64,000 nt of DNA from a virus, in IMG/VR virus record IMGVR_UViG_3300037189_023790, positions 1 to 64,000 of that record; one strand, written 5' to 3'. Positions 1-64,000 of this stretch are shown piece by piece. The notes beneath the pieces are model-generated. The model saw only the letters and a list, made by a program, of their open reading frames with translations, searched no databases and was not told where the DNA came from. Positions within the stretch are counted from its first letter, which is position 1, and each line of letters opens with the position of its first letter. Both the position numbers and the translations under genes were made by a program.

Positions 1-129
1 ATAGGAATAACACATATTTTATTTCATAATGATAACACTCCTTCACATCATGTGTATTATCCTATGAAATATTTAAAAAAAGAAATAGAACAAATGCTTG
101 AATATTATGACCAACATTTAAGAAAATGA
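1..129 (+). CDS. C-terminal end of an unidentified protein (partial)
   Basis: An open frame enters from the left edge and stops at TGA 127-129, giving 42 residues rich in Tyr, His and Lys. The start lies outside the window. It ends 3 bases before the next ATG, so it belongs to the same tightly packed plus-strand gene run. Function cannot be judged from this tail. Confidence 0.6.
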   Translation: MGITHILFHNDNTPSHHVYYPMKYLKKEIEQMLEYYDQHLRK

Positions 130-132
130 AAA

Positions 133-486
133 ATGCTACCAGTAATTAAAGGAAAATATCATTATGCAGATAGAGAAAGATTGGTAATTGATGTTGTTAA
201 AATAGTAGCTATATTAAATAACAAAAATCTATCACGCGGAGCAATACAGCTTCTTGCTTATTACATTTTATACGGAATAAATAAAGAAACTCATACACAG
301 TTTGTAGATGCTTATTGTGTAAAAGAAATGCAAGGAGTTTACAATCTTCGTAATCAACTTAGAGGAATGGGATTGTTAATTGAAAATGAAGATGAAGGAA
401 TTTGGGAAATTGACACAGTGTTTAAATTTCAGGTGGAAGATAAGGTGGGATTTCAACTATTGTTACACACAGAAGAAATACAATGA
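133..486 (+). CDS. hypothetical phage protein, 117 aa
   Basis: Unrecognised. A small soluble protein, basic and probably helical in its first half (an Ile/Val-rich stretch around residues 18-35) and acidic near residues 80-95. No membrane segment or catalytic motif is visible. It overlaps the next gene by 4 bases (ATGA), the usual translational coupling in this run of small genes upstream of the terminase. Confidence 0.7.
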   Translation: MLPVIKGKYHYADRERLVIDVVKIVAILNNKNLSRGAIQLLAYYILYGINKETHTQFVDAYCVKEMQGVYNLRNQLRGMGLLIENEDEGIWEIDTVFKFQVEDKVGFQLLLHTEEIQ

Positions 487-812
487 ATAGCAAAACTGTT
501 ATAAAGAAAGTTTCTGAGCAATTGGGCTATTCCCCTTCTTTAATTGAAGAAGTGTACAATGCTTATTGGAAAGATAAAAAGGAACATCTATCTAATGAGG
601 AATTTACAATAGTTATGTTAGAATATTTAGGTAAGTGGGAAATTAATAGTGCAAGATTAAAAACTACGTTAAAATTCCATTTAAAAGAATTAGAAAAAAT
701 ACAATTAAAAGCTCCTGTAGAAAATAAAGGAGTAAAATATACAAATATATTAAATCATCAGCAGGAAAAAATAGATTTTTTAAATAAAATAAAAAAAATA
801 CATAATTTATAA
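483..812 (+). CDS. hypothetical phage protein, 109 aa
   Basis: Unrecognised basic protein. The first 35 residues look like a two-helix segment (V-S-E-Q-L-G-Y-S-P-S-L-I-E-E-V-Y), loosely resembling the N-terminal helices of HU/IHF-like or small helical DNA-binding proteins, but a DNA-binding arm is not visible, so no function is assigned. Its TAA ends at 812, where the next ATG begins (812-814). Confidence 0.65.
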   Translation: MNSKTVIKKVSEQLGYSPSLIEEVYNAYWKDKKEHLSNEEFTIVMLEYLGKWEINSARLKTTLKFHLKELEKIQLKAPVENKGVKYTNILNHQQEKIDFLNKIKKIHNL

Positions 813-1294
813 TGTCAAAATATAAAGAGTTTTTTGAGATGAGGGGGAAATTATGGAAAAATCTTCCCAATATAGCAGAGGGTTTTTATAATGCGTTCTT
901 AGATGATTTAGGAGCATTATCAGAAAAACAAAAAGCAGAAGCAGAAAAAAGAATTGAAACCTGCACAAAATGTAAATATATGAGTTATAATGCAAAAGCT
1001 CAAGGACTCTCTATTACAGAAAGAGAAGACCCCCATTGTACTATATGTGGATGCCTGATAAAAAAGAAAGCTTTTAATTTTAGTGAAGAATGCCCTCTTC
1101 CACAAGTAGTGGTGAAGGATAATGTTCCATATCAATTAGGAGGTAATCCTGTTTGGGGATTTTATCAAAACACAGATAAAATGGTGGAAGAATTAATGAA
1201 GGACAGTCCTGTTTCCACTGTATTAAAAATTAATAATGAAGATTATTTATATTTAAACCTACCCCCTAAATTTAATACATTAAATGAAGATTAA
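812..1294 (+). CDS. putative zinc-ribbon-like cysteine protein, 160 aa
   Basis: Two cysteine pairs, C-T-K-C and C-T-I-C-G-C, lie about 30 residues apart in the central part (residues ~50-90), with further Cys near residue 95. This spacing fits a structural zinc ribbon. The rest is unremarkable. The role is unknown: small zinc-ribbon proteins of phages often bind nucleic acids or proteins, but nothing here shows which. It overlaps the next gene by 11 bases. Confidence 0.65.
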   Translation: MSKYKEFFEMRGKLWKNLPNIAEGFYNAFLDDLGALSEKQKAEAEKRIETCTKCKYMSYNAKAQGLSITEREDPHCTICGCLIKKKAFNFSEECPLPQVVVKDNVPYQLGGNPVWGFYQNTDKMVEELMKDSPVSTVLKINNEDYLYLNLPPKFNTLNED

Positions 1295-1568
1295 CATTTT
1301 TTCTTATGAAGCTTACACAAAAAAAAAGCTTTTGAATTATTTACAAATACATACAGACAGAAGTATAAGCTCAAATCCTGTATATGCAGAAAAACTTACA
1401 AATAAAGCTTTTATTGAAAAATTTATTGCTACAAAAGATGCAGAGCAACAAGCTAAAATGGTGGAAGAAGCTTATGGAGGACTTGTTCCATTTGAATTTA
1501 CAGAAGATGAACTATATGAACTATTAACAATAACTAACGAAGAATTAAAACAATTTTTTTATGAATAA
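1284..1568 (+). CDS. hypothetical phage protein, 94 aa
   Basis: Unrecognised. Basic N-terminus followed by an acidic, probably helical C-terminal half (E-D-E-L-Y-E-L-L). No motif or membrane segment. It overlaps both neighbours by a few bases, consistent with co-translation in this operon. Confidence 0.65.
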   Translation: MKINIFSYEAYTKKKLLNYLQIHTDRSISSNPVYAEKLTNKAFIEKFIATKDAEQQAKMVEEAYGGLVPFEFTEDELYELLTITNEELKQFFYE

Positions 1569-1818
1569 TATAACAGGAACAACAGTGTGTACAGGATTGT
1601 TACACAATTGGAATTATTCCCAACCCACAGAACAAGATGAATTATGGGATTTTATTTGGTTAGATTTAGAATCTGGAAATAAACTTGTAGTGCTAGAAGG
1701 AAAATTCTATGGAACGTATGCAAAAGCCAAACAAGCGGCTACAATAGCTTTTTGTAAAAGCTTTGTAGAAGAAATGGATGATATTGATTTGTACACACTT
1801 AAATTAAGAAGTTGGTAA
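1561..1818 (+). CDS. hypothetical phage protein, 85 aa
   Basis: Unrecognised acidic small protein with several Trp (W-N-Y, W-D-F-I-W) in the first 35 residues and a helical C-terminal part. No catalytic signature. It overlaps the following gene by 7 bases. Confidence 0.65.
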   Translation: MNNITGTTVCTGLLHNWNYSQPTEQDELWDFIWLDLESGNKLVVLEGKFYGTYAKAKQAATIAFCKSFVEEMDDIDLYTLKLRSW

Positions 1819-2120
1819 TAAAATCATTAGAGAATACATCCATTGCAGATGTAAAAGCTACAACATCTGATGTTGTTGTGTATGGAAATGGAGATACATT
1901 TCAATTGATTTCTAAAGCTTCTTCTAAATCACAAGGATGGATGAAGAGTTGTAAAGCTCTTGAAATCCCTGATGTGGGATGTGTAGTTCAGGTGACAACA
2001 GAATTTAGAAATAAAGATGGAGAAGTGAGTGGATGTGCAGAAGCTCTCACATTTGTTCCCGGAGTAAAGATTGCTCATAATAACATTGTAGGTAAATATT
2101 TAACTGAAATAAAATGGTGA
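1812..2120 (+). CDS. conserved-looking beta-rich phage protein, 102 aa (TTG start)
   Basis: The only start that keeps the reading frame compact is TTG at 1812, inside the end of the previous gene. The sequence alternates hydrophobic and polar residues (D-V-V-V-Y-G-N-G-D-T-F-Q-L-I-S-K-A-S-S) and suggests a small beta-sandwich. Function is unknown. It sits directly before the Acb2-like gene and overlaps it by 7 bases. Confidence 0.65.
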   Translation: MVIKSLENTSIADVKATTSDVVVYGNGDTFQLISKASSKSQGWMKSCKALEIPDVGCVVQVTTEFRNKDGEVSGCAEALTFVPGVKIAHNNIVGKYLTEIKW

Positions 2121-2350
2121 TGGAAACATTAGGTCAAAAACGTGTTGTATTAAATTATGGAATACCAACACAAGAACAGAAAGATTTAGCACAAAACATT
2201 AAAGTAAAATGTGCAGAACTTATTGATATGATTGAGCATTTAAAAACTAATGGAGAACGTGCAAGATTAGTTGCAACAGCTCAAACTGATTTTGAGCTTG
2301 GATGCATGTTAGCTGTAAAAGCTGTGTTTAATACTTATGAATCAAATTAA
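2114..2350 (+). CDS. Acb2-like cyclic-nucleotide sponge candidate (anti-CBASS / anti-Thoeris), 78 aa
   Basis: Seen: a short protein predicted to be two helices joined by a short loop. Helix 1 begins T-Q-E-Q-K-D-L and helix 2 carries R-L-V-A-T-A-Q-T-D-F-E-L-G-C-M-L-A-V-K-A-V. Known: phage Acb2 proteins and the C-terminal hairpin of Tad1 have this size and the pattern x-A-x-T-x-L/F-x-x-G-x-M-x-x-x-R/K-A-V in helix 2, and they sequester cyclic oligonucleotide signals of CBASS (some Acb2 also bind gcADPR). Inferred: this protein may blunt signalling-based immunity. Not proven, because residue similarity is recalled, not computed. Start could be 2114 or the ATG at 2120. Confidence 0.5.
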   Translation: MVMETLGQKRVVLNYGIPTQEQKDLAQNIKVKCAELIDMIEHLKTNGERARLVATAQTDFELGCMLAVKAVFNTYESN

Positions 2351-2546
2351 TAAATACAGGAAGCTTGGAATCTATATTTGTTATTTTCCTTTTTTAGATA
2401 AGGGAGAATACGCATATAGATTTTACTTTCATGATATAAATAATCATAAAATTGTTAATGATGTAAATGATAGATGGAATAATTTTGATGAAGGAGTTAA
2501 GATTATGTGTAGTAAAGTAAAAGAATATATTAAAAATGGCAGTTAA
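2337..2546 (+). CDS. hypothetical phage protein, 69 aa
   Basis: Unrecognised small protein rich in Tyr, Asn and Asp, with no signal or membrane helix. It overlaps the end of the Acb2-like gene by 14 bases and the next gene by 11, so it is part of the same transcription unit. Confidence 0.6.
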   Translation: MNQINKYRKLGIYICYFPFLDKGEYAYRFYFHDINNHKIVNDVNDRWNNFDEGVKIMCSKVKEYIKNGS

Positions 2547-3081
2547 AAAAAATGTTTATGCTTCAGTAGATATAGAAAAACTTGAAAAAGAAATTAGTAG
2601 TCATATTGAGTATTTAGAAAATCTGGACGTTTTTAATATAACAGATGATATAAATTTTAATGCTATTCCAAGACCACAGGTAATATCTACAATTGAGAAA
2701 AAAATTAGCACTGCTTTGAGAGTAATACAGAGCAGTGCTAATGTTACTTTAGCTTTGTTTGATAAACACGGAGTCACACCATTTATTGAACACATGATGC
2801 ATTCTACAATTCAATGTTTAAAAGAGGTACAAGAATATTATGAAGGATTTCCTATATCAAAAATTCAACATAGATATGCAGAAGGAATAATTTATGATAG
2901 AAAAGGAAATCCAAAAGTAGTTAAAATAATGGCAAATAGTAAAGAAGACCAAATAGCATCAAGAGTAATGATAACAGAGAAAATTCTTGTCATTTTACCA
3001 CTTATAGAGAAACTGGAAGAAGTAAAAGCTGCTGTAGCTTTAAAAGGAGATAAAGAATTACCAGAATCAATGATGTACTAA
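2536..3081 (+). CDS. hypothetical helical phage protein, 181 aa
   Basis: Unrecognised, probably all-helical, with a helix-rich first half and a Lys/Glu-rich C-terminus. Its place two genes before TerL is where a small terminase subunit could be expected, but no helix-turn-helix or oligomer signature is clear, so that is only a possibility. The stop overlaps the next ATG by one base (TAATG). Confidence 0.65.
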   Translation: MAVKKNVYASVDIEKLEKEISSHIEYLENLDVFNITDDINFNAIPRPQVISTIEKKISTALRVIQSSANVTLALFDKHGVTPFIEHMMHSTIQCLKEVQEYYEGFPISKIQHRYAEGIIYDRKGNPKVVKIMANSKEDQIASRVMITEKILVILPLIEKLEEVKAAVALKGDKELPESMMY

Positions 3082-3500
3082 TGAAAATACCAAAACTAAA
3101 AGCTAAAGCATTTTCAATTGATTTAGGAATTTATCCTTACACTCTCTTTGTTTGCTTCAAAGATTTAAATAAATTAGAAGAATTACTAAAAACACATAGG
3201 GATGGCTGTGAAGCAGAAGTTGCAATAGAAGTAATACAAAAAATAAATTTATATGTAAAAGAAAACTGTTGTGTAGGATGTGCTAGTGAGGCTTTTTTAC
3301 CTAATGGTAATTTGATTATTTATTTTCCTAATCTAAATTTGAAAAATATGAATTACTTTTTCAATATGATTCCTCACGAAGCTTTTCATATAACAGAAAT
3401 GGTGCTTTCTAATGTAGGAATTCCACTAACTAAATCCTCAGATGAAGCTTACGCTTATTTGACAGGTTATATAAATGAACAAATATTTAAACAAATATGA
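3081..3500 (+). CDS. small HExxH zinc-metalloprotease-like protein, 139 aa
   Basis: Residues 99-103 read H-E-A-F-H, the zinc/catalytic HExxH motif, followed about 20 residues later by D-E-A-Y-A-Y-L-T-G-Y, where the Glu fits the third zinc ligand of a gluzincin. A C-V-G-C pair is near residue 68. The protein is little more than a minimal peptidase core. The same motif logic recurs in virion proteins at 32669, 36902, 39387 and 54929. Known proteases of this type can act in capsid maturation or on host proteins; which applies here is not shown. Confidence 0.6.
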   Translation: MKIPKLKAKAFSIDLGIYPYTLFVCFKDLNKLEELLKTHRDGCEAEVAIEVIQKINLYVKENCCVGCASEAFLPNGNLIIYFPNLNLKNMNYFFNMIPHEAFHITEMVLSNVGIPLTKSSDEAYAYLTGYINEQIFKQI

Positions 3501-3721
3501 ATAACAACATAGTAATAACACAAGCTACTTTAGATGTAGATAAAGATAGTGTATTTGCACTTGTATTTGAAGATGAAGATTTAACTGGAGCTTTAGCTAA
3601 ATATCTTAAAGAAAATGTAAATTTAGAAGATGTGTTTGAAGTGAGGAATAATATTTCTGCAACTTCATTTGGATATATTATGGCTTTTTATGAAAGAGAT
3701 TTAATTGCTAATGAAGACTAA
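3497..3721 (+). CDS. hypothetical acidic phage protein, 74 aa
   Basis: Unrecognised, acidic, no membrane helix. It overlaps the metalloprotease-like gene by 4 bases (ATGA). It is the last gene before a 69-base AT-rich spacer that leads to the terminase gene. Confidence 0.6.
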   Translation: MNNNIVITQATLDVDKDSVFALVFEDEDLTGALAKYLKENVNLEDVFEVRNNISATSFGYIMAFYERDLIANED

Positions 3722-3770
3722 TTAAAATTATTAGATGTTTATTTTAATAAGCATTTGTAATTTTACATTT

Positions 3771-3786
3771 TATTAACTTTAAATTA
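3771..3786 (+). promoter_or_regulatory. leader element before TerL (weak copy of the CTAAC-YTTAAATT motif)
   Basis: The spacer before TerL contains ATTAACTTTAAATTAC just upstream of the ATG at 3791. It resembles the longer element ACTAACCTTAAATT found before the genes at 9892 and 12737. Whether it acts as promoter, RNA processing site or translation enhancer is not shown. Confidence 0.3.
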
Positions 3787-3790
3787 CATA

Positions 3791-6700
3791 ATGGGAAGGC
3801 AAAAACTTTTATCAGTAGATGATAATACAGCTATAATTACTCAGGAGTTACAAACCGATATATTTAACGGGAGTACTCCTGAGTTTTTTATTAATATGAA
3901 TCCTAAAGATATTCCTCCGAAAGGACATGTTGATAGAGGAGATTTTATCAGAAGAGAAAAAGAGAAATGTAGGTTAGGAGTTAATATTGGAGGAATTTGG
4001 ATTCCGGGAGGGTTATATTATCACCTAAATTATCATAAACTTCTTGTAGATGTTGGAAAAGATGAAGTAGGTAAAACAATAAGTGTAATAAGTAATCCTG
4101 ATTTTAGAGATAATGATTGGATTATTCATACAGAATATGCTCAAGCAGTAAAAGAACAAAAGGGGTATTGTTTAGCTTCAGCTAGACAGGTGGGAAAAGA
4201 TTTATTAAATTCCTCACTTCTCTATCAAGAAGATAAAACTATTACCATTGGTGAAGCTAAAATAGGGGACAGAATCTATGGAGATGATGGCAAATTGACA
4301 ACAATAAAAGGTGTTTATCCACAAGGTATTAAACCTGTGTATAAAATTACAATGTTAGATGGTAGAGAAATATTTGCAGGAGAAGAACATAATTGGAAAG
4401 TGTTTGATACTAGTAGAAAAAAATATTTAACTCTTACAACAAAAGAAATGCTTTCTAATTTCACTATGTATAGAGAAAGTTGGAAAGATAGAAAAAATCC
4501 TTATACATGGAGATATAGTATTGATTTATGTAAACCTGTAGAATATAAAGAAAAAGAATTATTAATAGACCCTTACATGTTTGGGATATGGCTTGGAGAT
4601 GGTTCTAAAGATTGTTTTAGAATTACGAATGCAGATAAAGAAGTTGTAGATTATCTTTATGAATATGCTGATAAAATTGGTTCTTCTATTTGGAAATATG
4701 ATAATCCTAATAGAAAATCAAAGGCATCTGAATATAAATTTACATTTAATAAAGATTATAAAAGAGCTAAATATGAAAAACACCCTTTAACATTTGCTTT
4801 AGATTTTTATAAGGTAAGAAATAAAAAACATATTCCTAAAGAATATTTATATGCTTCTGTAGAACAGAGAATGGAATTATTAAAAGGATTAATGGATTCT
4901 GATGGCACAGCTACAGCAGGACTATCCTTTACAAATACAAATTATCAATTAATTAAAGATGTAGAAACACTTGTAAGAAGTTTAGGCATGAGTTGTATTC
5001 TTAGTGATAGAATTCCTTTTTGTATCTATAAAGGTGAGAAGACATTAGGTAAAAAAGCCTATCATTTACAAATATTTACTGAAAAACCTATTTTTAAAAT
5101 ACAAAGAAAATTAGATAGGCAAACAGGTAGTAAGTATAATAAAAGAATACCGATTAAAAATATTGAATATGTTTTTGATGATTATACTACATGTATTGAA
5201 GTAGATAACGAATCGCATTTATTTTTAACAGATGGATTTACAGTAACTCACAATACCTCGTGTCTAGTATCTCTATGTGCTAGAGAGCTTTTTCTAGTTA
5301 AAGGCTCTAATGCACTTGTAGTATTTGGAGGTACAGAAGATAAACAATCCTTCACTACAAAATTACAGACTGCTATTGAGTATGGAGAACCTTTTATTGT
5401 AGTGCCTAATATTGATAAGGATTGGGATAAAACAGAAATAAGGTTTGGATATACTAAAAAAGATAATAATGTTGAATTACATTCTAAACTGTTTGTATAC
5501 AATTCTGTTGGGGGTATAAAAACAGAGACAGGTGCAGGTAAAACTATTTCATTCTTTGCAATGGATGAAATTGGTAAATACAAGTTTCGTGCTGTGTGGG
5601 AAGCTGTGGAACCTGCTTTTAAAGGTAAGTTTGGATACAGAGCTTCTCCTTATTTTAGTTGGACTGGAGGTGATACAGAAAAAGCAGAACAAGCTTTTAA
5701 TTTTACACTTAACCCTGAAGCAGCTAATTTACTTCCATTTAAAACAGAGGGAAGAGATACAGCTAAAGTATTATTTGCACAACATAGAATAGATTGTAAA
5801 GAACCCGTTTCATTTGTAGATTTTTTATCAGAAAATAATATAAAACATAATAGTAATAATAAAGAATTAAATTCTCTTACTATTTGGAAATCTAATTATA
5901 AAAAAGCAGAAGAATTAACTAAGCAGGAAATTGAATTAAAAAAACAAGATAAAGACCCTACAGCTTGGGTAAAACATATTTCATATTACCCACTGTGTCT
6001 TAAAGATATTCTTTCTAAAGCTTCTTCTTCAAATTTTAAAAAGGAATATATATCACAACAACGTGAATATCTTAAATCTAATCTCTCTGTTACTTATATG
6101 GAAACTAAGAGAGATATACACACTAAAATTCCTGAATTAGTATTATCAAATAAAAAACCTATTACAAGTTATCCAAAAGAATCTTGGCATGATGGAGATG
6201 CTCCTATATGTGTTTATGATTTACCAAAGTATAAAGGATTTGGAGTACACGTAGCTTCTTGTGACCCTTATCGGGAAAACGAAACCTCTTCTTCAGATTC
6301 ATTAGGAGCTTTTCATGTTTGGAGAAGAAATCATAATGATTTAACAGACGCTTTTAGAGATAAAATGGTGCTATCTTATAAAGGAAGACCTAAAACAGTA
6401 AAAGAATTTCACGAAATGCTTTTAGATGTTCTTGAAATATATGATGCTAAACTTTTGTATGAACACTCTGATAGGGCATTATTGGATTTCTTTGAAGGAA
6501 AAAATAAAACCCATTTGCTTATTGATGCTGTACCAATACAAAGAGAAATTAATCCTAAATCTAAATCTTCAAATACAAAAGGATTAAGACCTACTGCTCA
6601 AAATAAAGCTGTTCTTTATGCTTCTGCTTTAGGACTTGTAAATGAAGAAATGGAAGATGGTATGTTAGGATATGCTAAAATATTAGATGACGTTTTATTA

Positions 6701-6922
6701 CAGGAATTAGATGCTTTTGACCCTGATTTAAACATGGACTCTTATATATCTTTTTCTCTTTTAGCACAAGCAAGATTATTTTACGATAAGTTTGGAGTTG
6801 CTGTAGTAACAGATATTAAACGAGAAATATTTATCCCTCCTAAAAAACAAATCACCATTACAAGTGCATTTGGATTTAACCCTAGAACAATTCCTAAACA
6901 AAAATCAGCTTTTGGATTTTAA
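3791..6922 (+). CDS. terL: terminase large subunit (TerL) containing an intein
   Basis: DNA-packaging motor ATPase/nuclease. The Walker A loop (S-A-R-Q-V-G-K, residues 130-136) is cut by an intein of residues 137-488 and resumes with T489-S-C-L. Walker B with catalytic Glu is F-F-A-M-D-E (D592, E593). A RuvC-like nuclease centre begins at V-A-S-C-D-P (D825). Removal of the intein gives about 691 residues, a normal TerL size. Next downstream is the portal, its functional partner. The C-terminus repeats S-A-F-G-F twice (residues ~1025-1043), meaning unknown. Confidence 0.93.
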   Translation: MGRQKLLSVDDNTAIITQELQTDIFNGSTPEFFINMNPKDIPPKGHVDRGDFIRREKEKCRLGVNIGGIWIPGGLYYHLNYHKLLVDVGKDEVGKTISVISNPDFRDNDWIIHTEYAQAVKEQKGYCLASARQVGKDLLNSSLLYQEDKTITIGEAKIGDRIYGDDGKLTTIKGVYPQGIKPVYKITMLDGREIFAGEEHNWKVFDTSRKKYLTLTTKEMLSNFTMYRESWKDRKNPYTWRYSIDLCKPVEYKEKELLIDPYMFGIWLGDGSKDCFRITNADKEVVDYLYEYADKIGSSIWKYDNPNRKSKASEYKFTFNKDYKRAKYEKHPLTFALDFYKVRNKKHIPKEYLYASVEQRMELLKGLMDSDGTATAGLSFTNTNYQLIKDVETLVRSLGMSCILSDRIPFCIYKGEKTLGKKAYHLQIFTEKPIFKIQRKLDRQTGSKYNKRIPIKNIEYVFDDYTTCIEVDNESHLFLTDGFTVTHNTSCLVSLCARELFLVKGSNALVVFGGTEDKQSFTTKLQTAIEYGEPFIVVPNIDKDWDKTEIRFGYTKKDNNVELHSKLFVYNSVGGIKTETGAGKTISFFAMDEIGKYKFRAVWEAVEPAFKGKFGYRASPYFSWTGGDTEKAEQAFNFTLNPEAANLLPFKTEGRDTAKVLFAQHRIDCKEPVSFVDFLSENNIKHNSNNKELNSLTIWKSNYKKAEELTKQEIELKKQDKDPTAWVKHISYYPLCLKDILSKASSSNFKKEYISQQREYLKSNLSVTYMETKRDIHTKIPELVLSNKKPITSYPKESWHDGDAPICVYDLPKYKGFGVHVASCDPYRENETSSSDSLGAFHVWRRNHNDLTDAFRDKMVLSYKGRPKTVKEFHEMLLDVLEIYDAKLLYEHSDRALLDFFEGKNKTHLLIDAVPIQREINPKSKSSNTKGLRPTAQNKAVLYASALGLVNEEMEDGMLGYAKILDDVLLQELDAFDPDLNMDSYISFSLLAQARLFYDKFGVAVVTDIKREIFIPPKKQITITSAFGFNPRTIPKQKSAFGF
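4199..5254 (+). other. class 3-type intein with LAGLIDADG homing endonuclease, 352 aa (in TerL Walker A)
   Basis: Boundaries follow from the restored Walker A loop (GK|T) and the terminal His-Asn (residues 487-488) before Thr489. Residue 1 of the intein is Asp, not Cys/Ser. The diagnostic W-C-T set of class 3 inteins is present: Trp202 two residues after the block B His200, Cys468 at the start of block F (C-I-E-V), and the +1 Thr489. The endonuclease domain carries two LAGLIDADG motifs, F-G-I-W-L-G-D-G (D270) and L-K-G-L-M-D-S-D-G (D369). Known: class 3 inteins splice through the block F Cys. Confidence 0.85.
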
Positions 6923-7039
6923 AGGTATTATTGTATTCTCTAATAATTTTAGTTAGAACCCCTCTTTTAGTTAATTAGATGATACATTTGTCCCACTCAA
7001 ACTAACTTTAATAATTTAATACAATAAAATCAATCTATA
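6923..7039 (+). promoter_or_regulatory. leader of the portal gene with two shared boxes
   Basis: This 117-base AT-rich spacer holds AACTAACTTTAATA (about 7000-7013) followed by AATTTAATACAATA (7013-7026). The second box is repeated exactly at 9853-9866 before the scaffold gene. A TACATTTG at 6983-6990 looks like a Bacteroidota -7 box, but no TTG lies 17-23 bases upstream. It is likely a control region for the portal transcript; the mechanism is unknown. Confidence 0.35.
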
Positions 7040-9814
7040 GTGTTTAATATAGACCCACATCCATTTGTAGCAGAGCATGGAGCACCCACATATCAAGTGC
7101 TTCCTCCTCAAATTATGCCATTAAAAGATAAACTTCCTAATGAAAAAGGAGAACCCTCTAAATGGGCTAAAGCTACATTGGATTCATTGAGTACAATTGC
7201 AAGATTTCAATATTATAGAAAGCGTAAGTTATTAGCAAATTATAAACTAATAAATGGAGAATTTGTATCTAGCGAGTATTATAATATTGCAGGACAAAGT
7301 GAACAAGAAGTAGATGAAGAGCAGGAAGCTTTTGATTTGATTAACGAAGTTAAGAAAGATTTAGAAGTTCCTGATGCTTTTGTTAGAAATTATGATATTA
7401 TATCACAACCTGTTAATACACTTGTAGGAGAATTATCTGACCTTCCTGATTTGTTTATGGTGGAAGGAAAAGGTGAAAGATTTCAAAGTGATAAACTTAA
7501 ATTAAAATCTTCTTTGTTACAAGAATGGTTTTATGGAGAGGTGGAATCTAAAATAATTGAACAGCTTTTAAAAGAAGGATTTAATCCTGATTCTGAAATG
7601 GATGAGGAAATGCAAAAGCAACTTCAAGAAAGGCATGAACAATTAAAGCAACAACTCACTCCTGCTGATATTCAAAAATACATTACAGATGATTTTAGAC
7701 ATCTAATTGAACAGTGGGCGCAAGTGGAATTGGAAGACCAAAGAGTTAGGTTTAATTTAAAGAAAGCTCAAAGAGTAGAATTTACAGACTATCTTACAAT
7801 TGCTGAACGATATAGACACATTTATTTAGATGGGTTTGGATTGAAGATTGAATCCCTCAATCCTTTATTTGTATTTTCTCATAAATCTCCTGAAACGGAA
7901 TATGTACAAGATGGTAATTATGCAGGTATAATTCGTTTTCTATCACTATCTGATGTAATAAATAGATATGGATATTTAATGACTGTTGAACAAATTGAAT
8001 CTTTACAAAAATCTTGGAAGGGGTATTATAAAGAACAGAATAAGGGAAAAGATATGTTTGGAAATAAAGTGGACTATTTATCTCCACAAGGAATTCCCTA
8101 CCAAACGTTTCTTCCTTCTTTAGATAGGGATTTTCTTCAGTTTGCTCCTTCAATGGCGGCAAGTGGTAATTCTTTAATTGGAATATTAGATGAGGTGACA
8201 GCTTCTCAAATTGATGGATTGGGAGAAAACACTTTCATTAATAGTTATGGAATGCTTGTAGTTTATGAATGTTATTGGAAAACACAAGTAAGACTTAGTA
8301 AACTTAGATGGACAAATCCTGAAACACAATTAGATGAAACAATTATAGTAGACGAAAATTTCATAATTCCTGATTGGGTACAGGAACGTAAGATTAACAT
8401 TCTATTTAAAGATGAACCAGAGTTAAATACAATTGTTCATACATGGGTAAATCAAACTTGGAGAGGAATTAAAATAGATAATTATTTTACAAACGGAATA
8501 CTTCAAAAACCTATTTATTTAGATATTGCTCCAAACGAATTACAATTTAAGGGTGAATTATACATTTATGATGCAAAACTTCCTATAGCAGGACAATATG
8601 CAAATAACAGAAATACTAAACCCACTTCATTAGTTGATAGATTAAAGCCTTATCAGTTTTTTTATAATGTTTTAATGAATCAATGTTTTCACTATTTACA
8701 GACAGAAATTCTCCCATTTGTAATTATGGAATCTAATTTAATCCCTAAAGATAAAGATTGGGGAGGTGAAGATAGATTAGAAAAATGGTTAAATATTGCT
8801 CAACAATTAGGAGCTACTCTTGCAGATAGTAGTTATCAAAATACAGGAGGAGCACCAATTCAAGGAGGACAGCTTCCAAGAGAAGTAAATTTAGATAGAA
8901 GTCAAAGAATTCTTACAAGATTACAAATGGCTACTACTATAAGACAACTTGCATTAGAACACATTGGTATATTCCCACAAAGGTTGGGAGATGTAAAATC
9001 TTCTGAAACTGCTACAGGAATTAATCAAGCTGTTTCTAGAAGTTATACACAAACTTCTTCTTGGTTTGAAAGTTTTTTTGATTGTGAAAGAGAAATTCTT
9101 CAGATGCAAATTGATGCAGCACAAACTCTTCAAGCAAGAAATAAGGATTTAGGTAAAACAATGATTCAATCTGACTTCACTCAAAAGCTTTTAGAAATAG
9201 ATGGTGGGGATTTTAACCTATATCAACTTCATGTGTACGTATTAAAATCACAAGAAGAATTACGAAAATTACAAACTGCACAAAAGCTTGCTGAAATGAA
9301 CACTGCTCCTACTCCAATGAGTGATAGAATACTCATGGCTACAGGAAATGATATTAAAGAAATTGTAAATACATTAAAAGCAAATGAAGCTAAAATGGAT
9401 GAACAAAATCAACAGCAGCAGGGATTAGAGCAACAAAGATTACAACAAGAAGGTCAAATGGAGCAAGCAAGATTGCAACAAGAAGAAAAACAATTCTATG
9501 CCAAGCTTCAAAATGAACTTCAACAAGAATACATAAGAGCTTTTGGTAATGCTCAAGCTACAACACAGGATGAAGATGGAAATGGAATTGCTGATATGTT
9601 AGAATTGTATAAATTACAAACACAAGCTACAGCAATGGGTAATCAAGCTACAGATGCTCAAACTAAATTATCGTTAGAAAATGCTAAAATACAAAATGAG
9701 AAACAAAAAACTCAAATGGATTTTACTGATAAGGATAAACAAAGACAACATGAGCAAATACTTGCAGATAAAGAATTAAAAGCTGCTACAATACGAGGAG
9801 ATAAATCTAAGTAG
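7040..9814 (+). CDS. portal protein, 924 aa (GTG start)
   Basis: Forms the dodecameric DNA gate at the capsid vertex and docks TerL. The call rests on its position after TerL, its size and a crAss-type portal core with the sequences around N-P-L-F-V-F-S-H-K-S-P (residue ~275) and K-P-Y-Q-F-F-Y-N-V-L-M-N-Q (~residue 540). The last 160 residues are Gln/Glu-rich and heptad-like, fitting the long helical barrel of podovirus portals. The GTG at 7040 is chosen because an in-frame TAA lies at 7025-7027 and no ATG intervenes. Confidence 0.85.
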   Translation: MFNIDPHPFVAEHGAPTYQVLPPQIMPLKDKLPNEKGEPSKWAKATLDSLSTIARFQYYRKRKLLANYKLINGEFVSSEYYNIAGQSEQEVDEEQEAFDLINEVKKDLEVPDAFVRNYDIISQPVNTLVGELSDLPDLFMVEGKGERFQSDKLKLKSSLLQEWFYGEVESKIIEQLLKEGFNPDSEMDEEMQKQLQERHEQLKQQLTPADIQKYITDDFRHLIEQWAQVELEDQRVRFNLKKAQRVEFTDYLTIAERYRHIYLDGFGLKIESLNPLFVFSHKSPETEYVQDGNYAGIIRFLSLSDVINRYGYLMTVEQIESLQKSWKGYYKEQNKGKDMFGNKVDYLSPQGIPYQTFLPSLDRDFLQFAPSMAASGNSLIGILDEVTASQIDGLGENTFINSYGMLVVYECYWKTQVRLSKLRWTNPETQLDETIIVDENFIIPDWVQERKINILFKDEPELNTIVHTWVNQTWRGIKIDNYFTNGILQKPIYLDIAPNELQFKGELYIYDAKLPIAGQYANNRNTKPTSLVDRLKPYQFFYNVLMNQCFHYLQTEILPFVIMESNLIPKDKDWGGEDRLEKWLNIAQQLGATLADSSYQNTGGAPIQGGQLPREVNLDRSQRILTRLQMATTIRQLALEHIGIFPQRLGDVKSSETATGINQAVSRSYTQTSSWFESFFDCEREILQMQIDAAQTLQARNKDLGKTMIQSDFTQKLLEIDGGDFNLYQLHVYVLKSQEELRKLQTAQKLAEMNTAPTPMSDRILMATGNDIKEIVNTLKANEAKMDEQNQQQQGLEQQRLQQEGQMEQARLQQEEKQFYAKLQNELQQEYIRAFGNAQATTQDEDGNGIADMLELYKLQTQATAMGNQATDAQTKLSLENAKIQNEKQKTQMDFTDKDKQRQHEQILADKELKAATIRGDKSK

Positions 9815-9852
9815 TGTAATATATAAAAACAAAAAAACAATATAATTTTAAG

Positions 9853-9879
9853 AATTTAATACAATACTAACCTTAAATT
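9853..9879 (+). promoter_or_regulatory. two-box leader element before the scaffold gene
   Basis: AATTTAATACAATA (9853-9866) is an exact copy of the box before the portal gene and runs directly into ACTAACCTTAAATT (9866-9879), an exact copy of the element at 12719-12732. The ATG follows 12 bases later. Recurrence only in short leaders of structural genes suggests a late-gene control signal. Confidence 0.4.
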
Positions 9880-9891
9880 TACAATACAAAA

Positions 9892-10968
9892 ATGGCAAAA
9901 GAACAAGTGTTATTTTTTAATGATGAGGATTGGGTAAACCAATTTAATTCTAAAGAAAACATAGAAGTAGTGGGTGAGGAAGAACTTCTTGATGCTCCTA
10001 TAGAAGAAACAGAAGATGTTGAAGAAGAGGAAAAAGAGGATGAAGAAGTAGAACAAGAAGAAAAAGAAGAGGAAGAAGAAAAAGAGGAAGATGAAGATGA
10101 ATCTGATAAATACAGCAGATTAGAATCTCTTACAGCAGCAGCAGAATATATTGCTGATAAGTATAAACTGGAATTTGATAAAGAATCTTTAAAAACTGAA
10201 GAAGATGTTGTAGATTTTTTTGAACAGTTCACTGATTTTTATATTGGTGAAAAGTGGGAAACAGTAAAAAATACAAATGCACAAACTGCAAAAGTATTTG
10301 AAGTGTTGGAAAAAGAAGGAAACATTGAAGGGTTAATTGCTTTATTTAATCAGCAAAAAGAAATTGTTGATTTAGATATTAAAGAAGAATCCAGTCAAAA
10401 ACAAATTATTGAAAAATACTACACAGAAGTAGTAAAGTGGAGTAAAGAAAAGATTAAAAAAAGCATTGAAAGATGGGAAGCTAATGACGAGCTTTTCTCT
10501 GAAGCGGAAGAAGCTCAAAAAGAATATCAAAAGGTTTTTGCAGAAAAACAAGATAAAGAAATTGAAAAAGAGTTAATGTTAGCGGCACAAAGAGAAAATA
10601 TTCAAAAACAAAAAATTAATGCTCTTGGAGGATTTCTTACTCAAAAAGGATTGAAAAGAGAAGAAATTCAATCTACTCTTGCGTTTGTTTATCAAGATGC
10701 TTATAAACTTCCAAATGGTGAGAAAATTACACAATTAGATAAATATATTTTAGATTTTCAAAAAGCCCCTGAAAAATTATTTGAACTCACTGAATTTTTA
10801 AAGGATAGTGAAAAATATATTCATAAAAAGATTGCAGAAGCAATAAGTAAAGAAAGTAATAGAACCTTTGATAAAATTTTAAGTAATAATAAAAGTAAAA
10901 AAGGAGGAGAAGCTCCTGTTCAAACATCTTCTAAAAAAGAGAAAGTTTTAAAATTCAATTTTAATTAA
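9892..10968 (+). CDS. scaffold-like acidic coiled-coil protein, 358 aa
   Basis: Sits between portal and capsid genes, the normal place of a scaffolding protein. Residues ~37-85 are almost purely Glu/Asp/Lys. The remainder is highly charged and helical (coiled coil) with a basic C-terminal end (K-K-E-K-V-L-K-F), a common capsid-binding end in scaffolds. No protease signature is visible. It could also be an inner-capsid protein; the scaffold role is inferred from place and composition. Confidence 0.6.
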   Translation: MAKEQVLFFNDEDWVNQFNSKENIEVVGEEELLDAPIEETEDVEEEEKEDEEVEQEEKEEEEEKEEDEDESDKYSRLESLTAAAEYIADKYKLEFDKESLKTEEDVVDFFEQFTDFYIGEKWETVKNTNAQTAKVFEVLEKEGNIEGLIALFNQQKEIVDLDIKEESSQKQIIEKYYTEVVKWSKEKIKKSIERWEANDELFSEAEEAQKEYQKVFAEKQDKEIEKELMLAAQRENIQKQKINALGGFLTQKGLKREEIQSTLAFVYQDAYKLPNGEKITQLDKYILDFQKAPEKLFELTEFLKDSEKYIHKKIAEAISKESNRTFDKILSNNKSKKGGEAPVQTSSKKEKVLKFNFN

Positions 10969-10976
10969 TCAATAAC

Positions 10977-12701
10977 ATGGCAGTAAAAAGAGGTAGTCCT
11001 CAAAATGGATTTAACAATTCACAATTAATTAAAACTTCTGTTTCTCCTTATATTTCAGGAAAACATACAGAAGCAAACTCTATTTTACAATCTTTTGGTA
11101 ATGACATCAATAAATTGTACTTAGGGATTTTGAAACCTTGGAATATGATTAGAAGAGTGTCTACTCCTCTTATCAATCTAACAGAGCTTAGTAAAAATGT
11201 AATGGAGGTTCCCTCTTTCGGAGCTATTCTTGATTATGACCTTCCCTACCATATTGGGTATCCTCAATTGAGAGAAATCCTTAATGATGGAAGTGATAAA
11301 TTGGGTATTAACAATTCTTATTTCTTTATTGTATTAGATAGAAATGAATTTACTTACGAAGATGTTATCACCAATTCAAAAAGACAAGGTGTACAATTAC
11401 AAATTGCTGCTAAAAGGGATTTTGTAGGTGAAATTATTGAACCTTATGGTGATGGTTATAAGTATGCTGTAAAACTTGCTACTAATGACCCTGAAGAGTA
11501 TGTAAGTTACGATGCTCTTACTCCCGGTACTACATTTATTAAACTTGCAAATTATTCTGGTGAGTTTGACATTAATGATAGCTCTGTATCTGAATATAAC
11601 AGAACAGGTATTGCAAGAATGCGTTATCTTACAGGACAATCTGAAATTGGTATTTCTCATTCTGTTACTTCTTGGGGTGATAGTTTTAAAGTGGAAACAT
11701 CAAAGCAAGGTAATAAATTTGGTCTATCTGAATACACTGTACAAGCTCAAGAAGCAATTACTAATTTTGTTTCTGTAGATAAAGCTACTGGTAAACCTCT
11801 TGCTTCTACATGGGTTCCTACGGTTATTAGAAAAATGGTAGAAGAACTTGCTATGATGAAGGAATATGCTTTAATGTGGCAAAAACCTTATGTGAAAACT
11901 GACGCAGGTGGTAAAAAATACAGAGTTCCAGCAGGTTTGTATTGGTGGATTAAAAACTTTGGTAATTATCAAACATATTCTGATTTTAAAGAACTTCCTA
12001 ATCTTATTAAATGGATTATTGGATATGTATTTGCAGGTAGATATGATATGCCAATGCATGATAGAAAAATTAAAATGAGAGCAGGTAGTGGTGGTATGGC
12101 AGAAATGCACAAATGGTTTAATGATTATTTCCAAGGAAATAACAAATTCCTAATTGTGAATGATGGTCAAAACCCATTCTTGAAAGATATGATTACAGGG
12201 CCAGATTCACAAAATCTTTCTTTTAAACAACCAAGATTTATTTCTGGACATTTTCCTGAATTAGGATTAGTTGAAGTAGAACATGATGCTTCTTTAGATT
12301 TAATTGATGAAGATTACGAGCAACTTGCTTACACAGGTGCTTATGCTAACTCTTCTTATATGATTTTTATTGAAGATGTTACATCTCCTACTTTTTCTAA
12401 TAGAGCGCAAGGTGCTCCTGAACTTGACCCCGGATATACTGATACTTATCACAATGGTGCAAATGTTGTAATGATTAAACCTAAAGGTTATCAGGACACT
12501 ACTTCCATCACTCCGGGTAGAGGATATAATCCTACATTGTATAGCTTCTTTGGTATGAATCCAAAACAACAAATTGCTGTTGAAAATAGAAAAGGATTTA
12601 GTATGAGTATGCTTACTTGCGGAGAGATTTTTGTAAAAGACACTTCCAAAATGATTATGTTGGAATATGTACCTGCTGGATATTCATTGAAGAATATTTA
12701 A
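10977..12701 (+). CDS. major capsid protein (probable), 574 aa
   Basis: Shell protein candidate. It follows portal and scaffold genes, has the expected size for a crAss-like HK97-fold capsid protein with extra domains, and shows a mixed alpha/beta, Gly-rich sequence without signal or membrane segments. The conserved-looking C-terminal part contains M-L-T-C-G-E-I-F-V-K-D. A full family alignment could not be made, so the assignment relies on gene order. Only 8 bases separate it from the scaffold stop. Confidence 0.75.
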   Translation: MAVKRGSPQNGFNNSQLIKTSVSPYISGKHTEANSILQSFGNDINKLYLGILKPWNMIRRVSTPLINLTELSKNVMEVPSFGAILDYDLPYHIGYPQLREILNDGSDKLGINNSYFFIVLDRNEFTYEDVITNSKRQGVQLQIAAKRDFVGEIIEPYGDGYKYAVKLATNDPEEYVSYDALTPGTTFIKLANYSGEFDINDSSVSEYNRTGIARMRYLTGQSEIGISHSVTSWGDSFKVETSKQGNKFGLSEYTVQAQEAITNFVSVDKATGKPLASTWVPTVIRKMVEELAMMKEYALMWQKPYVKTDAGGKKYRVPAGLYWWIKNFGNYQTYSDFKELPNLIKWIIGYVFAGRYDMPMHDRKIKMRAGSGGMAEMHKWFNDYFQGNNKFLIVNDGQNPFLKDMITGPDSQNLSFKQPRFISGHFPELGLVEVEHDASLDLIDEDYEQLAYTGAYANSSYMIFIEDVTSPTFSNRAQGAPELDPGYTDTYHNGANVVMIKPKGYQDTTSITPGRGYNPTLYSFFGMNPKQQIAVENRKGFSMSMLTCGEIFVKDTSKMIMLEYVPAGYSLKNI

Positions 12702-12718
12702 TATATTAAAATAATCAT

Positions 12719-12732
12719 ACTAACCTTAAATT
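12719..12732 (+). promoter_or_regulatory. exact copy of ACTAACCTTAAATT leader element
   Basis: The 14-mer lies 4 bases before the ATG of the next structural gene. Identical copies are at 9866-9879 and, inverted, at 16334-16347. Its closeness to the start codon would suit a translation enhancer or a transcript start rather than a classic promoter. Confidence 0.4.
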
Positions 12733-12736
12733 AAAA

Positions 12737-13612
12737 ATGTCACAAAACTTATATGTAGTGAAACAAATAGCCAACAGTTTCACAAAAGATTTATTTGCAA
12801 CCAATTATGACCCTTCCACTGTAGGTAGAGAAATTGGAATTGGAGAATTCACTGTGTTTCCTAATTGTTTACGTACAGCTAATCCTTATAAAGATGCTAC
12901 AGGTAAATTTATTACAGGACTTACTAAAGAAGAGGAAAAAGAATATGGTGGTGTTTTAGGACTTGACCTATCTTCCCGTTCAGATGTATGGGGAATGGGT
13001 GAGCTAAGAGCTACTATTTCTTCTCCTAAAACAAATGAAGTGATTTTTGACCCTTCCAATCCTAAACATGCAGTACAGATTAAATTTCTTTTAGCTAATG
13101 GTTTTGTAGCACCTAAAAAAGAATCTATCAAAGAAGACCCTAAGTATAAAAACACAGTGTTCTATTTTTCCAATGATGAAGAAGAAGAAACCAGAACAAT
13201 GAGGGTGATGGAATTAAAAGAGGAAATTGGAAGTGAAATCTACCGAATGAGACATCAAAAAGAAAAGATGCTTCTTATTGCAAATAAAGTAGGAATTGCT
13301 GTACGTGAAGCATTTACAGAAGCTACACTTTATAAACTTTTAGTTTCTTACAAAGAAGAATTAAAAGCATTAGATAGAATGGAAGCTTTTAAAAAGGTTA
13401 TTTCTACTAAAGCAGAAGATTTACAAGCAGATTACTATGTAGTTCAATCTATTGGGAAACTTATTAAATACGATGCTGATAATGGGTATTATACATTTAA
13501 TAATAATGTATTAGGTAAAAATAGAGAAGAAATTGTACAAGAACTTAAAAAACCTGCAAATGTAGAAACTCTTGCTACACTTATTTCTTCTTATAAGAAA
13601 ATTAAAAAATGA
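12737..13612 (+). CDS. structural protein after the capsid gene, 291 aa
   Basis: Not recognised by motif. A soluble alpha/beta protein with a long helical middle (residues ~150-230). Location between capsid protein and connector-like genes suggests a head accessory or head-tail joining role. It is preceded by the shared leader element and overlaps the next gene by 4 bases. Confidence 0.6.
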   Translation: MSQNLYVVKQIANSFTKDLFATNYDPSTVGREIGIGEFTVFPNCLRTANPYKDATGKFITGLTKEEEKEYGGVLGLDLSSRSDVWGMGELRATISSPKTNEVIFDPSNPKHAVQIKFLLANGFVAPKKESIKEDPKYKNTVFYFSNDEEEETRTMRVMELKEEIGSEIYRMRHQKEKMLLIANKVGIAVREAFTEATLYKLLVSYKEELKALDRMEAFKKVISTKAEDLQADYYVVQSIGKLIKYDADNGYYTFNNNVLGKNREEIVQELKKPANVETLATLISSYKKIKK

Positions 13613-14280
13613 CAAGTAAAGAACTTTACTATCAGTTTCATCTGCTTTTAAATGAAAATGCAAATTTTAAGGACGTAAAAATTTCAGAAGGTAATTTTGT
13701 GTTATTATTCAACCGTTGCTCAGAACGATGGTTATATATAACAATTGATAGTTGGATGAAAGATGAAGACATTCTTAATTTACAAGAGTTTATTAATAAT
13801 GATGAAAAATTAGATTTTTATGAAACAATAGAAAAAGATAGTGTTGTTCAATATAAGTACAAGATTCCTTTAGATTATTTTACATGGATAGATAGTCATT
13901 CTTTAGTACAAACTGATTGTAGTCTTTATCTGACAAATTACTTTGTAAAACCAAGAGATGTAAGAGGATATATAGCAGATAGCTACCCATCTTTAGATTA
14001 TGAAGAAGGTTTATGTAATATATCAAATAACTTTCTTATAGTTTATGCAAAAGATTTTACTGTTTCCACTACATATTTGTCCTACTTTAAAGTTCCTCCT
14101 AAAATAGATATAGAAGGATATGAAAATTTAAAGGGAGAAAAAAGTAAAAACATTGATTCTCCAATATCAGATATTTATTTAAATCAAATACTTGATATGT
14201 GTATCACTGAGGTTCAAAGAGAATTTAAGAATCAAATTGGAATTCAAGTGAGTAAAGACCGAGAAACAGAGAATAAATAA
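13609..14280 (+). CDS. ring/connector-like structural protein, 223 aa
   Basis: Resembles the crAss-like neck/ring type in layout: a mixed N-terminal domain and a conserved-looking C-terminal helix (Y-L-N-Q-I-L-D-M-C-I-T-E-V-Q-R-E-F). Head-completion proteins in this position attach to the portal. No enzyme motif. Assignment to a specific ring is not possible from sequence alone. Confidence 0.5.
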   Translation: MTSKELYYQFHLLLNENANFKDVKISEGNFVLLFNRCSERWLYITIDSWMKDEDILNLQEFINNDEKLDFYETIEKDSVVQYKYKIPLDYFTWIDSHSLVQTDCSLYLTNYFVKPRDVRGYIADSYPSLDYEEGLCNISNNFLIVYAKDFTVSTTYLSYFKVPPKIDIEGYENLKGEKSKNIDSPISDIYLNQILDMCITEVQREFKNQIGIQVSKDRETENK

Positions 14281-14337
14281 TTCTTATGTTTTTAAAAACA
14301 ATTAACACAATTTTTTTCAACTACAAACAAAACAAAA

Positions 14338-16335
14338 ATGTCATTAGGAAATCATCTTCAACCTCATTGGAGAGGTGTAGTAACAAACACAGGTAATGTA
14401 GCTGGTGCTGGATTATCATCTAAAGACCTTGCAGAACAGCAAGTAGGTATTTTTCCTGTCAAAGCAACAGGTGGAGATACTAAATCAGTAGCTACAGCAA
14501 ATTTTGCCATTCACCCGTTTATCAAAATTGGATATGGTAATGCAAAATTTGAAGCTCAAGAACAAAAAGGAACTTTTGCAGATTTATCAAATTGGTCTAC
14601 ACAAGTGATTTATGGTAAGAATATTAAATCATGGAAAGGTGTAAAAGCTAAAAGACTTCCTGAAGGTGGGACAAGAGGAGAAATTTGGACTATGGGATAT
14701 GATGGTGTTGATGCATCTCTATCTTTAAAAGCTGCTCTCAGTTGGAATCAAGTGATTGTAAGAGTACATTTCTTTGGAACTCCTATTGCTAAAGCTTTTG
14801 GTCAACAAAGAATTATGAGAGAATATATTCTTGATAAAGGATGTATTCCTGAAAGTTGTACTGATGCAAATGTTTCTGCTGAGTATTTAGCAAACAATTT
14901 CTTAGAGAAATACAATAAAGACCAATACTACAAAAAATATTTTAAAGATTTTGCTAAAGCATATAAAGTAAAAATTACCAATCCTGCAATTTCTGCTCCT
15001 TCTGTAGCTTGTAATAGATATGAAGTAGTAGTTCCTTGTGATGAAGGAGACGGTGCTGCACTTGGTAGAATTCAAGCTCAATATGGAGGATATAAAGTAG
15101 AAAGAACAGTGAAAGCGGGAATGAGTTCTACTTATTCTATGTGGAGAACAGTTGCTCAAGGTGCTCCTTCTGCAATTAGTTTAGCTGATGTTGTAGTTAC
15201 TAATTGTGCTGATGCTTGTCCTTCTGGATTTACAAAAACAGCAAAAGCAAATGTTTATCAAATTGTAGTAAATGCAGGTGTGATCGTTCCTTCTGTAACA
15301 GGGGAAACTTCAAGAACTAAAAATTCTGCACAACCTGAAAAAGACACTTATGTTATTTATACAGCAACTTCTACAGCATTAGCCACTGTAGTTGCAGATG
15401 TAACAGCAGGTAATCCTATCATCACCTTTACTGGTGTAGCACAATCAATTTGTACTCAAACTTCTGCAACCACTTATGCTTGGGCAGTTGCTCAAACAGC
15501 AGTAAAAGGTAGTAAGCAATGGAAAATTACTTTAGCTGATGCAAATTGTTTAGGAACTTACACTGATAAACTTGCTGCTTTGCAACTTGCTTATCCTTAT
15601 TTAACAGTTGCAGTTGCAACAAATGGTGCTGCTGCATGTGCAACTACATTCACTACCACCACTTATTCAGATTGTACAACTCTTGATTGTGGAGAAACAG
15701 GAATATTTGATGTAAAAGCTCCTGACCCTTATGAAAGACATACTGTGTGGGAAGAATATAAAGAACCTGTAGCTGTTCCTGATTGTTCAGAGCCTACTCC
15801 TGTAACTCCTGAATGTGCTGCTGTTGGTATTAGATTTGAATCTAATTCTTGGAGAAGAGATACAAATGAATTATCTTATGGATATTTTCCTTATGACCCT
15901 TCAGACCAAGAAGCAGTAAAATTACTTATCACTGTACACTCACATGATTACACCACCAGTTTGTGTGATGTATCTACCGATTTTAATGTAAAGAAAATTC
16001 AATCTATTACATTTGAAGCAGGTACAGGTAATATGGTGAGAGAAAAAGAAAAATGGTTTAAGCATTATGAAATGAGAGATTGGGATTTTGACCCTAACAA
16101 CAGAGAAATCTTTGGTATGGTTGCAATTGCTAAAGCTCACAAATACTATGATGAGTATCAGCTAGTGGTAAATCATGGAACCACAGGTGAGTTTATCTCA
16201 AGTAATTCTTCAAATAACTATCAAATTATGTATAGTTTTTTTGTAGAAGAAGGAAAAGGAAAAGCATTTGAAACTGCAATGAATGCATATATTGCATCTG
16301 TTGGTAGTCCTGAGCTTTCTCCTGTTATTTTGTAA
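14338..16335 (+). CDS. large structural protein with cysteine-containing insertion, 665 aa
   Basis: Begins M-S-L-G-N-H-L-Q-P-H-W-R-G and ends with a globular domain after residue ~490. Residues ~280-460 are Ala/Thr/Val-rich with regularly spaced Cys and look like one or two beta domains inserted into the core, as in decorated capsid or tube proteins. It is followed by a strong terminator, closing the head-gene unit. It could be a head auxiliary or tail protein; gene order does not decide. Confidence 0.6.
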   Translation: MSLGNHLQPHWRGVVTNTGNVAGAGLSSKDLAEQQVGIFPVKATGGDTKSVATANFAIHPFIKIGYGNAKFEAQEQKGTFADLSNWSTQVIYGKNIKSWKGVKAKRLPEGGTRGEIWTMGYDGVDASLSLKAALSWNQVIVRVHFFGTPIAKAFGQQRIMREYILDKGCIPESCTDANVSAEYLANNFLEKYNKDQYYKKYFKDFAKAYKVKITNPAISAPSVACNRYEVVVPCDEGDGAALGRIQAQYGGYKVERTVKAGMSSTYSMWRTVAQGAPSAISLADVVVTNCADACPSGFTKTAKANVYQIVVNAGVIVPSVTGETSRTKNSAQPEKDTYVIYTATSTALATVVADVTAGNPIITFTGVAQSICTQTSATTYAWAVAQTAVKGSKQWKITLADANCLGTYTDKLAALQLAYPYLTVAVATNGAAACATTFTTTTYSDCTTLDCGETGIFDVKAPDPYERHTVWEEYKEPVAVPDCSEPTPVTPECAAVGIRFESNSWRRDTNELSYGYFPYDPSDQEAVKLLITVHSHDYTTSLCDVSTDFNVKKIQSITFEAGTGNMVREKEKWFKHYEMRDWDFDPNNREIFGMVAIAKAHKYYDEYQLVVNHGTTGEFISSNSSNNYQIMYSFFVEEGKGKAFETAMNAYIASVGSPELSPVIL

Positions 16336-16347
16336 TTTAAGGTTAGT
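16334..16347 (-). repeat. inverted copy of ACTAACCTTAAATT
   Basis: Read on the minus strand, this is the exact 14-mer seen before the genes at 9892 and 12737. It overlaps the stop codon of the 665-residue gene and lies just before the terminator hairpin. No minus-strand gene follows it, so here it may be fortuitous or a remnant. Confidence 0.5.
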
Positions 16348-16357
16348 TTGATATAAT

Positions 16358-16387
16358 AAAAGCAGTGGCTAATGCTGCTGCTTTTTT
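16358..16387 (+). terminator. intrinsic terminator after the head genes
   Basis: Stem AAAAGCAG / CTGCTTTT with a 12-base loop, then a run of six T (16382-16387). It separates the head genes from the fibre locus starting at 16403. Confidence 0.75.
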
Positions 16388-16402
16388 GTTTTAAAAACAA
16401 TA

Positions 16403-16888
16403 ATGGCAAGACACAATCTTCAATTCTCAGTTCTTGATTCTGATAATTCATCTTTAATTGTGATTAATGATGAATCTTCTTATATGCAACCACCTCAACT
16501 TCCAACTCTTTATGTAAGATTTCCGGGATTTACAGAATGGTGTTCTTTGTTTATCACTCCTTCTAAAGTTAACAACATTTCTACTAAACAACTTAAATAT
16601 GAAGCTGCTGAATTTCCTGATGGGGTGTACGAAATTAAATATACAATCTCTCCTTCAGATAAATACAGCATTACACATTATTATGTAAGAGATGTAAAAT
16701 TTAAAAAGGAGTTTTTATCCTACTTAGAAAAAATAGGAGAAAATCAACACTTATCTATTGATAATGCATGGGAAATAGAGTTATATTTACAGGCTTCTAA
16801 AGCAGCGGCAATTAATAATAAATTAACTCAAGCTGTAACATTCTTTAAAGAAGCTCAAAATAAACTTTCTAAATTAACGTGTGAATAA
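16403..16888 (+). CDS. hypothetical structural protein, 161 aa
   Basis: Unrecognised. The N-terminal ~100 residues are beta-rich with Pro and Trp (F-P-G-F-T-E-W-C). The C-terminal 60 are helical with a TPR-like run (A-I-N-N-K-L-T-Q-A-V-T-F-F-K-E-A). First gene after the terminator, so probably the first of the fibre/tail unit. It ends in Cys-Glu, 2 bases before the next ATG. Confidence 0.6.
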   Translation: MARHNLQFSVLDSDNSSLIVINDESSYMQPPQLPTLYVRFPGFTEWCSLFITPSKVNNISTKQLKYEAAEFPDGVYEIKYTISPSDKYSITHYYVRDVKFKKEFLSYLEKIGENQHLSIDNAWEIELYLQASKAAAINNKLTQAVTFFKEAQNKLSKLTCE

Positions 16889-16890
16889 AT

Positions 16891-17175
16891 ATGTGTGTAC
16901 CTTGTCAACAAAAAGCACAACAATTAGCTCAACAATCACAGCCAAATTATACACCACCTGAAACAACAGAAGGATGTATTATCACTCTTGTAGAACTTGC
17001 TCAATTAAAAATAAAACTTGAGTGTTTTTTAGCAAACAATTTGTTTATAAACGTCACCCAATATGAAACTCATGCTGCTTTAGGTGCTGTACAAAGTATG
17101 ATAAATACAGGAAATTATTGTTTATATGATTTAACATTTTTAAAAAACAGAATAACTAATGTTACTTGTACATAA
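16891..17175 (+). CDS. hypothetical cysteine-containing protein, 94 aa
   Basis: Starts M-C-V-P-C with a Gln/Pro-rich linker, then a helical domain and a Cys near the end (V-T-C-T). The M-C-x-x-C start recurs in the product of 17710 (M-C-E-S-C) and in part that of 18892 (M-C-N-K-T-C), suggesting a shared feature such as disulfide-linked or metal-bound N-termini in assembled fibres. Function unknown. Confidence 0.6.
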   Translation: MCVPCQQKAQQLAQQSQPNYTPPETTEGCIITLVELAQLKIKLECFLANNLFINVTQYETHAALGAVQSMINTGNYCLYDLTFLKNRITNVTCT

Positions 17176-17293
17176 TAATGAAATCATAAAAGAAGCAAGT
17201 AAACTTTATGCAGAAAAAAAACTTGCAATAAAAAGCAAAAGAAATATATACAAAATTAAATTGTTATTACTAAAGAATAGATATGGCTGCTGA
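17159..17293 (+). CDS. small basic protein, 44 aa, overlapping both neighbours
   Basis: ATG 17159 to TGA 17291-17293 encodes a Lys-rich 44-residue peptide that fills the gap between two genes, overlapping the upstream gene by 17 bases and the downstream gene by 11. The overlap style matches real genes here, but composition (AT-rich DNA gives Lys/Ile/Leu) could also arise by chance. Confidence 0.35.
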   Translation: MLLVHNNEIIKEASKLYAEKKLAIKSKRNIYKIKLLLLKNRYGC

Positions 17294-17717
17294 TACATGT
17301 AATGAATACCTTTCTACCACTTGTTTAAAATGGCAGGGAAGTAAATTGAGTTTTTACAACACTTTACAAGATAAAAAAAGTGTAGAAGAAATCATAAAAA
17401 AACTAGATGATAACATTACAGCACTATCTACACTTGTCAATGGAGATATTGATAAAAAATGGATGCAAGGAGATTTTACTACATTTATTCAATACATACA
17501 AGCTTTAATTGATGAAGTAGGCAAGTTGAAACAAAGTGTAAGTAATCCAATTGTAGATGTACGTACAATCAATTTAGATGGTACATGTATTTCTCCATCT
17601 GCAAATAAAACTATTGTAGGATATGATGAAGCTTTTGTATTGATTTTTCAAGAATTATGCAACATTAATAATAAATTGAATAATACATCGAATAAAATAT
17701 ATTTACCAAATGTGTGA
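17283..17717 (+). CDS. hypothetical tail/fibre-associated protein, 144 aa
   Basis: Two-part protein with a helical middle (I-I-K-K-L-D-D-N-I-T-A-L-S) and a C-terminal T-I-N-L-D-G-T-C-I-S-P motif, a form common in phage fibre base proteins. Its stop overlaps the next ATG by 8 bases. Role inferred only from its position at the head of the fibre genes. Confidence 0.55.
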   Translation: MAADTCNEYLSTTCLKWQGSKLSFYNTLQDKKSVEEIIKKLDDNITALSTLVNGDIDKKWMQGDFTTFIQYIQALIDEVGKLKQSVSNPIVDVRTINLDGTCISPSANKTIVGYDEAFVLIFQELCNINNKLNNTSNKIYLPNV

Positions 17718-18885
17718 AAGTTGTAATTCAACCCAAGACCTGTTTTATTATTCTAAAGAAACTCCAAATCTTCCTTTCCTTAATTTAGGAAATGGAACTT
17801 ATTTGAATACTCTTTTAGAAAAAATTGATAGTATTATAGGAAGTGAATATCCCTTTGATTTTAACAAATATAAGATGCCTTATATGAAGGGAAAATATAC
17901 AATTTCTACAATGAAGAATTTTGCAGAATCAACTTCTGTAGAATTAGCAAACCTTTCTATTAAAACAACTAACACTGTAACAACTAACACTACAAATAGT
18001 GCAGATATTGTTTCTCTTAAAACAAGGGTTGGTGTTTTAGAAATTCCGGGAATTAACGACACTTCTTTTGCAGGATTTACCACTACCTCTACATTAAAAG
18101 TAGTGTTGCAAAAACTCTCAGATAAAATTGCAAAGATTTCATCACCACAGATAAATCCCCCTTTAGTAGTTTTATCAAGCAAAACTGTATTACTTACATC
18201 AGTAGGGCCTACAATAGGAGCTTCTGTTAAAATAAGTGAAGTACTTGGAAACAAATTAGAGGCAAAACTTGATGGATTATATGTAGCTGTTCCTACTGTA
18301 AACGAACCTATTCCTCCAAAACTATCTCTATCAAATGCAGGTGTATTAAGTATTACTGGGGGTAGCTATGTTAATCTTCCTGCTCCTATTCTAAAGTTAG
18401 CAGGAAGCATCCTTTCAATTGGAGACAGTAGTGTAGATATAGGTAATGTAGCAAATGTAGCTCAAACACCTCTTACAGTTGTAGACAGTAATACAATTGA
18501 TTTTACTTTTACTACAAATGTAAATAGAACTCCTACATTAACAGGAGATGTAAAAATAAGCTCAACTGCAAATAATCAATTAAAAAATACAAATGGATTA
18601 TATGTAGCTCCAGCTTCTACAGCAGCAATATTAAGTGAGATAACACTCACTTCTACTTATCGCGCTACATTTAACGATTTAGTAAAATCAAGTAATATTC
18701 CGCTTACTTTTTATATACAAAATACAGGAGCCCCTGTAAATTTTCAATATATTGATATAAATAATAGTACTAAAACAATACTAATAAATACTGGTGGGAT
18801 ACTTCTTCCAACAGATGTAAAACAACTAACAACGTTTGCTACAAGTACTTTAAAAATAGAGTTTAGAGGATTTTCCGTAAATTAA
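17710..18885 (+). CDS. fibre-like beta-repeat protein, 391 aa
   Basis: M-C-E-S-C start, a helical region to residue ~110, then repeated short beta units rich in Ser/Thr/Val/Gly (L-S-L-S-N-A-G-V-L-S-I-T-G-G; T-P-L-T-V-V-D-S-N-T-I-D). This is the architecture of a trimeric fibre shaft. A compact C-terminal domain follows from residue ~300. Likely receptor-binding or head/tail fibre subunit. Confidence 0.6.
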   Translation: MCESCNSTQDLFYYSKETPNLPFLNLGNGTYLNTLLEKIDSIIGSEYPFDFNKYKMPYMKGKYTISTMKNFAESTSVELANLSIKTTNTVTTNTTNSADIVSLKTRVGVLEIPGINDTSFAGFTTTSTLKVVLQKLSDKIAKISSPQINPPLVVLSSKTVLLTSVGPTIGASVKISEVLGNKLEAKLDGLYVAVPTVNEPIPPKLSLSNAGVLSITGGSYVNLPAPILKLAGSILSIGDSSVDIGNVANVAQTPLTVVDSNTIDFTFTTNVNRTPTLTGDVKISSTANNQLKNTNGLYVAPASTAAILSEITLTSTYRATFNDLVKSSNIPLTFYIQNTGAPVNFQYIDINNSTKTILINTGGILLPTDVKQLTTFATSTLKIEFRGFSVN

Positions 18886-18891
18886 TAATCA

Positions 18892-20439
18892 ATGTGTAAT
18901 AAAACATGTAATATATGTGAAGAGTGTGAAGATGTATGTACATGTTCACAGATGAACAATTGTGTAGAAGATAATTGTGAAGAAAAACTTGATGCTGCTT
19001 GTGTAATTTATAAATTCAACGAACCTCAACTTTCCAATATTAAAGCCTTTATAGGTTTAGATGGAAATGTTAGTGTAGAAAAAATCTTTGAAGTGCTAGA
19101 TGCAAAACTAGCACTTATTACATTTGATGGGGCTATCTTTGATGAAAAAGTTAAAGTGAATGCAGAAGATGGACAAACAGGATACTTGGAAGATAAGGTA
19201 ATAGTAGATGAACCTCTTACATTAGAAATCACTGATGATTTTAAATTATTATTAGGAGTTGATAATAACAAACTGCTTGAGAATTTATTAAATGAAACAA
19301 TTTCTTTATATGCTTCTACAAATGAATGTCCTCAATCTTGTGAAAATTGTACTCCTGAACCAACTGTTCCAGTTATTAGTGCATCTAATACATCTTTACA
19401 ACCAAATGAATCTGCAAGTCTTACATCTACAAATTGTAACGGAACTGTTTATTGGTATAGAAATTCAACATATGCAGGAATTGGACCATCACTTAATGTA
19501 GGTGCAGGTACGTATTTTGCAAAATGTAATACAGCTTGTGACATAAGTGCTAATAGTAATTCACTTGTAATTACATCCAACACTATAATATATACAGCAA
19601 CAAGAACTGGAATGTTTAAAAGAAATAATTGTGCAAACAACCAATGTGGAGAACCTTCTAGTGGAAGCGATGTTGCATTTAACAAAACATATACTTCTAG
19701 AGTAAATCAAGCTGCTGCTGATTTAGCTGCTGCTAATGATACTGCTGGATTTAATATAGAAGGTCAAGCAAATGCAAATACCAAAGGAACTTGTACATCG
19801 GTTACAACTGTAATACCTTCTTATTGTAGCATTGAATTAAATCATCCTACTTGTATAGCAAATATTGCTCAATCAAACGGAAGTATTTACATAAATGGAA
19901 TTCTTAATGGAAATAGAATTGCTTATAACACCTCAGGATTTGAGACATTAGATTGGCAATCTGCTACTCCATTAAATGCTTCATCCTATAACTTATCGTC
20001 TTTAGCTGCCAACACTTATTACATTAGAATATTCTATGCCCCACTGTGTTATTTAAATGTTCTGCAAACTCTTAATTCTCCTTCATGTCAGGATGTTCAA
20101 ATTTCTGTTACACAAGCTGTATGTGCTGATAATCCACAAACAACTGAAAATGAAACATTTGCTAAAGTAGTAATGACAAATCTTACAGGATTTGTAAGTT
20201 ATATATATTGTTTGGGCCCAGATTTTACATGTGTTAACAATTGTAATTCGGGAAATAGTCCTTCAATTACTGCAAACAGCGCAACAATCACTCTTCCTCC
20301 TCCACTTACAAGTTCTCAAGTGTACACTATAAGACTTTATAGAGATAATACATGTAACAACTATGTACAAAGACAAGTCTCAATTTCAAAACCAGATTGC
20401 TGTAATGTTACAATTAATACTCTCAATACAACTTGTTAA
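18892..20439 (+). CDS. cysteine-rich adhesin/fibre with DUF5977 and Ig-like domains, 515 aa
   Basis: Order: Cys-rich N-terminus (six Cys in the first 30 residues), a conserved-looking head domain to ~145, an Ig-like domain (~150-225; V-Y-W-Y-R-N-S near the middle), a DUF5977-like segment (~235-305; R-T-G-M-F-K-R-N-N-C to G-Q-A-N-A-N-T-K-G-T-C), then further Ig-like repeats bounded by Cys. It ends C-C-N-V-T-I-N-T-L-N-T-T-C and TAA. DUF5977 and such repeats are typical of Bacteroidota surface adhesins; here they probably bind the host envelope. Confidence 0.7.
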   Translation: MCNKTCNICEECEDVCTCSQMNNCVEDNCEEKLDAACVIYKFNEPQLSNIKAFIGLDGNVSVEKIFEVLDAKLALITFDGAIFDEKVKVNAEDGQTGYLEDKVIVDEPLTLEITDDFKLLLGVDNNKLLENLLNETISLYASTNECPQSCENCTPEPTVPVISASNTSLQPNESASLTSTNCNGTVYWYRNSTYAGIGPSLNVGAGTYFAKCNTACDISANSNSLVITSNTIIYTATRTGMFKRNNCANNQCGEPSSGSDVAFNKTYTSRVNQAAADLAAANDTAGFNIEGQANANTKGTCTSVTTVIPSYCSIELNHPTCIANIAQSNGSIYINGILNGNRIAYNTSGFETLDWQSATPLNASSYNLSSLAANTYYIRIFYAPLCYLNVLQTLNSPSCQDVQISVTQAVCADNPQTTENETFAKVVMTNLTGFVSYIYCLGPDFTCVNNCNSGNSPSITANSATITLPPPLTSSQVYTIRLYRDNTCNNYVQRQVSISKPDCCNVTINTLNTTC

Positions 20440-20726
20440 ATTATAAGTACATATACAGTGAATTTAAGACAGGCTCCATTTTCAGTTGAAATAAATCCCA
20501 GAGAATTATGCACATCAAATTGTATTTACAGTGTTTTAGATAGCTCTGTAAGTACATTAAATAGAGTGAATTTTACAAGAACAGAAACTTGTGGAGCTTC
20601 AAAAATTGTTTTTACCCAAGTTCAAGTAGTCAATATACATTAAGATATGCTCCTGTCAATTTTATTAAAATAGGAATTATCATATATACAAAATCAACCG
20701 ATACTATTATATTTCAACCTGTTTAA
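20440..20726 (+). pseudogene. broken continuation of the fibre coding sequence
   Basis: In frame with the preceding fibre ORF, TGT-TAA is followed by open sequence to TAA at 20643, usable from GTG 20458 (61 codons). From about 20619 a second frame takes over and stays open to TAA 20724-20726 (Q-Y-T-L-R-Y-A-P-V-N-F-I-K-I-G), with fibre-like composition. One stop and one frame jump therefore separate this stretch from a complete domain. Either decayed DNA or a recoding site. Confidence 0.45.
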
Positions 20727-20727
20727 A

Positions 20728-21084
20728 ATGCTGAAATACTTATTTTTAATTTTGTTTCTATCATTAAGCTATGTATTGTGGGGACAAGCTTCATTTGTTA
20801 ACGCAGATGAAGTAGGTATATTAAATACAGCTTGGGAAAAAGTAACCATAAATGCACTGCTTGGTATAATCTGTTATTTTTTATATAGAGAATTAAAAAC
20901 TACTAAGGATATAGTAAGAACACTTCAGAAAGAAAAAGATGATGAAGTAAAAGAATTAAATGAAAAGCTTTTCACATTACAAACAGCTTTTTTATCAGAG
21001 ATTAAAATAAATTTACAGGAAATCAATCGTACAATGAATGATTATGGAAAAACTCTTGATAAAATCACGTATAAACTACCATAA
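20728..21084 (+). CDS. membrane protein with coiled coil, holin-like candidate, 118 aa
   Basis: Hydrophobic signal-like N-terminus (residues 2-18), a second hydrophobic segment (~residues 42-56, L-L-G-I-I-C-Y-F-L-Y) and a charged coiled-coil C-terminal half. This topology fits a small phage holin or other inner-membrane protein. It lies among fibre remnants, about 3.6 kb before the endolysin. Role not established. Confidence 0.45.
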   Translation: MLKYLFLILFLSLSYVLWGQASFVNADEVGILNTAWEKVTINALLGIICYFLYRELKTTKDIVRTLQKEKDDEVKELNEKLFTLQTAFLSEIKINLQEINRTMNDYGKTLDKITYKLP

Positions 21085-21337
21085 AATTTTAATTGTTTTT
21101 GTTGTACTGCTGTTAATTTTAAAAACTTACTTTGATATTAAAGAAAGCAATACTATATATTCCTACATTTCTGAGTTAGAAAGGAAATTTAAACTAAAAA
21201 ATTCGGATATTTGTAATAAAACAATTCTTTTTAAAAAAGACAATCGTTATTTTCTTTTAGATAAGAAAGATTATGATAAAATAGATAGTGTTTTTAAAGT
21301 GCCTCCTAAAGTAAATAATTTAATTAAATTGGAATAA
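21038..21337 (+). CDS. small single-span membrane protein, 99 aa
   Basis: Short basic start, one strong transmembrane helix (I-L-I-V-F-V-V-L-L-L-I-L, residues ~17-28) and a charged, mostly soluble C-terminus. It overlaps the preceding membrane-protein gene by 47 bases in another frame, an arrangement also found in spanin pairs. Start could be 21038 or the ATG at 21044. Possibly its partner in lysis. Confidence 0.5.
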   Translation: MIMEKLLIKSRINYHKILIVFVVLLLILKTYFDIKESNTIYSYISELERKFKLKNSDICNKTILFKKDNRYFLLDKKDYDKIDSVFKVPPKVNNLIKLE

Positions 21338-21571
21338 TAATAAAACTCACAAAATCAATTCACCATTAAGAATATCTGCTTTTTTATATAATACAAATTA
21401 TGAATGTTTGAGCTTTAATCAATTTAAATAATTTGTTTCAGTAATTTAGCAATAAGAGTATATCATATAAAGTAGTATACAACACAATTGTGTTCATCAA
21501 GTTGTATGCTTGTTAATATAGTTTCTAATTGTTGTCAATTAGATTTAAATAATTCAAATATAAATTGTTAA
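21338..21571 (+). pseudogene. fibre-derived remnants in several frames
   Basis: No complete gene. Three short open stretches in different frames look like fibre domains: one with S-P-L-R-I-S-A-F-L-Y-N-T-N-Y-E-C (about 21342-21430), one around 21440-21510, and one ending S-N-C-C-Q-L-D-L-N-N-S-N-I-N-C then TAA at 21569-21571. The last mirrors the C-C-N-V-T-I-N-T-L-N-T-T-C end of the ORF at 18892. It is best read as a decayed fibre copy. Confidence 0.45.
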
Positions 21572-21572
21572 A

Positions 21573-22115
21573 ATGCCACAAATAAGTTATACAATATCAG
21601 GAAGTACTTCTCAAGGAGGAGCAAGTGTCTCCATAACTGGAGGAGATAGTTCAAATAATAGATGTCAAACAAACTGTTCAGGAAAAGGAAACGGAAATCA
21701 TGTTTCTAATTTTAATGGGTCAGATTTAACTAAAGGTGTTACATACACAATGAATTTAGTAATTTCTGAAGGAGCTTGTAGTGATAGTAGTATTCAAACA
21801 ATTTGTTGTCCTGCAACAGGAGGAAGTATATTAGGAGGAGTAACACCTGTTCAAAATACCCAACAAACGTTTACTATATCTGGAATTGAGGGTAATTATG
21901 TTATTGTAGGTCAAAATAATGGCTGGAGTATTGTTGGAGGTAATGCTTCTATAGTATCTTCTACTAATAATGATGTTAGTGTAAATGTAGGTACTCAACC
22001 TTTTTCAATATGTTATAATATAAATTCTTGTGGAACAAGAAACATTTGTGTTCCTATATCTCCTCAAGCAGCAACTTGCACATTATCAGTAGGAACTGTC
22101 ACAATAACATGTTAA
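21573..22115 (+). CDS. two-domain Ig-like fibre/adhesin ORF, paralogue A, 180 aa
   Basis: Starts M-P-Q-I-S-Y-T-I and carries two beta domains: the first with R-C-Q-T-N-C and L-T-K-G-V-T-Y-T-M-N-L, ending near C-C-P-A-T-G-G-S; the second Ig-like, ending C-T-L-S-V-G-T-V-T-I-T-C then TAA. The ORF at 22137 has the same order of motifs, so the two are tandem duplicates. The ATG is 1 base after the stop of a remnant. Probably a host-binding subunit. Confidence 0.65.
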   Translation: MPQISYTISGSTSQGGASVSITGGDSSNNRCQTNCSGKGNGNHVSNFNGSDLTKGVTYTMNLVISEGACSDSSIQTICCPATGGSILGGVTPVQNTQQTFTISGIEGNYVIVGQNNGWSIVGGNASIVSSTNNDVSVNVGTQPFSICYNINSCGTRNICVPISPQAATCTLSVGTVTITC

Positions 22116-22136
22116 TTTTAAACTTTAATAAATAAA

Positions 22137-22673
22137 ATGCCAAGTGTAAGTTATAATTTAACAACAACAACTGGTGCTCCTCCTTTTGATGTTTCTGTAA
22201 GAAAATCAGGAGAATCAACAGACAGATGTACAGCTTGTCGAGCTCTAGTAGTGGGAGCTAACGCAGAACCCTATATTGATGCTGGTTTAACAAAAGGTGT
22301 ATCACATGCTATGATTTTACAAGTTAGTAAATCTGGTTGTGGTACTCAGACAAGTAACTTTACACACTGTTGTGCTTCTACAGGAGGTAGCTTAAATTGT
22401 CCAACTACAGCAATTAATGTTGGTCAAAGAGCATTTAATCTTTCTGGATTTATTGGTACCATTGCCGTTAATTGGAGTGTTAGCAATGGAGCTACATTAG
22501 TAAATGGACAAAGTAGTTTAGACCCTACATTTAATTTTCCTACTGCTGGTAATTATACAGTAACAGCTACAATTACAGATGAATGTGGAAGAAGTTCCCC
22601 TATTGCATGTACTGTTAACGTACAAAATGTATCTTGTACGTTAGTATTGGCAGTAACAGGAGTAAATTGTTAA
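22137..22673 (+). CDS. two-domain Ig-like fibre/adhesin ORF, paralogue B, 178 aa
   Basis: Same layout as the previous ORF: M-P-S-V-S-Y-N-L start, R-C-T-A-C, G-L-T-K-G-V-S-H-A-M-I-L, H-C-C-A-S-T-G-G-S, then a PKD/Ig-like domain (N-Y-T-V-T-A-T-I-T-D-E-C-G) and the closing C-T-L-V-L-A-V-T-G-V-N-C with TAA TAA. It lies 21 bases, in frame, after paralogue A. The sequence has diverged widely in the loops, as expected for receptor-facing surfaces. Confidence 0.65.
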   Translation: MPSVSYNLTTTTGAPPFDVSVRKSGESTDRCTACRALVVGANAEPYIDAGLTKGVSHAMILQVSKSGCGTQTSNFTHCCASTGGSLNCPTTAINVGQRAFNLSGFIGTIAVNWSVSNGATLVNGQSSLDPTFNFPTAGNYTVTATITDECGRSSPIACTVNVQNVSCTLVLAVTGVNC

Positions 22674-22679
22674 TAATTT

Positions 22680-24116
22680 ATGGGAAATATTAGTATAAAT
22701 GGTATAACAGGAGGAGCTGCTCCCTATACGATAAAAGTTTATCAAGTAGGGAGCAATTCCCCTGTTTTTACAGACACTACAAATACTTCAAATTATACAA
22801 GAATATTTGCACATACAAATGGTGAGAGTTATTATGCTGTTGTAGAAAAAGACGGATGTACTTCTTATACATCTGGAAATAGTACATTAAATTGTTCTAC
22901 ATGTAATAGAACAAATAATGTGTTCTATAATATAAAAGGAAAACAGGGAGGAATAAGTAATTCTTTTTCTGAAAGTGAGATATATCAATATTTATGTTCT
23001 GGATATAATGGAGCATCAGGTACTACTTACGCTATAAATAATTTTAATCTCGGAGGAATAGTATATCATTTACCTTGTAATTTTAATGATTGCTCTCCTT
23101 CTTCTCATAATGGATGGTATTTAGCTTATTTAGATTCAGCTAATTATTGTACTTCTGGAGCTATAGCACCTCCTAATTGTGGAATAAAAGGTGTTAGAAT
23201 AGTTAATGGTGTGATACAAGAAATAATAGATGCCGATACAAACCCAGTTTGTAATTTACAATTTGAAATATTAGAAAGTGCTATAGGAAATTGTGAATCT
23301 ACATATACTGTAACTATTTCTAAAACTTCAGGAAATACTCCAGCTTTTATAAGATACGGATGGAGTATAATTAATGATGTTTCTACTGTAAATAATTGGC
23401 AATTATCTAACATGTTTGTTGTAAACAGTAATAATATTAATAGATACTTCTTTGCAGAATATACAGTTAATAATTGTACACCTATACCTAAATTAGCAGG
23501 AGTTAGTCAAAGAAATTGTAATACTTGTAGTCTTACAACAGGTTCAATTACATATTCATGTAATAATAATTCTTCTTCTACATACACTGTAAACTTTTTA
23601 ATTAGTGGTGGGACAGGAAATTATAAATATAGTACTGACAACGGAACTACTTGGAGTAATACAACAGGTAATGTAACCACAAGTGCTATAAAAGGTCAAA
23701 CTATTATTATAGCTAATTCTGATTCAACGTGTCAAACATCAGTTAATTTAGATAATAATACTAATCTTTGTGAATTATGTTTTAATCTTACATATGATAG
23801 TGTAAATGTTGTTTGTGTAAGTGGAAGTACAGAAAGAAAAAGAGTTACAATGGAGATTAGTAATAATATAACTTCTGGATGTCCTTCTGGTGATTATCAA
23901 TATTCAAATGATAATGGAAGTACATGGACAATAACTACTTCTTCCTTTAACAAAATTTATGATGGGTATAGTAGTAATACTATTCTCCTAAGATATAGTT
24001 TATATCCAAGTAAAATTTGGACAGTTAATGCACCAGCATTTAATATTCCTTCTTGTAATGAGGGGTATTATTATGTTACTAATAGTTGCTCTTGTCAATT
24101 TAATGGTGGTGTATAA
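22680..24116 (+). CDS. multi-domain Ig-like adhesin/fibre ORF, 478 aa
   Basis: Begins M-G-N-I-S-I-N-G-I-T-G-G-A-A-P-Y-T, a SprB-type repeat start, 6 bases and in frame after TAA TAA. It holds several Cys-bounded repeats; two contain Y-x-Y-S-x-D/N-N-G-x-T/S-W (around residues 320 and 415). An uninterrupted C-S-L-T-T-G-S-I-T-Y-S-C-N-N junction near residue 290 shows how domain borders look when no stop is present. The frame ends at 24116, while similar coding sequence continues in another frame. Confidence 0.65.
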   Translation: MGNISINGITGGAAPYTIKVYQVGSNSPVFTDTTNTSNYTRIFAHTNGESYYAVVEKDGCTSYTSGNSTLNCSTCNRTNNVFYNIKGKQGGISNSFSESEIYQYLCSGYNGASGTTYAINNFNLGGIVYHLPCNFNDCSPSSHNGWYLAYLDSANYCTSGAIAPPNCGIKGVRIVNGVIQEIIDADTNPVCNLQFEILESAIGNCESTYTVTISKTSGNTPAFIRYGWSIINDVSTVNNWQLSNMFVVNSNNINRYFFAEYTVNNCTPIPKLAGVSQRNCNTCSLTTGSITYSCNNNSSSTYTVNFLISGGTGNYKYSTDNGTTWSNTTGNVTTSAIKGQTIIIANSDSTCQTSVNLDNNTNLCELCFNLTYDSVNVVCVSGSTERKRVTMEISNNITSGCPSGDYQYSNDNGSTWTITTSSFNKIYDGYSSNTILLRYSLYPSKIWTVNAPAFNIPSCNEGYYYVTNSCSCQFNGGV

Positions 24117-24244
24117 ATTGCGCTTCTGTTGTTACTATTTGTGGGGATGCTGTTAGAGGAAATGTTTATACATGGGGTGTTGCATGTTCTGGCCTTCCTA
24201 ACAATCAAGCAAGTGTATATTGGAACGAAGCTATAAGTTTTTAA
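24110..24244 (+). pseudogene. frame-shifted C-terminal piece of the adhesin
   Basis: Read one base earlier (-1) from 24110, the frame stays open for 44 codons to TAA 24242-24244 and has adhesin-like content with four Cys (C-I-N-C, T-I-C-G-D, V-A-C-S-G). It looks like the true last domain of the preceding ORF, separated by a 1-base shift. No classic slippery heptamer is seen at the joint, so a mutation is more likely than programmed frameshifting. Confidence 0.45.
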
Positions 24245-24372
24245 AAATTTTTGAAAAATATTTTAATAAAGAGTTTTCCATTCTTATATTAATTGCTATT
24301 TTATTGTTTTACAAAACATTTTTTAATGATAAAAAAGAGATAAAACAACAACATATTATAAATAAAATATAA
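24220..24372 (+). CDS. small single-span membrane protein before the endolysin, 50 aa (holin candidate)
   Basis: TTG 24220 to TAA 24370-24372. Basic N-terminal 20 residues, one transmembrane helix (F-S-I-L-I-L-I-A-I-L-L-F-Y) and a charged tail: the form of a small class III-like holin or antiholin. It lies 32 bases before the endolysin ATG. The non-ATG start and small size keep confidence low. Confidence 0.4.
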   Translation: MERSYKFLKIFEKYFNKEFSILILIAILLFYKTFFNDKKEIKQQHIINKI

Positions 24373-24404
24373 TATTTGTATTTTAATTTAAAAATATAAT
24401 AAAT

Positions 24405-24938
24405 ATGCAATTTATATTAGCAGAGTATGTACAATTAGTTAAAGGATTTCCAAAAAATGAAGAAGTTGTAAAATGGCTTAATTGGTTATTTGCTTTTTAT
24501 AATATAGATAATCCATTAAGAGTGAGTGCTTTTTTAGCAAGAATTGGACATGAATGCGCATCTTTTAATACATTAGAAGAATCTGCTTCTGGACAAGCTT
24601 ATGAAGGAAGAAAAGATTTAGGTAATACATCTAAAGGAGATGGAGTTAAATATAAAGGAAAAGGATGGATTATGATAACTGGTAAAAATAATTATTCAAT
24701 TTTATCAAAAGCATATAATAAAGATTTTGTAAGTAAACCTGAACTATTAAAAGAAATAGAATGGGCTGCTAAATCATGTGGATGGTATTGGAATTTGAAA
24801 GATTTAAATAAATTAGCAGATAAAGGAAATATTAAAGAAATAACAAGAATCATAAATGGAGGATATAATGGACTTATTGACACACAAACAAGATATGTAA
24901 GATGTTTGCAATGGTTTAAATCTAAAGGTTATTCATAA
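24405..24938 (+). CDS. endolysin, glycoside hydrolase family 19, 177 aa
   Basis: Cleaves glycosidic bonds of peptidoglycan at the end of infection. Family GH19 is recognised from I-G-H-E-C-A-S-F-N-T-L-E-E-S (catalytic Glu50, second acid E58/E59), Y-E-G-R-K-D-L-G-N-T and the substrate-cleft segment Y-K-G-K-G-W-I-M-I-T-G-K-N-N-Y. Length is usual for phage GH19 lysozymes. No signal peptide, so release needs a holin. Spanin-like genes follow at once. Confidence 0.9.
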   Translation: MQFILAEYVQLVKGFPKNEEVVKWLNWLFAFYNIDNPLRVSAFLARIGHECASFNTLEESASGQAYEGRKDLGNTSKGDGVKYKGKGWIMITGKNNYSILSKAYNKDFVSKPELLKEIEWAAKSCGWYWNLKDLNKLADKGNIKEITRIINGGYNGLIDTQTRYVRCLQWFKSKGYS

Positions 24939-24939
24939 A

Positions 24940-25314
24940 ATGGAAAAATTAAAAAAGTATTGGAAAGAAATAGGATTAGTTGTATTGGGTATTATATTAG
25001 TTTTTTCTTTATTTAAAGATAAAGTGAATATTTCTACATCGACACAAACAGAAATGGATAGTTTAAAAGTAAAACAAGCTTTAGAAGGGTTAAAAGTATA
25101 TCAAGAGTTTTTAAATGAAAAAAGAACTAATCTACAAAAAGAACAAGAAGAATTAGAAAAACTTGAAGCTGTTAATGCCCCTAAAGTTGTTGAAATTAAA
25201 CAATCGGTAACAGTACAAAAAGTTAAATACGATGCTAAAAAAACTAAATATAAAACTTCTACTTCTACTGCTTCTTTGGATTCCCTTATTAGGGTATACT
25301 CAAAAGGTGGATAA
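24940..25314 (+). CDS. inner-membrane spanin-like protein (Rz-type), 124 aa
   Basis: A single N-terminal transmembrane helix (I-G-L-V-V-L-G-I-I-L-V-F, residues 11-22) followed by a long charged coiled coil (residues ~45-95). That is the layout of an i-spanin, which links inner and outer membranes in the last lysis step. It begins 1 base after the endolysin stop and its 3' end is overlapped by another gene in a different frame, as in Rz/Rz1 pairs. Confidence 0.55.
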   Translation: MEKLKKYWKEIGLVVLGIILVFSLFKDKVNISTSTQTEMDSLKVKQALEGLKVYQEFLNEKRTNLQKEQEELEKLEAVNAPKVVEIKQSVTVQKVKYDAKKTKYKTSTSTASLDSLIRVYSKGG

Positions 25315-25693
25315 AACAGTTTTAATCAAACTACTTTTAAAAGATAAAGCAAAAAAAGATAGTTTATTAGCTGAAGCTGATTTACTTATAAGTAAACAGG
25401 ATAGTCTTATTCTACAAATGGATAGTGTAGCAAAAATACAATTTCAAAGAATAGAAAATTTAAAAGCTTCTTCTAATGTTATAGCTAATCTTCTTTCTAT
25501 ATCTAATACTTCTAATGAAATACTACAAGAAGCTTACAATAAAAGTAACGCAAGAGCTTTACAATTAGAAGATGATATAAAAAAAAAGAATAAAAAGATT
25601 ATAGTTAAAAATAAAATAACAAAAGTGTTGGGAATAATAAGCGGTGTTAGTGTTCCTCTTTTAATTTATATTGTTATAAATGCTCTCAAATAG
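25232..25693 (+). CDS. signal-peptide protein with C-terminal membrane helix, spanin partner candidate, 153 aa
   Basis: Starts inside the preceding gene (83-base overlap, other frame). Residues 1-22 form a signal peptide (K-L-L-L-L-L-L-L-W-I-P-L-L-G), then a helical periplasmic domain, then a C-terminal transmembrane helix (V-S-V-P-L-L-I-Y-I-V-I). There is no lipobox Cys, so it is not a classic o-spanin. It may be a unimolecular-type spanin or a different lysis protein. Confidence 0.5.
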   Translation: MLKKLNIKLLLLLLLWIPLLGYTQKVDKTVLIKLLLKDKAKKDSLLAEADLLISKQDSLILQMDSVAKIQFQRIENLKASSNVIANLLSISNTSNEILQEAYNKSNARALQLEDDIKKKNKKIIVKNKITKVLGIISGVSVPLLIYIVINALK

Positions 25694-26348
25694 ACATATA
25701 ATCAGTCAGGTAAGAAATAAACTTGGTGGGAATAGATTAGACGATAGAATAAGTAATCACACAATTCTTACAACGTTATTGAATTTCGCTGCACTTCTTA
25801 TAAGAAGAGATAGTGAGAGTAGAAAACTGTTTTCAAACTCTACAATGATTGTACTTCCTGATTGTATTGAATTAGAAGAAATTGATAGTAGTTGTAATTG
25901 CTTAGGAATTGTTGTTCCTAAATGCAGAATATTAAAAAAGAGTGTTAATAAACTTCCTGATTTTTTCATCTCTAATTTTTCCCTTCCCTTAATACAAGTG
26001 ACTAGTGTTGATGAATCCACACAATTTCATCCGACTACAAGTTATGTATATTCTCAAAGTTTAAACCGAGAGTTTGTAAAAAGAGCTAATAAATATTTTT
26101 GGATAGAAGATGGGTATTTAGTAATTGCAAATGAAGATATTGAAGCTGTAAAAGTGAAAGGATATTTTAAAAATTATACAACTCCAGTAAAAAGAAGTTC
26201 GACATGCAAAACTTACTTAGATGGAATGTGGAATGTTCCTGATTATCTTACTGCTGACATATTAAAACTTTCCACCGAAGATTTATTTGTGGAAAGAAAA
26301 ATTCCTAAAGATGAAAACAGTAATTTAAATAGTAATAGCAAACAATGA
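25680..26348 (+). CDS. ring/tail-barrel protein, 222 aa
   Basis: First of three overlapping genes directly before the muzzle gene, the place of crAss-like ring proteins that stack under the portal. The N-terminal helical part (N-K-L-G-G-N-R-L-D-D-R-I-S-N-H) and a beta-rich centre match the general ring layout; a Ser/Asn tail is disordered. The family is inferred from gene order and resemblance. Overlap with the next gene is 4 bases. Confidence 0.6.
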   Translation: MLSNRHIISQVRNKLGGNRLDDRISNHTILTTLLNFAALLIRRDSESRKLFSNSTMIVLPDCIELEEIDSSCNCLGIVVPKCRILKKSVNKLPDFFISNFSLPLIQVTSVDESTQFHPTTSYVYSQSLNREFVKRANKYFWIEDGYLVIANEDIEAVKVKGYFKNYTTPVKRSSTCKTYLDGMWNVPDYLTADILKLSTEDLFVERKIPKDENSNLNSNSKQ

Positions 26349-26782
26349 AAATATATAGGTCTATAAATAAAGATTTTTATAAAAGAAGTGGGTTAGCAAA
26401 TAAGTTAGATTATAAAGCATTTAAAGAAATATTAATTAAATGCAACAAATTAATTGCTGAAGAAATTTTAGAAAATGAATCTGGATTTACCCTTCCTTTT
26501 AATTTAGGAAAGTTAATTATATTAAAATCTCTACCTAGAGTATGTCAAGTGTATTCAGCAACTAATCCTAATAAACAAGCTGTAAAAGTTTTCAACTTAC
26601 ATTCTTATGGATGGGTATATGGAATAAAGCATAAAGAAAGAAGTTTTCTCAAATATCCTTATTTACATAAATTCAAAGCAAACAGAGATACACTAAAAAA
26701 GCCTCTTTATAATAAGATTATGGAAGGAGAAGCTAATTTTCTGGAAACAAAGAAATATCACGATTATTATACAATTGAATAA
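26345..26782 (+). CDS. small ring/tail-barrel protein, 145 aa
   Basis: Second of the ring trio. Basic, alpha/beta, with L-I-I-L-K-S-L-P near the middle and an aromatic C-terminal half. No enzyme motif. Its stop overlaps the next start by one base (TAATG), so the three ring genes are likely translated together in fixed ratio. Confidence 0.6.
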   Translation: MKIYRSINKDFYKRSGLANKLDYKAFKEILIKCNKLIAEEILENESGFTLPFNLGKLIILKSLPRVCQVYSATNPNKQAVKVFNLHSYGWVYGIKHKERSFLKYPYLHKFKANRDTLKKPLYNKIMEGEANFLETKKYHDYYTIE

Positions 26783-27693
26783 TGAATTTTACATCAAGCG
26801 ATAAAGTGTATGCAAAGGTAAACTCTTTGCTTTTTTCTTATGGTAATGCAGGACTCTTGGATGAAGGAGATTATTATGATTGGACTAAAAACGTATTAGT
26901 AAGATTAAATATTCCTTCTTTTACAGAAAAAGAAATTATCCTTGAAGTAAGAAACAACAAAGCAATTGTTCCTGATGATTTTTATATGCTCTGGAGTTTA
27001 TGGAGATGCAGTAGGTGTAACTCAACTTCTAATACAGAAGGAAGAAAAGAATTGCAATCAAGTTACAGCTTCTATCAGCATGACATTACTTATCATAAAG
27101 GTGTAGTAGATTGTAAAACAGTTATTACTCCTACAGAAGAAAATATAGTGAGGAGAAATGTTTATTTTCAAGATAACACTTTAAATTATGAAGATGATTG
27201 GTGTGATGTACAATTGATGAGTGCAAGAAATGTAAATAAAGAACTCCTTTCAAAAGATTGTCCAAATTTATATTCTAAACACGAAAATCACTTTTCTTTA
27301 AAAAATGATGAAATATATTGTAATTTTAAAGAAGGAAATATTTTGTTACAATATTATGCTTTAGAAAAAGATGAAGATGGTCTTCCTATGGTTCCTATAA
27401 TTCCTCACGTAGAGGATGCTGTGGAAACTTACATCATCTACAGAGTGATGCAAAAAATGTGGTATAACAATGTAGGAGATGTAGAAAGAATTTATAGAGA
27501 TGCTGAAGGAAATTATTTAAAAAGATTTAGAGAAGCTTCTGATTATGTAAATCTCCCTACTTATGCTTCTATGATAAAAATGGCTTATAAAACACATAGA
27601 AAATACAGTAAATTTCTCCTACCTGAATCAAGACCTGTTCATGGTATAGGATGGTTTTATCCTGTACAAAGAAGATATAATAAGATACAATGA
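26782..27693 (+). CDS. ring/tail-barrel protein, 303 aa
   Basis: Third of the trio. An N-terminal helical domain (to ~60), an inserted beta region with C-S-R-C (residue ~75), then a C-terminal helical section containing E-D-A-V-E-T-Y-I-I-Y-R-V-M and E-R-I-Y-R-D-A, typical of neck/gatekeeper proteins. It overlaps the muzzle start by 4 bases, in keeping with joint assembly. Confidence 0.65.
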   Translation: MNFTSSDKVYAKVNSLLFSYGNAGLLDEGDYYDWTKNVLVRLNIPSFTEKEIILEVRNNKAIVPDDFYMLWSLWRCSRCNSTSNTEGRKELQSSYSFYQHDITYHKGVVDCKTVITPTEENIVRRNVYFQDNTLNYEDDWCDVQLMSARNVNKELLSKDCPNLYSKHENHFSLKNDEIYCNFKEGNILLQYYALEKDEDGLPMVPIIPHVEDAVETYIIYRVMQKMWYNNVGDVERIYRDAEGNYLKRFREASDYVNLPTYASMIKMAYKTHRKYSKFLLPESRPVHGIGWFYPVQRRYNKIQ

Positions 27694-30600
27694 CACCAGA
27701 ATTCTCTATACCAATCAAAGGATTAAATACTGATATGCACGAAATGAATAAGGAATCAAACACTTATTCTTTTTGTTTAAATGCTAATATAGAAGATTTT
27801 ACAGGAGAAAACTTTTTCATAGGAAATGATGGAAGTAATATTCTCACTGTTGTATTAAATGAGAAAGAGAATGTTATTGGTAAAAAACTTATTGTTGAAT
27901 TAAATAAAATTCTTTTATTTACAATAGAAGGAAATGTAAATAGAATAAGAGAAATTCTCCCGATTTCTTATACAGATTATTCTCAAAATCATAGTTTTGC
28001 AGATGTATATGTGGAAGACATCCCATTAGAACAAAAACCTTTAGTCCCAATAAGTAACACTGTTATTCTTACAGAAGGAGTTTTTGAGTGGAAAATTACC
28101 CATCCTGTTAAAATTGAATACAAGAGAACTGATTGTACTCTCAATTTGTATTTTAATGATAAGTTAAATCCTGATAGATATTTATATTTTGATATTACAA
28201 ATGACAAATTAAGTCTAAACGATAATTTTAAAATACAGCAAGGACTAGATGAGTGTTTAAATCCTCTCTACATTAATGAATTAGATGTAAGTAAAACTAA
28301 TTGGTATCCAACTCTAAGTGTTCCTACAAGCAAAATAAACGCTGTTAATGGAGGAAATTTAAAAGCTGGTGTATATCAAGTGTTGTTTGCTTATTCTACA
28401 AGTAAAGGAATAGCTCTTAGCAACTACCTATCTGCTTCCAACCCTTTTTCTATTAAGACAAAGATAACAACTGTTGCTACAGATTATCTTACAACAAAAG
28501 CCCTCAAAATTAAAATAGAAAAAGCAAATGCTAAATATCAATATTTAAATTTAGTGATAGCTGAAACTATTAGTGGATTTACTACATATAAATTAGCAGC
28601 AACACTTCCTACAAGTGTAAAAGAATACATCTACACAGGTAATGAAAAAACTATTATTTTAACAGAATCCGATGTATTTGCTCAATATCCTTATTACAAA
28701 TTTAGTGAAGACATTGCTATAGCAAACAACATTTTATTCAAATCAAATCTCACTGAATTTACTAAAATAAATATACAAAGAATTGCTAATAAATTATCTG
28801 GAAAACTAAAATGGGTGAGTGTTGCTTTAAAAGAAGGAGATTTTGCTATTCCTGAAATAGCTCAAAAATATAGAGCTTATTTGAGAGATGAAGTGTACCC
28901 TTTTGGAATACAGTTGATTTTTGATAGAGGAGAGTATACACCTACAGGAGTTATTCCTGCAAGAACTTCTACTTCATTTGATAATGCATATGTAATAAAT
29001 ACCCCTAATATACAGGATATAGTAGAAGATGGAGAAAATTGCAACATTACTCAAAAGAAAAGATGGCAAGTATATAACACAGCTTCAAAAACCATCACCC
29101 ACCCTTTAATTTATGACGAGTGTAATCCCTCTATTTATGAAGAAGGTGAATTTGCTTATTGGGAATCTACTGATTTATATCCAAACAATCCTGAAATATG
29201 GGGAGAACTTTGTGGTAAACCAATTAGACATCATAAATTTCCTGATGCATTAATCACTAATTTTCACAATGGAAACACAGATGTTTCTGTAGGGTTTGAT
29301 GAAAAGAATTTTATTTTTCCTTTAGGTGTAAAGCTTGATGTTAATATAAACAGCATATTAGATGAAGCTTTAACAGAAGGATTGATAGATGAAGAAACAC
29401 GTAATTCTATTATAGGGTGGAGAATTGTAAGAGGAAACCGATTTGGAAATGAAAGTGTGGAAGCAAAAGGACTTCTTTATAATACATTTGATTTTCAAGA
29501 TGAAAAAGAAACATACACTTATCCCAACTACCCCTTTAATGATTTAAGAAGAGATAACTTCTTAATGAAAAGAAAAGCTGATGCTCAAACAGTATTTGAT
29601 TTACTATTTAATCCTGATAATGTATTTCAAAAATACACTCCTAATAGAAAATACACATTTCATTCTCCTGAAACATCTTTTAACTCTCCTTCATTAGGAA
29701 ACATTCTTAAATTAGAATCAGAAGAATACGGAACAGCTAAAGGATTTTTTAATCAATGTGAAGACCAAGCAGAGTATAAACTTTTATCTCAAGCTCATTA
29801 CAACCTTGCTATCATCTTAGGTACAATCTTAGGAGAAGCTGTAGAGTTTGATGATGGAAGTGGTCAAGCTTCTAATATGGGACAGGGAATAGGTGGTATA
29901 GTGGGGGGTGCTATAGGAACTGCTATTGCTCCGGGAATTGGTACATCTATAGGAAGTGGATTAGGAGGAATATTAGGAGGACTTGTTGGAGGAGCTATTT
30001 CTAAAAATAACGACTTGGAAGATTTTTGGAGAGCAAATGTAATTCTTTCTCAATGTGAAAAAATTCTTCAATTATTTACACTTCTCGCTAAAGGGAAGAA
30101 CTATGCTTGGCAATATCAGGCTGTAGGTAAATACAGTAATTCTAAAGTGGTTCCTAATAACGGAAATAAACAAAGAGAGATTCTTACATCAGGGTATTTA
30201 ACTCCTTCTAAACAAACTATTTCCTCAACAAATACAACGACATTCTTTAATAATCAAGATAGAGAATCAAGTGTTTATTTAGAATTAAAACAAGATGTTT
30301 CTATTACATCTGTTCAGGACACCTCTCGTTTCACTGTAAGAACTTCCTCTAAAGGATGTAGTCTCCAAGCTAATGAAGAAGTAGTTTCTACTGTAAGCTC
30401 TTATTATGGAGCTATAAAAAGAAATATTCTAAATCAATATGGTAATGTATTCTCAATTCAATGGTTTCCTACATCTGATGAGATTGCGTCACTAAATAGC
30501 AATATCATTACATTTGGAGGAGATACATTTATTGGAAGAATGAGCTTGAAGAGAAAACATTCTTTCTTCTCTCGTACAGCTTTTAAATTAGCTGATGGTA

Positions 30601-32672
30601 CAGAAATATTTTATGAAGATTATCCAAACATAGCACATCCTACATTCTTTTTTAATACAAGATGGAACGATGATAGTTTGGTAAACTTTACAAATGTTGA
30701 TGATAATCCATTGATGAAGATGGTGATAAATGCTTTATATACTGGAGAAGTTCCTGATAATATAATTAACAATGTTGTAAATGTTCCAAGAGATGAACCC
30801 AATCCTTTATTGTTATTAATTCCTGCAATTGGTATTCCTTTATTTACTTATAAAAAATGGTTACAACCTAATGTACAATTAGCAGCATACTTAGCAGATA
30901 TTGGAGGATTCTTTAGGGGTAGCTTACTTTCTCCTTATAATTTTATAAGACCTCCAAGATATTTATTAGATTGTTTTGGAGATAGTTTTGGTAATTTACT
31001 TCCCGGAAGTAATTCTACATGGTTTAATCTATCCCCTGTAGATGGGAAAATGTATTTATATTCTTATGGTATTCCTTATTTCTTATGTGAATCTTCTGTT
31101 AATTTAGATTTAAGACATCAAGAAGATGATTTACAAAAAGCATTCTATCCTGCTCAATCTAATCTAAATACATGGTTACAGGAAAAATATGTATCTTCAA
31201 AAGAGAATAATTATTATAGTTATAATAGAGATTACTCAAAGCAGAATAAGGAGCAGCTAATTGGTATTAACGACATTAACTTTTCTCCTTATGAAGATTG
31301 TAAAATAGAAAGACCTAACAGAGTTATATTTTCTCAACAAGGAGCAGAAATAGAAGATAATGATTTAAAAGATAGTTACTTAAATTTTAAAGCTTTAGAT
31401 TATTTTGATTTTGGATTAAAAAATGGAAAATTAATTGCAATTAATGCAATTGAAAATGAAAAAATACTTGTAAGATTTGAAAATGGCAGTAAATTATTTA
31501 GTGCTTATCAAACTATAAATACAGATGTAAACACTATTGCAATATCTAATGGAGATTTATTTAAATCAAGACCAATGGATTATGCAATAACAGATTTAGG
31601 ATATTTGGGAACACAACATGAAGCTTTTGTTTCTACACCATTTGGACATGTTTCAGTAGATGCTAAAAGAGGACAGGTGTTTCAATTCAATATGAATGGT
31701 ACATCTCCAAGTGAAATCTCTAATAAAGGAAGGAAAAATTGGTTTAAACAAAATCTACCATTTACAATTAGTAAATATATAGAAGGTGTTCCTACAGATA
31801 ACTCCTATCTAGGAATTGGAATATTATTGCATTACGATAGTAGGTTTAACAGATTGTTTCTTACTAAACTAGATTACCAACCTCTAAACTCTTTAATAAG
31901 ATATTCAAGTGGTAAATTTTATGTAGAAAATGTAGAAGTGTATTTACAAGATAAAGAATATTTCTGCAATAAATCATGGACTACAAGTTATAATTTCTAT
32001 ACACAAAGTTGGGTAAGTATGCACTCTTTTACACCAAACTTCTATATAGCAAATCAAAACTGGTGGATGAGTGGATTAAATGGAAATGGAATGGGAGCTT
32101 CAAGTGTGTGGACTCACAATCTTACCAACAAATCTTATCAGGTGTATTATGGAAAACTGCATCCATTTATTGTAGATGTAAGAGCTTCTCCTTCTATTCA
32201 AAATAAAAAGGTAATTGCTGTGGAATATTATCTTGATGTAGTGAGGTTTCATAGAGAGTTTGATAAAACTTATGTAAAAGATAAAGGGTTTAATAAAGCT
32301 GTAGTAAGTAATCGTTACCAAACTACAGGGTTGTTATTTCTAAAACCCAACGATAAAACTCTATTACATCAATTCTTAGAATACCCCAAACCCACTTTAA
32401 AAGGAACAGAGATTCTTGTTAATAAATATAAGAATGGTTATCAGTTTAATGATATACTTAATAAAGCTAAGAATGATGAGAATAATCTACCAATTTGGAT
32501 TAGTTCCTGTAATAATGTAGAGAAATTCGTAAATTTAGCTGCTGTAAACACATTAGATAATAAAATAAGTAACAAATATATTGAAGGACAGGAATTAGAA
32601 GTGAGACTTATTAATGATGAAGTTTCAAATAAAAAGATTATATTTAAAGGATTAAAAATAGAAACAACATGA
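27690..32672 (+). CDS. muzzle / stabilisation protein of the crAss-like tail, 1660 aa
   Basis: Terminal part of the tail barrel that holds the packaged cargo and opens on infection. The N-terminus shows the crAss-like signature G-L-N-T-D-M-H-x-M followed by an N-A-N-I and G-N-D-G segment. Residues ~732-771 are an extended Gly-zipper (G-I-G-G-I-V-G-G-A-I-G repeats), hydrophobic enough to enter a membrane. The remainder is beta-rich. Size and position right after the ring genes agree with the family. Confidence 0.8.
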   Translation: MTPEFSIPIKGLNTDMHEMNKESNTYSFCLNANIEDFTGENFFIGNDGSNILTVVLNEKENVIGKKLIVELNKILLFTIEGNVNRIREILPISYTDYSQNHSFADVYVEDIPLEQKPLVPISNTVILTEGVFEWKITHPVKIEYKRTDCTLNLYFNDKLNPDRYLYFDITNDKLSLNDNFKIQQGLDECLNPLYINELDVSKTNWYPTLSVPTSKINAVNGGNLKAGVYQVLFAYSTSKGIALSNYLSASNPFSIKTKITTVATDYLTTKALKIKIEKANAKYQYLNLVIAETISGFTTYKLAATLPTSVKEYIYTGNEKTIILTESDVFAQYPYYKFSEDIAIANNILFKSNLTEFTKINIQRIANKLSGKLKWVSVALKEGDFAIPEIAQKYRAYLRDEVYPFGIQLIFDRGEYTPTGVIPARTSTSFDNAYVINTPNIQDIVEDGENCNITQKKRWQVYNTASKTITHPLIYDECNPSIYEEGEFAYWESTDLYPNNPEIWGELCGKPIRHHKFPDALITNFHNGNTDVSVGFDEKNFIFPLGVKLDVNINSILDEALTEGLIDEETRNSIIGWRIVRGNRFGNESVEAKGLLYNTFDFQDEKETYTYPNYPFNDLRRDNFLMKRKADAQTVFDLLFNPDNVFQKYTPNRKYTFHSPETSFNSPSLGNILKLESEEYGTAKGFFNQCEDQAEYKLLSQAHYNLAIILGTILGEAVEFDDGSGQASNMGQGIGGIVGGAIGTAIAPGIGTSIGSGLGGILGGLVGGAISKNNDLEDFWRANVILSQCEKILQLFTLLAKGKNYAWQYQAVGKYSNSKVVPNNGNKQREILTSGYLTPSKQTISSTNTTTFFNNQDRESSVYLELKQDVSITSVQDTSRFTVRTSSKGCSLQANEEVVSTVSSYYGAIKRNILNQYGNVFSIQWFPTSDEIASLNSNIITFGGDTFIGRMSLKRKHSFFSRTAFKLADGTEIFYEDYPNIAHPTFFFNTRWNDDSLVNFTNVDDNPLMKMVINALYTGEVPDNIINNVVNVPRDEPNPLLLLIPAIGIPLFTYKKWLQPNVQLAAYLADIGGFFRGSLLSPYNFIRPPRYLLDCFGDSFGNLLPGSNSTWFNLSPVDGKMYLYSYGIPYFLCESSVNLDLRHQEDDLQKAFYPAQSNLNTWLQEKYVSSKENNYYSYNRDYSKQNKEQLIGINDINFSPYEDCKIERPNRVIFSQQGAEIEDNDLKDSYLNFKALDYFDFGLKNGKLIAINAIENEKILVRFENGSKLFSAYQTINTDVNTIAISNGDLFKSRPMDYAITDLGYLGTQHEAFVSTPFGHVSVDAKRGQVFQFNMNGTSPSEISNKGRKNWFKQNLPFTISKYIEGVPTDNSYLGIGILLHYDSRFNRLFLTKLDYQPLNSLIRYSSGKFYVENVEVYLQDKEYFCNKSWTTSYNFYTQSWVSMHSFTPNFYIANQNWWMSGLNGNGMGASSVWTHNLTNKSYQVYYGKLHPFIVDVRASPSIQNKKVIAVEYYLDVVRFHREFDKTYVKDKGFNKAVVSNRYQTTGLLFLKPNDKTLLHQFLEYPKPTLKGTEILVNKYKNGYQFNDILNKAKNDENNLPIWISSCNNVEKFVNLAAVNTLDNKISNKYIEGQELEVRLINDEVSNKKIIFKGLKIETT

Positions 32673-34195
32673 GTTTTTGGGATGAATTAGAAAATGAAGA
32701 AGATGCAGATTGGGAGGATGATGGATGGGATGATTCTCTTGATATAGCTATGGAAGAACCAGAGGAAGATTTTGGTTTTAATTCAGATGAAGAAGAAGAA
32801 ATAGAAGATTCTTCCTATATTTCTGCACCTACATATCAAGGAGGAAATTCTTTCACAGATGATATTGTAAGAAAAGAATCAGGAGGTAATTATAAAGCTA
32901 CAAATCCTAATTCTTCTGCTGCTGGTAAATATCAATTTCTTTGGGATACTTGGGGAAAAGAAATAAAAAATGTTACAGGTGTTTCTTCTAAACAGGAGTT
33001 TTTAAACAATCCTCAAGCTCAGGATGCTTTCTATAATGATTATTATGTTCCAAACAAAATGCTTCCTGCTGTTGATAGAATCAAAAGAAAAACAGGAACA
33101 AATATGTCTAATGAACAACTTGCAAAACTTTATCACTTTAGAGGAGAACAAGGAGCGTTAGATTATTTATCAGGTAAATTGAAAGATAAACCTGAAGAAT
33201 ATAATTCTAGTATTTCTGATTATATAAAACAATATGGAGGTTCTACTTATGTAAACAAAGAACAGAAAATACCTTTTATAGAACCTTCTAAAAGTACAAC
33301 AATCCAAAAGGATTTACTAAAAGCAACTACTCCGGGATGGGAAATTAATAATTTTGAAGATTATAAATATCTTACTCCAACACATCAGGAAGAGATTAAA
33401 AATAAAATAAGTGCTAAAAATACAATGTATGATTTAGCAGGACATCCTAATATTGGATTTTTAGGAGAAGAAAGTGAAAGTCTTGTTAGTAAATTAGAAA
33501 AACCCTTTATGGGAAAAGGAAGAGCTAATTATGATTTACTTACTAATACTATTAATGTAAAACCCAATTCAGGATTTTTTCCTGAAATAGCACATACAGT
33601 AGATGGAAATGTAAATTATAGTGGAGCAGGAATATTCTCTGATATTATAAGACCTTTTAGTGATATTTATAATGATGGATATAGTTATGAATATGGAACT
33701 CACAAAATTGTAGAACCTGAGTTAAGAAAAACTTATAAATGGATTTCTGAAGGAGGAGCTAAAGCTAATAATGAAGCTTTAAGACCTTATGCAAAAAAAC
33801 AGTTTGGAGGAGGACAATCATATAATCCTCAATATTATAATGAAAAAGGTGAATTAAAACGAAATCAAGGAAGTTTATTAGGAGAGGATTTACAATTTCA
33901 AAATTATACGAATTATGAACCCCCTGTTTCTATTCCAAATAATGATGAAAATAATCAACTATATGATTTTGGATTTGTAGAAAAAATTCCCGATATTTAC
34001 AACAATGTTTCCAGTTGGATGAAAAATAAAGGTAGTAGAGTAGCTCAGGGAGTAAGTGGGTTTTTAGATACTACCAATGATTATCTCTCTGATATTGAAA
34101 CCACAAAGAAATACAGGAAAATGTCTGAATATATGAATCAAAGCAGATACTTTCCAATTAATCAAACTGTAAACAACGTTCCAATTTTTACATAA
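32669..34195 (+). CDS. virion protein with lytic transglycosylase-like and degenerate zincin-like modules, 508 aa
   Basis: Acidic N-terminal tail (residues 1-50, mostly Asp/Glu). A lysozyme/transglycosylase-like domain (60-188) follows with K-E-S-G-G-N-Y (E70 as catalytic acid) and S-A-A-G-K-Y-Q-F; it is framed by Y-Q-G-G (56-59) and Q-Y-G-G (188-191). A second module (~220-376) has F-P-E-I-A-H (304-309), an HExxH with the first His replaced by Pro, and ends at K-Q-F-G-G (377-381). It probably opens the peptidoglycan for DNA entry. It overlaps the muzzle gene by 4 bases. Confidence 0.7.
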   Translation: MSFWDELENEEDADWEDDGWDDSLDIAMEEPEEDFGFNSDEEEEIEDSSYISAPTYQGGNSFTDDIVRKESGGNYKATNPNSSAAGKYQFLWDTWGKEIKNVTGVSSKQEFLNNPQAQDAFYNDYYVPNKMLPAVDRIKRKTGTNMSNEQLAKLYHFRGEQGALDYLSGKLKDKPEEYNSSISDYIKQYGGSTYVNKEQKIPFIEPSKSTTIQKDLLKATTPGWEINNFEDYKYLTPTHQEEIKNKISAKNTMYDLAGHPNIGFLGEESESLVSKLEKPFMGKGRANYDLLTNTINVKPNSGFFPEIAHTVDGNVNYSGAGIFSDIIRPFSDIYNDGYSYEYGTHKIVEPELRKTYKWISEGGAKANNEALRPYAKKQFGGGQSYNPQYYNEKGELKRNQGSLLGEDLQFQNYTNYEPPVSIPNNDENNQLYDFGFVEKIPDIYNNVSSWMKNKGSRVAQGVSGFLDTTNDYLSDIETTKKYRKMSEYMNQSRYFPINQTVNNVPIFT

Positions 34196-34196
34196 A

Positions 34197-34475
34197 ATGC
34201 AAGAAAATATTAATTTAAAAGAACCTACTGCGGAAATAGAATTTGATTTTATTGCTGAAGATTTGGAATATGATATGTTCACCAAAAAAGAAGAAAAGCT
34301 TCTTGCTAAAATGGGAGTGTTAAAAGACCTTCTTGCTGCTGGTGTAGCTATTCCTTTTCAGGAAGGAATTCAATACAATCCTATTATTGTAGATGATATG
34401 TATAGAAATCAACTACAGGATATGTTAATGGCTCTTACAAAAAACTTTTTAGGAAATGCAACTAAAACCAAGTAA
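34197..34475 (+). CDS. hypothetical acidic protein, 92 aa
   Basis: Unrecognised, acidic at the start and helical at the end, no motif. It overlaps the next gene by 20 bases. Together with the following gene it sits between two virion-protein modules and may encode a small assembly factor. Confidence 0.6.
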   Translation: MQENINLKEPTAEIEFDFIAEDLEYDMFTKKEEKLLAKMGVLKDLLAAGVAIPFQEGIQYNPIIVDDMYRNQLQDMLMALTKNFLGNATKTK

Positions 34476-34839
34476 ACAGTTGACAAGTGTAGAACTTATT
34501 TCTAAACTGTTTCATACAAGAACACAAGTTCATATATTTCATTTACAAACTAATTCTTACGCTGCTCACAAAGCTTTGGATGAATTCTATAATGGAGTAT
34601 TAGATTTTGCAGATAGTATAGCAGAAGCTCTGCAAGGAAAAGAAGGAATATTAAAAGGATATAAATCTGAACCTTTTATTGAAAATAATACCCCTATTCC
34701 TTTTTTGGAAGATTTAAAAAGGGTATTAGAAGCCTATAGAACTTCTCTTCCTACAAATTATGCAAACATAGATAATGAAGTGCAATCATTAATTACATTA
34801 GTAGATACAACAATATACAAACTAAAGTTTCTAAAATGA
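34456..34839 (+). CDS. Dps/ferritin-like helical protein (tentative), 127 aa
   Basis: All-helical sequence with H-I-F-H-L-Q-T-N-S-Y-A-A-H-K-A-L-D-E-F-Y and D-F-A-D-S-I-A-E-A, which resembles the first two helices of Dps-like four-helix bundles (His/Asp/Glu ligands), a small family also seen in crAss-like phages. Too few ligand residues can be placed with certainty, so iron binding is only a suggestion. It overlaps the endonuclease gene by 4 bases. Confidence 0.5.
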   Translation: MQLKPSKQLTSVELISKLFHTRTQVHIFHLQTNSYAAHKALDEFYNGVLDFADSIAEALQGKEGILKGYKSEPFIENNTPIPFLEDLKRVLEAYRTSLPTNYANIDNEVQSLITLVDTTIYKLKFLK

Positions 34840-35690
34840 TTGATAAGTATAATTATTTAATCAATAGTAAAGTTGGAAAATTAACAATACTTTCTTTAGA
34901 AAAGAAGGAAAAGAAATCTTATATACATGTTAATTATATTTGTGATTGTGGTAAGGTTGGGTCTACAAGAGTTTACAATATATTAAATAAACCTAATATT
35001 AGTTGTGGATGTAACATGACACTTTCTAAAATTAAATATGATTATAACGAAAACATTTTTAAAACACTAAACACAAAATCAGCATATACTTTAGGTTTAC
35101 TTTACTCTGATGGGTGTTTGGTTAAAAATAAAAACGAAGTAAAATTAGTATTAGTTAATGATTTTGAAATACTTGAAAAATTATCTATGTTTATATTAAA
35201 TGGTATAAAAATAAAAACAAGTTATAATTCTTATAATAATGTAATGTATGATTTTAATTTTTGCAATAGTACAATATATAAGGATTTGTTAAGTTGGGGG
35301 TTGTACCCTGCAAAATCTAAAACATTAAAAATACACCCAGATTTAAAATTCAATTCTCATTTTTGGAGAGGGGTAATAGATGGAGATGGCAGTATTAATT
35401 ATAAAGTTGACCCTAAAAATGAAAAATATTCTTATTCTAGTGTAGAAGTCTGTGGTACAATTGATGTTTGTCAAAGTTTTAAAGATTTTTGTTCTTCTAT
35501 AATTAATGTAGAAAACATCAAAATAAATAAATCCAAAAAAATTGAAAATTTTGGAGTTTTTAGAGTCTGTGGTAAAAGAATTGTACCTATTCTTAATAAA
35601 ATATATGAAGAACATGAAGAATTTTTTATGACTAGAAAAAGAGAAAAGTTTGATGAATATTTACAACATTTAATAAAAAATAAAAAATAA
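34836..35690 (+). CDS. free-standing LAGLIDADG homing endonuclease with N-terminal zinc finger, 284 aa
   Basis: Two LAGLIDADG motifs, L-G-L-L-Y-S-D-G (D92) and F-W-R-G-V-I-D-G-D-G (D182/D184), give one complete nuclease. Residues ~28-63 hold C-D-C-G-K and S-C-G-C, a zinc-binding module often found in front of AP2/HNH homing enzymes and here joined to a LAGLIDADG core. It lies between structural genes on the same strand, with short overlaps, and does not disrupt a recognisable gene. Likely a selfish gene. Confidence 0.85.
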   Translation: MIDKYNYLINSKVGKLTILSLEKKEKKSYIHVNYICDCGKVGSTRVYNILNKPNISCGCNMTLSKIKYDYNENIFKTLNTKSAYTLGLLYSDGCLVKNKNEVKLVLVNDFEILEKLSMFILNGIKIKTSYNSYNNVMYDFNFCNSTIYKDLLSWGLYPAKSKTLKIHPDLKFNSHFWRGVIDGDGSINYKVDPKNEKYSYSSVEVCGTIDVCQSFKDFCSSIINVENIKINKSKKIENFGVFRVCGKRIVPILNKIYEEHEEFFMTRKREKFDEYLQHLIKNKK

Positions 35691-35691
35691 T

Positions 35692-35802
35692 ATGAAAACC
35701 CCCACAATAAAAATTCCAGCAAAGTTTGAACCAAAACCTATTCCTACCAAACCAATGAAATATGGTGGAGCAGGAATGAAAAAATCTAAAGGAAAATGTT
35801 AG
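35692..35802 (+). CDS. 36-aa basic peptide with K-Y-G-G motif
   Basis: ATG 35692 to TAG 35800-35802. Lys/Pro-rich, with I-P-T-K-P-M-K-Y-G-G-A-G-M-K-K-S-K-G at the C-terminal half. Starts 1 base after the endonuclease stop and overlaps the next ORF by 7 bases. Its K-Y-G-G matches the junction motif of the large virion proteins on either side, so it may be a minor virion component or a substrate/tag. Confidence 0.55.
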   Translation: MKTPTIKIPAKFEPKPIPTKPMKYGGAGMKKSKGKC

Positions 35803-36080
35803 AAGAATCAGAAGATATAACTATTAATTTTTTCACAAATTATGGATTTTCATATCTATACTTTGATGAAAAAGATGGAGAGAAGGAATATGTGTTTGAA
35901 CACCCATCTAAAGAAGATAAGAATTGGCAATATACAGCTACATACTATTGGCCTTCTAATGATTTAAATATTGTGAAGGAACACAAATACAGTAAAGACC
36001 CTGTTTGGTATTCTGTTTATGATGGAAAATTAGATAAAATAGATGATTTAAAACATATTAAAAGATTGGTGTTGGTTTAA
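35796..36080 (+). CDS. hypothetical protein, 94 aa
   Basis: Unrecognised acidic protein rich in Tyr, Trp and Lys/Asp, no signal or membrane helix. Last gene before a plus-strand terminator 5 bases downstream, so it ends the transcription unit that includes the muzzle and transglycosylase genes. Confidence 0.6.
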   Translation: MLEESEDITINFFTNYGFSYLYFDEKDGEKEYVFEHPSKEDKNWQYTATYYWPSNDLNIVKEHKYSKDPVWYSVYDGKLDKIDDLKHIKRLVLV

Positions 36081-36084
36081 ATTA

Positions 36085-36116
36085 AAAAGCTCCCTAAATA
36101 AGGAGCTTTTCTTTTA
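36085..36116 (+). terminator. intrinsic terminator, plus strand
   Basis: Stem AAAAGCTCC / GGAGCTTTT (36085-36093 with 36102-36110), 8-base loop, then a T-rich tail. Ends the long structural transcript. Confidence 0.85.
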
Positions 36117-36117
36117 T

Positions 36118-36244
36118 AATAAAAACCCTCTTATCCAGAAGATAAGAGGGAAAAATCAAACACAAAATATGAATACACTAAATTTTAAAAGGGTTCCAGT
36201 TTCACTAACATGCTATTGTTTCGACTGGGGATGTAGGAAACTGG
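36118..36244 (-). ncRNA. candidate small RNA, about 125 nt, not matched to a known family
   Basis: Seen on the minus strand: a host-type promoter (36280-36250), a predicted start near 36244, then a long 5' hairpin whose arms CCAGTTTC and GAAACTGG (8 bp) extend inward through CTACAT/ATG(T)TAG with one bulge, leaving a ~19-base C-rich loop (about 36195-36243). A 10-bp terminator follows at 36150-36121. No minus-strand ORF of useful length lies inside. It is placed between two convergent genes and could act on host or phage mRNAs or on polymerase; none of this is shown. Confidence 0.6.
36121..36150 (-). terminator. strong intrinsic terminator, minus strand
   Basis: Perfect 10-bp stem CCCTCTTATC / GATAAGAGGG with a 5-base loop; on the minus strand it is followed by five T and further A/T. 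It ends the candidate small RNA and would also stop transcripts from the minus genes at 36299-36822. Confidence 0.85.
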
Positions 36245-36249
36245 AGATA

Positions 36250-36280
36250 CAAATGTACAATAAAGAATTAGTAATGTCAA
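36250..36280 (-). promoter_or_regulatory. host-type promoter (TTG-N20-TACATTTG) for the small RNA
   Basis: On the minus strand TTGACA begins at 36280 and TACATTTG covers 36257-36250, spaced by 20 bases after TTG. This fits the Bacteroidota consensus TTG at -33 and TAnnTTTG at -7. It lies downstream of the minus gene ending at 36299, so it starts a separate transcript. Confidence 0.65.
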
Positions 36281-36298
36281 GTTTTTTCTAAATTATTT

Positions 36299-36490
36299 TT
36301 ACACTTCTAATTCTTGATGAACAAAATCATAAGCTTTCTCTTGTTTCTTTAAATCAGATTTTAGCTTATTTAAAGCAGTAAAGAATTCTCCAGCAGGAAT
36401 GTAACTCCCCTGTTTAATATTTCCAAGTACACCTGTATAAGCTACTACAGGAGTAAAACTTTCCATTAATTCAATTAGTTTCTTTTCCAT
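36299..36490 (-). CDS. hypothetical small protein, 63 aa
   Basis: Unrecognised helical protein with a charged C-terminal half (L-K-S-D-L-K-K-Q-E-K-A). Last of three overlapping minus-strand genes. It overlaps the upstream gene by 20 bases, and its stop lies 19 bases before the -33 box of the small RNA promoter. Confidence 0.6.
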   Translation of the reverse strand: MEKKLIELMESFTPVVAYTGVLGNIKQGSYIPAGEFFTALNKLKSDLKKQEKAYDFVHQELEV

Positions 36491-36641
36491 TTTGTTCTGC
36501 TATTTGTAACTGTTTTAATATCCAAATTTCATCTTGCATACATTCAATCTCTATTTGTAATTGTTTAATCCTATCTGTAATAGATACTGGTTTTTCTTCT
36601 TGGAAAAGAATTGTATTATAAACTTTATTTTGAATCGTCAT
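36471..36641 (-). CDS. hypothetical small coiled-coil protein, 56 aa
   Basis: ATG at 36641, TGA at 36473-36471. A helical heptad-like stretch (D-R-I-K-Q-L-Q-I-E-I-E-C-M-Q-D-E-I-W) makes a short coiled coil likely. It links the genes on both sides by overlaps of 20 and 17 bases, so the three genes form one operon. Confidence 0.6.
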   Translation of the reverse strand: MTIQNKVYNTILFQEEKPVSITDRIKQLQIEIECMQDEIWILKQLQIAEQNGKETN

Positions 36642-36822
36642 CTTGTATATATTTAATTGTGTAGTTTACATCTAATAGTTGAAGAGCTTTGTAAAGTCCT
36701 CGTAATACATATTTAGCATCATTTCCATTCATATTAAAAATTGTTTCAAAATCATTATCATTTAAATACTTTACTTTTATTTTCCAATAATAATTAAAAT
36801 CTTCAGTTACAAATATTTCCAT
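36625..36822 (-). CDS. hypothetical small acidic protein, 65 aa
   Basis: Unrecognised, with a beta-rich first half (Y-Y-W-K-I-K-V-K-Y) and an acidic end (Q-D-D-D-S-K). First gene of the three-gene minus operon, about 50 bases after a predicted start site. Size, acidity and own promoter fit an early host-takeover or anti-defence protein, but nothing specific is recognised. Confidence 0.6.
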   Translation of the reverse strand: MEIFVTEDFNYYWKIKVKYLNDNDFETIFNMNGNDAKYVLRGLYKALQLLDVNYTIKYIQDDDSK

Positions 36823-36881
36823 ATTTACTATTTATTTTAATTAACTATTATTATTTTCTATCTCTTATTGTTAAATTTAAA

Positions 36882-36912
36882 CAAATTTACAATTTAGTAT
36901 AATGCAAAACAA
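36882..36912 (-). promoter_or_regulatory. host-type promoter (TTG-N20-TAAATTTG) of the minus operon
   Basis: Minus strand: TTG at 36912-36910, 20-base spacer, TAAATTTG at 36889-36882. It matches the Bacteroidota housekeeping consensus and points to the genes at 36822-36299. The -33 part lies inside the start of the divergent gene at 36902. Confidence 0.55.
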
Positions 36913-39001
36913 ATTTAATTTTCAGGTATTAGCTGAAAAAGGAGAAATCTATAAAACTCCCCAAGGAAATCTCAAGCAAATTTCTAATAAAGCACCCTCA
37001 CATGATGATACTATACAAATATTACCTGACGGTAATACAAAGAAAGCTGCTACAGGAGGTGTTGTTTTAAATGATGCTCATTCTGTTCTATCAGATAGTT
37101 ACACCCAAGTAATGAATGGGGATAGGAATAACTCTGAAATGGAACAAGCTGTAAGAATTTCTAAAAAGGAAGGGAATGACCACTTTCAAGATAAAGGGTT
37201 TGACCCAACTTTAAAATCCAGTGTTTCTCCATCTAAATTCTTTTTAAAAGCTGAAGAGGAAGTAAATAAGCAAGCAAAGAAACTTTCTCGTCCTATATTA
37301 ACAAAAGATAAATTTGCATTTAATTCTAAAAAAGCTAATGAAGCTTTAAAAAATGCTTTACCAACTAGTGAAGAATTGTATGAATGGGTATTTCAAATAC
37401 AAGAAAGTAAGAAACAATATAGTGATGTAGATTTTAATGTAGATGTGGCTCAATTTGGAAGAAGACCTATTATAGTAAATAATCCTAAAGACCCTAGATT
37501 ACAAGGGTATAAGGATAGTTTGTTTATCTATAATCAAGAACAAAAATACAACAATTTGTTAAAGAAATTGTCTTCTACTTATAATATTTTTGATAGAGGA
37601 AAACAAATAGATAAACTTGTAAATAGTAGCGATTTTAAAAAAAACATACAATTACAGGAAAAACTTGATTACGAATTACCTAAAGATAATTTCTACATCT
37701 TCACAGATAAGGGTAGAGATTTTGCAACAATACCAACAAAGCCTAAACAAGAAATAGTGTATCAACCTAAAAAAAGTTATATAAATACTTATGGTTATAA
37801 AGAAGAAAAAGAAGGAAGTAACACTAAGTTTTATGATAAACCAGAGTATGAAAAAAAATACCCTCCTATTTATGTCACAAATCCTAAAGACCCTAGAATA
37901 GGTCGTTACACAGAAGAGGGAAATCAAATATTATATAAAACACCTGCTTTTAAAGAAAAAAACACATTTAAAAAAGAAAGAACCTCTGCAATAGAGCTAA
38001 TTAATGAAGAACCAATTCAAAGTGAGCATTCTTTAAGTTTTGAGCAGATTAATTTACCAGAAGAGCAACCTTTTATTTTTCCTAAGCAAAAACAATATAC
38101 GTCAGGACAACAATCTTATGAATTAAATGATGATTATTTACAAAGACTTCATCAAGAAAATGTAAAAGGAATAAAACAAACTCCAAAATTAATAAGAAAT
38201 CAATTTGGAGGAGAACAAGAAGATATGGGATTGTTATACAATTTAGGACATACTGTACCAGAGGACAAAAAACAATTAATAAAAAATAGTACAGAAAATG
38301 AATTTGCAAGAAGTTTTGGACAACAATATTTTTCTTTTAAACCTGCTAAAATTAAAAATGAAGATTTTTTATACGGATTAAACTACATGTCTAATTTTCC
38401 AAACATATTAAAATTAGAAGAAAGCGATTTAAAAAATCAAAACGTAAGAAGAGCCGGGTATCTACCTATTGATAATACAATAATTTTGCCAAAAAAAGGA
38501 CAATTTAAAAATAGTTTTTTACCAGAATTAGCTCATGCTTATCAGTACAACTCTCCAAATCCTAATATGTTTGGTAAATGGGACGAAGTACCGTATTCAA
38601 GTGCTTCTGAATATGATGCAAGAGAGTACTCAAGAGAGGGTTCGTTAGAAAATCAAGCACATTATAAAATAGATAACTATTTTGATGATGTGGTATTTAG
38701 TGAAAAAGAAGGATTAGAAAAGTATAAAACTTTACTTAATCATGACAATAATAAAAACAAAATTTTAAGAGAGCTATATCATCCTTCTCAAACAGTAACA
38801 AAAGAAGAAAATGCTCAAATTATGTTAGAAGCAGAAGAAAATTGGAAACCCAATACTCCCTATACATATATTAGTAGAGAAAAAAGAAAAGAATATGAAT
38901 CTGATATTAAAAACAAAAATCAAGAAATATTTTTAAAGGGCAGAAGAAAACAATTTGGAGGAACGAGTACAACGAGTAATCCACTATTTAAATATTTATG
39001 A
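36902..39001 (+). CDS. modular virion protein with degenerate zincin-like domain, 699 aa
   Basis: Residues 1-420 are hydrophilic and repeat-poor; two copies of N-P-K-D-P-R (near residues ~197 and ~327) mark related segments. The module at 438-683 is bounded by N-Q-F-G-G (433-437) and K-Q-F-G-G (683-687) and contains L-P-E-L-A-H-A-Y-Q (540-548), an HExxH in which Pro replaces the first His, so zinc catalysis is unlikely. It belongs to the same design as the products of 32669 and 39387. The next gene overlaps by 4 bases. Confidence 0.6.
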   Translation: MQNKFNFQVLAEKGEIYKTPQGNLKQISNKAPSHDDTIQILPDGNTKKAATGGVVLNDAHSVLSDSYTQVMNGDRNNSEMEQAVRISKKEGNDHFQDKGFDPTLKSSVSPSKFFLKAEEEVNKQAKKLSRPILTKDKFAFNSKKANEALKNALPTSEELYEWVFQIQESKKQYSDVDFNVDVAQFGRRPIIVNNPKDPRLQGYKDSLFIYNQEQKYNNLLKKLSSTYNIFDRGKQIDKLVNSSDFKKNIQLQEKLDYELPKDNFYIFTDKGRDFATIPTKPKQEIVYQPKKSYINTYGYKEEKEGSNTKFYDKPEYEKKYPPIYVTNPKDPRIGRYTEEGNQILYKTPAFKEKNTFKKERTSAIELINEEPIQSEHSLSFEQINLPEEQPFIFPKQKQYTSGQQSYELNDDYLQRLHQENVKGIKQTPKLIRNQFGGEQEDMGLLYNLGHTVPEDKKQLIKNSTENEFARSFGQQYFSFKPAKIKNEDFLYGLNYMSNFPNILKLEESDLKNQNVRRAGYLPIDNTIILPKKGQFKNSFLPELAHAYQYNSPNPNMFGKWDEVPYSSASEYDAREYSREGSLENQAHYKIDNYFDDVVFSEKEGLEKYKTLLNHDNNKNKILRELYHPSQTVTKEENAQIMLEAEENWKPNTPYTYISREKRKEYESDIKNKNQEIFLKGRRKQFGGTSTTSNPLFKYL

Positions 39002-39252
39002 AATATCTTTTAATTTTTTTACTACTTACAAATTGTGCTAAATCAATTACACAAAAAGAAATAGAAGAATTAAGAAAAGAAAATAGGAGAATGGCAAGAG
39101 AATTTGTAAATATATCCAGAACACATTCAGAGTTTGTTTATAAATATAAAAGAAAACTTGCAGAAAAAGACACTATTATTTCCTACCTTAAATCAAGAAA
39201 AAGAAATGCTAATAGAAGAATACAAATACCTACAGATGATTTCTCCTACTAA
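38998..39252 (+). CDS. small lipoprotein (o-spanin-like), 84 aa
   Basis: A signal peptide with lipobox L-L-T-N-C (Cys13) is followed by a charged helical region. Small lipoproteins with a helical body act as outer-membrane spanins in phages. It is overlapped at its 3' end by another ORF. It lies far from the endolysin, so it could instead be a surface or superinfection-exclusion lipoprotein. Confidence 0.5.
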   Translation: MKYLLIFLLLTNCAKSITQKEIEELRKENRRMAREFVNISRTHSEFVYKYKRKLAEKDTIISYLKSRKRNANRRIQIPTDDFSY

Positions 39253-39418
39253 ACTGTTTAAGAATAAGAGAGAAGTGACGGAATTCTTACAAATTCCTTC
39301 TACAATTCAAGATTTAGAAGCATTTCTAAAACAATGTGAAGAAGAAGAATTGTATGGATATTGTGCTTTAATAAAAAACAAAATAGATGAAAAAATCAAA
39401 CAGCAATATGAGATATAA
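39206..39418 (+). CDS. hypothetical helical protein, 70 aa
   Basis: ATG 39206 is preferred over the in-frame ATG at 39134 because it limits overlap with the lipoprotein gene; ATG 39239 is also possible. The C-terminal half (T-I-Q-D-L-E-A-F-L-K-Q-C-E-E-E-E-L-Y-G-Y) looks like a UVR-type helical hairpin. No function assigned. Confidence 0.5.
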   Translation: MLIEEYKYLQMISPTKLFKNKREVTEFLQIPSTIQDLEAFLKQCEEEELYGYCALIKNKIDEKIKQQYEI

Positions 39419-42400
39419 AAAGATGCAAATGGGTGGAGAGCAGGAACAAATCTTGCAATTTCTACAACAATATGCACAGGAAAAAGGAATTGACCCACAA
39501 GCATTAATTGCAGATTTTCAACAAGCTACTCCTGAACAACAACAGGAATTTCTTGCTCAATTACAAGAACAGGAAACAGAAATGCAATATGGGGGAGCAC
39601 ATTATAATAAGAATTTAAATTACATTCTTCCTAATTCTATATTAGACAGAAAAAACAAAGATGTTGAAGAACCTACCTTTAAACTAAAAAGAAAAGAACT
39701 CCAAGGAGATAGAAGAAATGGATATGCTGCTTATGAACAAGATGGTGATATTTATATGAATAATATTAATGATGAACCATTAAAGCAACACGAAACTTTT
39801 CATTATTTAAGAAGTAAAGGGTATTTTTCTCCAAGAGAACAAGCAATTGAAGATGAATTATTAGATGGTTCAATCTACTCTCCATTAGATAAAAATAAAC
39901 TTAATACTGATGTTTATTCTCCAGAAGAACTTGCTGCTCGTTTTCATTCTATAAGTGGGTATTTACCTAATAATTATAAAGAAGAGGATTTTAAAAAACT
40001 TTGGGAAACAGGAAAAGATTCACAAATACAAGATTTAAAACAAGTGATACCTTATGATAAAGCTTTGTATTATATGAACAATTATCATCCTTCTAAAATG
40101 CAAATGGGAGGAAATTCTTTTAACGTTAACAACGCAAAATCTTCTGGTAAAAAAGCAGTTTTGAAACAAGCTAACTGGCTAAATGATTGGTATGGTACAA
40201 GAGATATAGTAACAGAACCTATTAAACTTACCTCTGATGTATTTAACTATGAATATTATCCTAATCCTGAGACAAGACCTAAAGAAGTAAAAGATACAGT
40301 ACAAGAATTAGAAGAAACGTGGGGATTTGAACCCGGTGGATATAGTGATAAAAATGTAAGTGTCTTTTTATCAAATCCTGCTAATACTACAAACCCTATA
40401 CATGAATTTACACATGCAATTGACAGAAAGCATGGAAATTTTGGAACTAAAACTACTCCCAACATATTAAAACGGTTATATGATGAATTATTTGGAAATG
40501 ATTTAAAAACTGATTATAGAAAACTGAAGATAAAGCCATTAAAAGAACATAAATATTATACAAATCCACAAGAGTCTTATGCAAGATTAAATGAACTTAG
40601 ATATACATCTGGATATGAACCTAATTATAAACCTACTATAGAAAATATTCAAACACTTAGAAAAAAGAATAAAAGGAATAAATTATTTAAGCATTATGAT
40701 GATAATTCTATTATGCAAATGTGGAATGGGTTATCTTCTAATGATTTTACATCTCCTACAATAGATAATCCTATGTTACAACAAACAGCAAAGTTTGGAA
40801 TCAAAAACAAAATTCCAAGAAGTGAAAAAGGAATGTATGAATTTCCAAATCAACCTGTGGTAGTTCCTACAAGAGGTACAGGTAACATCACTATGTCAGG
40901 AATTAATTACCCTGTAGAAGCTTATAATGCCAACACAATGGAGTATTTAGATTTAATGCAACCTAATCAGGAATATCAATTTGATGGTGTAGATGATGTG
41001 TTAGAAATTCCACAAGCTAAATTTGGAATTCAGAAAATGCAAGCAGAAGGAAAAGTAAGAATAAAAAAAACAAGTAATGGTAATTTTATAGGAGATGATG
41101 GTTATGAGTATGGATACGATAAAAATAAAAATCAGTTTTATAAAATAAACAAATTTACAGAAGTTATTGTTCCAAATAATGCTATCGAAGTTGTAGATTT
41201 TAACTTAACACAAGAAGAAAAAAATAAATTTTTAAAAAATATTTTACCAGAAGTTCAAATAAAAGGAAAAAAACCAAAAGCTACTGATTATTTTCAAAAA
41301 CCTATAACAAAATTTCCAAACAGTTTTAATCTTTCTTATAATGCTGTAGACAGTACATCTAATTATTCAGAAAATACTCCTGTAGAAGCTATTGGTAATT
41401 CTAATTTAAGAGTAGGAGACAAAGTGGATACTGTTGGAAGAACTCCTGTAAAAAACTTTGAAACTGCAAATAAGAATCCTTTAAAAGAAGATTGGGTAAA
41501 CGAATGGGGTGAGGTTGACTCCTCTTTTAAAGACAAATCTTTTGAACAACAACAGAAGTTTGCAAAAAACTATATAAAAAGTTATTATCCTGAATATTAT
41601 AATGGATTAAGTAAAAGTTTTAAAGGATTTAATATTGATAAAATGACATCTGATAAGAAATTTGGAAATATAACAAATCAATTAAGACCTTCTTTAATTA
41701 CAGGAAATATTAATAATTTATCTAATCATAAGTTATCTGATTTAAATTTTTTTGAAACAGACCCCACAAACCCAGAAGACGGAATTGGAATTTTTCCTAT
41801 TGTAAAATCCTCTTCTCCTTTTCCTGTATTAGAAGATACACCTTATTTACTTGATAGACAAAAAGAAGATATTCCTTTAGAATTAAAAAATTTAGGTAAA
41901 CTTGACACAAGAGATTATTCTTCTCAATATCTTTCTAATGCTAAATTAAGAAATAATAGAGTGATGGCTCCTTATTTTAGAAGAAGTGATTTAGCTCTTC
42001 CAGAATTATATCAGGAAGATGTATCTCCTTATCTTGGAAATATTAATCGTATGGTGAGAGGAGCAATGCAAAATATAAATTCTAACTCAACTGTAGGACA
42101 AGCTGCTTATCAGCAATTAGCAAGTAATGCTGCATTTCAATCTAATGCAGTACAAGGTCAAGTTGCTAATAGAAATTTAGAGAGAAAGATTACTTGGAAT
42201 AATACAGTTGCAGGAATTAAATCTCAACAATCACAAATAGATGATGCTAACAGAGCAGGATATACAGATGATTGGATGAAAACATTAGCTGCAAAGGATA
42301 ACGTGGACAATCTTATAGACTTACAAGCTGCTCAATTTAAAATGAATAAGCAAAGAGAGGGAAATCAAAATATGATGAATGCAGCTATAAGTAGTATGAT

Positions 42401-42524
42401 AAATCCTAATTATGATTTGCAGATTGATAATGAAGGAAACATCTTATATGGAATAAAGCAAGGGCAGAAATTTAAAAATTCCTATGTTAGTAAATTTGGT
42501 TTAAAAACAAAAGCTCTCTATTAG
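39387..42524 (+). CDS. modular virion protein with two HExxH metalloprotease-like domains, 1045 aa
   Basis: Junction motifs M-Q-M-G-G (13-17), M-Q-Y-G-G (66-70) and M-Q-M-G-G (238-242) divide the N-terminal part. Between the second and third lies a domain with H-E-T-F-H (135-139) and E-E-L-A-A-R-F. After the third lies H-E-F-T-H-A-I-D (339-346) with a later E-S-Y-A-R-L-N-E-L-R. A-K-F-G-I occurs near residues 469 and 546. The C-terminal third is helical and Gln/Asn-rich. Probably packaged and processed or ejected. Start may also be ATG 39408. Confidence 0.65.
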   Translation: MKKSNSNMRYKKMQMGGEQEQILQFLQQYAQEKGIDPQALIADFQQATPEQQQEFLAQLQEQETEMQYGGAHYNKNLNYILPNSILDRKNKDVEEPTFKLKRKELQGDRRNGYAAYEQDGDIYMNNINDEPLKQHETFHYLRSKGYFSPREQAIEDELLDGSIYSPLDKNKLNTDVYSPEELAARFHSISGYLPNNYKEEDFKKLWETGKDSQIQDLKQVIPYDKALYYMNNYHPSKMQMGGNSFNVNNAKSSGKKAVLKQANWLNDWYGTRDIVTEPIKLTSDVFNYEYYPNPETRPKEVKDTVQELEETWGFEPGGYSDKNVSVFLSNPANTTNPIHEFTHAIDRKHGNFGTKTTPNILKRLYDELFGNDLKTDYRKLKIKPLKEHKYYTNPQESYARLNELRYTSGYEPNYKPTIENIQTLRKKNKRNKLFKHYDDNSIMQMWNGLSSNDFTSPTIDNPMLQQTAKFGIKNKIPRSEKGMYEFPNQPVVVPTRGTGNITMSGINYPVEAYNANTMEYLDLMQPNQEYQFDGVDDVLEIPQAKFGIQKMQAEGKVRIKKTSNGNFIGDDGYEYGYDKNKNQFYKINKFTEVIVPNNAIEVVDFNLTQEEKNKFLKNILPEVQIKGKKPKATDYFQKPITKFPNSFNLSYNAVDSTSNYSENTPVEAIGNSNLRVGDKVDTVGRTPVKNFETANKNPLKEDWVNEWGEVDSSFKDKSFEQQQKFAKNYIKSYYPEYYNGLSKSFKGFNIDKMTSDKKFGNITNQLRPSLITGNINNLSNHKLSDLNFFETDPTNPEDGIGIFPIVKSSSPFPVLEDTPYLLDRQKEDIPLELKNLGKLDTRDYSSQYLSNAKLRNNRVMAPYFRRSDLALPELYQEDVSPYLGNINRMVRGAMQNINSNSTVGQAAYQQLASNAAFQSNAVQGQVANRNLERKITWNNTVAGIKSQQSQIDDANRAGYTDDWMKTLAAKDNVDNLIDLQAAQFKMNKQREGNQNMMNAAISSMINPNYDLQIDNEGNILYGIKQGQKFKNSYVSKFGLKTKALY

Positions 42525-42537
42525 AGAGCTTTTTTAT
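42509..42537. terminator. bidirectional terminator between convergent genes
   Basis: Stem AAGCTCTC / GAGAGCTT (42511-42518 with 42524-42531), 5-base loop, T run on the plus side and A run (T on minus) on the other. The plus gene's stop (42522-42524) lies within it and the minus gene ends at 42537. Confidence 0.85.
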
Positions 42538-42980
42538 TATTCTTCCTGTAGTTTAATTATTTTATTTATCTCTTCATCAAATGTTGCTTCTTCTATAATG
42601 AAGTTTTGATATTCTTTACCGCAACAGGATGTATGACAATTACAGTATTGTACATCAGAAGCACAACTCATTGATAAAATAGGGTTTATTACTTTAAAAG
42701 TTATATTCAATTTATAACCTTTTCTTTCAATATATTTACAAAAGTAATTATCTATAACATTCATGAATCCTTTTGATTCCAAGAACTTTCTTGTTTGAAT
42801 ATAACTCTCAGATGAAGCATTATAATTTTTCTTTTGTCTATTAGCAAAATATTGCATTCTTGCTAATTTACCTTTCATTATATTATAATCTGTATCAAAA
42901 AATACTCTGTCTTCCTTATTTCGTTCATATTCCTGAACTAAATTATAAACATTTTTATCAAACCATTTTTTAGATTCCAT
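42537..42980 (-). CDS. hypothetical cysteine-containing protein, 147 aa
   Basis: Basic, helical N-terminal half. C-terminal half has C-A-S-D-V-Q-Y-C-N-C-H-T-S-C-C (residues ~109-123), likely a metal-binding knuckle. Last gene of the second minus island. Function unknown. Confidence 0.6.
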   Translation of the reverse strand: MESKKWFDKNVYNLVQEYERNKEDRVFFDTDYNIMKGKLARMQYFANRQKKNYNASSESYIQTRKFLESKGFMNVIDNYFCKYIERKGYKLNITFKVINPILSMSCASDVQYCNCHTSCCGKEYQNFIIEEATFDEEINKIIKLQEE

Positions 42981-42981
42981 A

Positions 42982-43398
42982 TTATAAAGATTTTAATCTT
43001 TCAAGTACATCTTTTGGTGTATGTCCATCAAATTCAAATAAAGCTTTATCCACTTCACGAATTTTAAACAGCTCCCAATCTTTAGCTTTATAATGATTGC
43101 TAATCAGTCCTGTTGGTAATAGAGCAGAAACTATAAACCATTTCTTTTCTTTTTCAAAACAATATTCTCCATCATAATGTTTCCATGATTTATGAACAAA
43201 ATAATCATATTCATCTACAGCAAGTGTGTTAAACAAAGCAGCATTATACATTTTTCTAAATTCGTATAATTCTTCAAATGAATGCCATCCATCGCTTATT
43301 CCATCTGTAGGAATCTGAAAGAAATTAATTAGCTTATTAATCATTTCAGCATTTAACTCATCAATATCAATTTCAATCTTGTTGTTTACTATTTTCAT
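42982..43398 (-). CDS. conserved phage protein of the x-D-G-H-T type, 138 aa
   Basis: ATG 43398 is chosen over an upstream ATG at 43467 because the conserved-looking sequence begins here and overlap with the previous gene is then only 26 bases. Signature segments V-H-K-S-W-K-H-Y-D-G, L-P-T-G-L-I-S-N-H-Y-K and F-D-G-H-T-P-K-D-V-L-E-R-L resemble a family common in phage genomes of varied hosts, function unknown to me. One base separates it from the next gene. Confidence 0.6.
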   Translation of the reverse strand: MKIVNNKIEIDIDELNAEMINKLINFFQIPTDGISDGWHSFEELYEFRKMYNAALFNTLAVDEYDYFVHKSWKHYDGEYCFEKEKKWFIVSALLPTGLISNHYKAKDWELFKIREVDKALFEFDGHTPKDVLERLKSL

Positions 43399-43705
43399 TA
43401 TGATAAGGTTTAAAGTATTGTTCAAATTCTTGAAAAAGTCCTGATGATAGATTTTGAATATGTGCATAATCCATCCAATAGTATTTTTCTTTATAAAACA
43501 ACCTTATAATAGGGTAGTAGGTAAAACTAAAATTATCATCAGATAGATTTAATGCAAAACTATTTAAATAGTTCTCAATAGATTGAGGAAATTCTACAGG
43601 AAAAAGTAAAATATTTTTATGTATCACTTCATCTATTTTAATACAATACATAGGATAGGAAATTGTTTCTCCTTTAATAGTACAATCAATTAGTTCTATT
43701 TTCAT
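43373..43705 (-). CDS. hypothetical protein, 110 aa
   Basis: Unrecognised, mixed alpha/beta with a Tyr/Phe-rich middle. It overlaps both neighbours (26 and 20 bases), confirming one operon. No membrane segment or known motif. Confidence 0.6.
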   Translation of the reverse strand: MKIELIDCTIKGETISYPMYCIKIDEVIHKNILLFPVEFPQSIENYLNSFALNLSDDNFSFTYYPIIRLFYKEKYYWMDYAHIQNLSSGLFQEFEQYFKPYHNENSKQQD

Positions 43706-43958
43706 TTTTTAAAATTTTAATGATTTCTTCAAATGTTTTATTTTCAAATTTGAGATTCTCTGGAAGAATATAACCTTTTTTATAATGCTCAGCTACTTCC
43801 TGTATTATTTTTTCAAAATCTTTTAATGTACTTTTTACAGGAATTCTTCTTGTATATCCTGTAGCTCTATCAAGAACAGTAACATCAGATTGATATAGGT
43901 GCTCTTGATAAACATCTATACCATTTAATTTATATGTATCAAACATATTATTCTGCAT
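43686..43958 (-). CDS. hypothetical protein, 90 aa
   Basis: Unrecognised soluble protein. N-terminal beta-like half with D-V-T-V-L-D-R-A-T-G-Y-T-R-R-I-P-V and a helical C-terminal half. Second gene of the minus operon, overlapping the first by 11 bases. Confidence 0.6.
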   Translation of the reverse strand: MQNNMFDTYKLNGIDVYQEHLYQSDVTVLDRATGYTRRIPVKSTLKDFEKIIQEVAEHYKKGYILPENLKFENKTFEEIIKILKNENRTN

Positions 43959-44121
43959 TAGGATTTAGTTGAATCCAAGTTCCATCTGAATTTCTTTCAA
44001 TAGAATTTTCATCAGTTTCTATTATTGGTATATTTGAAATTGCTAAATTAATTGGTTTTGCTATCACTTCTAAAACTCTTTCAGAAATAGTAGGAACAGA
44101 AATAGATTTTTTACGTGGCAT
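43948..44121 (-). CDS. hypothetical small protein, 57 aa
   Basis: ATG 44121, TAA 43950-43948. Starts M-P-R-K-K-S-I-S-V-P, then a mostly hydrophobic middle and N-S-D-G-T-W-I-Q-L near the end. First gene after the promoter at 44171-44142, with a leader of only ~15 bases. Confidence 0.55.
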   Translation of the reverse strand: MPRKKSISVPTISERVLEVIAKPINLAISNIPIIETDENSIERNSDGTWIQLNPNAE

Positions 44122-44141
44122 GTTATTTATTGTTTTATGCT

Positions 44142-44171
44142 CAAAATTAATGATTTATATTTATAATTCAA
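44142..44171 (-). promoter_or_regulatory. host-type promoter (TTG-N19-TAATTTTG) of the second minus island
   Basis: Minus strand: TTG at 44171-44169, 19-base spacer, TAATTTTG at 44149-44142. It fits the Bacteroidota consensus and sits just before the first gene of the five-gene minus operon. The rest of 44172-44305 is AT-rich leader for the divergent cargo gene, with no further clear signal. Confidence 0.5.
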
Positions 44172-44305
44172 AATAAATCTAGAAATATTTAAGGTAATAC
44201 AAATTCTAATTAGAACTGTTAAATTACAGATTCTACACCTATTTTTGTTTCTTAATTCTAACAATTATACGTTAGAACATCTAATGAAAAATAATTAGAA
44301 ATAAA

Positions 44306-46846
44306 ATGGTAAGTAAATATTCAGCAGGAATTCCTATTCTTCAACCCATTTCTACAATGGACACCTCTCCTTTATATTCTGCTGTTTCTAAAAAACAGGA
44401 ACAATATGATAGAGGATTTCTCACTGTACAAAACAACCTTGATAAATTAGCTTCTACAACAGATTTGGTAAAGAAAGATGATGTAGAAATGTTTAGTAGA
44501 AAAATGCAAGCTAAAGTAGAAGGCTTGAACTCTTTGGGAAATACAGATTTAAGTGATGTGAAATTAGCTTCTTCTCTTGCTTCAGATGTTAATTCTATAG
44601 CAAATGATAAAGAAGTGAAGGATGCTGTATCTTCTACAGTTCAATATAGAAAATGGATGAAGTCTTGGGACAATATTCAAAATAACCCTAAGTTTGCTCA
44701 ATACAATTCTCCTATTAATTATCAATATGATTTAGAGAAGAAAGTGATGCCTTGGTTAAACAATCAAACTAAGAATTTTACTGATAGTTCTCCTACATAT
44801 TTTTTTGACCAGAATGCAGAACTTCTTAAAACCATTAAAGAAATCAAAGGAAGTAGTATTCCCACAACAGATGGTAAATATATTGTAAATGGAAAAAGAG
44901 TAACACCAGAACAATTACAACAAATTGCTTATGATAAAATCTTAACAGATAATAGATTTCAAAAGCAGATGGATGTAAATGCTTGGTATGATGTTAAATC
45001 TAAAACTCCACAACAAATAACAGAAAGAGCTTTAGCTTTAAAAAACGCAGCTATTGAAAATTACAGTGAAAGAATGACTTCCACTGTTAATAAAATGCTG
45101 TTAGATAGAGCAGAGAACAAAGATGTTTCTGAATCTGAAATATTTTTACAAAGAGGAGAAGAAGCCCTCAAACAATTAACAGAAGAAAAAGAAGCATTGT
45201 TAACTGGAAAAATTGATATACAACAATTAGCTTTACAAAACCAAAGAGATGGATTATTAGATTTTGCAGCAAGACAAGCTTGGAGTGACCAAAAACTTAC
45301 AGCTGACCCTTATGGTGTTCTTAAAAAGAGAGAAGAAAGAACTGATGCAAGATTTCAAGCTACAATGGATTATAATGCTCAAAAAGACACTTTAAATTTT
45401 CAACTTAAACAAAGAGAATTAGATATTAAAGCACTTAAAGCTACAGGAAAGCTTCCTCAAAACGGAGTAGGAATGTTAGAAGCTTATGGAGGAACCTACA
45501 CAGCACCTTCTTCAGGTGTGTTATCAGACCCTGATGCAGACTATATTGATAACTATAATAATGAGATTGCTTCTAATTTAAAAAGAGGAGATGAACTAAT
45601 AAAAGACACTGTAGTAAATATTCTTACGACTAATGGGTACTTTAATGCTGCTGCTAAAGTAAAAACTTCTACTTCAATAGGAGAAGTTACAGGGGTTATA
45701 AATAGAGATACAAAAAAAGATGCAAAAGGAATAGAAATAAGAAGACTCTATAATCAGGTGAGACAAAAGTGGATAGATATAAGAGATGGAAAAGATGATG
45801 GTGCTTATTTTATAGCTAATCCTGATGTAGCAAAAGCAATGAATCAAGCTCAAAAGGAGTTTGTAATGGCTGCTGATTTATCAAAGTTGTATAAAGATAC
45901 AGAAGATGCTATATTAAAAGAAAGAAAAATAAGCAGAGCAGAATTAGAAAAAGCTAAAGTGCAAGATTTTTCAAGAGAACAATATGAAATAGAAAAAATG
46001 CAGTTTGATAAAAACCTAGCTTCAGCAGGAGGAAAAGGTACTCCAAGATTTGCAGAATTTGATGTGTGGAAAGCTAATAAAAGAAAAGTTGCAATTAATG
46101 AAAAAACACCTTTAGCTGAACTAAACAAAAGACTTGCTAAACACGAAACTTCTAAAAAGTTATTTTATAACATCACTCCTAATAAAGACTTAATGAAAAC
46201 TGAAAAAGGAGATTATTCTTGGGGAGCGTTAACTAATGGTATTCTTGATACAGCTTTGCAAGAAGGAGTAAAACTTACAGGAAAAGAAGGAACATTTCCT
46301 TTATGGGGACAACAATTAGGAAAACTTGCAGAAAAAAATGCAGATGATTTAAAAGATGTTGAAATAGATAATGTACTATCTGTTTCTTCTCAAGGACTTG
46401 CTACAGTGAAATTTAAAAAAGGAAGTGGAGATAATGCAGAAACTATTGTTGGTGTTGTACAGCTTAATCCTGCTCAAACAGCTTTATGGATGGGAAACAA
46501 AAACACTGATACAAGATTTTCTGATATGATAAAAAGAAATAAAACATCAGGAGCTTTAAATACAACATACAAAGGGATAGTGGTTCCTTACGAAATTGGT
46601 TATAATCCCAGTTCAGATAGTTTTCAAGTAATAATTAGAAGAGGAAATAATCCAAGACCCTTAAAACAAGGTCAAGAGATTTACACATCTAAAAGAGCAG
46701 AAGAATTGGAAGTAGCTATAGAAGAACGAATGCAGGAAATTCATCAAATGTTTATTGCTAAAAATATTCCTAAAGATAAATGGGTGGATATGGCTGCTGA
46801 TATTCTTACAAATACAATTAATTCTGACTCTAACGCTTACAAATAA
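44306..46846 (+). CDS. cargo/ejection protein, 846 aa
   Basis: Large, hydrophilic, mostly helical protein with no enzyme motif, in the position of the crAss-like cargo proteins stored in capsid and tail. Charged coiled-coil parts lie at ~240-380 and ~520-600. A more globular C-terminal domain starts near 640. Its TAA overlaps the ATG of the next giant gene by one base, so the two are likely produced together. Confidence 0.6.
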   Translation: MVSKYSAGIPILQPISTMDTSPLYSAVSKKQEQYDRGFLTVQNNLDKLASTTDLVKKDDVEMFSRKMQAKVEGLNSLGNTDLSDVKLASSLASDVNSIANDKEVKDAVSSTVQYRKWMKSWDNIQNNPKFAQYNSPINYQYDLEKKVMPWLNNQTKNFTDSSPTYFFDQNAELLKTIKEIKGSSIPTTDGKYIVNGKRVTPEQLQQIAYDKILTDNRFQKQMDVNAWYDVKSKTPQQITERALALKNAAIENYSERMTSTVNKMLLDRAENKDVSESEIFLQRGEEALKQLTEEKEALLTGKIDIQQLALQNQRDGLLDFAARQAWSDQKLTADPYGVLKKREERTDARFQATMDYNAQKDTLNFQLKQRELDIKALKATGKLPQNGVGMLEAYGGTYTAPSSGVLSDPDADYIDNYNNEIASNLKRGDELIKDTVVNILTTNGYFNAAAKVKTSTSIGEVTGVINRDTKKDAKGIEIRRLYNQVRQKWIDIRDGKDDGAYFIANPDVAKAMNQAQKEFVMAADLSKLYKDTEDAILKERKISRAELEKAKVQDFSREQYEIEKMQFDKNLASAGGKGTPRFAEFDVWKANKRKVAINEKTPLAELNKRLAKHETSKKLFYNITPNKDLMKTEKGDYSWGALTNGILDTALQEGVKLTGKEGTFPLWGQQLGKLAEKNADDLKDVEIDNVLSVSSQGLATVKFKKGSGDNAETIVGVVQLNPAQTALWMGNKNTDTRFSDMIKRNKTSGALNTTYKGIVVPYEIGYNPSSDSFQVIIRRGNNPRPLKQGQEIYTSKRAEELEVAIEERMQEIHQMFIAKNIPKDKWVDMAADILTNTINSDSNAYK

Positions 46847-49800
46847 TGCCAGAACCTATTATACCAAATTTTCCTAACATACCTCTTAGTTTTCCTGCAC
46901 CACAAGCAGATAAAACAAAACTTATTGTTCCTTCAATAGGAGGAGTGAGAGGAAAAGAAGACCTACTTACATCCGCACAAAAATTAGCTAATACTCCTTT
47001 TAAAAAGAATAATGAGTTTAACACACCTTATTCAGAAGTGAGTAAGGAAGACCTTGCTCGTTATCCTAATGAAACTGTATTTGAGAGTATAAACACCAAT
47101 CCTTCTTATGAGGATGCGATGAGAAACACTCAATCAGAAACAGAAAGAGCTTGGAACACCACTAAGGTGTTTGGAGCAAATGCTGCTTCTATGTTTACTA
47201 CAGGACTTGCTACAATTCCTAATGTTATAGGAAGTGTGATGAACAACACTATAGGAGAAACAGAGTTTGGTAAAGAGTTTAATTTGGGATATGATAGTGG
47301 AGTAAACAAATCTCTATTTGAATGGAGAGATGAGATAGAAGCTCAAAACAGAAATTATAAATCAGATTGGGCAAATAATCACTGGATACAAAATCTTCTT
47401 CCTTTTATTGGAGATGGGGGATTTCAAGAAGCTGTTAAATCAGCAGGGTATGGATTGGGTGTAGCTGCTGAAATGTATTTAACAGGAGGACTTAGTAAAA
47501 TATTAGGAGTTGGTACAGCGTTTGCTAAAGTAGCAAATGGTACAGCTAAATTAGGAGGAAAAATTGCTTCTTCTATTTATGCCGTTGATAAAATGGAAAA
47601 TGCTGTAAAAGGAATTGCAGATGCAGCTTCCACTTTTAGCAGAATAAATCCAGCTTTATCTACAGAAGCTAACATTTTAAGATTTGCAGAAAAGGTTCCT
47701 GATGCTTTTAGATTGTATGTAGGTGCTCATGGAGAAGCTTCATTTGAAGCTCTTGAAGGAGAGCAGAGGATGAAACAAGAGTTGGGAAAATTGTATGAAC
47801 AAAAGAATGGTAGAAAAGCAGAAGGTGATGATTTAAAACTTATAGAGAAGATTTCTAAAAAAGCAGGGCAGGATAGATATTTATTAAACCTTGCTGTACT
47901 TGCTGTTCCTAATTATTTACAAGTGGGTAAACTAATGGAAACATTTCCATTGGGTAGAACTGCTAAATCTTTCTGGGATGATGTAAGACCTAACTCTGTA
48001 ATTTTTGATGAAGCTACAAGGAAATTCGGTGTTAATACAAAAGGATTTGAATTTAAAACATCTTCTCCATTCTGGGAAAAAGGAGTAGGTAAAGCAGTCA
48101 AAAAAGCAACAGAGGGTAGTGTAGGATTTTTAGCAAGATTTCCTAAATCCACTCTATCTATTTCTGAAGGATTTGAAGAATTAGGACAGCTTTATATTGA
48201 TGAACTTACTAATAGTACATATAAAACAGCTTTTTTAAATAAGGATAAATCTCCTACATTAACTAATTGGGAAGCAAATAAAAATGCTTTATCTAAAGTG
48301 TTTTCTAAAGAAGGAGCAGAATCTTTTTTAATGGGGATAATTGGAGGGGTTGCTCAACAAGGAGGTACAAAAATCTTTGAAATGTTGAGAGATGATTTCA
48401 AAGGTAATACAAAGGAAGAACTTGCTAAAAATCAAGTGTTAGCTGAACAACTTAATACATTGATTAAGGACGATGCCCCTAAAGCTTTTCAAGAATATTT
48501 AAACAGTGTTAATGCAAATTCTATTGGTGGAAGTGCTGTTAATAAAATAAAATCAACATTAGCTACAGAAAATCTATCCGAAGCTCAAAACATTGCTGCA
48601 CAAGGAAATGACCAATTTAATTATCAAAATCTTAAACAACAAAATCTATTTGAATTTATTTCTCCATTTGTTGAAAATGGAAAGATAGATGTTTTAACAA
48701 GTTATTTAGAAGATTTAAAAAAATACAAAGAAGAGGATTTAGGAGAATTTTTTGGGAACAACACAGAAATTTCAAGCGTATATTCTTTTGTTGATAGTGC
48801 TATTTCAAAAGCAAAAGAATTAGATAAAGTGCAAAAAAATATAGCAATTAGATATATTAATCCTTATAAAATATCTCCTAATAATGAGGAAGAAACTACT
48901 AAATATGTTCTTTATGAGAATTTCAAAAAAGAATTAGGACATAAAATATGGAATCTTTCAAGATTTAATGAAAGAAAAAATGAAATAGCTTCTGAATTAG
49001 GACAATATAAAGATTTCTTTAAACTTGCATCTGAATCTCTTTCTGAGTTTAAAACGCTTATTGATAGTAAAATTACAACACTAAAAGGAGAAATTGCTGC
49101 TATTAATGCTATTCCTCTTTCAGGAGAAGCTGGAGCTTTTAATAGAAATCTTGAAACTTTGAAACTTACACAATTAGAAGCTCTTGAAAATGCTAAAAAG
49201 AATTTAGATGTAAAAAATGAGGAAGAATATGTAGATGCTGTGAGAGCTACATTTGAAGCGTTTACACAGGAAACTGTTGATGATATTCCTGATAAATTAC
49301 AAAGAGCATTTGATTTGGGATTGTTAGATAGAAGTATTAAACAAACAGAATTGATTTATAAAGCTCTTGACAAACAATCAGGGTTTGAAACTTTTATTAA
49401 AGATAGAGAGGCATTCTTTAGTGATGTTACAAATAAAAAGGAACTTGAAAAGAAAATAGAAGAAAATAAAGATGTTATAAAATCCTCTAATTTAGATGAT
49501 GATATTCTTAATGGAATTGTTGCAGAAAATAATTCTAAAGATATTCCTGAAGCAATTGCTAAAGAGCAGATAAAGCAGGTAAAAAAAGACCAAGTAGAAG
49601 CTGTTAAAGTAAATGAAAAAGCAAATTTTTATGAGTATAGTGGTAAGTTCTGGAAAATTATTCCTGAAAAAGGAAAAGAATATATACAGGAATTACAAGC
49701 TGATGGAAAAGTAAAAAGACCAATTACTAAAATCCTTTATGATAAAACTAAAATAACCCTTCTTCCTTCATCAACAAAAATTGTAGAGCCTATAAAAGGA

Positions 49801-52800
49801 GTGAATGTTTATTTTATTGCAGATGGAAAAGGATATGGTAGAAATACTAATTCTTACGAAAATGGAGAGTTTACAGATAAGAATTATTATCCATTAAAAC
49901 CTGATGGAAAAGGATATTTAAGTAAATTACTCTTTTCACCTATAAATATTGTTCCAACACAAAGCTTTCAAACTCTTGCAGAATTAAATAAAGCATTAGG
50001 GGTTTCACCTGTTGAAATCAGTACACAGGATGAATGGGATGTAGAGCTTCCACAAGCAGATAAAACAAAACCCGAATTTCAAATACATCCATCTATTTTA
50101 AATCTTAGAAAAGAAGGTAGTGAAAGAGGAATTCTTATATATGCAGAAGCAGGTAGTGGTAAAAGTGATTTTGTCAGTAAGTATAGTCCAAATGTTCCTG
50201 TTATTGAAGCAGATGATAGAATTGTAAAATACTTACAGGAGAAATATCCTTTATTATCTTTTACTGTTGAAGAAATAGAGAGGAGAAGAAAAAAAGAATT
50301 AGAATCTATAAGTGGAATTAAAAGAATAAGTGGAGGTAAAACCTCTTATGCTTGGAGAGCTTCTGATGGTTCAAATGTTTTTAGTTATGATAATGTTGTT
50401 TCTAAAGAAGAAGTTGAAAATAAAATTAATGAAAAATATAACAAACAAATTAATACACTTGAAACATCTGGTTATATTGGTGTATTAACAAATGCAGGAA
50501 TTAATTTTTCAGAAGCAGAAAGTGAAAACGTCAAGAATCTACTTATAGATGTAATTAAAGAAAATAAAAACAGTGTAGTGTTGTTTTCAAATCTTAATGT
50601 ACTTTCTAAATTTACAACAATAGATTTAATTGTAAACAAGAAGAATAAAGCTACATTAGGAAATGTTCCTGTATATGAATTAGAGGAAGGGTTTGTAGAA
50701 AATTTATTGAGAGATGGAATTACTGTTAATAAAGCTAAATCTTTTACACAATCTAAAATAGTAACTGTTTATCATCATACCAAAACACCTATTAAAGATT
50801 TTGATTTTAATAATTTTCAAAGAGGAAAAAAACAAATAAGTCAATTTGGAGATGGCTTAAATGTATCTTCTAATTCCACCTCTTTTTTAATTAACAGATA
50901 TGGAAATCCTATAGAGGGGGAAATTGATGAAAAAGATTTTATTGAGATTGATTCAAACAAAACAGGGAAAGAAATTTCAATATTACTTAAAAAGCAAGGA
51001 TTTATATTGTCTGAAAATTATGATGATTTTAATGAATCTTTAAATATAAATCCCGGAGATTCAATGGTTTTATTTACAGACTTTCAAAAAAATAATAATA
51101 CAGTTAATGGTGTTAAAATATTGAATCATGTTTTAGGAGAAAATAATGAAAAAATAGCTCCTTTTTATGTAATTTATAACGCTAAATCTTTTTATGGAAA
51201 AGGTTCATTAAATAAAAAAATACAAGAAACACCCAAAGTAGGTAGTGGTGTAGTAGATAACCCTGCATTAAGTGTAGAGAGTACGGCTAAAGCGTTGGAT
51301 GAAGTTGTTAATGATAAAAATCTTTCAGACCAACAGAAGTTAATGAAAGGGGCAGAAGTAATTTCTTCTGTCTTAGAACCTGTTTTAGAGAATATGCCAA
51401 ATGCAGATAAATTAGCTTTAGCAGAATTAACAGGAGATAAAACAAATGCCATTAAGAAAAATAAGATAGCGATAGAATATGTAAAAGCGAAAATAAATAA
51501 TTCAAATCCTGAATTAGTAAAAGCAGTAGAATCCCTACTATTTAAAGAACAATCTACATCTACTACTCAATCTGGAATAGAAGCTAAGAAAGCTGATATA
51601 GAAAGAAGAAGAGAAGAATTAGGATTACAAAAGGTATTAAATATTTATCCTCCTGACCAATCTAGTGGTTATAGAATAAAAATAAAGGGAGATAAATATG
51701 AAGTTCTTGTTCAATTTACAGGTAAAAAATGGGATATTTTTCCTAAACAAAAAAATGGAAAATTTCAAGCAACTGACCCTGAAACAGGCAATGCTTTAAT
51801 AATTAATAAAGAACAAGGTAGAAAATTAGTAGAAAAATATTTACCTAAAAAACTTATTGATTTGATAGAACAAGCTGAATCTATTAAAGGGATTGAAAAT
51901 CAACAAAAATTTGAACAAGGTAAAATTAAAGAGTATGTGGATTTATTTAGAAAAGAATGGTTACAAGAAAGAATACCTATAGAAAAAGAATTGCTAGAAT
52001 TTTATCAATCTGATAAATTTGATAGAGAAAAAGAATCTAAGGAAAGAGTAATAAAAGCACAACAAGGAGTAATTGCTAAATATAATGTAGAATTAGTAGA
52101 GCTATATAGAAAAGAAGAGCAAGCAGAATATGCTGCAATGTCTAATCCAAATGATGAAGCAAAGAAAAAAGAAATTTATGATAGGTATGATAAGTTAATC
52201 ACTCCTTTATTAAATAAAATTAAAAAAGATGTAACACCTACACAATCAAATGAAGGAAGTATTCTTTATTATGGAGGAACTGATGAAAATGGAAAATTTT
52301 ATGATGACTATAAAAGAAAAGCTGGAGAAGAATTCTATTTTCAAATTGTTCCAAATGCAGATGGAACAGCTAAATTAATTCCTAATACTTCTTTACAAAC
52401 TGCAAAAGTAATGTTAGAAAATAGAAATATTTTTGATGCTTCTGTAGTGTTTGATAAGGTAAGTTATACCCCAACAAAGATGTTTGTGTTGGAAGATGGT
52501 ATAGTTCAAAAAACAACTGATGGGTGGGAGATAATTAAAAAAGCAGTTGTTACTATAATTGATGAAAAAACTAATATTGAAAAAGCAATACAAGACGAAT
52601 TAAATAACTTAATAAATAAGTATTCAATTAAACCTCGTATTAAAGATTATGTTATAAATAAAAATACTACAGAAAGAGATTTACAAAGACAATTTCTAAT
52701 AGGGTATAATATGGCTGTATCTATAAAAAAAGATATTGATTTTATATATTCTAAATATAATAAAAACTTAACTCCTTTAGAAAACACTCAAAATTTATTA

Positions 52801-54927
52801 CAATCAAATGAAGAAGAAAAAGGAATTTCTAATGTAACAAATCTCTTATATGAAATAGCTCCTATTAAAGCATTTGGTACACAAGACCCTGTAGCTTTAG
52901 TAGAAGCTTATATTTCGGCTTTAAAAAGTTGGGAGCTTCCTGAAGTTCCTACATTTGGATTTGATAACAGAGAGAATAGAAAAGCAGCAAGAGAATGGTT
53001 TTCTACATTATTTAAACAACATCAAATTTCTCTTATTAATAAACTAAAACTTAAATTTCCTAATAATTGGAAACAAGTGTTAGCTGAAAATGTAGAGATT
53101 ATAAGAGAAGATGGAGGAAGTAATGCTTCTTTAGGAAATGGATTACAGCAAAATGGAAATGTACAAAGATGGACATTTGTTATTAATAAGCAATTTGTAC
53201 AGGATACTCTTGGTAGAACATATCCAACAGATTTTCCTTTTGTTTTACATTCTATTAAAGGAGAAAATGGTGTAACTTATAATGGACAATCTATTATTGA
53301 TTTACCCTTTGAGAAGATTAAGGATTTAGGAATTAACGGAAGAATTACAGAACAAAAACAATGGGATGATTTTGTAAAGAAATATAAAGCCACAATAAAC
53401 TTACTTAATAAAGGTGTTTCATTTTCTCAAGCTTTTGACTTGGAACATGAGGTGTATGGATTTTTAACTAAAGATTCAGAGTTTAGAAAAACAGATTATC
53501 AAAATGTAGGAAAAGAGTATGTTTATAATACTTATGAGATAGATGGAAAGAATTACATTGTGTATGTAATTAATCCTACAGATGGATTTTCAGAACAAAG
53601 TGTTGTATATTTGTTGGATGAAAACTACAATCCTATAACAGATGTAGAAGCAGAAAATGCTATAATAAATGAAATATCAACTAATACAAATGAAGTGATA
53701 AACCATCAAGGAAGACAATTAGTTAGTACAAGAATGGATGGAGGTAAAAAACTGTTTACATCTGTTCCATTAAAACAAAAGGATTTTTCAAATCTCTCTG
53801 CTGTTATTGATTTTTTAAAAGCTAATGAAAAAAATCCTAAAGAAGAGATTTCTGTAGATGGAATTTACATTTCTATTCAAGATTACAAAGCAGATGGAGG
53901 GTTAAGATTTAATGCTCCTAAAAGTTTAAATAAACCACAATATGAATTTTCTATTTCTTTAGTTCCTATTAATAAACAAGATGATGTTAAAAAAACTATT
54001 TATATCAGTATTGATAAAAACACAAAAGATTTTCAAGGAGATTTGTTAAAAAAATTAAAAGACCAAGCTATTAAACAAAAAGATAAGAAAGACAATTCAG
54101 GATTAAAGTATTTTACAAAAGAAACAAAAGTAGAATTATTAGAATCTTTAAAAGATAAAAATACAGCAGGAGATGACTTAGCTACACTACCTTATTTAGT
54201 TGCTAATACTCTTCCTGTTCAATACAATGTTGATAGATGGGTATTAATTCCTAAAACTAATATTGTAAAAGCTACACCTACTGTTCAAACTATTCCTGTA
54301 GCTCAAGTAGTAGAAGAGATTGAATTTAATGCTGAAAATACAGGAGAAGAAATTCCTTTTGTTCCTACAATAAATAAATCTACCGAAACAAAAGAAATTA
54401 AAAGTGGAGATATATTACAAGTATATTCTGTGGATACTGATAATCCTGTAGCTGAATATATACTTACTAAAGAGGGTAATCAATATAAGATGGCTGAGTT
54501 ATCTAATCCTTCAGATACATTACCTTTAAAAGAACAGCTTTTGTTTGATAATTTATCTAAAGATGATAATACTATGGGTAAGTGGAGAATAAAAAGAAAT
54601 AGTTCTAACAAAACAAAAGAGGAAACTATTGAACAAAAAGTATTTAATTTGTTAAAAAATGAACAAGGGGTGATTTATATCAATTCTCTTCCTTATTGGG
54701 GAATTACAAATTTAAAGGGGTTTTTTATGAACGATAAACTTTTAGATAAAAAGCTTAATGATTTATTATTAGGAGATACATCAAAAGGTAAAAAAGCATT
54801 AAATAAACTAATAGACACGGGTAACGTGGATGTAAAATATGCTTTTACACAAAGAACACCTACAACAAGAATTGAAGATAATAACATAACACAAAGAGTA
54901 AATAATATTTTAGCAAGCTGTTTTTAA
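46846..54927 (+). CDS. giant ejected polyvalent protein with P-loop and ADP-ribosyltransferase-like domains, 2693 aa
   Basis: Residues ~95-260 contain hydrophobic, Gly/Ala-rich segments (A-A-S-M-F-T-T-G-L-A-T-I; L-G-V-A-A-E-M-Y-L-T-G-G-L) able to insert in membranes. A P-loop A-E-A-G-S-G-K-S (1100-1107) with V-I-E-A-D-D after it suggests a kinase/ATPase-like domain. T-V-Y-H-H-T-K-T-P (1307-1315) followed by G-D-G-L-N-V is the pattern of ART domains of phage polyvalent proteins. P-Q-A-D-K-T-K occurs at 19-25 and 1069-1075. It probably enters the host with the DNA. Confidence 0.65.
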   Translation: MPEPIIPNFPNIPLSFPAPQADKTKLIVPSIGGVRGKEDLLTSAQKLANTPFKKNNEFNTPYSEVSKEDLARYPNETVFESINTNPSYEDAMRNTQSETERAWNTTKVFGANAASMFTTGLATIPNVIGSVMNNTIGETEFGKEFNLGYDSGVNKSLFEWRDEIEAQNRNYKSDWANNHWIQNLLPFIGDGGFQEAVKSAGYGLGVAAEMYLTGGLSKILGVGTAFAKVANGTAKLGGKIASSIYAVDKMENAVKGIADAASTFSRINPALSTEANILRFAEKVPDAFRLYVGAHGEASFEALEGEQRMKQELGKLYEQKNGRKAEGDDLKLIEKISKKAGQDRYLLNLAVLAVPNYLQVGKLMETFPLGRTAKSFWDDVRPNSVIFDEATRKFGVNTKGFEFKTSSPFWEKGVGKAVKKATEGSVGFLARFPKSTLSISEGFEELGQLYIDELTNSTYKTAFLNKDKSPTLTNWEANKNALSKVFSKEGAESFLMGIIGGVAQQGGTKIFEMLRDDFKGNTKEELAKNQVLAEQLNTLIKDDAPKAFQEYLNSVNANSIGGSAVNKIKSTLATENLSEAQNIAAQGNDQFNYQNLKQQNLFEFISPFVENGKIDVLTSYLEDLKKYKEEDLGEFFGNNTEISSVYSFVDSAISKAKELDKVQKNIAIRYINPYKISPNNEEETTKYVLYENFKKELGHKIWNLSRFNERKNEIASELGQYKDFFKLASESLSEFKTLIDSKITTLKGEIAAINAIPLSGEAGAFNRNLETLKLTQLEALENAKKNLDVKNEEEYVDAVRATFEAFTQETVDDIPDKLQRAFDLGLLDRSIKQTELIYKALDKQSGFETFIKDREAFFSDVTNKKELEKKIEENKDVIKSSNLDDDILNGIVAENNSKDIPEAIAKEQIKQVKKDQVEAVKVNEKANFYEYSGKFWKIIPEKGKEYIQELQADGKVKRPITKILYDKTKITLLPSSTKIVEPIKGVNVYFIADGKGYGRNTNSYENGEFTDKNYYPLKPDGKGYLSKLLFSPINIVPTQSFQTLAELNKALGVSPVEISTQDEWDVELPQADKTKPEFQIHPSILNLRKEGSERGILIYAEAGSGKSDFVSKYSPNVPVIEADDRIVKYLQEKYPLLSFTVEEIERRRKKELESISGIKRISGGKTSYAWRASDGSNVFSYDNVVSKEEVENKINEKYNKQINTLETSGYIGVLTNAGINFSEAESENVKNLLIDVIKENKNSVVLFSNLNVLSKFTTIDLIVNKKNKATLGNVPVYELEEGFVENLLRDGITVNKAKSFTQSKIVTVYHHTKTPIKDFDFNNFQRGKKQISQFGDGLNVSSNSTSFLINRYGNPIEGEIDEKDFIEIDSNKTGKEISILLKKQGFILSENYDDFNESLNINPGDSMVLFTDFQKNNNTVNGVKILNHVLGENNEKIAPFYVIYNAKSFYGKGSLNKKIQETPKVGSGVVDNPALSVESTAKALDEVVNDKNLSDQQKLMKGAEVISSVLEPVLENMPNADKLALAELTGDKTNAIKKNKIAIEYVKAKINNSNPELVKAVESLLFKEQSTSTTQSGIEAKKADIERRREELGLQKVLNIYPPDQSSGYRIKIKGDKYEVLVQFTGKKWDIFPKQKNGKFQATDPETGNALIINKEQGRKLVEKYLPKKLIDLIEQAESIKGIENQQKFEQGKIKEYVDLFRKEWLQERIPIEKELLEFYQSDKFDREKESKERVIKAQQGVIAKYNVELVELYRKEEQAEYAAMSNPNDEAKKKEIYDRYDKLITPLLNKIKKDVTPTQSNEGSILYYGGTDENGKFYDDYKRKAGEEFYFQIVPNADGTAKLIPNTSLQTAKVMLENRNIFDASVVFDKVSYTPTKMFVLEDGIVQKTTDGWEIIKKAVVTIIDEKTNIEKAIQDELNNLINKYSIKPRIKDYVINKNTTERDLQRQFLIGYNMAVSIKKDIDFIYSKYNKNLTPLENTQNLLQSNEEEKGISNVTNLLYEIAPIKAFGTQDPVALVEAYISALKSWELPEVPTFGFDNRENRKAAREWFSTLFKQHQISLINKLKLKFPNNWKQVLAENVEIIREDGGSNASLGNGLQQNGNVQRWTFVINKQFVQDTLGRTYPTDFPFVLHSIKGENGVTYNGQSIIDLPFEKIKDLGINGRITEQKQWDDFVKKYKATINLLNKGVSFSQAFDLEHEVYGFLTKDSEFRKTDYQNVGKEYVYNTYEIDGKNYIVYVINPTDGFSEQSVVYLLDENYNPITDVEAENAIINEISTNTNEVINHQGRQLVSTRMDGGKKLFTSVPLKQKDFSNLSAVIDFLKANEKNPKEEISVDGIYISIQDYKADGGLRFNAPKSLNKPQYEFSISLVPINKQDDVKKTIYISIDKNTKDFQGDLLKKLKDQAIKQKDKKDNSGLKYFTKETKVELLESLKDKNTAGDDLATLPYLVANTLPVQYNVDRWVLIPKTNIVKATPTVQTIPVAQVVEEIEFNAENTGEEIPFVPTINKSTETKEIKSGDILQVYSVDTDNPVAEYILTKEGNQYKMAELSNPSDTLPLKEQLLFDNLSKDDNTMGKWRIKRNSSNKTKEETIEQKVFNLLKNEQGVIYINSLPYWGITNLKGFFMNDKLLDKKLNDLLLGDTSKGKKALNKLIDTGNVDVKYAFTQRTPTTRIEDNNITQRVNNILASCF
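46900..46921 (+). repeat. 22-bp direct repeat, copy 1 (in phase)
   Basis: Identical to 50050-50071 and in the same codon phase, encoding P-Q-A-D-K-T-K near the N-terminus of the giant ejected protein. The flanks differ on both sides. Confidence 0.7.
50050..50071 (+). repeat. 22-bp direct repeat, copy 2 (in phase)
   Basis: Second copy, just before the P-loop domain. The pair frames the first ~1050 residues, which contain the membrane-active part, so it may mark a module duplication, a recombination joint or a processing linker. Confidence 0.7.
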
Positions 54928-54928
54928 T

Positions 54929-57900
54929 ATGTCATGTATCAGAATTGACCAGAACTTTCTGGATTGGAGTAAAAAATATGGAGCAAAGTTCACTGTAGAA
55001 CAATATGTAAAACATGGAGATGAGCTACCTTCTCTTTCTGCTTTTGAGAATACAGAGTTTTCAGTATTATCAGATTCTCAACTACACGAGGAAACCTATC
55101 GCTTGTTACCTCAAGGTGTATTTGCTATTGATAATATTAATAACATTGTAGCAGAATTACCAAAAGAAGCTAAAGCAGCTTTTTTTAATAATGTTCTTTA
55201 TTTTGGTGAAAATTCAACAAAAAAGGAAATAGCTGAAGAAGCTTTCCACGCTATATTTCAAACTCTAATTACAGGAGATAGAAAGCAGGAATTTTTAAAT
55301 ATAGGAAAGCAAATTCTTATTAGTAAGCTTGGTAATGCGACAGTTAAAGAGTATATACAAGATTTACGAAGCAAATATCCAACTACTTATTCACAAATGA
55401 GTGATAGAGAAGCTATGGATAGAGCTTATGAAGAAACTATTGCTAATAAATTTGTTAATTGGTATTCATATAATCCTGTTACATCTTTAGAACAACAAAT
55501 TGCAGATTTTCCTATTAAAGCTCTTCCAACAAGTGCTAAGAGTTTACTTGTAAGATTCTTTAATTGGATACGCTCACTATTCAATAGTTCGCTAAGAAAC
55601 AGAACTAAACTTGAACTCTTCTTCAAAGATATAAATGATGGAAAGTTTAGAAAATCAAATATTGTAAATGAGAATACTGATAAGTTTCCCACAACAAGAT
55701 TGATTGAATTTCGAGATGAAAATGATAATAAAGTGTTATTGTCAGCACAAGAATCACAAGAAATTATAAGAAACATTTCTCAAGTATATCTAAAACTAAA
55801 AGATAGTGTAGAAGAATCTGAAGATATTTCTATCAAAAAATCTGAAGTGATGGATATTGTGTTAAAAGGGATTTATGATAGTCTTCCTAATATCGCTTTA
55901 GAAAATTGGAAAAAACTTGCTCCTTTATTGAAAAAAGAAACCTATGATGACTATGAAGAAGTGTACACCCCAAATCCTTCTTATAATAACTTAAAAGAAG
56001 ATGTTATAAAATACCTTAATGACCAGTTTAATGAAAACTTAGATGAACAAGATGATGAAGAATCTCAGATGCAACTCTGGAGTGATGCTACATCAGCTAA
56101 TGAAAAAAGTATGGAAGATAGTATGAGCAAATGGTTAAAAGCTTATATTGGAACTACAGGAGATTTGGTGTATGATGAATTTAATAATCCTGTATTTATC
56201 GCTATAGATTTAGGAGGAGTTTCAAAACAAGTTCCTTTAATTCAAGTGGTTGATACAAACAGAGTGTATTATGGACTTGCAAGAGCACTTTCTAATTCTC
56301 AACATGAAGGAGAGAGACTCAAGAGATTAAAAGATTTCTCTAGTATTGAAGGAAATTCTGCATCTTCATCTTTCTTTAATAAGATAATGGATGATGTATT
56401 GGAAAATCCTACAACAGCATCTAAAGAAGCTTTTAAAGCAAGCATAGATGAGATACATCAACAAATTAAAGAGAGTGGATATAAAGACATTGGTTTAATT
56501 AATAATTTAGAAGGTGTAAGAGAAGATAGAAAATACATTCTTCAAAGTGTTCTTAAAGGATTTGATTTTTGGGTAAGGGATAATTGGGTTAATACAATAG
56601 ACAGTAAAGATGGAAAACTTTTATCTAAAGTGTTTTCAGCTAACAGTAATTCTGTAGTTAATAATCAAATTGGACAATTTAAAGATGGACTTTCTACATT
56701 TGCTGCTGCAAGAGAAGAGAAAAAAGTTGTAGCTAAAGGAACAGATATTTCTGCATTAAGTAATAAAGATTATGCTTCATTATTTAATCAATACAATGCT
56801 TTTGAAAGATTGAAGCGTACTTTTAATTTACAAATATCCAATCATACACTAAAATATATTATAGCTCAAAGACAAGAATCTACAAAATCTAAAACAGATG
56901 AAGAGCTAGCGGCTAAAGAAGAAGCAATAAGAAAATTCTTTCCTGAGTATTATACATTTAAAGAGTATATTGGAGAATATAATATAGACCCTATCATTTC
57001 TTTATTTACTAAAACTTTTCCTCAAATAACTGCTGATGAAATTACCAATTGGAATGAAGCAGGAACATCTAAAGATTTAGCTGAAATCAATGCTTATTTT
57101 GATGAAGCTCTTATAGAATCTTCTTATAAAAACGCAGAAAATAAAAACATCTACACATATCAATATAAAACTCAGCATTTAGCTTATTTAAACTATTTTA
57201 TGCATAACCAGAAATGGTGGGAAGATAAAGTTGATGGGGTTACACATGAGTATGCAGATGGAAAATTTCTTGAATCCAACAAACCATTTTTTACTGAAAA
57301 TTATTATGTTAAAAAGTTTGCAGATAAAAATTGGAAAAAGTTCCTTACTAAATTAAAACACATTTCTATTGATGGTATTAATTTCAATGAAGAAGCTAAT
57401 ACATTTGGAGGAATGACAAATAAAGATTTTAATGTTCTTAGATTGAATTTAGCTTTTAGACAAACACAAAGAAAAGAAAATGGTATTACAGTAAGACCTT
57501 TATTGGTTGGTGTGTTAGAAGCTAAAAGAACAGCAGATTTTGTTGAGATTATAGATGTTAAAAATAAAATTACAAAGATTATAGAAGATGAAAACGGAAT
57601 TCCTGAAGAAGTAATAGAAACACAAGATTTGTTCATAGAAGGAGTAATGACTCCTGCTACAGAAAATCTTGTTAAAGATGAAATTAAAAAGGAGTATAAC
57701 AGAATAAAAGAACAAGCTGCTAAAATAGCAGAAGCTATTGTTACATTAGGAGAAAGTATAATTAAAACAGATGAAAAAACAGGAGAAAAATATATACTAA
57801 TTACTAATGCACTTATTTCTTCTAATCCAAGTGTAAAACAAAAGTTTGGAGATGTTTTTGAAGGATTTCATACAGGAAGAGTGCTTCCTAAATACAATGG

Positions 57901-60900
57901 AGAAGGACAATTTATAGGATTTAATGTAACAAAAGGAAGTCCAAAAGCTTTAGAATTTTCTGATGCCCTTAAAGGATTTATGGAAAATAAAGAAACTGAA
58001 ACAATAAGAAAAAGAGCTTTAGAAAACCCTGATTTAACATTTGCTAATTCTACTATTACCACTGTAGCTTCACAATATGAATTGTTATACCAAGCACATC
58101 TTACAGAGTTAAGAAATCAAGGAATACTTGTAGGAGAACTCCTACCATACAATCCTTATGTTAAATATGCTGAACTAAAAGAGTACTTTTTATCCAGTAT
58201 GTTAAACGCTATCTACATCAATCAATTAATACATGGGGATAATGCCCTATTGTATAAGAATGATGGAGTAGATATGAATAAAAGATTTGGGGGTAGAAAT
58301 GCTGCTATTGTATCTATGAAAACAGGATTTACTAATGCTGCACTTGGAGTTAACACTCCTACAGCAGAAGTGAGAGTTGTGGTAGGAAATGAAATAGTAC
58401 AATTATCAGGTGTTGATAATGGAAAGATTGATGCTGCTGATGCTCAAACATGGCAATCAGTAGATATGAAAAGAAAATTCCTACATTCTCAAAACAAACT
58501 TACAAAACCTGTTGCTGATATTCTTACTAAAATTGAATATGGAGTGGAAGTTTCAAATAAAGAGCAAGCTTATTTAAAGAAAAATAACATCTATTTCAAT
58601 GTAGATAAACCTGTTGGATTTGATGGATACATCTATATTAAAACAGGTTCGATGATGCTTACTAAAGATGTTACGTCTATTTTTACAGGTGTTTTAACAG
58701 ATAGGGAAGGAAATAAAATCTCAAGAAAAGAGCTTCCTGAGAAATTGGAAGATTATACAGCAGAACAAATTGCTACATTATTAGATGAAAAGAACTGGAA
58801 ACCAATCAAAGGAAGTGAATTTTTACATGGTGTAAGAAAAGCAATGTATGAGCATGGATTTGATTTGTATGCTCCTAAATCTACTTCTAAAATGCTTACA
58901 GCTAACATGTATAATGCTGACTACACCTCATCTAATATTAAAGAAGATGTTAGAAACAGTATTATGAAAATAGATGCAGATTTCTATGGATTACAAATGG
59001 AAAACCCTGCTGGAAAATTAAGAATATTTGACCCTTCACAAAATCAGGAAATTGTTGTTAATGAATTAGGAAAGCTTGTTATTATAAAAGATGGAAAAAC
59101 TAAAGTAGAAATAGATTTATTACAGGAATACCAAAATCTTCTTTCTCAAAGAGATAGTGCTGCTTTTTTACAAGCTACTAAGGAGTTATACGACAGTAAG
59201 GGGTTTAGATGGAAAAACTTCTTATCTAAAGCACAAGACACTCTTGCTTCTTCTGGAGCGGATGTTCAAACTCTTACATTCTATACTCCTGATGCAAATG
59301 GAAATAAAGTGTACAATCCTAATATGAGTATCACACTTGAAAAATTTGTCAACCTTTTCTTTTCACATTTTTCAAAAGGTGTATTACAACAAAAAGTAGC
59401 AGGAGATGCATTAGCTCACGTTTCTTCTTTTGGTTTTAAACCTTTAAAAAGAGTTGTTACATATAAGTATACAAATAAAGATGGAGAAACAAGAGATGTA
59501 TATAGTTGGGAAGTAGTTCAAAGAAACACTGAGGATTGGAAACAACAATTAGATGAAGCTTCTATATTAGACTTTAGTGATAATGAAAAGAATTTCATCT
59601 ATGATGAAACAGATGATTTTGAACAAATTAATTTTGCTACAGAAGATACAGCATTAGTGCAGCGACTTAAAGCTTTGGGAGAAGGTGCTTATTTTATAGA
59701 TGATTTAAGACATAACAAACCAAGATGGAATGTAGATGCTAATGGTGTAGTAAATAAAGACAAACCTCACTTGGGAACATTTACAGAAGCAATGCTTCCT
59801 ACATATAATCCAAAGATTAAAATTACAAATGATAGTAGATGGATGCAAGGAGTGAGAATTCCTTCACAAGATAAACACTCTGCTGTAAATATTGAATGGG
59901 TTGATGCACTTCCTGAATATTATGGAAACACTATTATTACAGCTAAAGAAATTGTACAACTTTCAGGTAGTGACTTTGACATTGATAAATTGTTCTTAAA
60001 CAAACCTGAGTTAAAAGAAGATGGAACTAAGTATACAGACACTTGGGAAGATTATGTGGAGTTTCAAACAAGTGAAAACAAAGCTTTAAAAAGAATTGTT
60101 AAAGGAAAAAAGAAAGAGGATGTATTTTATAATAACAAAAAAGAACAAATTAGAATTTTACTTTCTTTAAGAAAACAATATGAATCTGCTTTTAAAGGAT
60201 ACGTAGAAACCTATGCTTCTTTAGATGTTAAAAAACTTGAAGAAGAAAAAGAAATATTAATAAATCAAGTAGATGATTTTATTGAAGAAAGAGAAGAACA
60301 ACCTTCTACTAAAAAAGGTAGTTATACAAAAAAAATTAAAAAACTTCAAACACAAATTGAAGATTTAGAATTTACTATTGAAGAAAAAATAGAACAAGAT
60401 TTAGAATACAATCCTGAAACAGGAAATCTGTTTGCTAAATTAAAAGATAACAGACTTACTACATTATTAAGACTACAGGAACTTGATGAAATCGAACAGG
60501 ATTTAATTGAGCTTTCTTTAAAAGAATTACAACTTCCTTCTACAGAGCAGGAATATAAAGAGAGTTATACAAAAAATATAGGAGCTATTAATAATGAAAT
60601 CTTAGAAATTAGACAACTTGCACTTACAAATGATGAAACCCTTAAAGCTAAATATTTTAATACAGAGGGAGAACAAATAGAAAAATCTGAATATAAAGAT
60701 GAAGAAGGGTATTATAAAGTGGAGGCTATTTACAAAACTCCTGCAACACAGGACGAATTAAAAGAAACACTTGCTAATGACCCTGATTTTAAAAATCTTG
60801 ATATATTTAATAAAAACTTTGTATATTCAATTCACTCTTGGTTAGCTCAATCACTTTCTCATAAAAATACTACAACAGGTAAGAAGAATATTGCTGTATC

Positions 60901-63900
60901 TGTAAACGCTAACCTACTTGCAATTGCACTGAGAAGGATGAACGTTAACTTTTTATATCCTACAATTATTAAATACGGAGAAAAAGAAGTTGGAAATTCT
61001 TCTGTTAAGGATTATGTATATGGAGGTAAGAGGTTATTTGATATGATAAGTACCCTTATCTCTGCTGCTACAGATGAAGCTAAAGACCAACAAAATGCCA
61101 AATACAATCTTACTATTCCAAGATTAAATATTATGGTTCCTTTATTATTACAGGGACATAGTATGAAAGTTGCTATTGCTGTAGTTAATCATCCAAGTTT
61201 GAAAGGATATTTTAATATGCTTTCTACTAAAGAGAACAAAGTGCAGAATGAAGCTGAACAAAAAAGAAGATATGATAAAGATATAGAAATTCTTGAAAAA
61301 TTACGTAACGTAATCCCAATTTCAAAGAAAGAGTTTACACAAGAAAATATTATTTCTGATTTAAAAACCAATATATCAGAAGTAGGAAGAGAAGTAGTAG
61401 GAGCAGCTATTAATGCTCTTAAAACAATGGAAGAAATAAATCCTATTATGGATTTTATAAAACTTAAAAGAGGAATTGGTAAATCTACAGATGATTGGGA
61501 AAAGCTTCTCGATTCTTATGCTAAACTGTTTCCTGAAGAAATGCCTTCTGAACCTTATACAGATGTACATACTAAGATAAAATATTTTGATGGGCAGTTA
61601 ACTAATTATGCAAACATTTTATTCAACAATCCTGAAACAGCTTTAGAGACAAAGATGCAGGATTTATTTGTGCATTATAAACCTGAAACTAAAGAGTTTT
61701 ATCAGGGAGTAAAGAATGAATTAAAAACTTCTAACAGTAGGAGATTTAAAGAGGTGGTAGATAGTGAGTTAATGTCTTATTTATATTCTAAGTTGTATTA
61801 CGATTATCTTGAAACTGTTAATCCTGCTAAACTTTCTATTTACAATGAAGTATATGATAATACTAAAGTCGTAGTTAATAAAATTAGAGCATTACTTCAA
61901 TATATTGACAAAAACAAAGGTGATGCAAGTGTAGAGGTGTTTGAGAAAAATACATTCTTAAATAAAATTAAATTTGGAGCTAACTCTGCTGCAAGAGTGT
62001 TAGAGATTCCTACATTCAGTAAGATGAGTGGAAAAGACCAAACTTCTTTAATTGATGGATTTGAAAGCTTATTCAGAAGTACACTTAATTTAAACATTAC
62101 AGAAACAATTGATAATGTAGAAGTAACAGTAGATGAAAAGCTTGCAGATGAATTGTTTGCTTATTTTGTTGTAAAAGATGGATGGTTATTTAGAAAAGGT
62201 AGTTTATCTAAAGCTATCTCTCCTTTCTTCTTTAAAGAGCACTCTGCTGCATTAGAGGACTATCTAAGTCGTAAATTCTTTAATGAGGAGCAGATGAATG
62301 CTGCTGTTATTGATGCTACTACAGCTTTTGCTTTAAATAAGAATAATATGAAATATATTCCTCAAGCAGAAGACAGTATAGTTATAAACTACAAAGGTGA
62401 TTCTTATAATATAGTGAGTGTTAGGAATGAAGGAATCACTGTAGATTTGGAACAAGCAACAGCATTGTTAAAGAAATCAAATGAAAATAAAAAAGAAGAA
62501 GATAAAGAAAGTATTTTTGGATTATTTGCTAAAAACTCACTTCTTCCTTACATTAAAGTTGTAGATACAAATCAAGTATTTGCTGCACCTTTGTTTTTGG
62601 TAAATGATAAAAAGCTTTATAAATTAGATAGTGTAGGAATGTTAGAACAAGGAGTTAATGGATTATTTGGATATAACACTTATAGAGATGTGGAAAATAT
62701 TCACAATTACAGAAAACAAAGTTTAAGAAAAGCTAGTTATGTTCCTGTAAATTTTGTATCTTTAGGAGAAAGAAAAACTTTAACAACTTCCCCTAAGAAA
62801 ATGCAACTTTCTATTTTTGAAAAACCCAAAGAAGGGGTTTCTACTTTAAAAGGTATAAATATATTTAGTAAATCTTCAGATTGGTTAGGAAAAGCACTTA
62901 CAAACCCAACTTATTCAAAATATCAGATTCCTGATAGTAAAGGAAATATGTTTGATGTGGAAAGTATTTATAAAGCTAATCAAAGTTTAAAAACTGCTCC
63001 ACAACTTGCTGTTGAAGAAGCTTTGAAATATGATATGAATTTAATGGCTAAATTACAAATTCAGAAATTCTTAAAATATCCAGAACTTATTCAAGAGATA
63101 GATAAAAGAGGAGGTATTGAATTTATTGAAAACTCTTCACATATTGTTGGAACAAAAAACTCAAGATGGGAAGGTAAAGGATTAGAGAGTAATTTTATTA
63201 AAGTGTTAGTAGCAGCTTATAAAAAAGCTAAAGAACAGTTATCTTTATATACAACTTCTAAACAGGAAAATAGTAGTCTAATCTATTCTCAACTTCCTAT
63301 TAAAACACAATCAGGAAATATTGTTATTAAATCTGTTTATCAAAAAGCAGGTGTAGAATATGCTAAATCTATTGATGGAGTATTTAGTTTAAGAGTAGAT
63401 GGAAAAAATAAACATTTTGGAAATCCTTTTAGTAGTGATAAAAAATTAGTGGAAAAAGATGGATTAATTAAAACAAATTCTACTAAAGAAAGTGTTGAAA
63501 GATATATTGATTGGGTATTAAATTCTCAAGAAGAAAGAGCACAATGGATTAGAGAAGTATTAAAATCAGGTGTTTTAAAAAACAAACCAATTGTATATTA
63601 TAAAGAATTAGGAGAACCTTCTCATGCTAATGCTTTAGATTATTTAATTAATAAATATGAATTTGAAACAAAAGAAACTATAGCTGTAAAAGAAACCCCA
63701 CAATTAAATGAAGAAGTGGAAAATGATGTTAACACTTATGTACTAACTGAAGAAGATTTTACAGGATTTCTTTCTAATGAGGATGTTGAGTATAATCCAT
63801 TTGATGATGTTGAAGTAAATAATGATGATTTTAATTCTGATAACAGAAATGATTATTTGTTAGACTATCAAACTGGAAAAGATGATACAAGACCTTTAGC

Positions 63901-64000
63901 TACTGACCCTACATTAAGGGAAAGAATTTTTAAAGGAAAAGATGTTATTACAATTAAAGAAGCTTTACAAAATATACAACAAGCTAACAATCCATATTTT
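54929..64000 (+). CDS. giant virion RNA polymerase of crAss-like type, at least 3024 aa (3' end outside window)
   Basis: One uninterrupted frame from ATG 54929 to the window end. The catalytic loop Q-L-S-G-S-D-F-D-I-D (Asp 1682, 1684, 1686) matches the D-F-D-I-D metal site of crAss-like virion RNA polymerases, preceded by R-I-P-S-Q-D-K-H-S and followed by I-S-A-A-T-D-E-A-K-D (2044-2053), both typical of that family. The N-terminus has a zincin-like A-E-E-A-F-H (102-107) lacking the first His. Residues ~2815-2905 look DUF4326-like. It probably transcribes early genes right after injection. Confidence 0.85.
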   Translation, partial: MSCIRIDQNFLDWSKKYGAKFTVEQYVKHGDELPSLSAFENTEFSVLSDSQLHEETYRLLPQGVFAIDNINNIVAELPKEAKAAFFNNVLYFGENSTKKEIAEEAFHAIFQTLITGDRKQEFLNIGKQILISKLGNATVKEYIQDLRSKYPTTYSQMSDREAMDRAYEETIANKFVNWYSYNPVTSLEQQIADFPIKALPTSAKSLLVRFFNWIRSLFNSSLRNRTKLELFFKDINDGKFRKSNIVNENTDKFPTTRLIEFRDENDNKVLLSAQESQEIIRNISQVYLKLKDSVEESEDISIKKSEVMDIVLKGIYDSLPNIALENWKKLAPLLKKETYDDYEEVYTPNPSYNNLKEDVIKYLNDQFNENLDEQDDEESQMQLWSDATSANEKSMEDSMSKWLKAYIGTTGDLVYDEFNNPVFIAIDLGGVSKQVPLIQVVDTNRVYYGLARALSNSQHEGERLKRLKDFSSIEGNSASSSFFNKIMDDVLENPTTASKEAFKASIDEIHQQIKESGYKDIGLINNLEGVREDRKYILQSVLKGFDFWVRDNWVNTIDSKDGKLLSKVFSANSNSVVNNQIGQFKDGLSTFAAAREEKKVVAKGTDISALSNKDYASLFNQYNAFERLKRTFNLQISNHTLKYIIAQRQESTKSKTDEELAAKEEAIRKFFPEYYTFKEYIGEYNIDPIISLFTKTFPQITADEITNWNEAGTSKDLAEINAYFDEALIESSYKNAENKNIYTYQYKTQHLAYLNYFMHNQKWWEDKVDGVTHEYADGKFLESNKPFFTENYYVKKFADKNWKKFLTKLKHISIDGINFNEEANTFGGMTNKDFNVLRLNLAFRQTQRKENGITVRPLLVGVLEAKRTADFVEIIDVKNKITKIIEDENGIPEEVIETQDLFIEGVMTPATENLVKDEIKKEYNRIKEQAAKIAEAIVTLGESIIKTDEKTGEKYILITNALISSNPSVKQKFGDVFEGFHTGRVLPKYNGEGQFIGFNVTKGSPKALEFSDALKGFMENKETETIRKRALENPDLTFANSTITTVASQYELLYQAHLTELRNQGILVGELLPYNPYVKYAELKEYFLSSMLNAIYINQLIHGDNALLYKNDGVDMNKRFGGRNAAIVSMKTGFTNAALGVNTPTAEVRVVVGNEIVQLSGVDNGKIDAADAQTWQSVDMKRKFLHSQNKLTKPVADILTKIEYGVEVSNKEQAYLKKNNIYFNVDKPVGFDGYIYIKTGSMMLTKDVTSIFTGVLTDREGNKISRKELPEKLEDYTAEQIATLLDEKNWKPIKGSEFLHGVRKAMYEHGFDLYAPKSTSKMLTANMYNADYTSSNIKEDVRNSIMKIDADFYGLQMENPAGKLRIFDPSQNQEIVVNELGKLVIIKDGKTKVEIDLLQEYQNLLSQRDSAAFLQATKELYDSKGFRWKNFLSKAQDTLASSGADVQTLTFYTPDANGNKVYNPNMSITLEKFVNLFFSHFSKGVLQQKVAGDALAHVSSFGFKPLKRVVTYKYTNKDGETRDVYSWEVVQRNTEDWKQQLDEASILDFSDNEKNFIYDETDDFEQINFATEDTALVQRLKALGEGAYFIDDLRHNKPRWNVDANGVVNKDKPHLGTFTEAMLPTYNPKIKITNDSRWMQGVRIPSQDKHSAVNIEWVDALPEYYGNTIITAKEIVQLSGSDFDIDKLFLNKPELKEDGTKYTDTWEDYVEFQTSENKALKRIVKGKKKEDVFYNNKKEQIRILLSLRKQYESAFKGYVETYASLDVKKLEEEKEILINQVDDFIEEREEQPSTKKGSYTKKIKKLQTQIEDLEFTIEEKIEQDLEYNPETGNLFAKLKDNRLTTLLRLQELDEIEQDLIELSLKELQLPSTEQEYKESYTKNIGAINNEILEIRQLALTNDETLKAKYFNTEGEQIEKSEYKDEEGYYKVEAIYKTPATQDELKETLANDPDFKNLDIFNKNFVYSIHSWLAQSLSHKNTTTGKKNIAVSVNANLLAIALRRMNVNFLYPTIIKYGEKEVGNSSVKDYVYGGKRLFDMISTLISAATDEAKDQQNAKYNLTIPRLNIMVPLLLQGHSMKVAIAVVNHPSLKGYFNMLSTKENKVQNEAEQKRRYDKDIEILEKLRNVIPISKKEFTQENIISDLKTNISEVGREVVGAAINALKTMEEINPIMDFIKLKRGIGKSTDDWEKLLDSYAKLFPEEMPSEPYTDVHTKIKYFDGQLTNYANILFNNPETALETKMQDLFVHYKPETKEFYQGVKNELKTSNSRRFKEVVDSELMSYLYSKLYYDYLETVNPAKLSIYNEVYDNTKVVVNKIRALLQYIDKNKGDASVEVFEKNTFLNKIKFGANSAARVLEIPTFSKMSGKDQTSLIDGFESLFRSTLNLNITETIDNVEVTVDEKLADELFAYFVVKDGWLFRKGSLSKAISPFFFKEHSAALEDYLSRKFFNEEQMNAAVIDATTAFALNKNNMKYIPQAEDSIVINYKGDSYNIVSVRNEGITVDLEQATALLKKSNENKKEEDKESIFGLFAKNSLLPYIKVVDTNQVFAAPLFLVNDKKLYKLDSVGMLEQGVNGLFGYNTYRDVENIHNYRKQSLRKASYVPVNFVSLGERKTLTTSPKKMQLSIFEKPKEGVSTLKGINIFSKSSDWLGKALTNPTYSKYQIPDSKGNMFDVESIYKANQSLKTAPQLAVEEALKYDMNLMAKLQIQKFLKYPELIQEIDKRGGIEFIENSSHIVGTKNSRWEGKGLESNFIKVLVAAYKKAKEQLSLYTTSKQENSSLIYSQLPIKTQSGNIVIKSVYQKAGVEYAKSIDGVFSLRVDGKNKHFGNPFSSDKKLVEKDGLIKTNSTKESVERYIDWVLNSQEERAQWIREVLKSGVLKNKPIVYYKELGEPSHANALDYLINKYEFETKETIAVKETPQLNEEVENDVNTYVLTEEDFTGFLSNEDVEYNPFDDVEVNNDDFNSDNRNDYLLDYQTGKDDTRPLATDPTLRERIFKGKDVITIKEALQNIQQANNPYF

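Follow-up and report, generated by a model that had tools for sequence, protein, structure and literature searches.

Genes at the locus and placement of the phage

The window, by which we mean the whole stretch of 64,000 nucleotides that was analysed, spanned bases 1-64000 of a virus record 93,664 bp long. A second record, IMGVR_UViG_3300032319_000846 (138,178 bp), was identical to the window over the 19.8 kb compared, and the sequences indicate that the two records very probably represent one virus. Base 1 of the window coincided with the end of this second record; both assemblies stop there, perhaps at a genome end or at an assembly break. The features of the locus are listed in Table 1.

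Table 1. Genes of the pre-terminase block and the adjoining packaging genes
Feature	Coordinates	Strand	Remarks
Cys-rich, zinc-finger-like pre-terminase protein	812..1294	+	Marks the upstream edge of the conserved crAss-like block
ORF of unknown function, 85 aa	1561..1818	+	Just upstream of the Lockin gene; 31% identical to its homologue in the sister phage
Lockin homologue, 102 aa, TTG start	1812..2120	+	Predicted 3'cADPR sponge; phmmer and Foldseek matches to 9p8l
Acb2-family hairpin protein, 78 aa	2114..2350	+	Predicted cyclic-oligonucleotide sponge; PF24729, PHROG 717, AF2, Foldseek, residues
ORF of unknown function, 69 aa	2337..2546	+	Missing from the sister phage
Conserved pre-terminase protein, 181 aa	2536..3081	+	Flanks the cassette; 60% identical in the sister phage
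Terminase large subunit (TerL) with in-frame intein/LAGLIDADG insertion	3791..6922	+	PHROG terminase matches; crAss-like matches
crAss-like portal protein	7040..9814	+	PHROG 6547, 5.3e-83; best matches Lbo-JY46, csAssE-Sib, Cellulophaga phi17:2

The portal and terminase proteins were both crAss-like, with the best matches in Leptolyngbya phage Lbo-JY46, csAssE-Sib, Cellulophaga phi17:2 and Steigviridae. As judged from the similarity of portal and TerL sequences and from the conserved pre-terminase block, the window phage is a crAss-like phage. In this block of small genes, ORFs 133, 483 and 812 recur in other crAss-like phages, and homologues of ORF 812-1294 were found upstream of TerL in Lbo-JY46, csAssE-Sib, Cellulophaga phi17:2 and many contigs. 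The first-pass annotation had placed the hairpin gene in a structural-gene operon upstream of the terminase; its position upstream of the terminase and portal genes was correct, but the small-gene block is not itself structural.

Two further observations were made on the genes near TerL. The insertion in TerL matched LAGLIDADG_3 (PF14528, 1.2e-6); this intein-like element apparently splits the Walker A region (RQVGK...THN-T), and the sister phage L107 carries an insertion at the equivalent place. The gene at 3081-3500 (139 aa, PHROG 1365), upstream of TerL, encodes an HExxH motif (HEAFH; HESLH in the sister homologue), and its product may be a small metallopeptidase.

Family and predicted fold of the hairpin protein

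ORF 2114-2350 starts with ATG, ends with TAA and overlaps the upstream ORF 1812-2120 by 7 nt and the downstream ORF 2337-2546 by 14 nt. The 78-aa reading frame and the helix-2 pattern that had been quoted for it from the letters were both present at this position; the pattern occurs as TDFELGCMLAVKAV, and the residues concerned are T58-D-F-E-L-G-C-M65-L-A-V-K69-A-V71. A match to the hairpin family had been proposed as the check on the assignment, and the profile search returned Pfam PF24729 (Acb2/Tad1 hairpin) at 3.3e-12 and 46.8 bits, which exceeds the curated gathering threshold of 27 bits by 20 bits. ORF 2114-2350 also matched PHROG 717, the Vs.4/Acb2 group (2.4e-7); Jenson et al. had identified the homologues of Vs.4 within this group (PMC10097602). 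A search of 14 control genomes gave 0 matches at E<=0.001. The window protein was aligned with 32 homologues taken from contigs of viruses and genomes, and all 33 sequences scored to PF24729 and to no other family. When the profile of this alignment was compared with PDB sequences, T4 Vs.4 (7uq2) was the best match at 1.9e-4, followed by Acb2 p26 at 0.02; the alignment profile was needed here, as the single-sequence phmmer search of the PDB missed Acb2. PADLOC returned 0 matches for the three proteins of the locus, and the NCBIfam search yielded nothing useful.

The helix-loop-helix layout expected by the first-pass annotation was borne out by AlphaFold2, which modelled ORF 2114-2350 as a single chain with a mean pLDDT of 88.6 and helices at residues 6-11, 20-41 and 47-72. 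One short helix followed by two long helices is the layout of the Acb2 protomer (PMC12043709). In a Foldseek search of the model against 350,542 PDB chains, the top three matches were Acb2 8h2j and T4 Vs.4 7uq2 (twice), with probabilities of 0.82-0.91 and weak E-values (0.6-2.4). Weak E-values are usual for short helical hairpins, so this ranking lends support without settling the matter. In favour of a chance resemblance between Acb2 and a generic two-helix protein are the abundance of helical hairpins and the E-values from Foldseek, which lie above 0.1. Nevertheless, the margin of 20 bits over the PF24729 cut-off, the independent PHROG 717 match and the specific residue conservation described below make such a coincidence negligibly probable, and a chance helical hairpin was rejected on the PF24729 profile statistics.

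The protein had been assigned to Acb2 and Tad1 together, and only the first half of this assignment stood. Tad1 shares the C-terminal helical hairpin family with ORF 2114-2350, but its N-terminal domain, a four-stranded antiparallel beta-sheet, is missing: the model contained no strand, and only 19 residues precede the first long helix. Identity as Tad1 was rejected because the beta domain is absent and the protein is far too short. These results demonstrated that ORF 2114-2350 belongs to the Acb2/Tad1 hairpin family and is of the Acb2 type, not Tad1; it is thus a further member of the already known Acb2 family. By homology, it would form a hexamer of helical hairpins.

Compared with Acb2 of T4 (Vs.4, 7uq2) and of Pseudomonas phage p26 (8h2j/8ixz), ORF 2114-2350 has in common PF24729, PHROG 717, a short N-terminal helix followed by two long antiparallel helices, stacking aromatics, Lys and Lys/Arg contacts and small hexamer-interface residues. 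Unlike these proteins, which have 88-94 aa, it has 78 aa, it is encoded by a crAss-like phage beside a Lockin gene, and it carries an N-terminal T-x-G-[EQ]-K motif that is common to a short phage subfamily. This short subfamily, which includes Flavobacterium phage FCL-2 and other Bacteroidota phages and genomes, shares a G-[EQ]-K-R-V motif, an equal length and approximately 36-44% identity with ORF 2114-2350; it differs in its genomic neighbours and in having an F-N-P motif, whereas ORF 2114-2350 has Y-G-I-P and a longer loop.

Conservation of ligand-contact and interface residues

Previous work on T4 Vs.4 identified Y8, H11, K23, R79 and F82 as cGAMP contacts and L29, A66, A73 and A77 as residues required for hexamer formation, and T12 and S74 turned up in a genetic screen (PMC10097602). 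In addition, T68M in T4 Acb2 reduces binding (PMC12657230). These 12 positions (T4 numbering) were compared with ORF 2114-2350 in an alignment whose register to T4 is ungapped at both hairpin ends; towards the N-terminus, the register was placed manually on a segment without gaps, and shuffling supported it (p=0.008 for T4, p=0.00025 for p26). Eight of the 12 functional positions were identical (Y15, T19, K30, L36, A56, T58, A67 and F72), as against 5 of the 34 other aligned columns (Fisher p=0.0015). Four of the five dinucleotide contacts were kept, with Y15, K30 and F72 identical and R79 conservatively replaced by K69, while H11 was lost through replacement by P18. Y15 and F72 are the conserved cGAMP-stacking aromatics. 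At the hexamer interface, L36, A56 and A67 were identical, and T4 A73 was replaced by G63. Across the 33 family sequences, K30, A56 and T58 were invariant. R51 was also invariant in the family and aligned with R67 of Acb2 p26, a residue that we take to sit in the trinucleotide site.

ORF 2114-2350 departs from T4 Acb2 mainly in its hairpin, which is approximately 17 residues shorter at its tip (K30 to T58 versus K23 to T68), so that its assembly could differ. In the sister orthologue, T58 is replaced by K and F72 by T; without these equivalents, the ligand may differ among relatives, and the sequences suggest a ligand drift between Acb2 lineages.

These differences bear on the signal that would be bound. 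A shortened hairpin might bind only trinucleotides, or an ADP-ribose derivative as Tad1 does, in which case the target would be type III CRISPR/NucC or Thoeris and not dinucleotide CBASS. The change of H11 to P18 and the sister orthologue's lack of residues equivalent to T58 and F72 are in favour of such a shift, and the alignment of R51 with the presumed trinucleotide-site residue of p26 is a lead only. On the other hand, the dinucleotide contacts Y15, F72, K30 and K69 are present in the window copy, and the Tad1 beta domain is absent. We therefore regard a sponge for another signal as a rather unlikely, yet serious, alternative to an Acb2-type sponge that binds cyclic dinucleotides and perhaps trinucleotides and would thereby inhibit CBASS.

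The Lockin neighbour and a predicted two-sponge cassette

ORF 1812-2120 matched PDB entry 9p8l, 'Lockin', by phmmer (1.4e-22, over residues 4-87), and its AlphaFold2 model, although moderate (pLDDT 71), matched the same entry, 'Lockin in complex with 3'cADPR', in Foldseek (3.9e-7, probability 1.00, 49% identity). These results demonstrated that ORF 1812-2120 is a Lockin homologue. It differs from 9p8l in its C-terminal tail and in lying beside Acb2 in a crAss-like phage. No useful Pfam or PHROG match was obtained for it, and no match was found among isolated phages; its relatives occurred in 13 other viral contigs at 53-73% identity. By analogy, it would trap 3'cADPR, a Thoeris-type signal, the ligand being read solely from the title of PDB entry 9p8l. 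A 2025 paper reportedly presented Lockin as a sponge with which phages counter Thoeris; neither that paper nor a report of Acb2 in crAss-like phages was found in the literature searched. Lockin relatives were also seen on three contigs (L099, L102 and L105) with pentapeptide-repeat and formylglycine-enzyme-like genes, and these contigs look bacterial rather than phage-derived.

The first-pass annotation had suggested related functions for both genes adjoining the hairpin gene. For the upstream gene this was fruitful, whereas the downstream ORF 2337-2546 had no relatives in any search outside the identical record and no PDB match. No Pfam, PHROG or PDB match was obtained for ORF 1561-1818, a possible further member of the cassette, and ORF 2536-3081 had no family match in Pfam or PHROG. 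Two further families were searched for: the two related records contained no match to Tad2 (PF11195), in a search with a working control, and the phage's own record contained none to Acb4 (PF13876), in a search in which no control responded.

The gene order Lockin, Acb2 and an approximately 185-aa protein recurred ahead of the terminase gene in contigs L094 and L107, with identities to the window of 67% for Lockin, 42% for Acb2, 60% for ORF 2536 and 60% for the portal; L094 and L107 differ from each other too little for dN/dS. In the sister phage, Acb2 directly abuts a 187-aa homologue of ORF 2536. The flanks retrieved for the other Lockin loci contained no Acb2 hairpin, and those retrieved for hairpin loci outside the clade of the window phage, L094 and L107 contained no Lockin. 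Thus, as far as searched, the pair belongs to this crAss-like clade. No description of the pairing turned up in the literature searched, and we consider it the interesting part of the locus.

Among 50 crAss-like records with a related portal, many of them fragments, the hairpin was present in only 3-4. Hairpins were located upstream of TerL in L002 and L118; Cellulophaga phi17:2 gp072, three genes upstream of TerL, gave a weak match below the cut-off; and cr111_1 gave a clear match elsewhere in the genome. Lbo-JY46, csAssE-Sib and DAC15 were checked, and no hairpin was detected in them. The location just upstream of TerL, shared with the weak gp072 match and with L002, would fit a repurposed homologue that keeps the Acb2 fold and serves packaging or another housekeeping role in the pre-terminase block, with no trapping of immune signals. 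We consider this improbable. The patchy presence indicates that the hairpin is not generally needed for packaging and disfavours an essential packaging protein; moreover, the ligand-contact residues are the ones conserved, the adjoining gene encodes another predicted sponge, and relatives can sit away from terminase genes, as in Flavobacterium phage FCL-2, where the hairpin gene lies beside RusA resolvase and uncharacterised genes. The patchy distribution, together with the pair order kept in L094 and L107, fits accessory counter-defence better than packaging.

Collectively, the analysis showed that ORF 2114-2350 has the family, the predicted fold and the conserved residues of Acb2, that ORF 1812-2120 belongs to the Lockin family, and that the two genes adjoin each other in an arrangement that is conserved. 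On this basis we think it likely that ORF 2114-2350 is an Acb2-type sponge that acts alongside the Lockin homologue in a two-sponge cassette inserted in the pre-terminase block. In the proposed mechanism, hexameric Acb2 would trap cyclic oligonucleotides from CBASS-type cyclases, so that the effectors stay inactive, and the Lockin homologue would trap 3'cADPR, so that a Thoeris-type effector is blunted. By analogy with the known sponges, the pair is probably a counter-defence cassette against Thoeris-type and CBASS-type signals. A broader proposal seems to us evenly balanced, namely that the crAss-like lineage keeps a compact cassette in its pre-terminase block, with Lockin, a shortened Acb2 of altered ligand range and perhaps additional sponges or inhibitors, not yet described, encoded by ORFs 1561 and 2337, and neutralizes both types of signal together.

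CrAss-like phages are abundant, and to our knowledge little is known about the means by which they withstand signalling-based immunity. Sponges of two families with unrelated folds, whose genes overlap and have stayed together in two diverged lineages, would constitute a directly testable dual counter-defence unit, and the pre-terminase block of such phages, including ORFs 1561 and 2337, is a place to seek more counter-defence genes. Acb2 can also trigger Panoptes (PMC12657218, PMC12657230), so that its carriage would also have a cost for the phage. A second type of PF24729 hairpin (SRExSLAITKLQEGVMWL) was observed in cr111_1 (Steigviridae; L090:1396-1722), where it lies beside dUTPase-like and radical-SAM-like genes.
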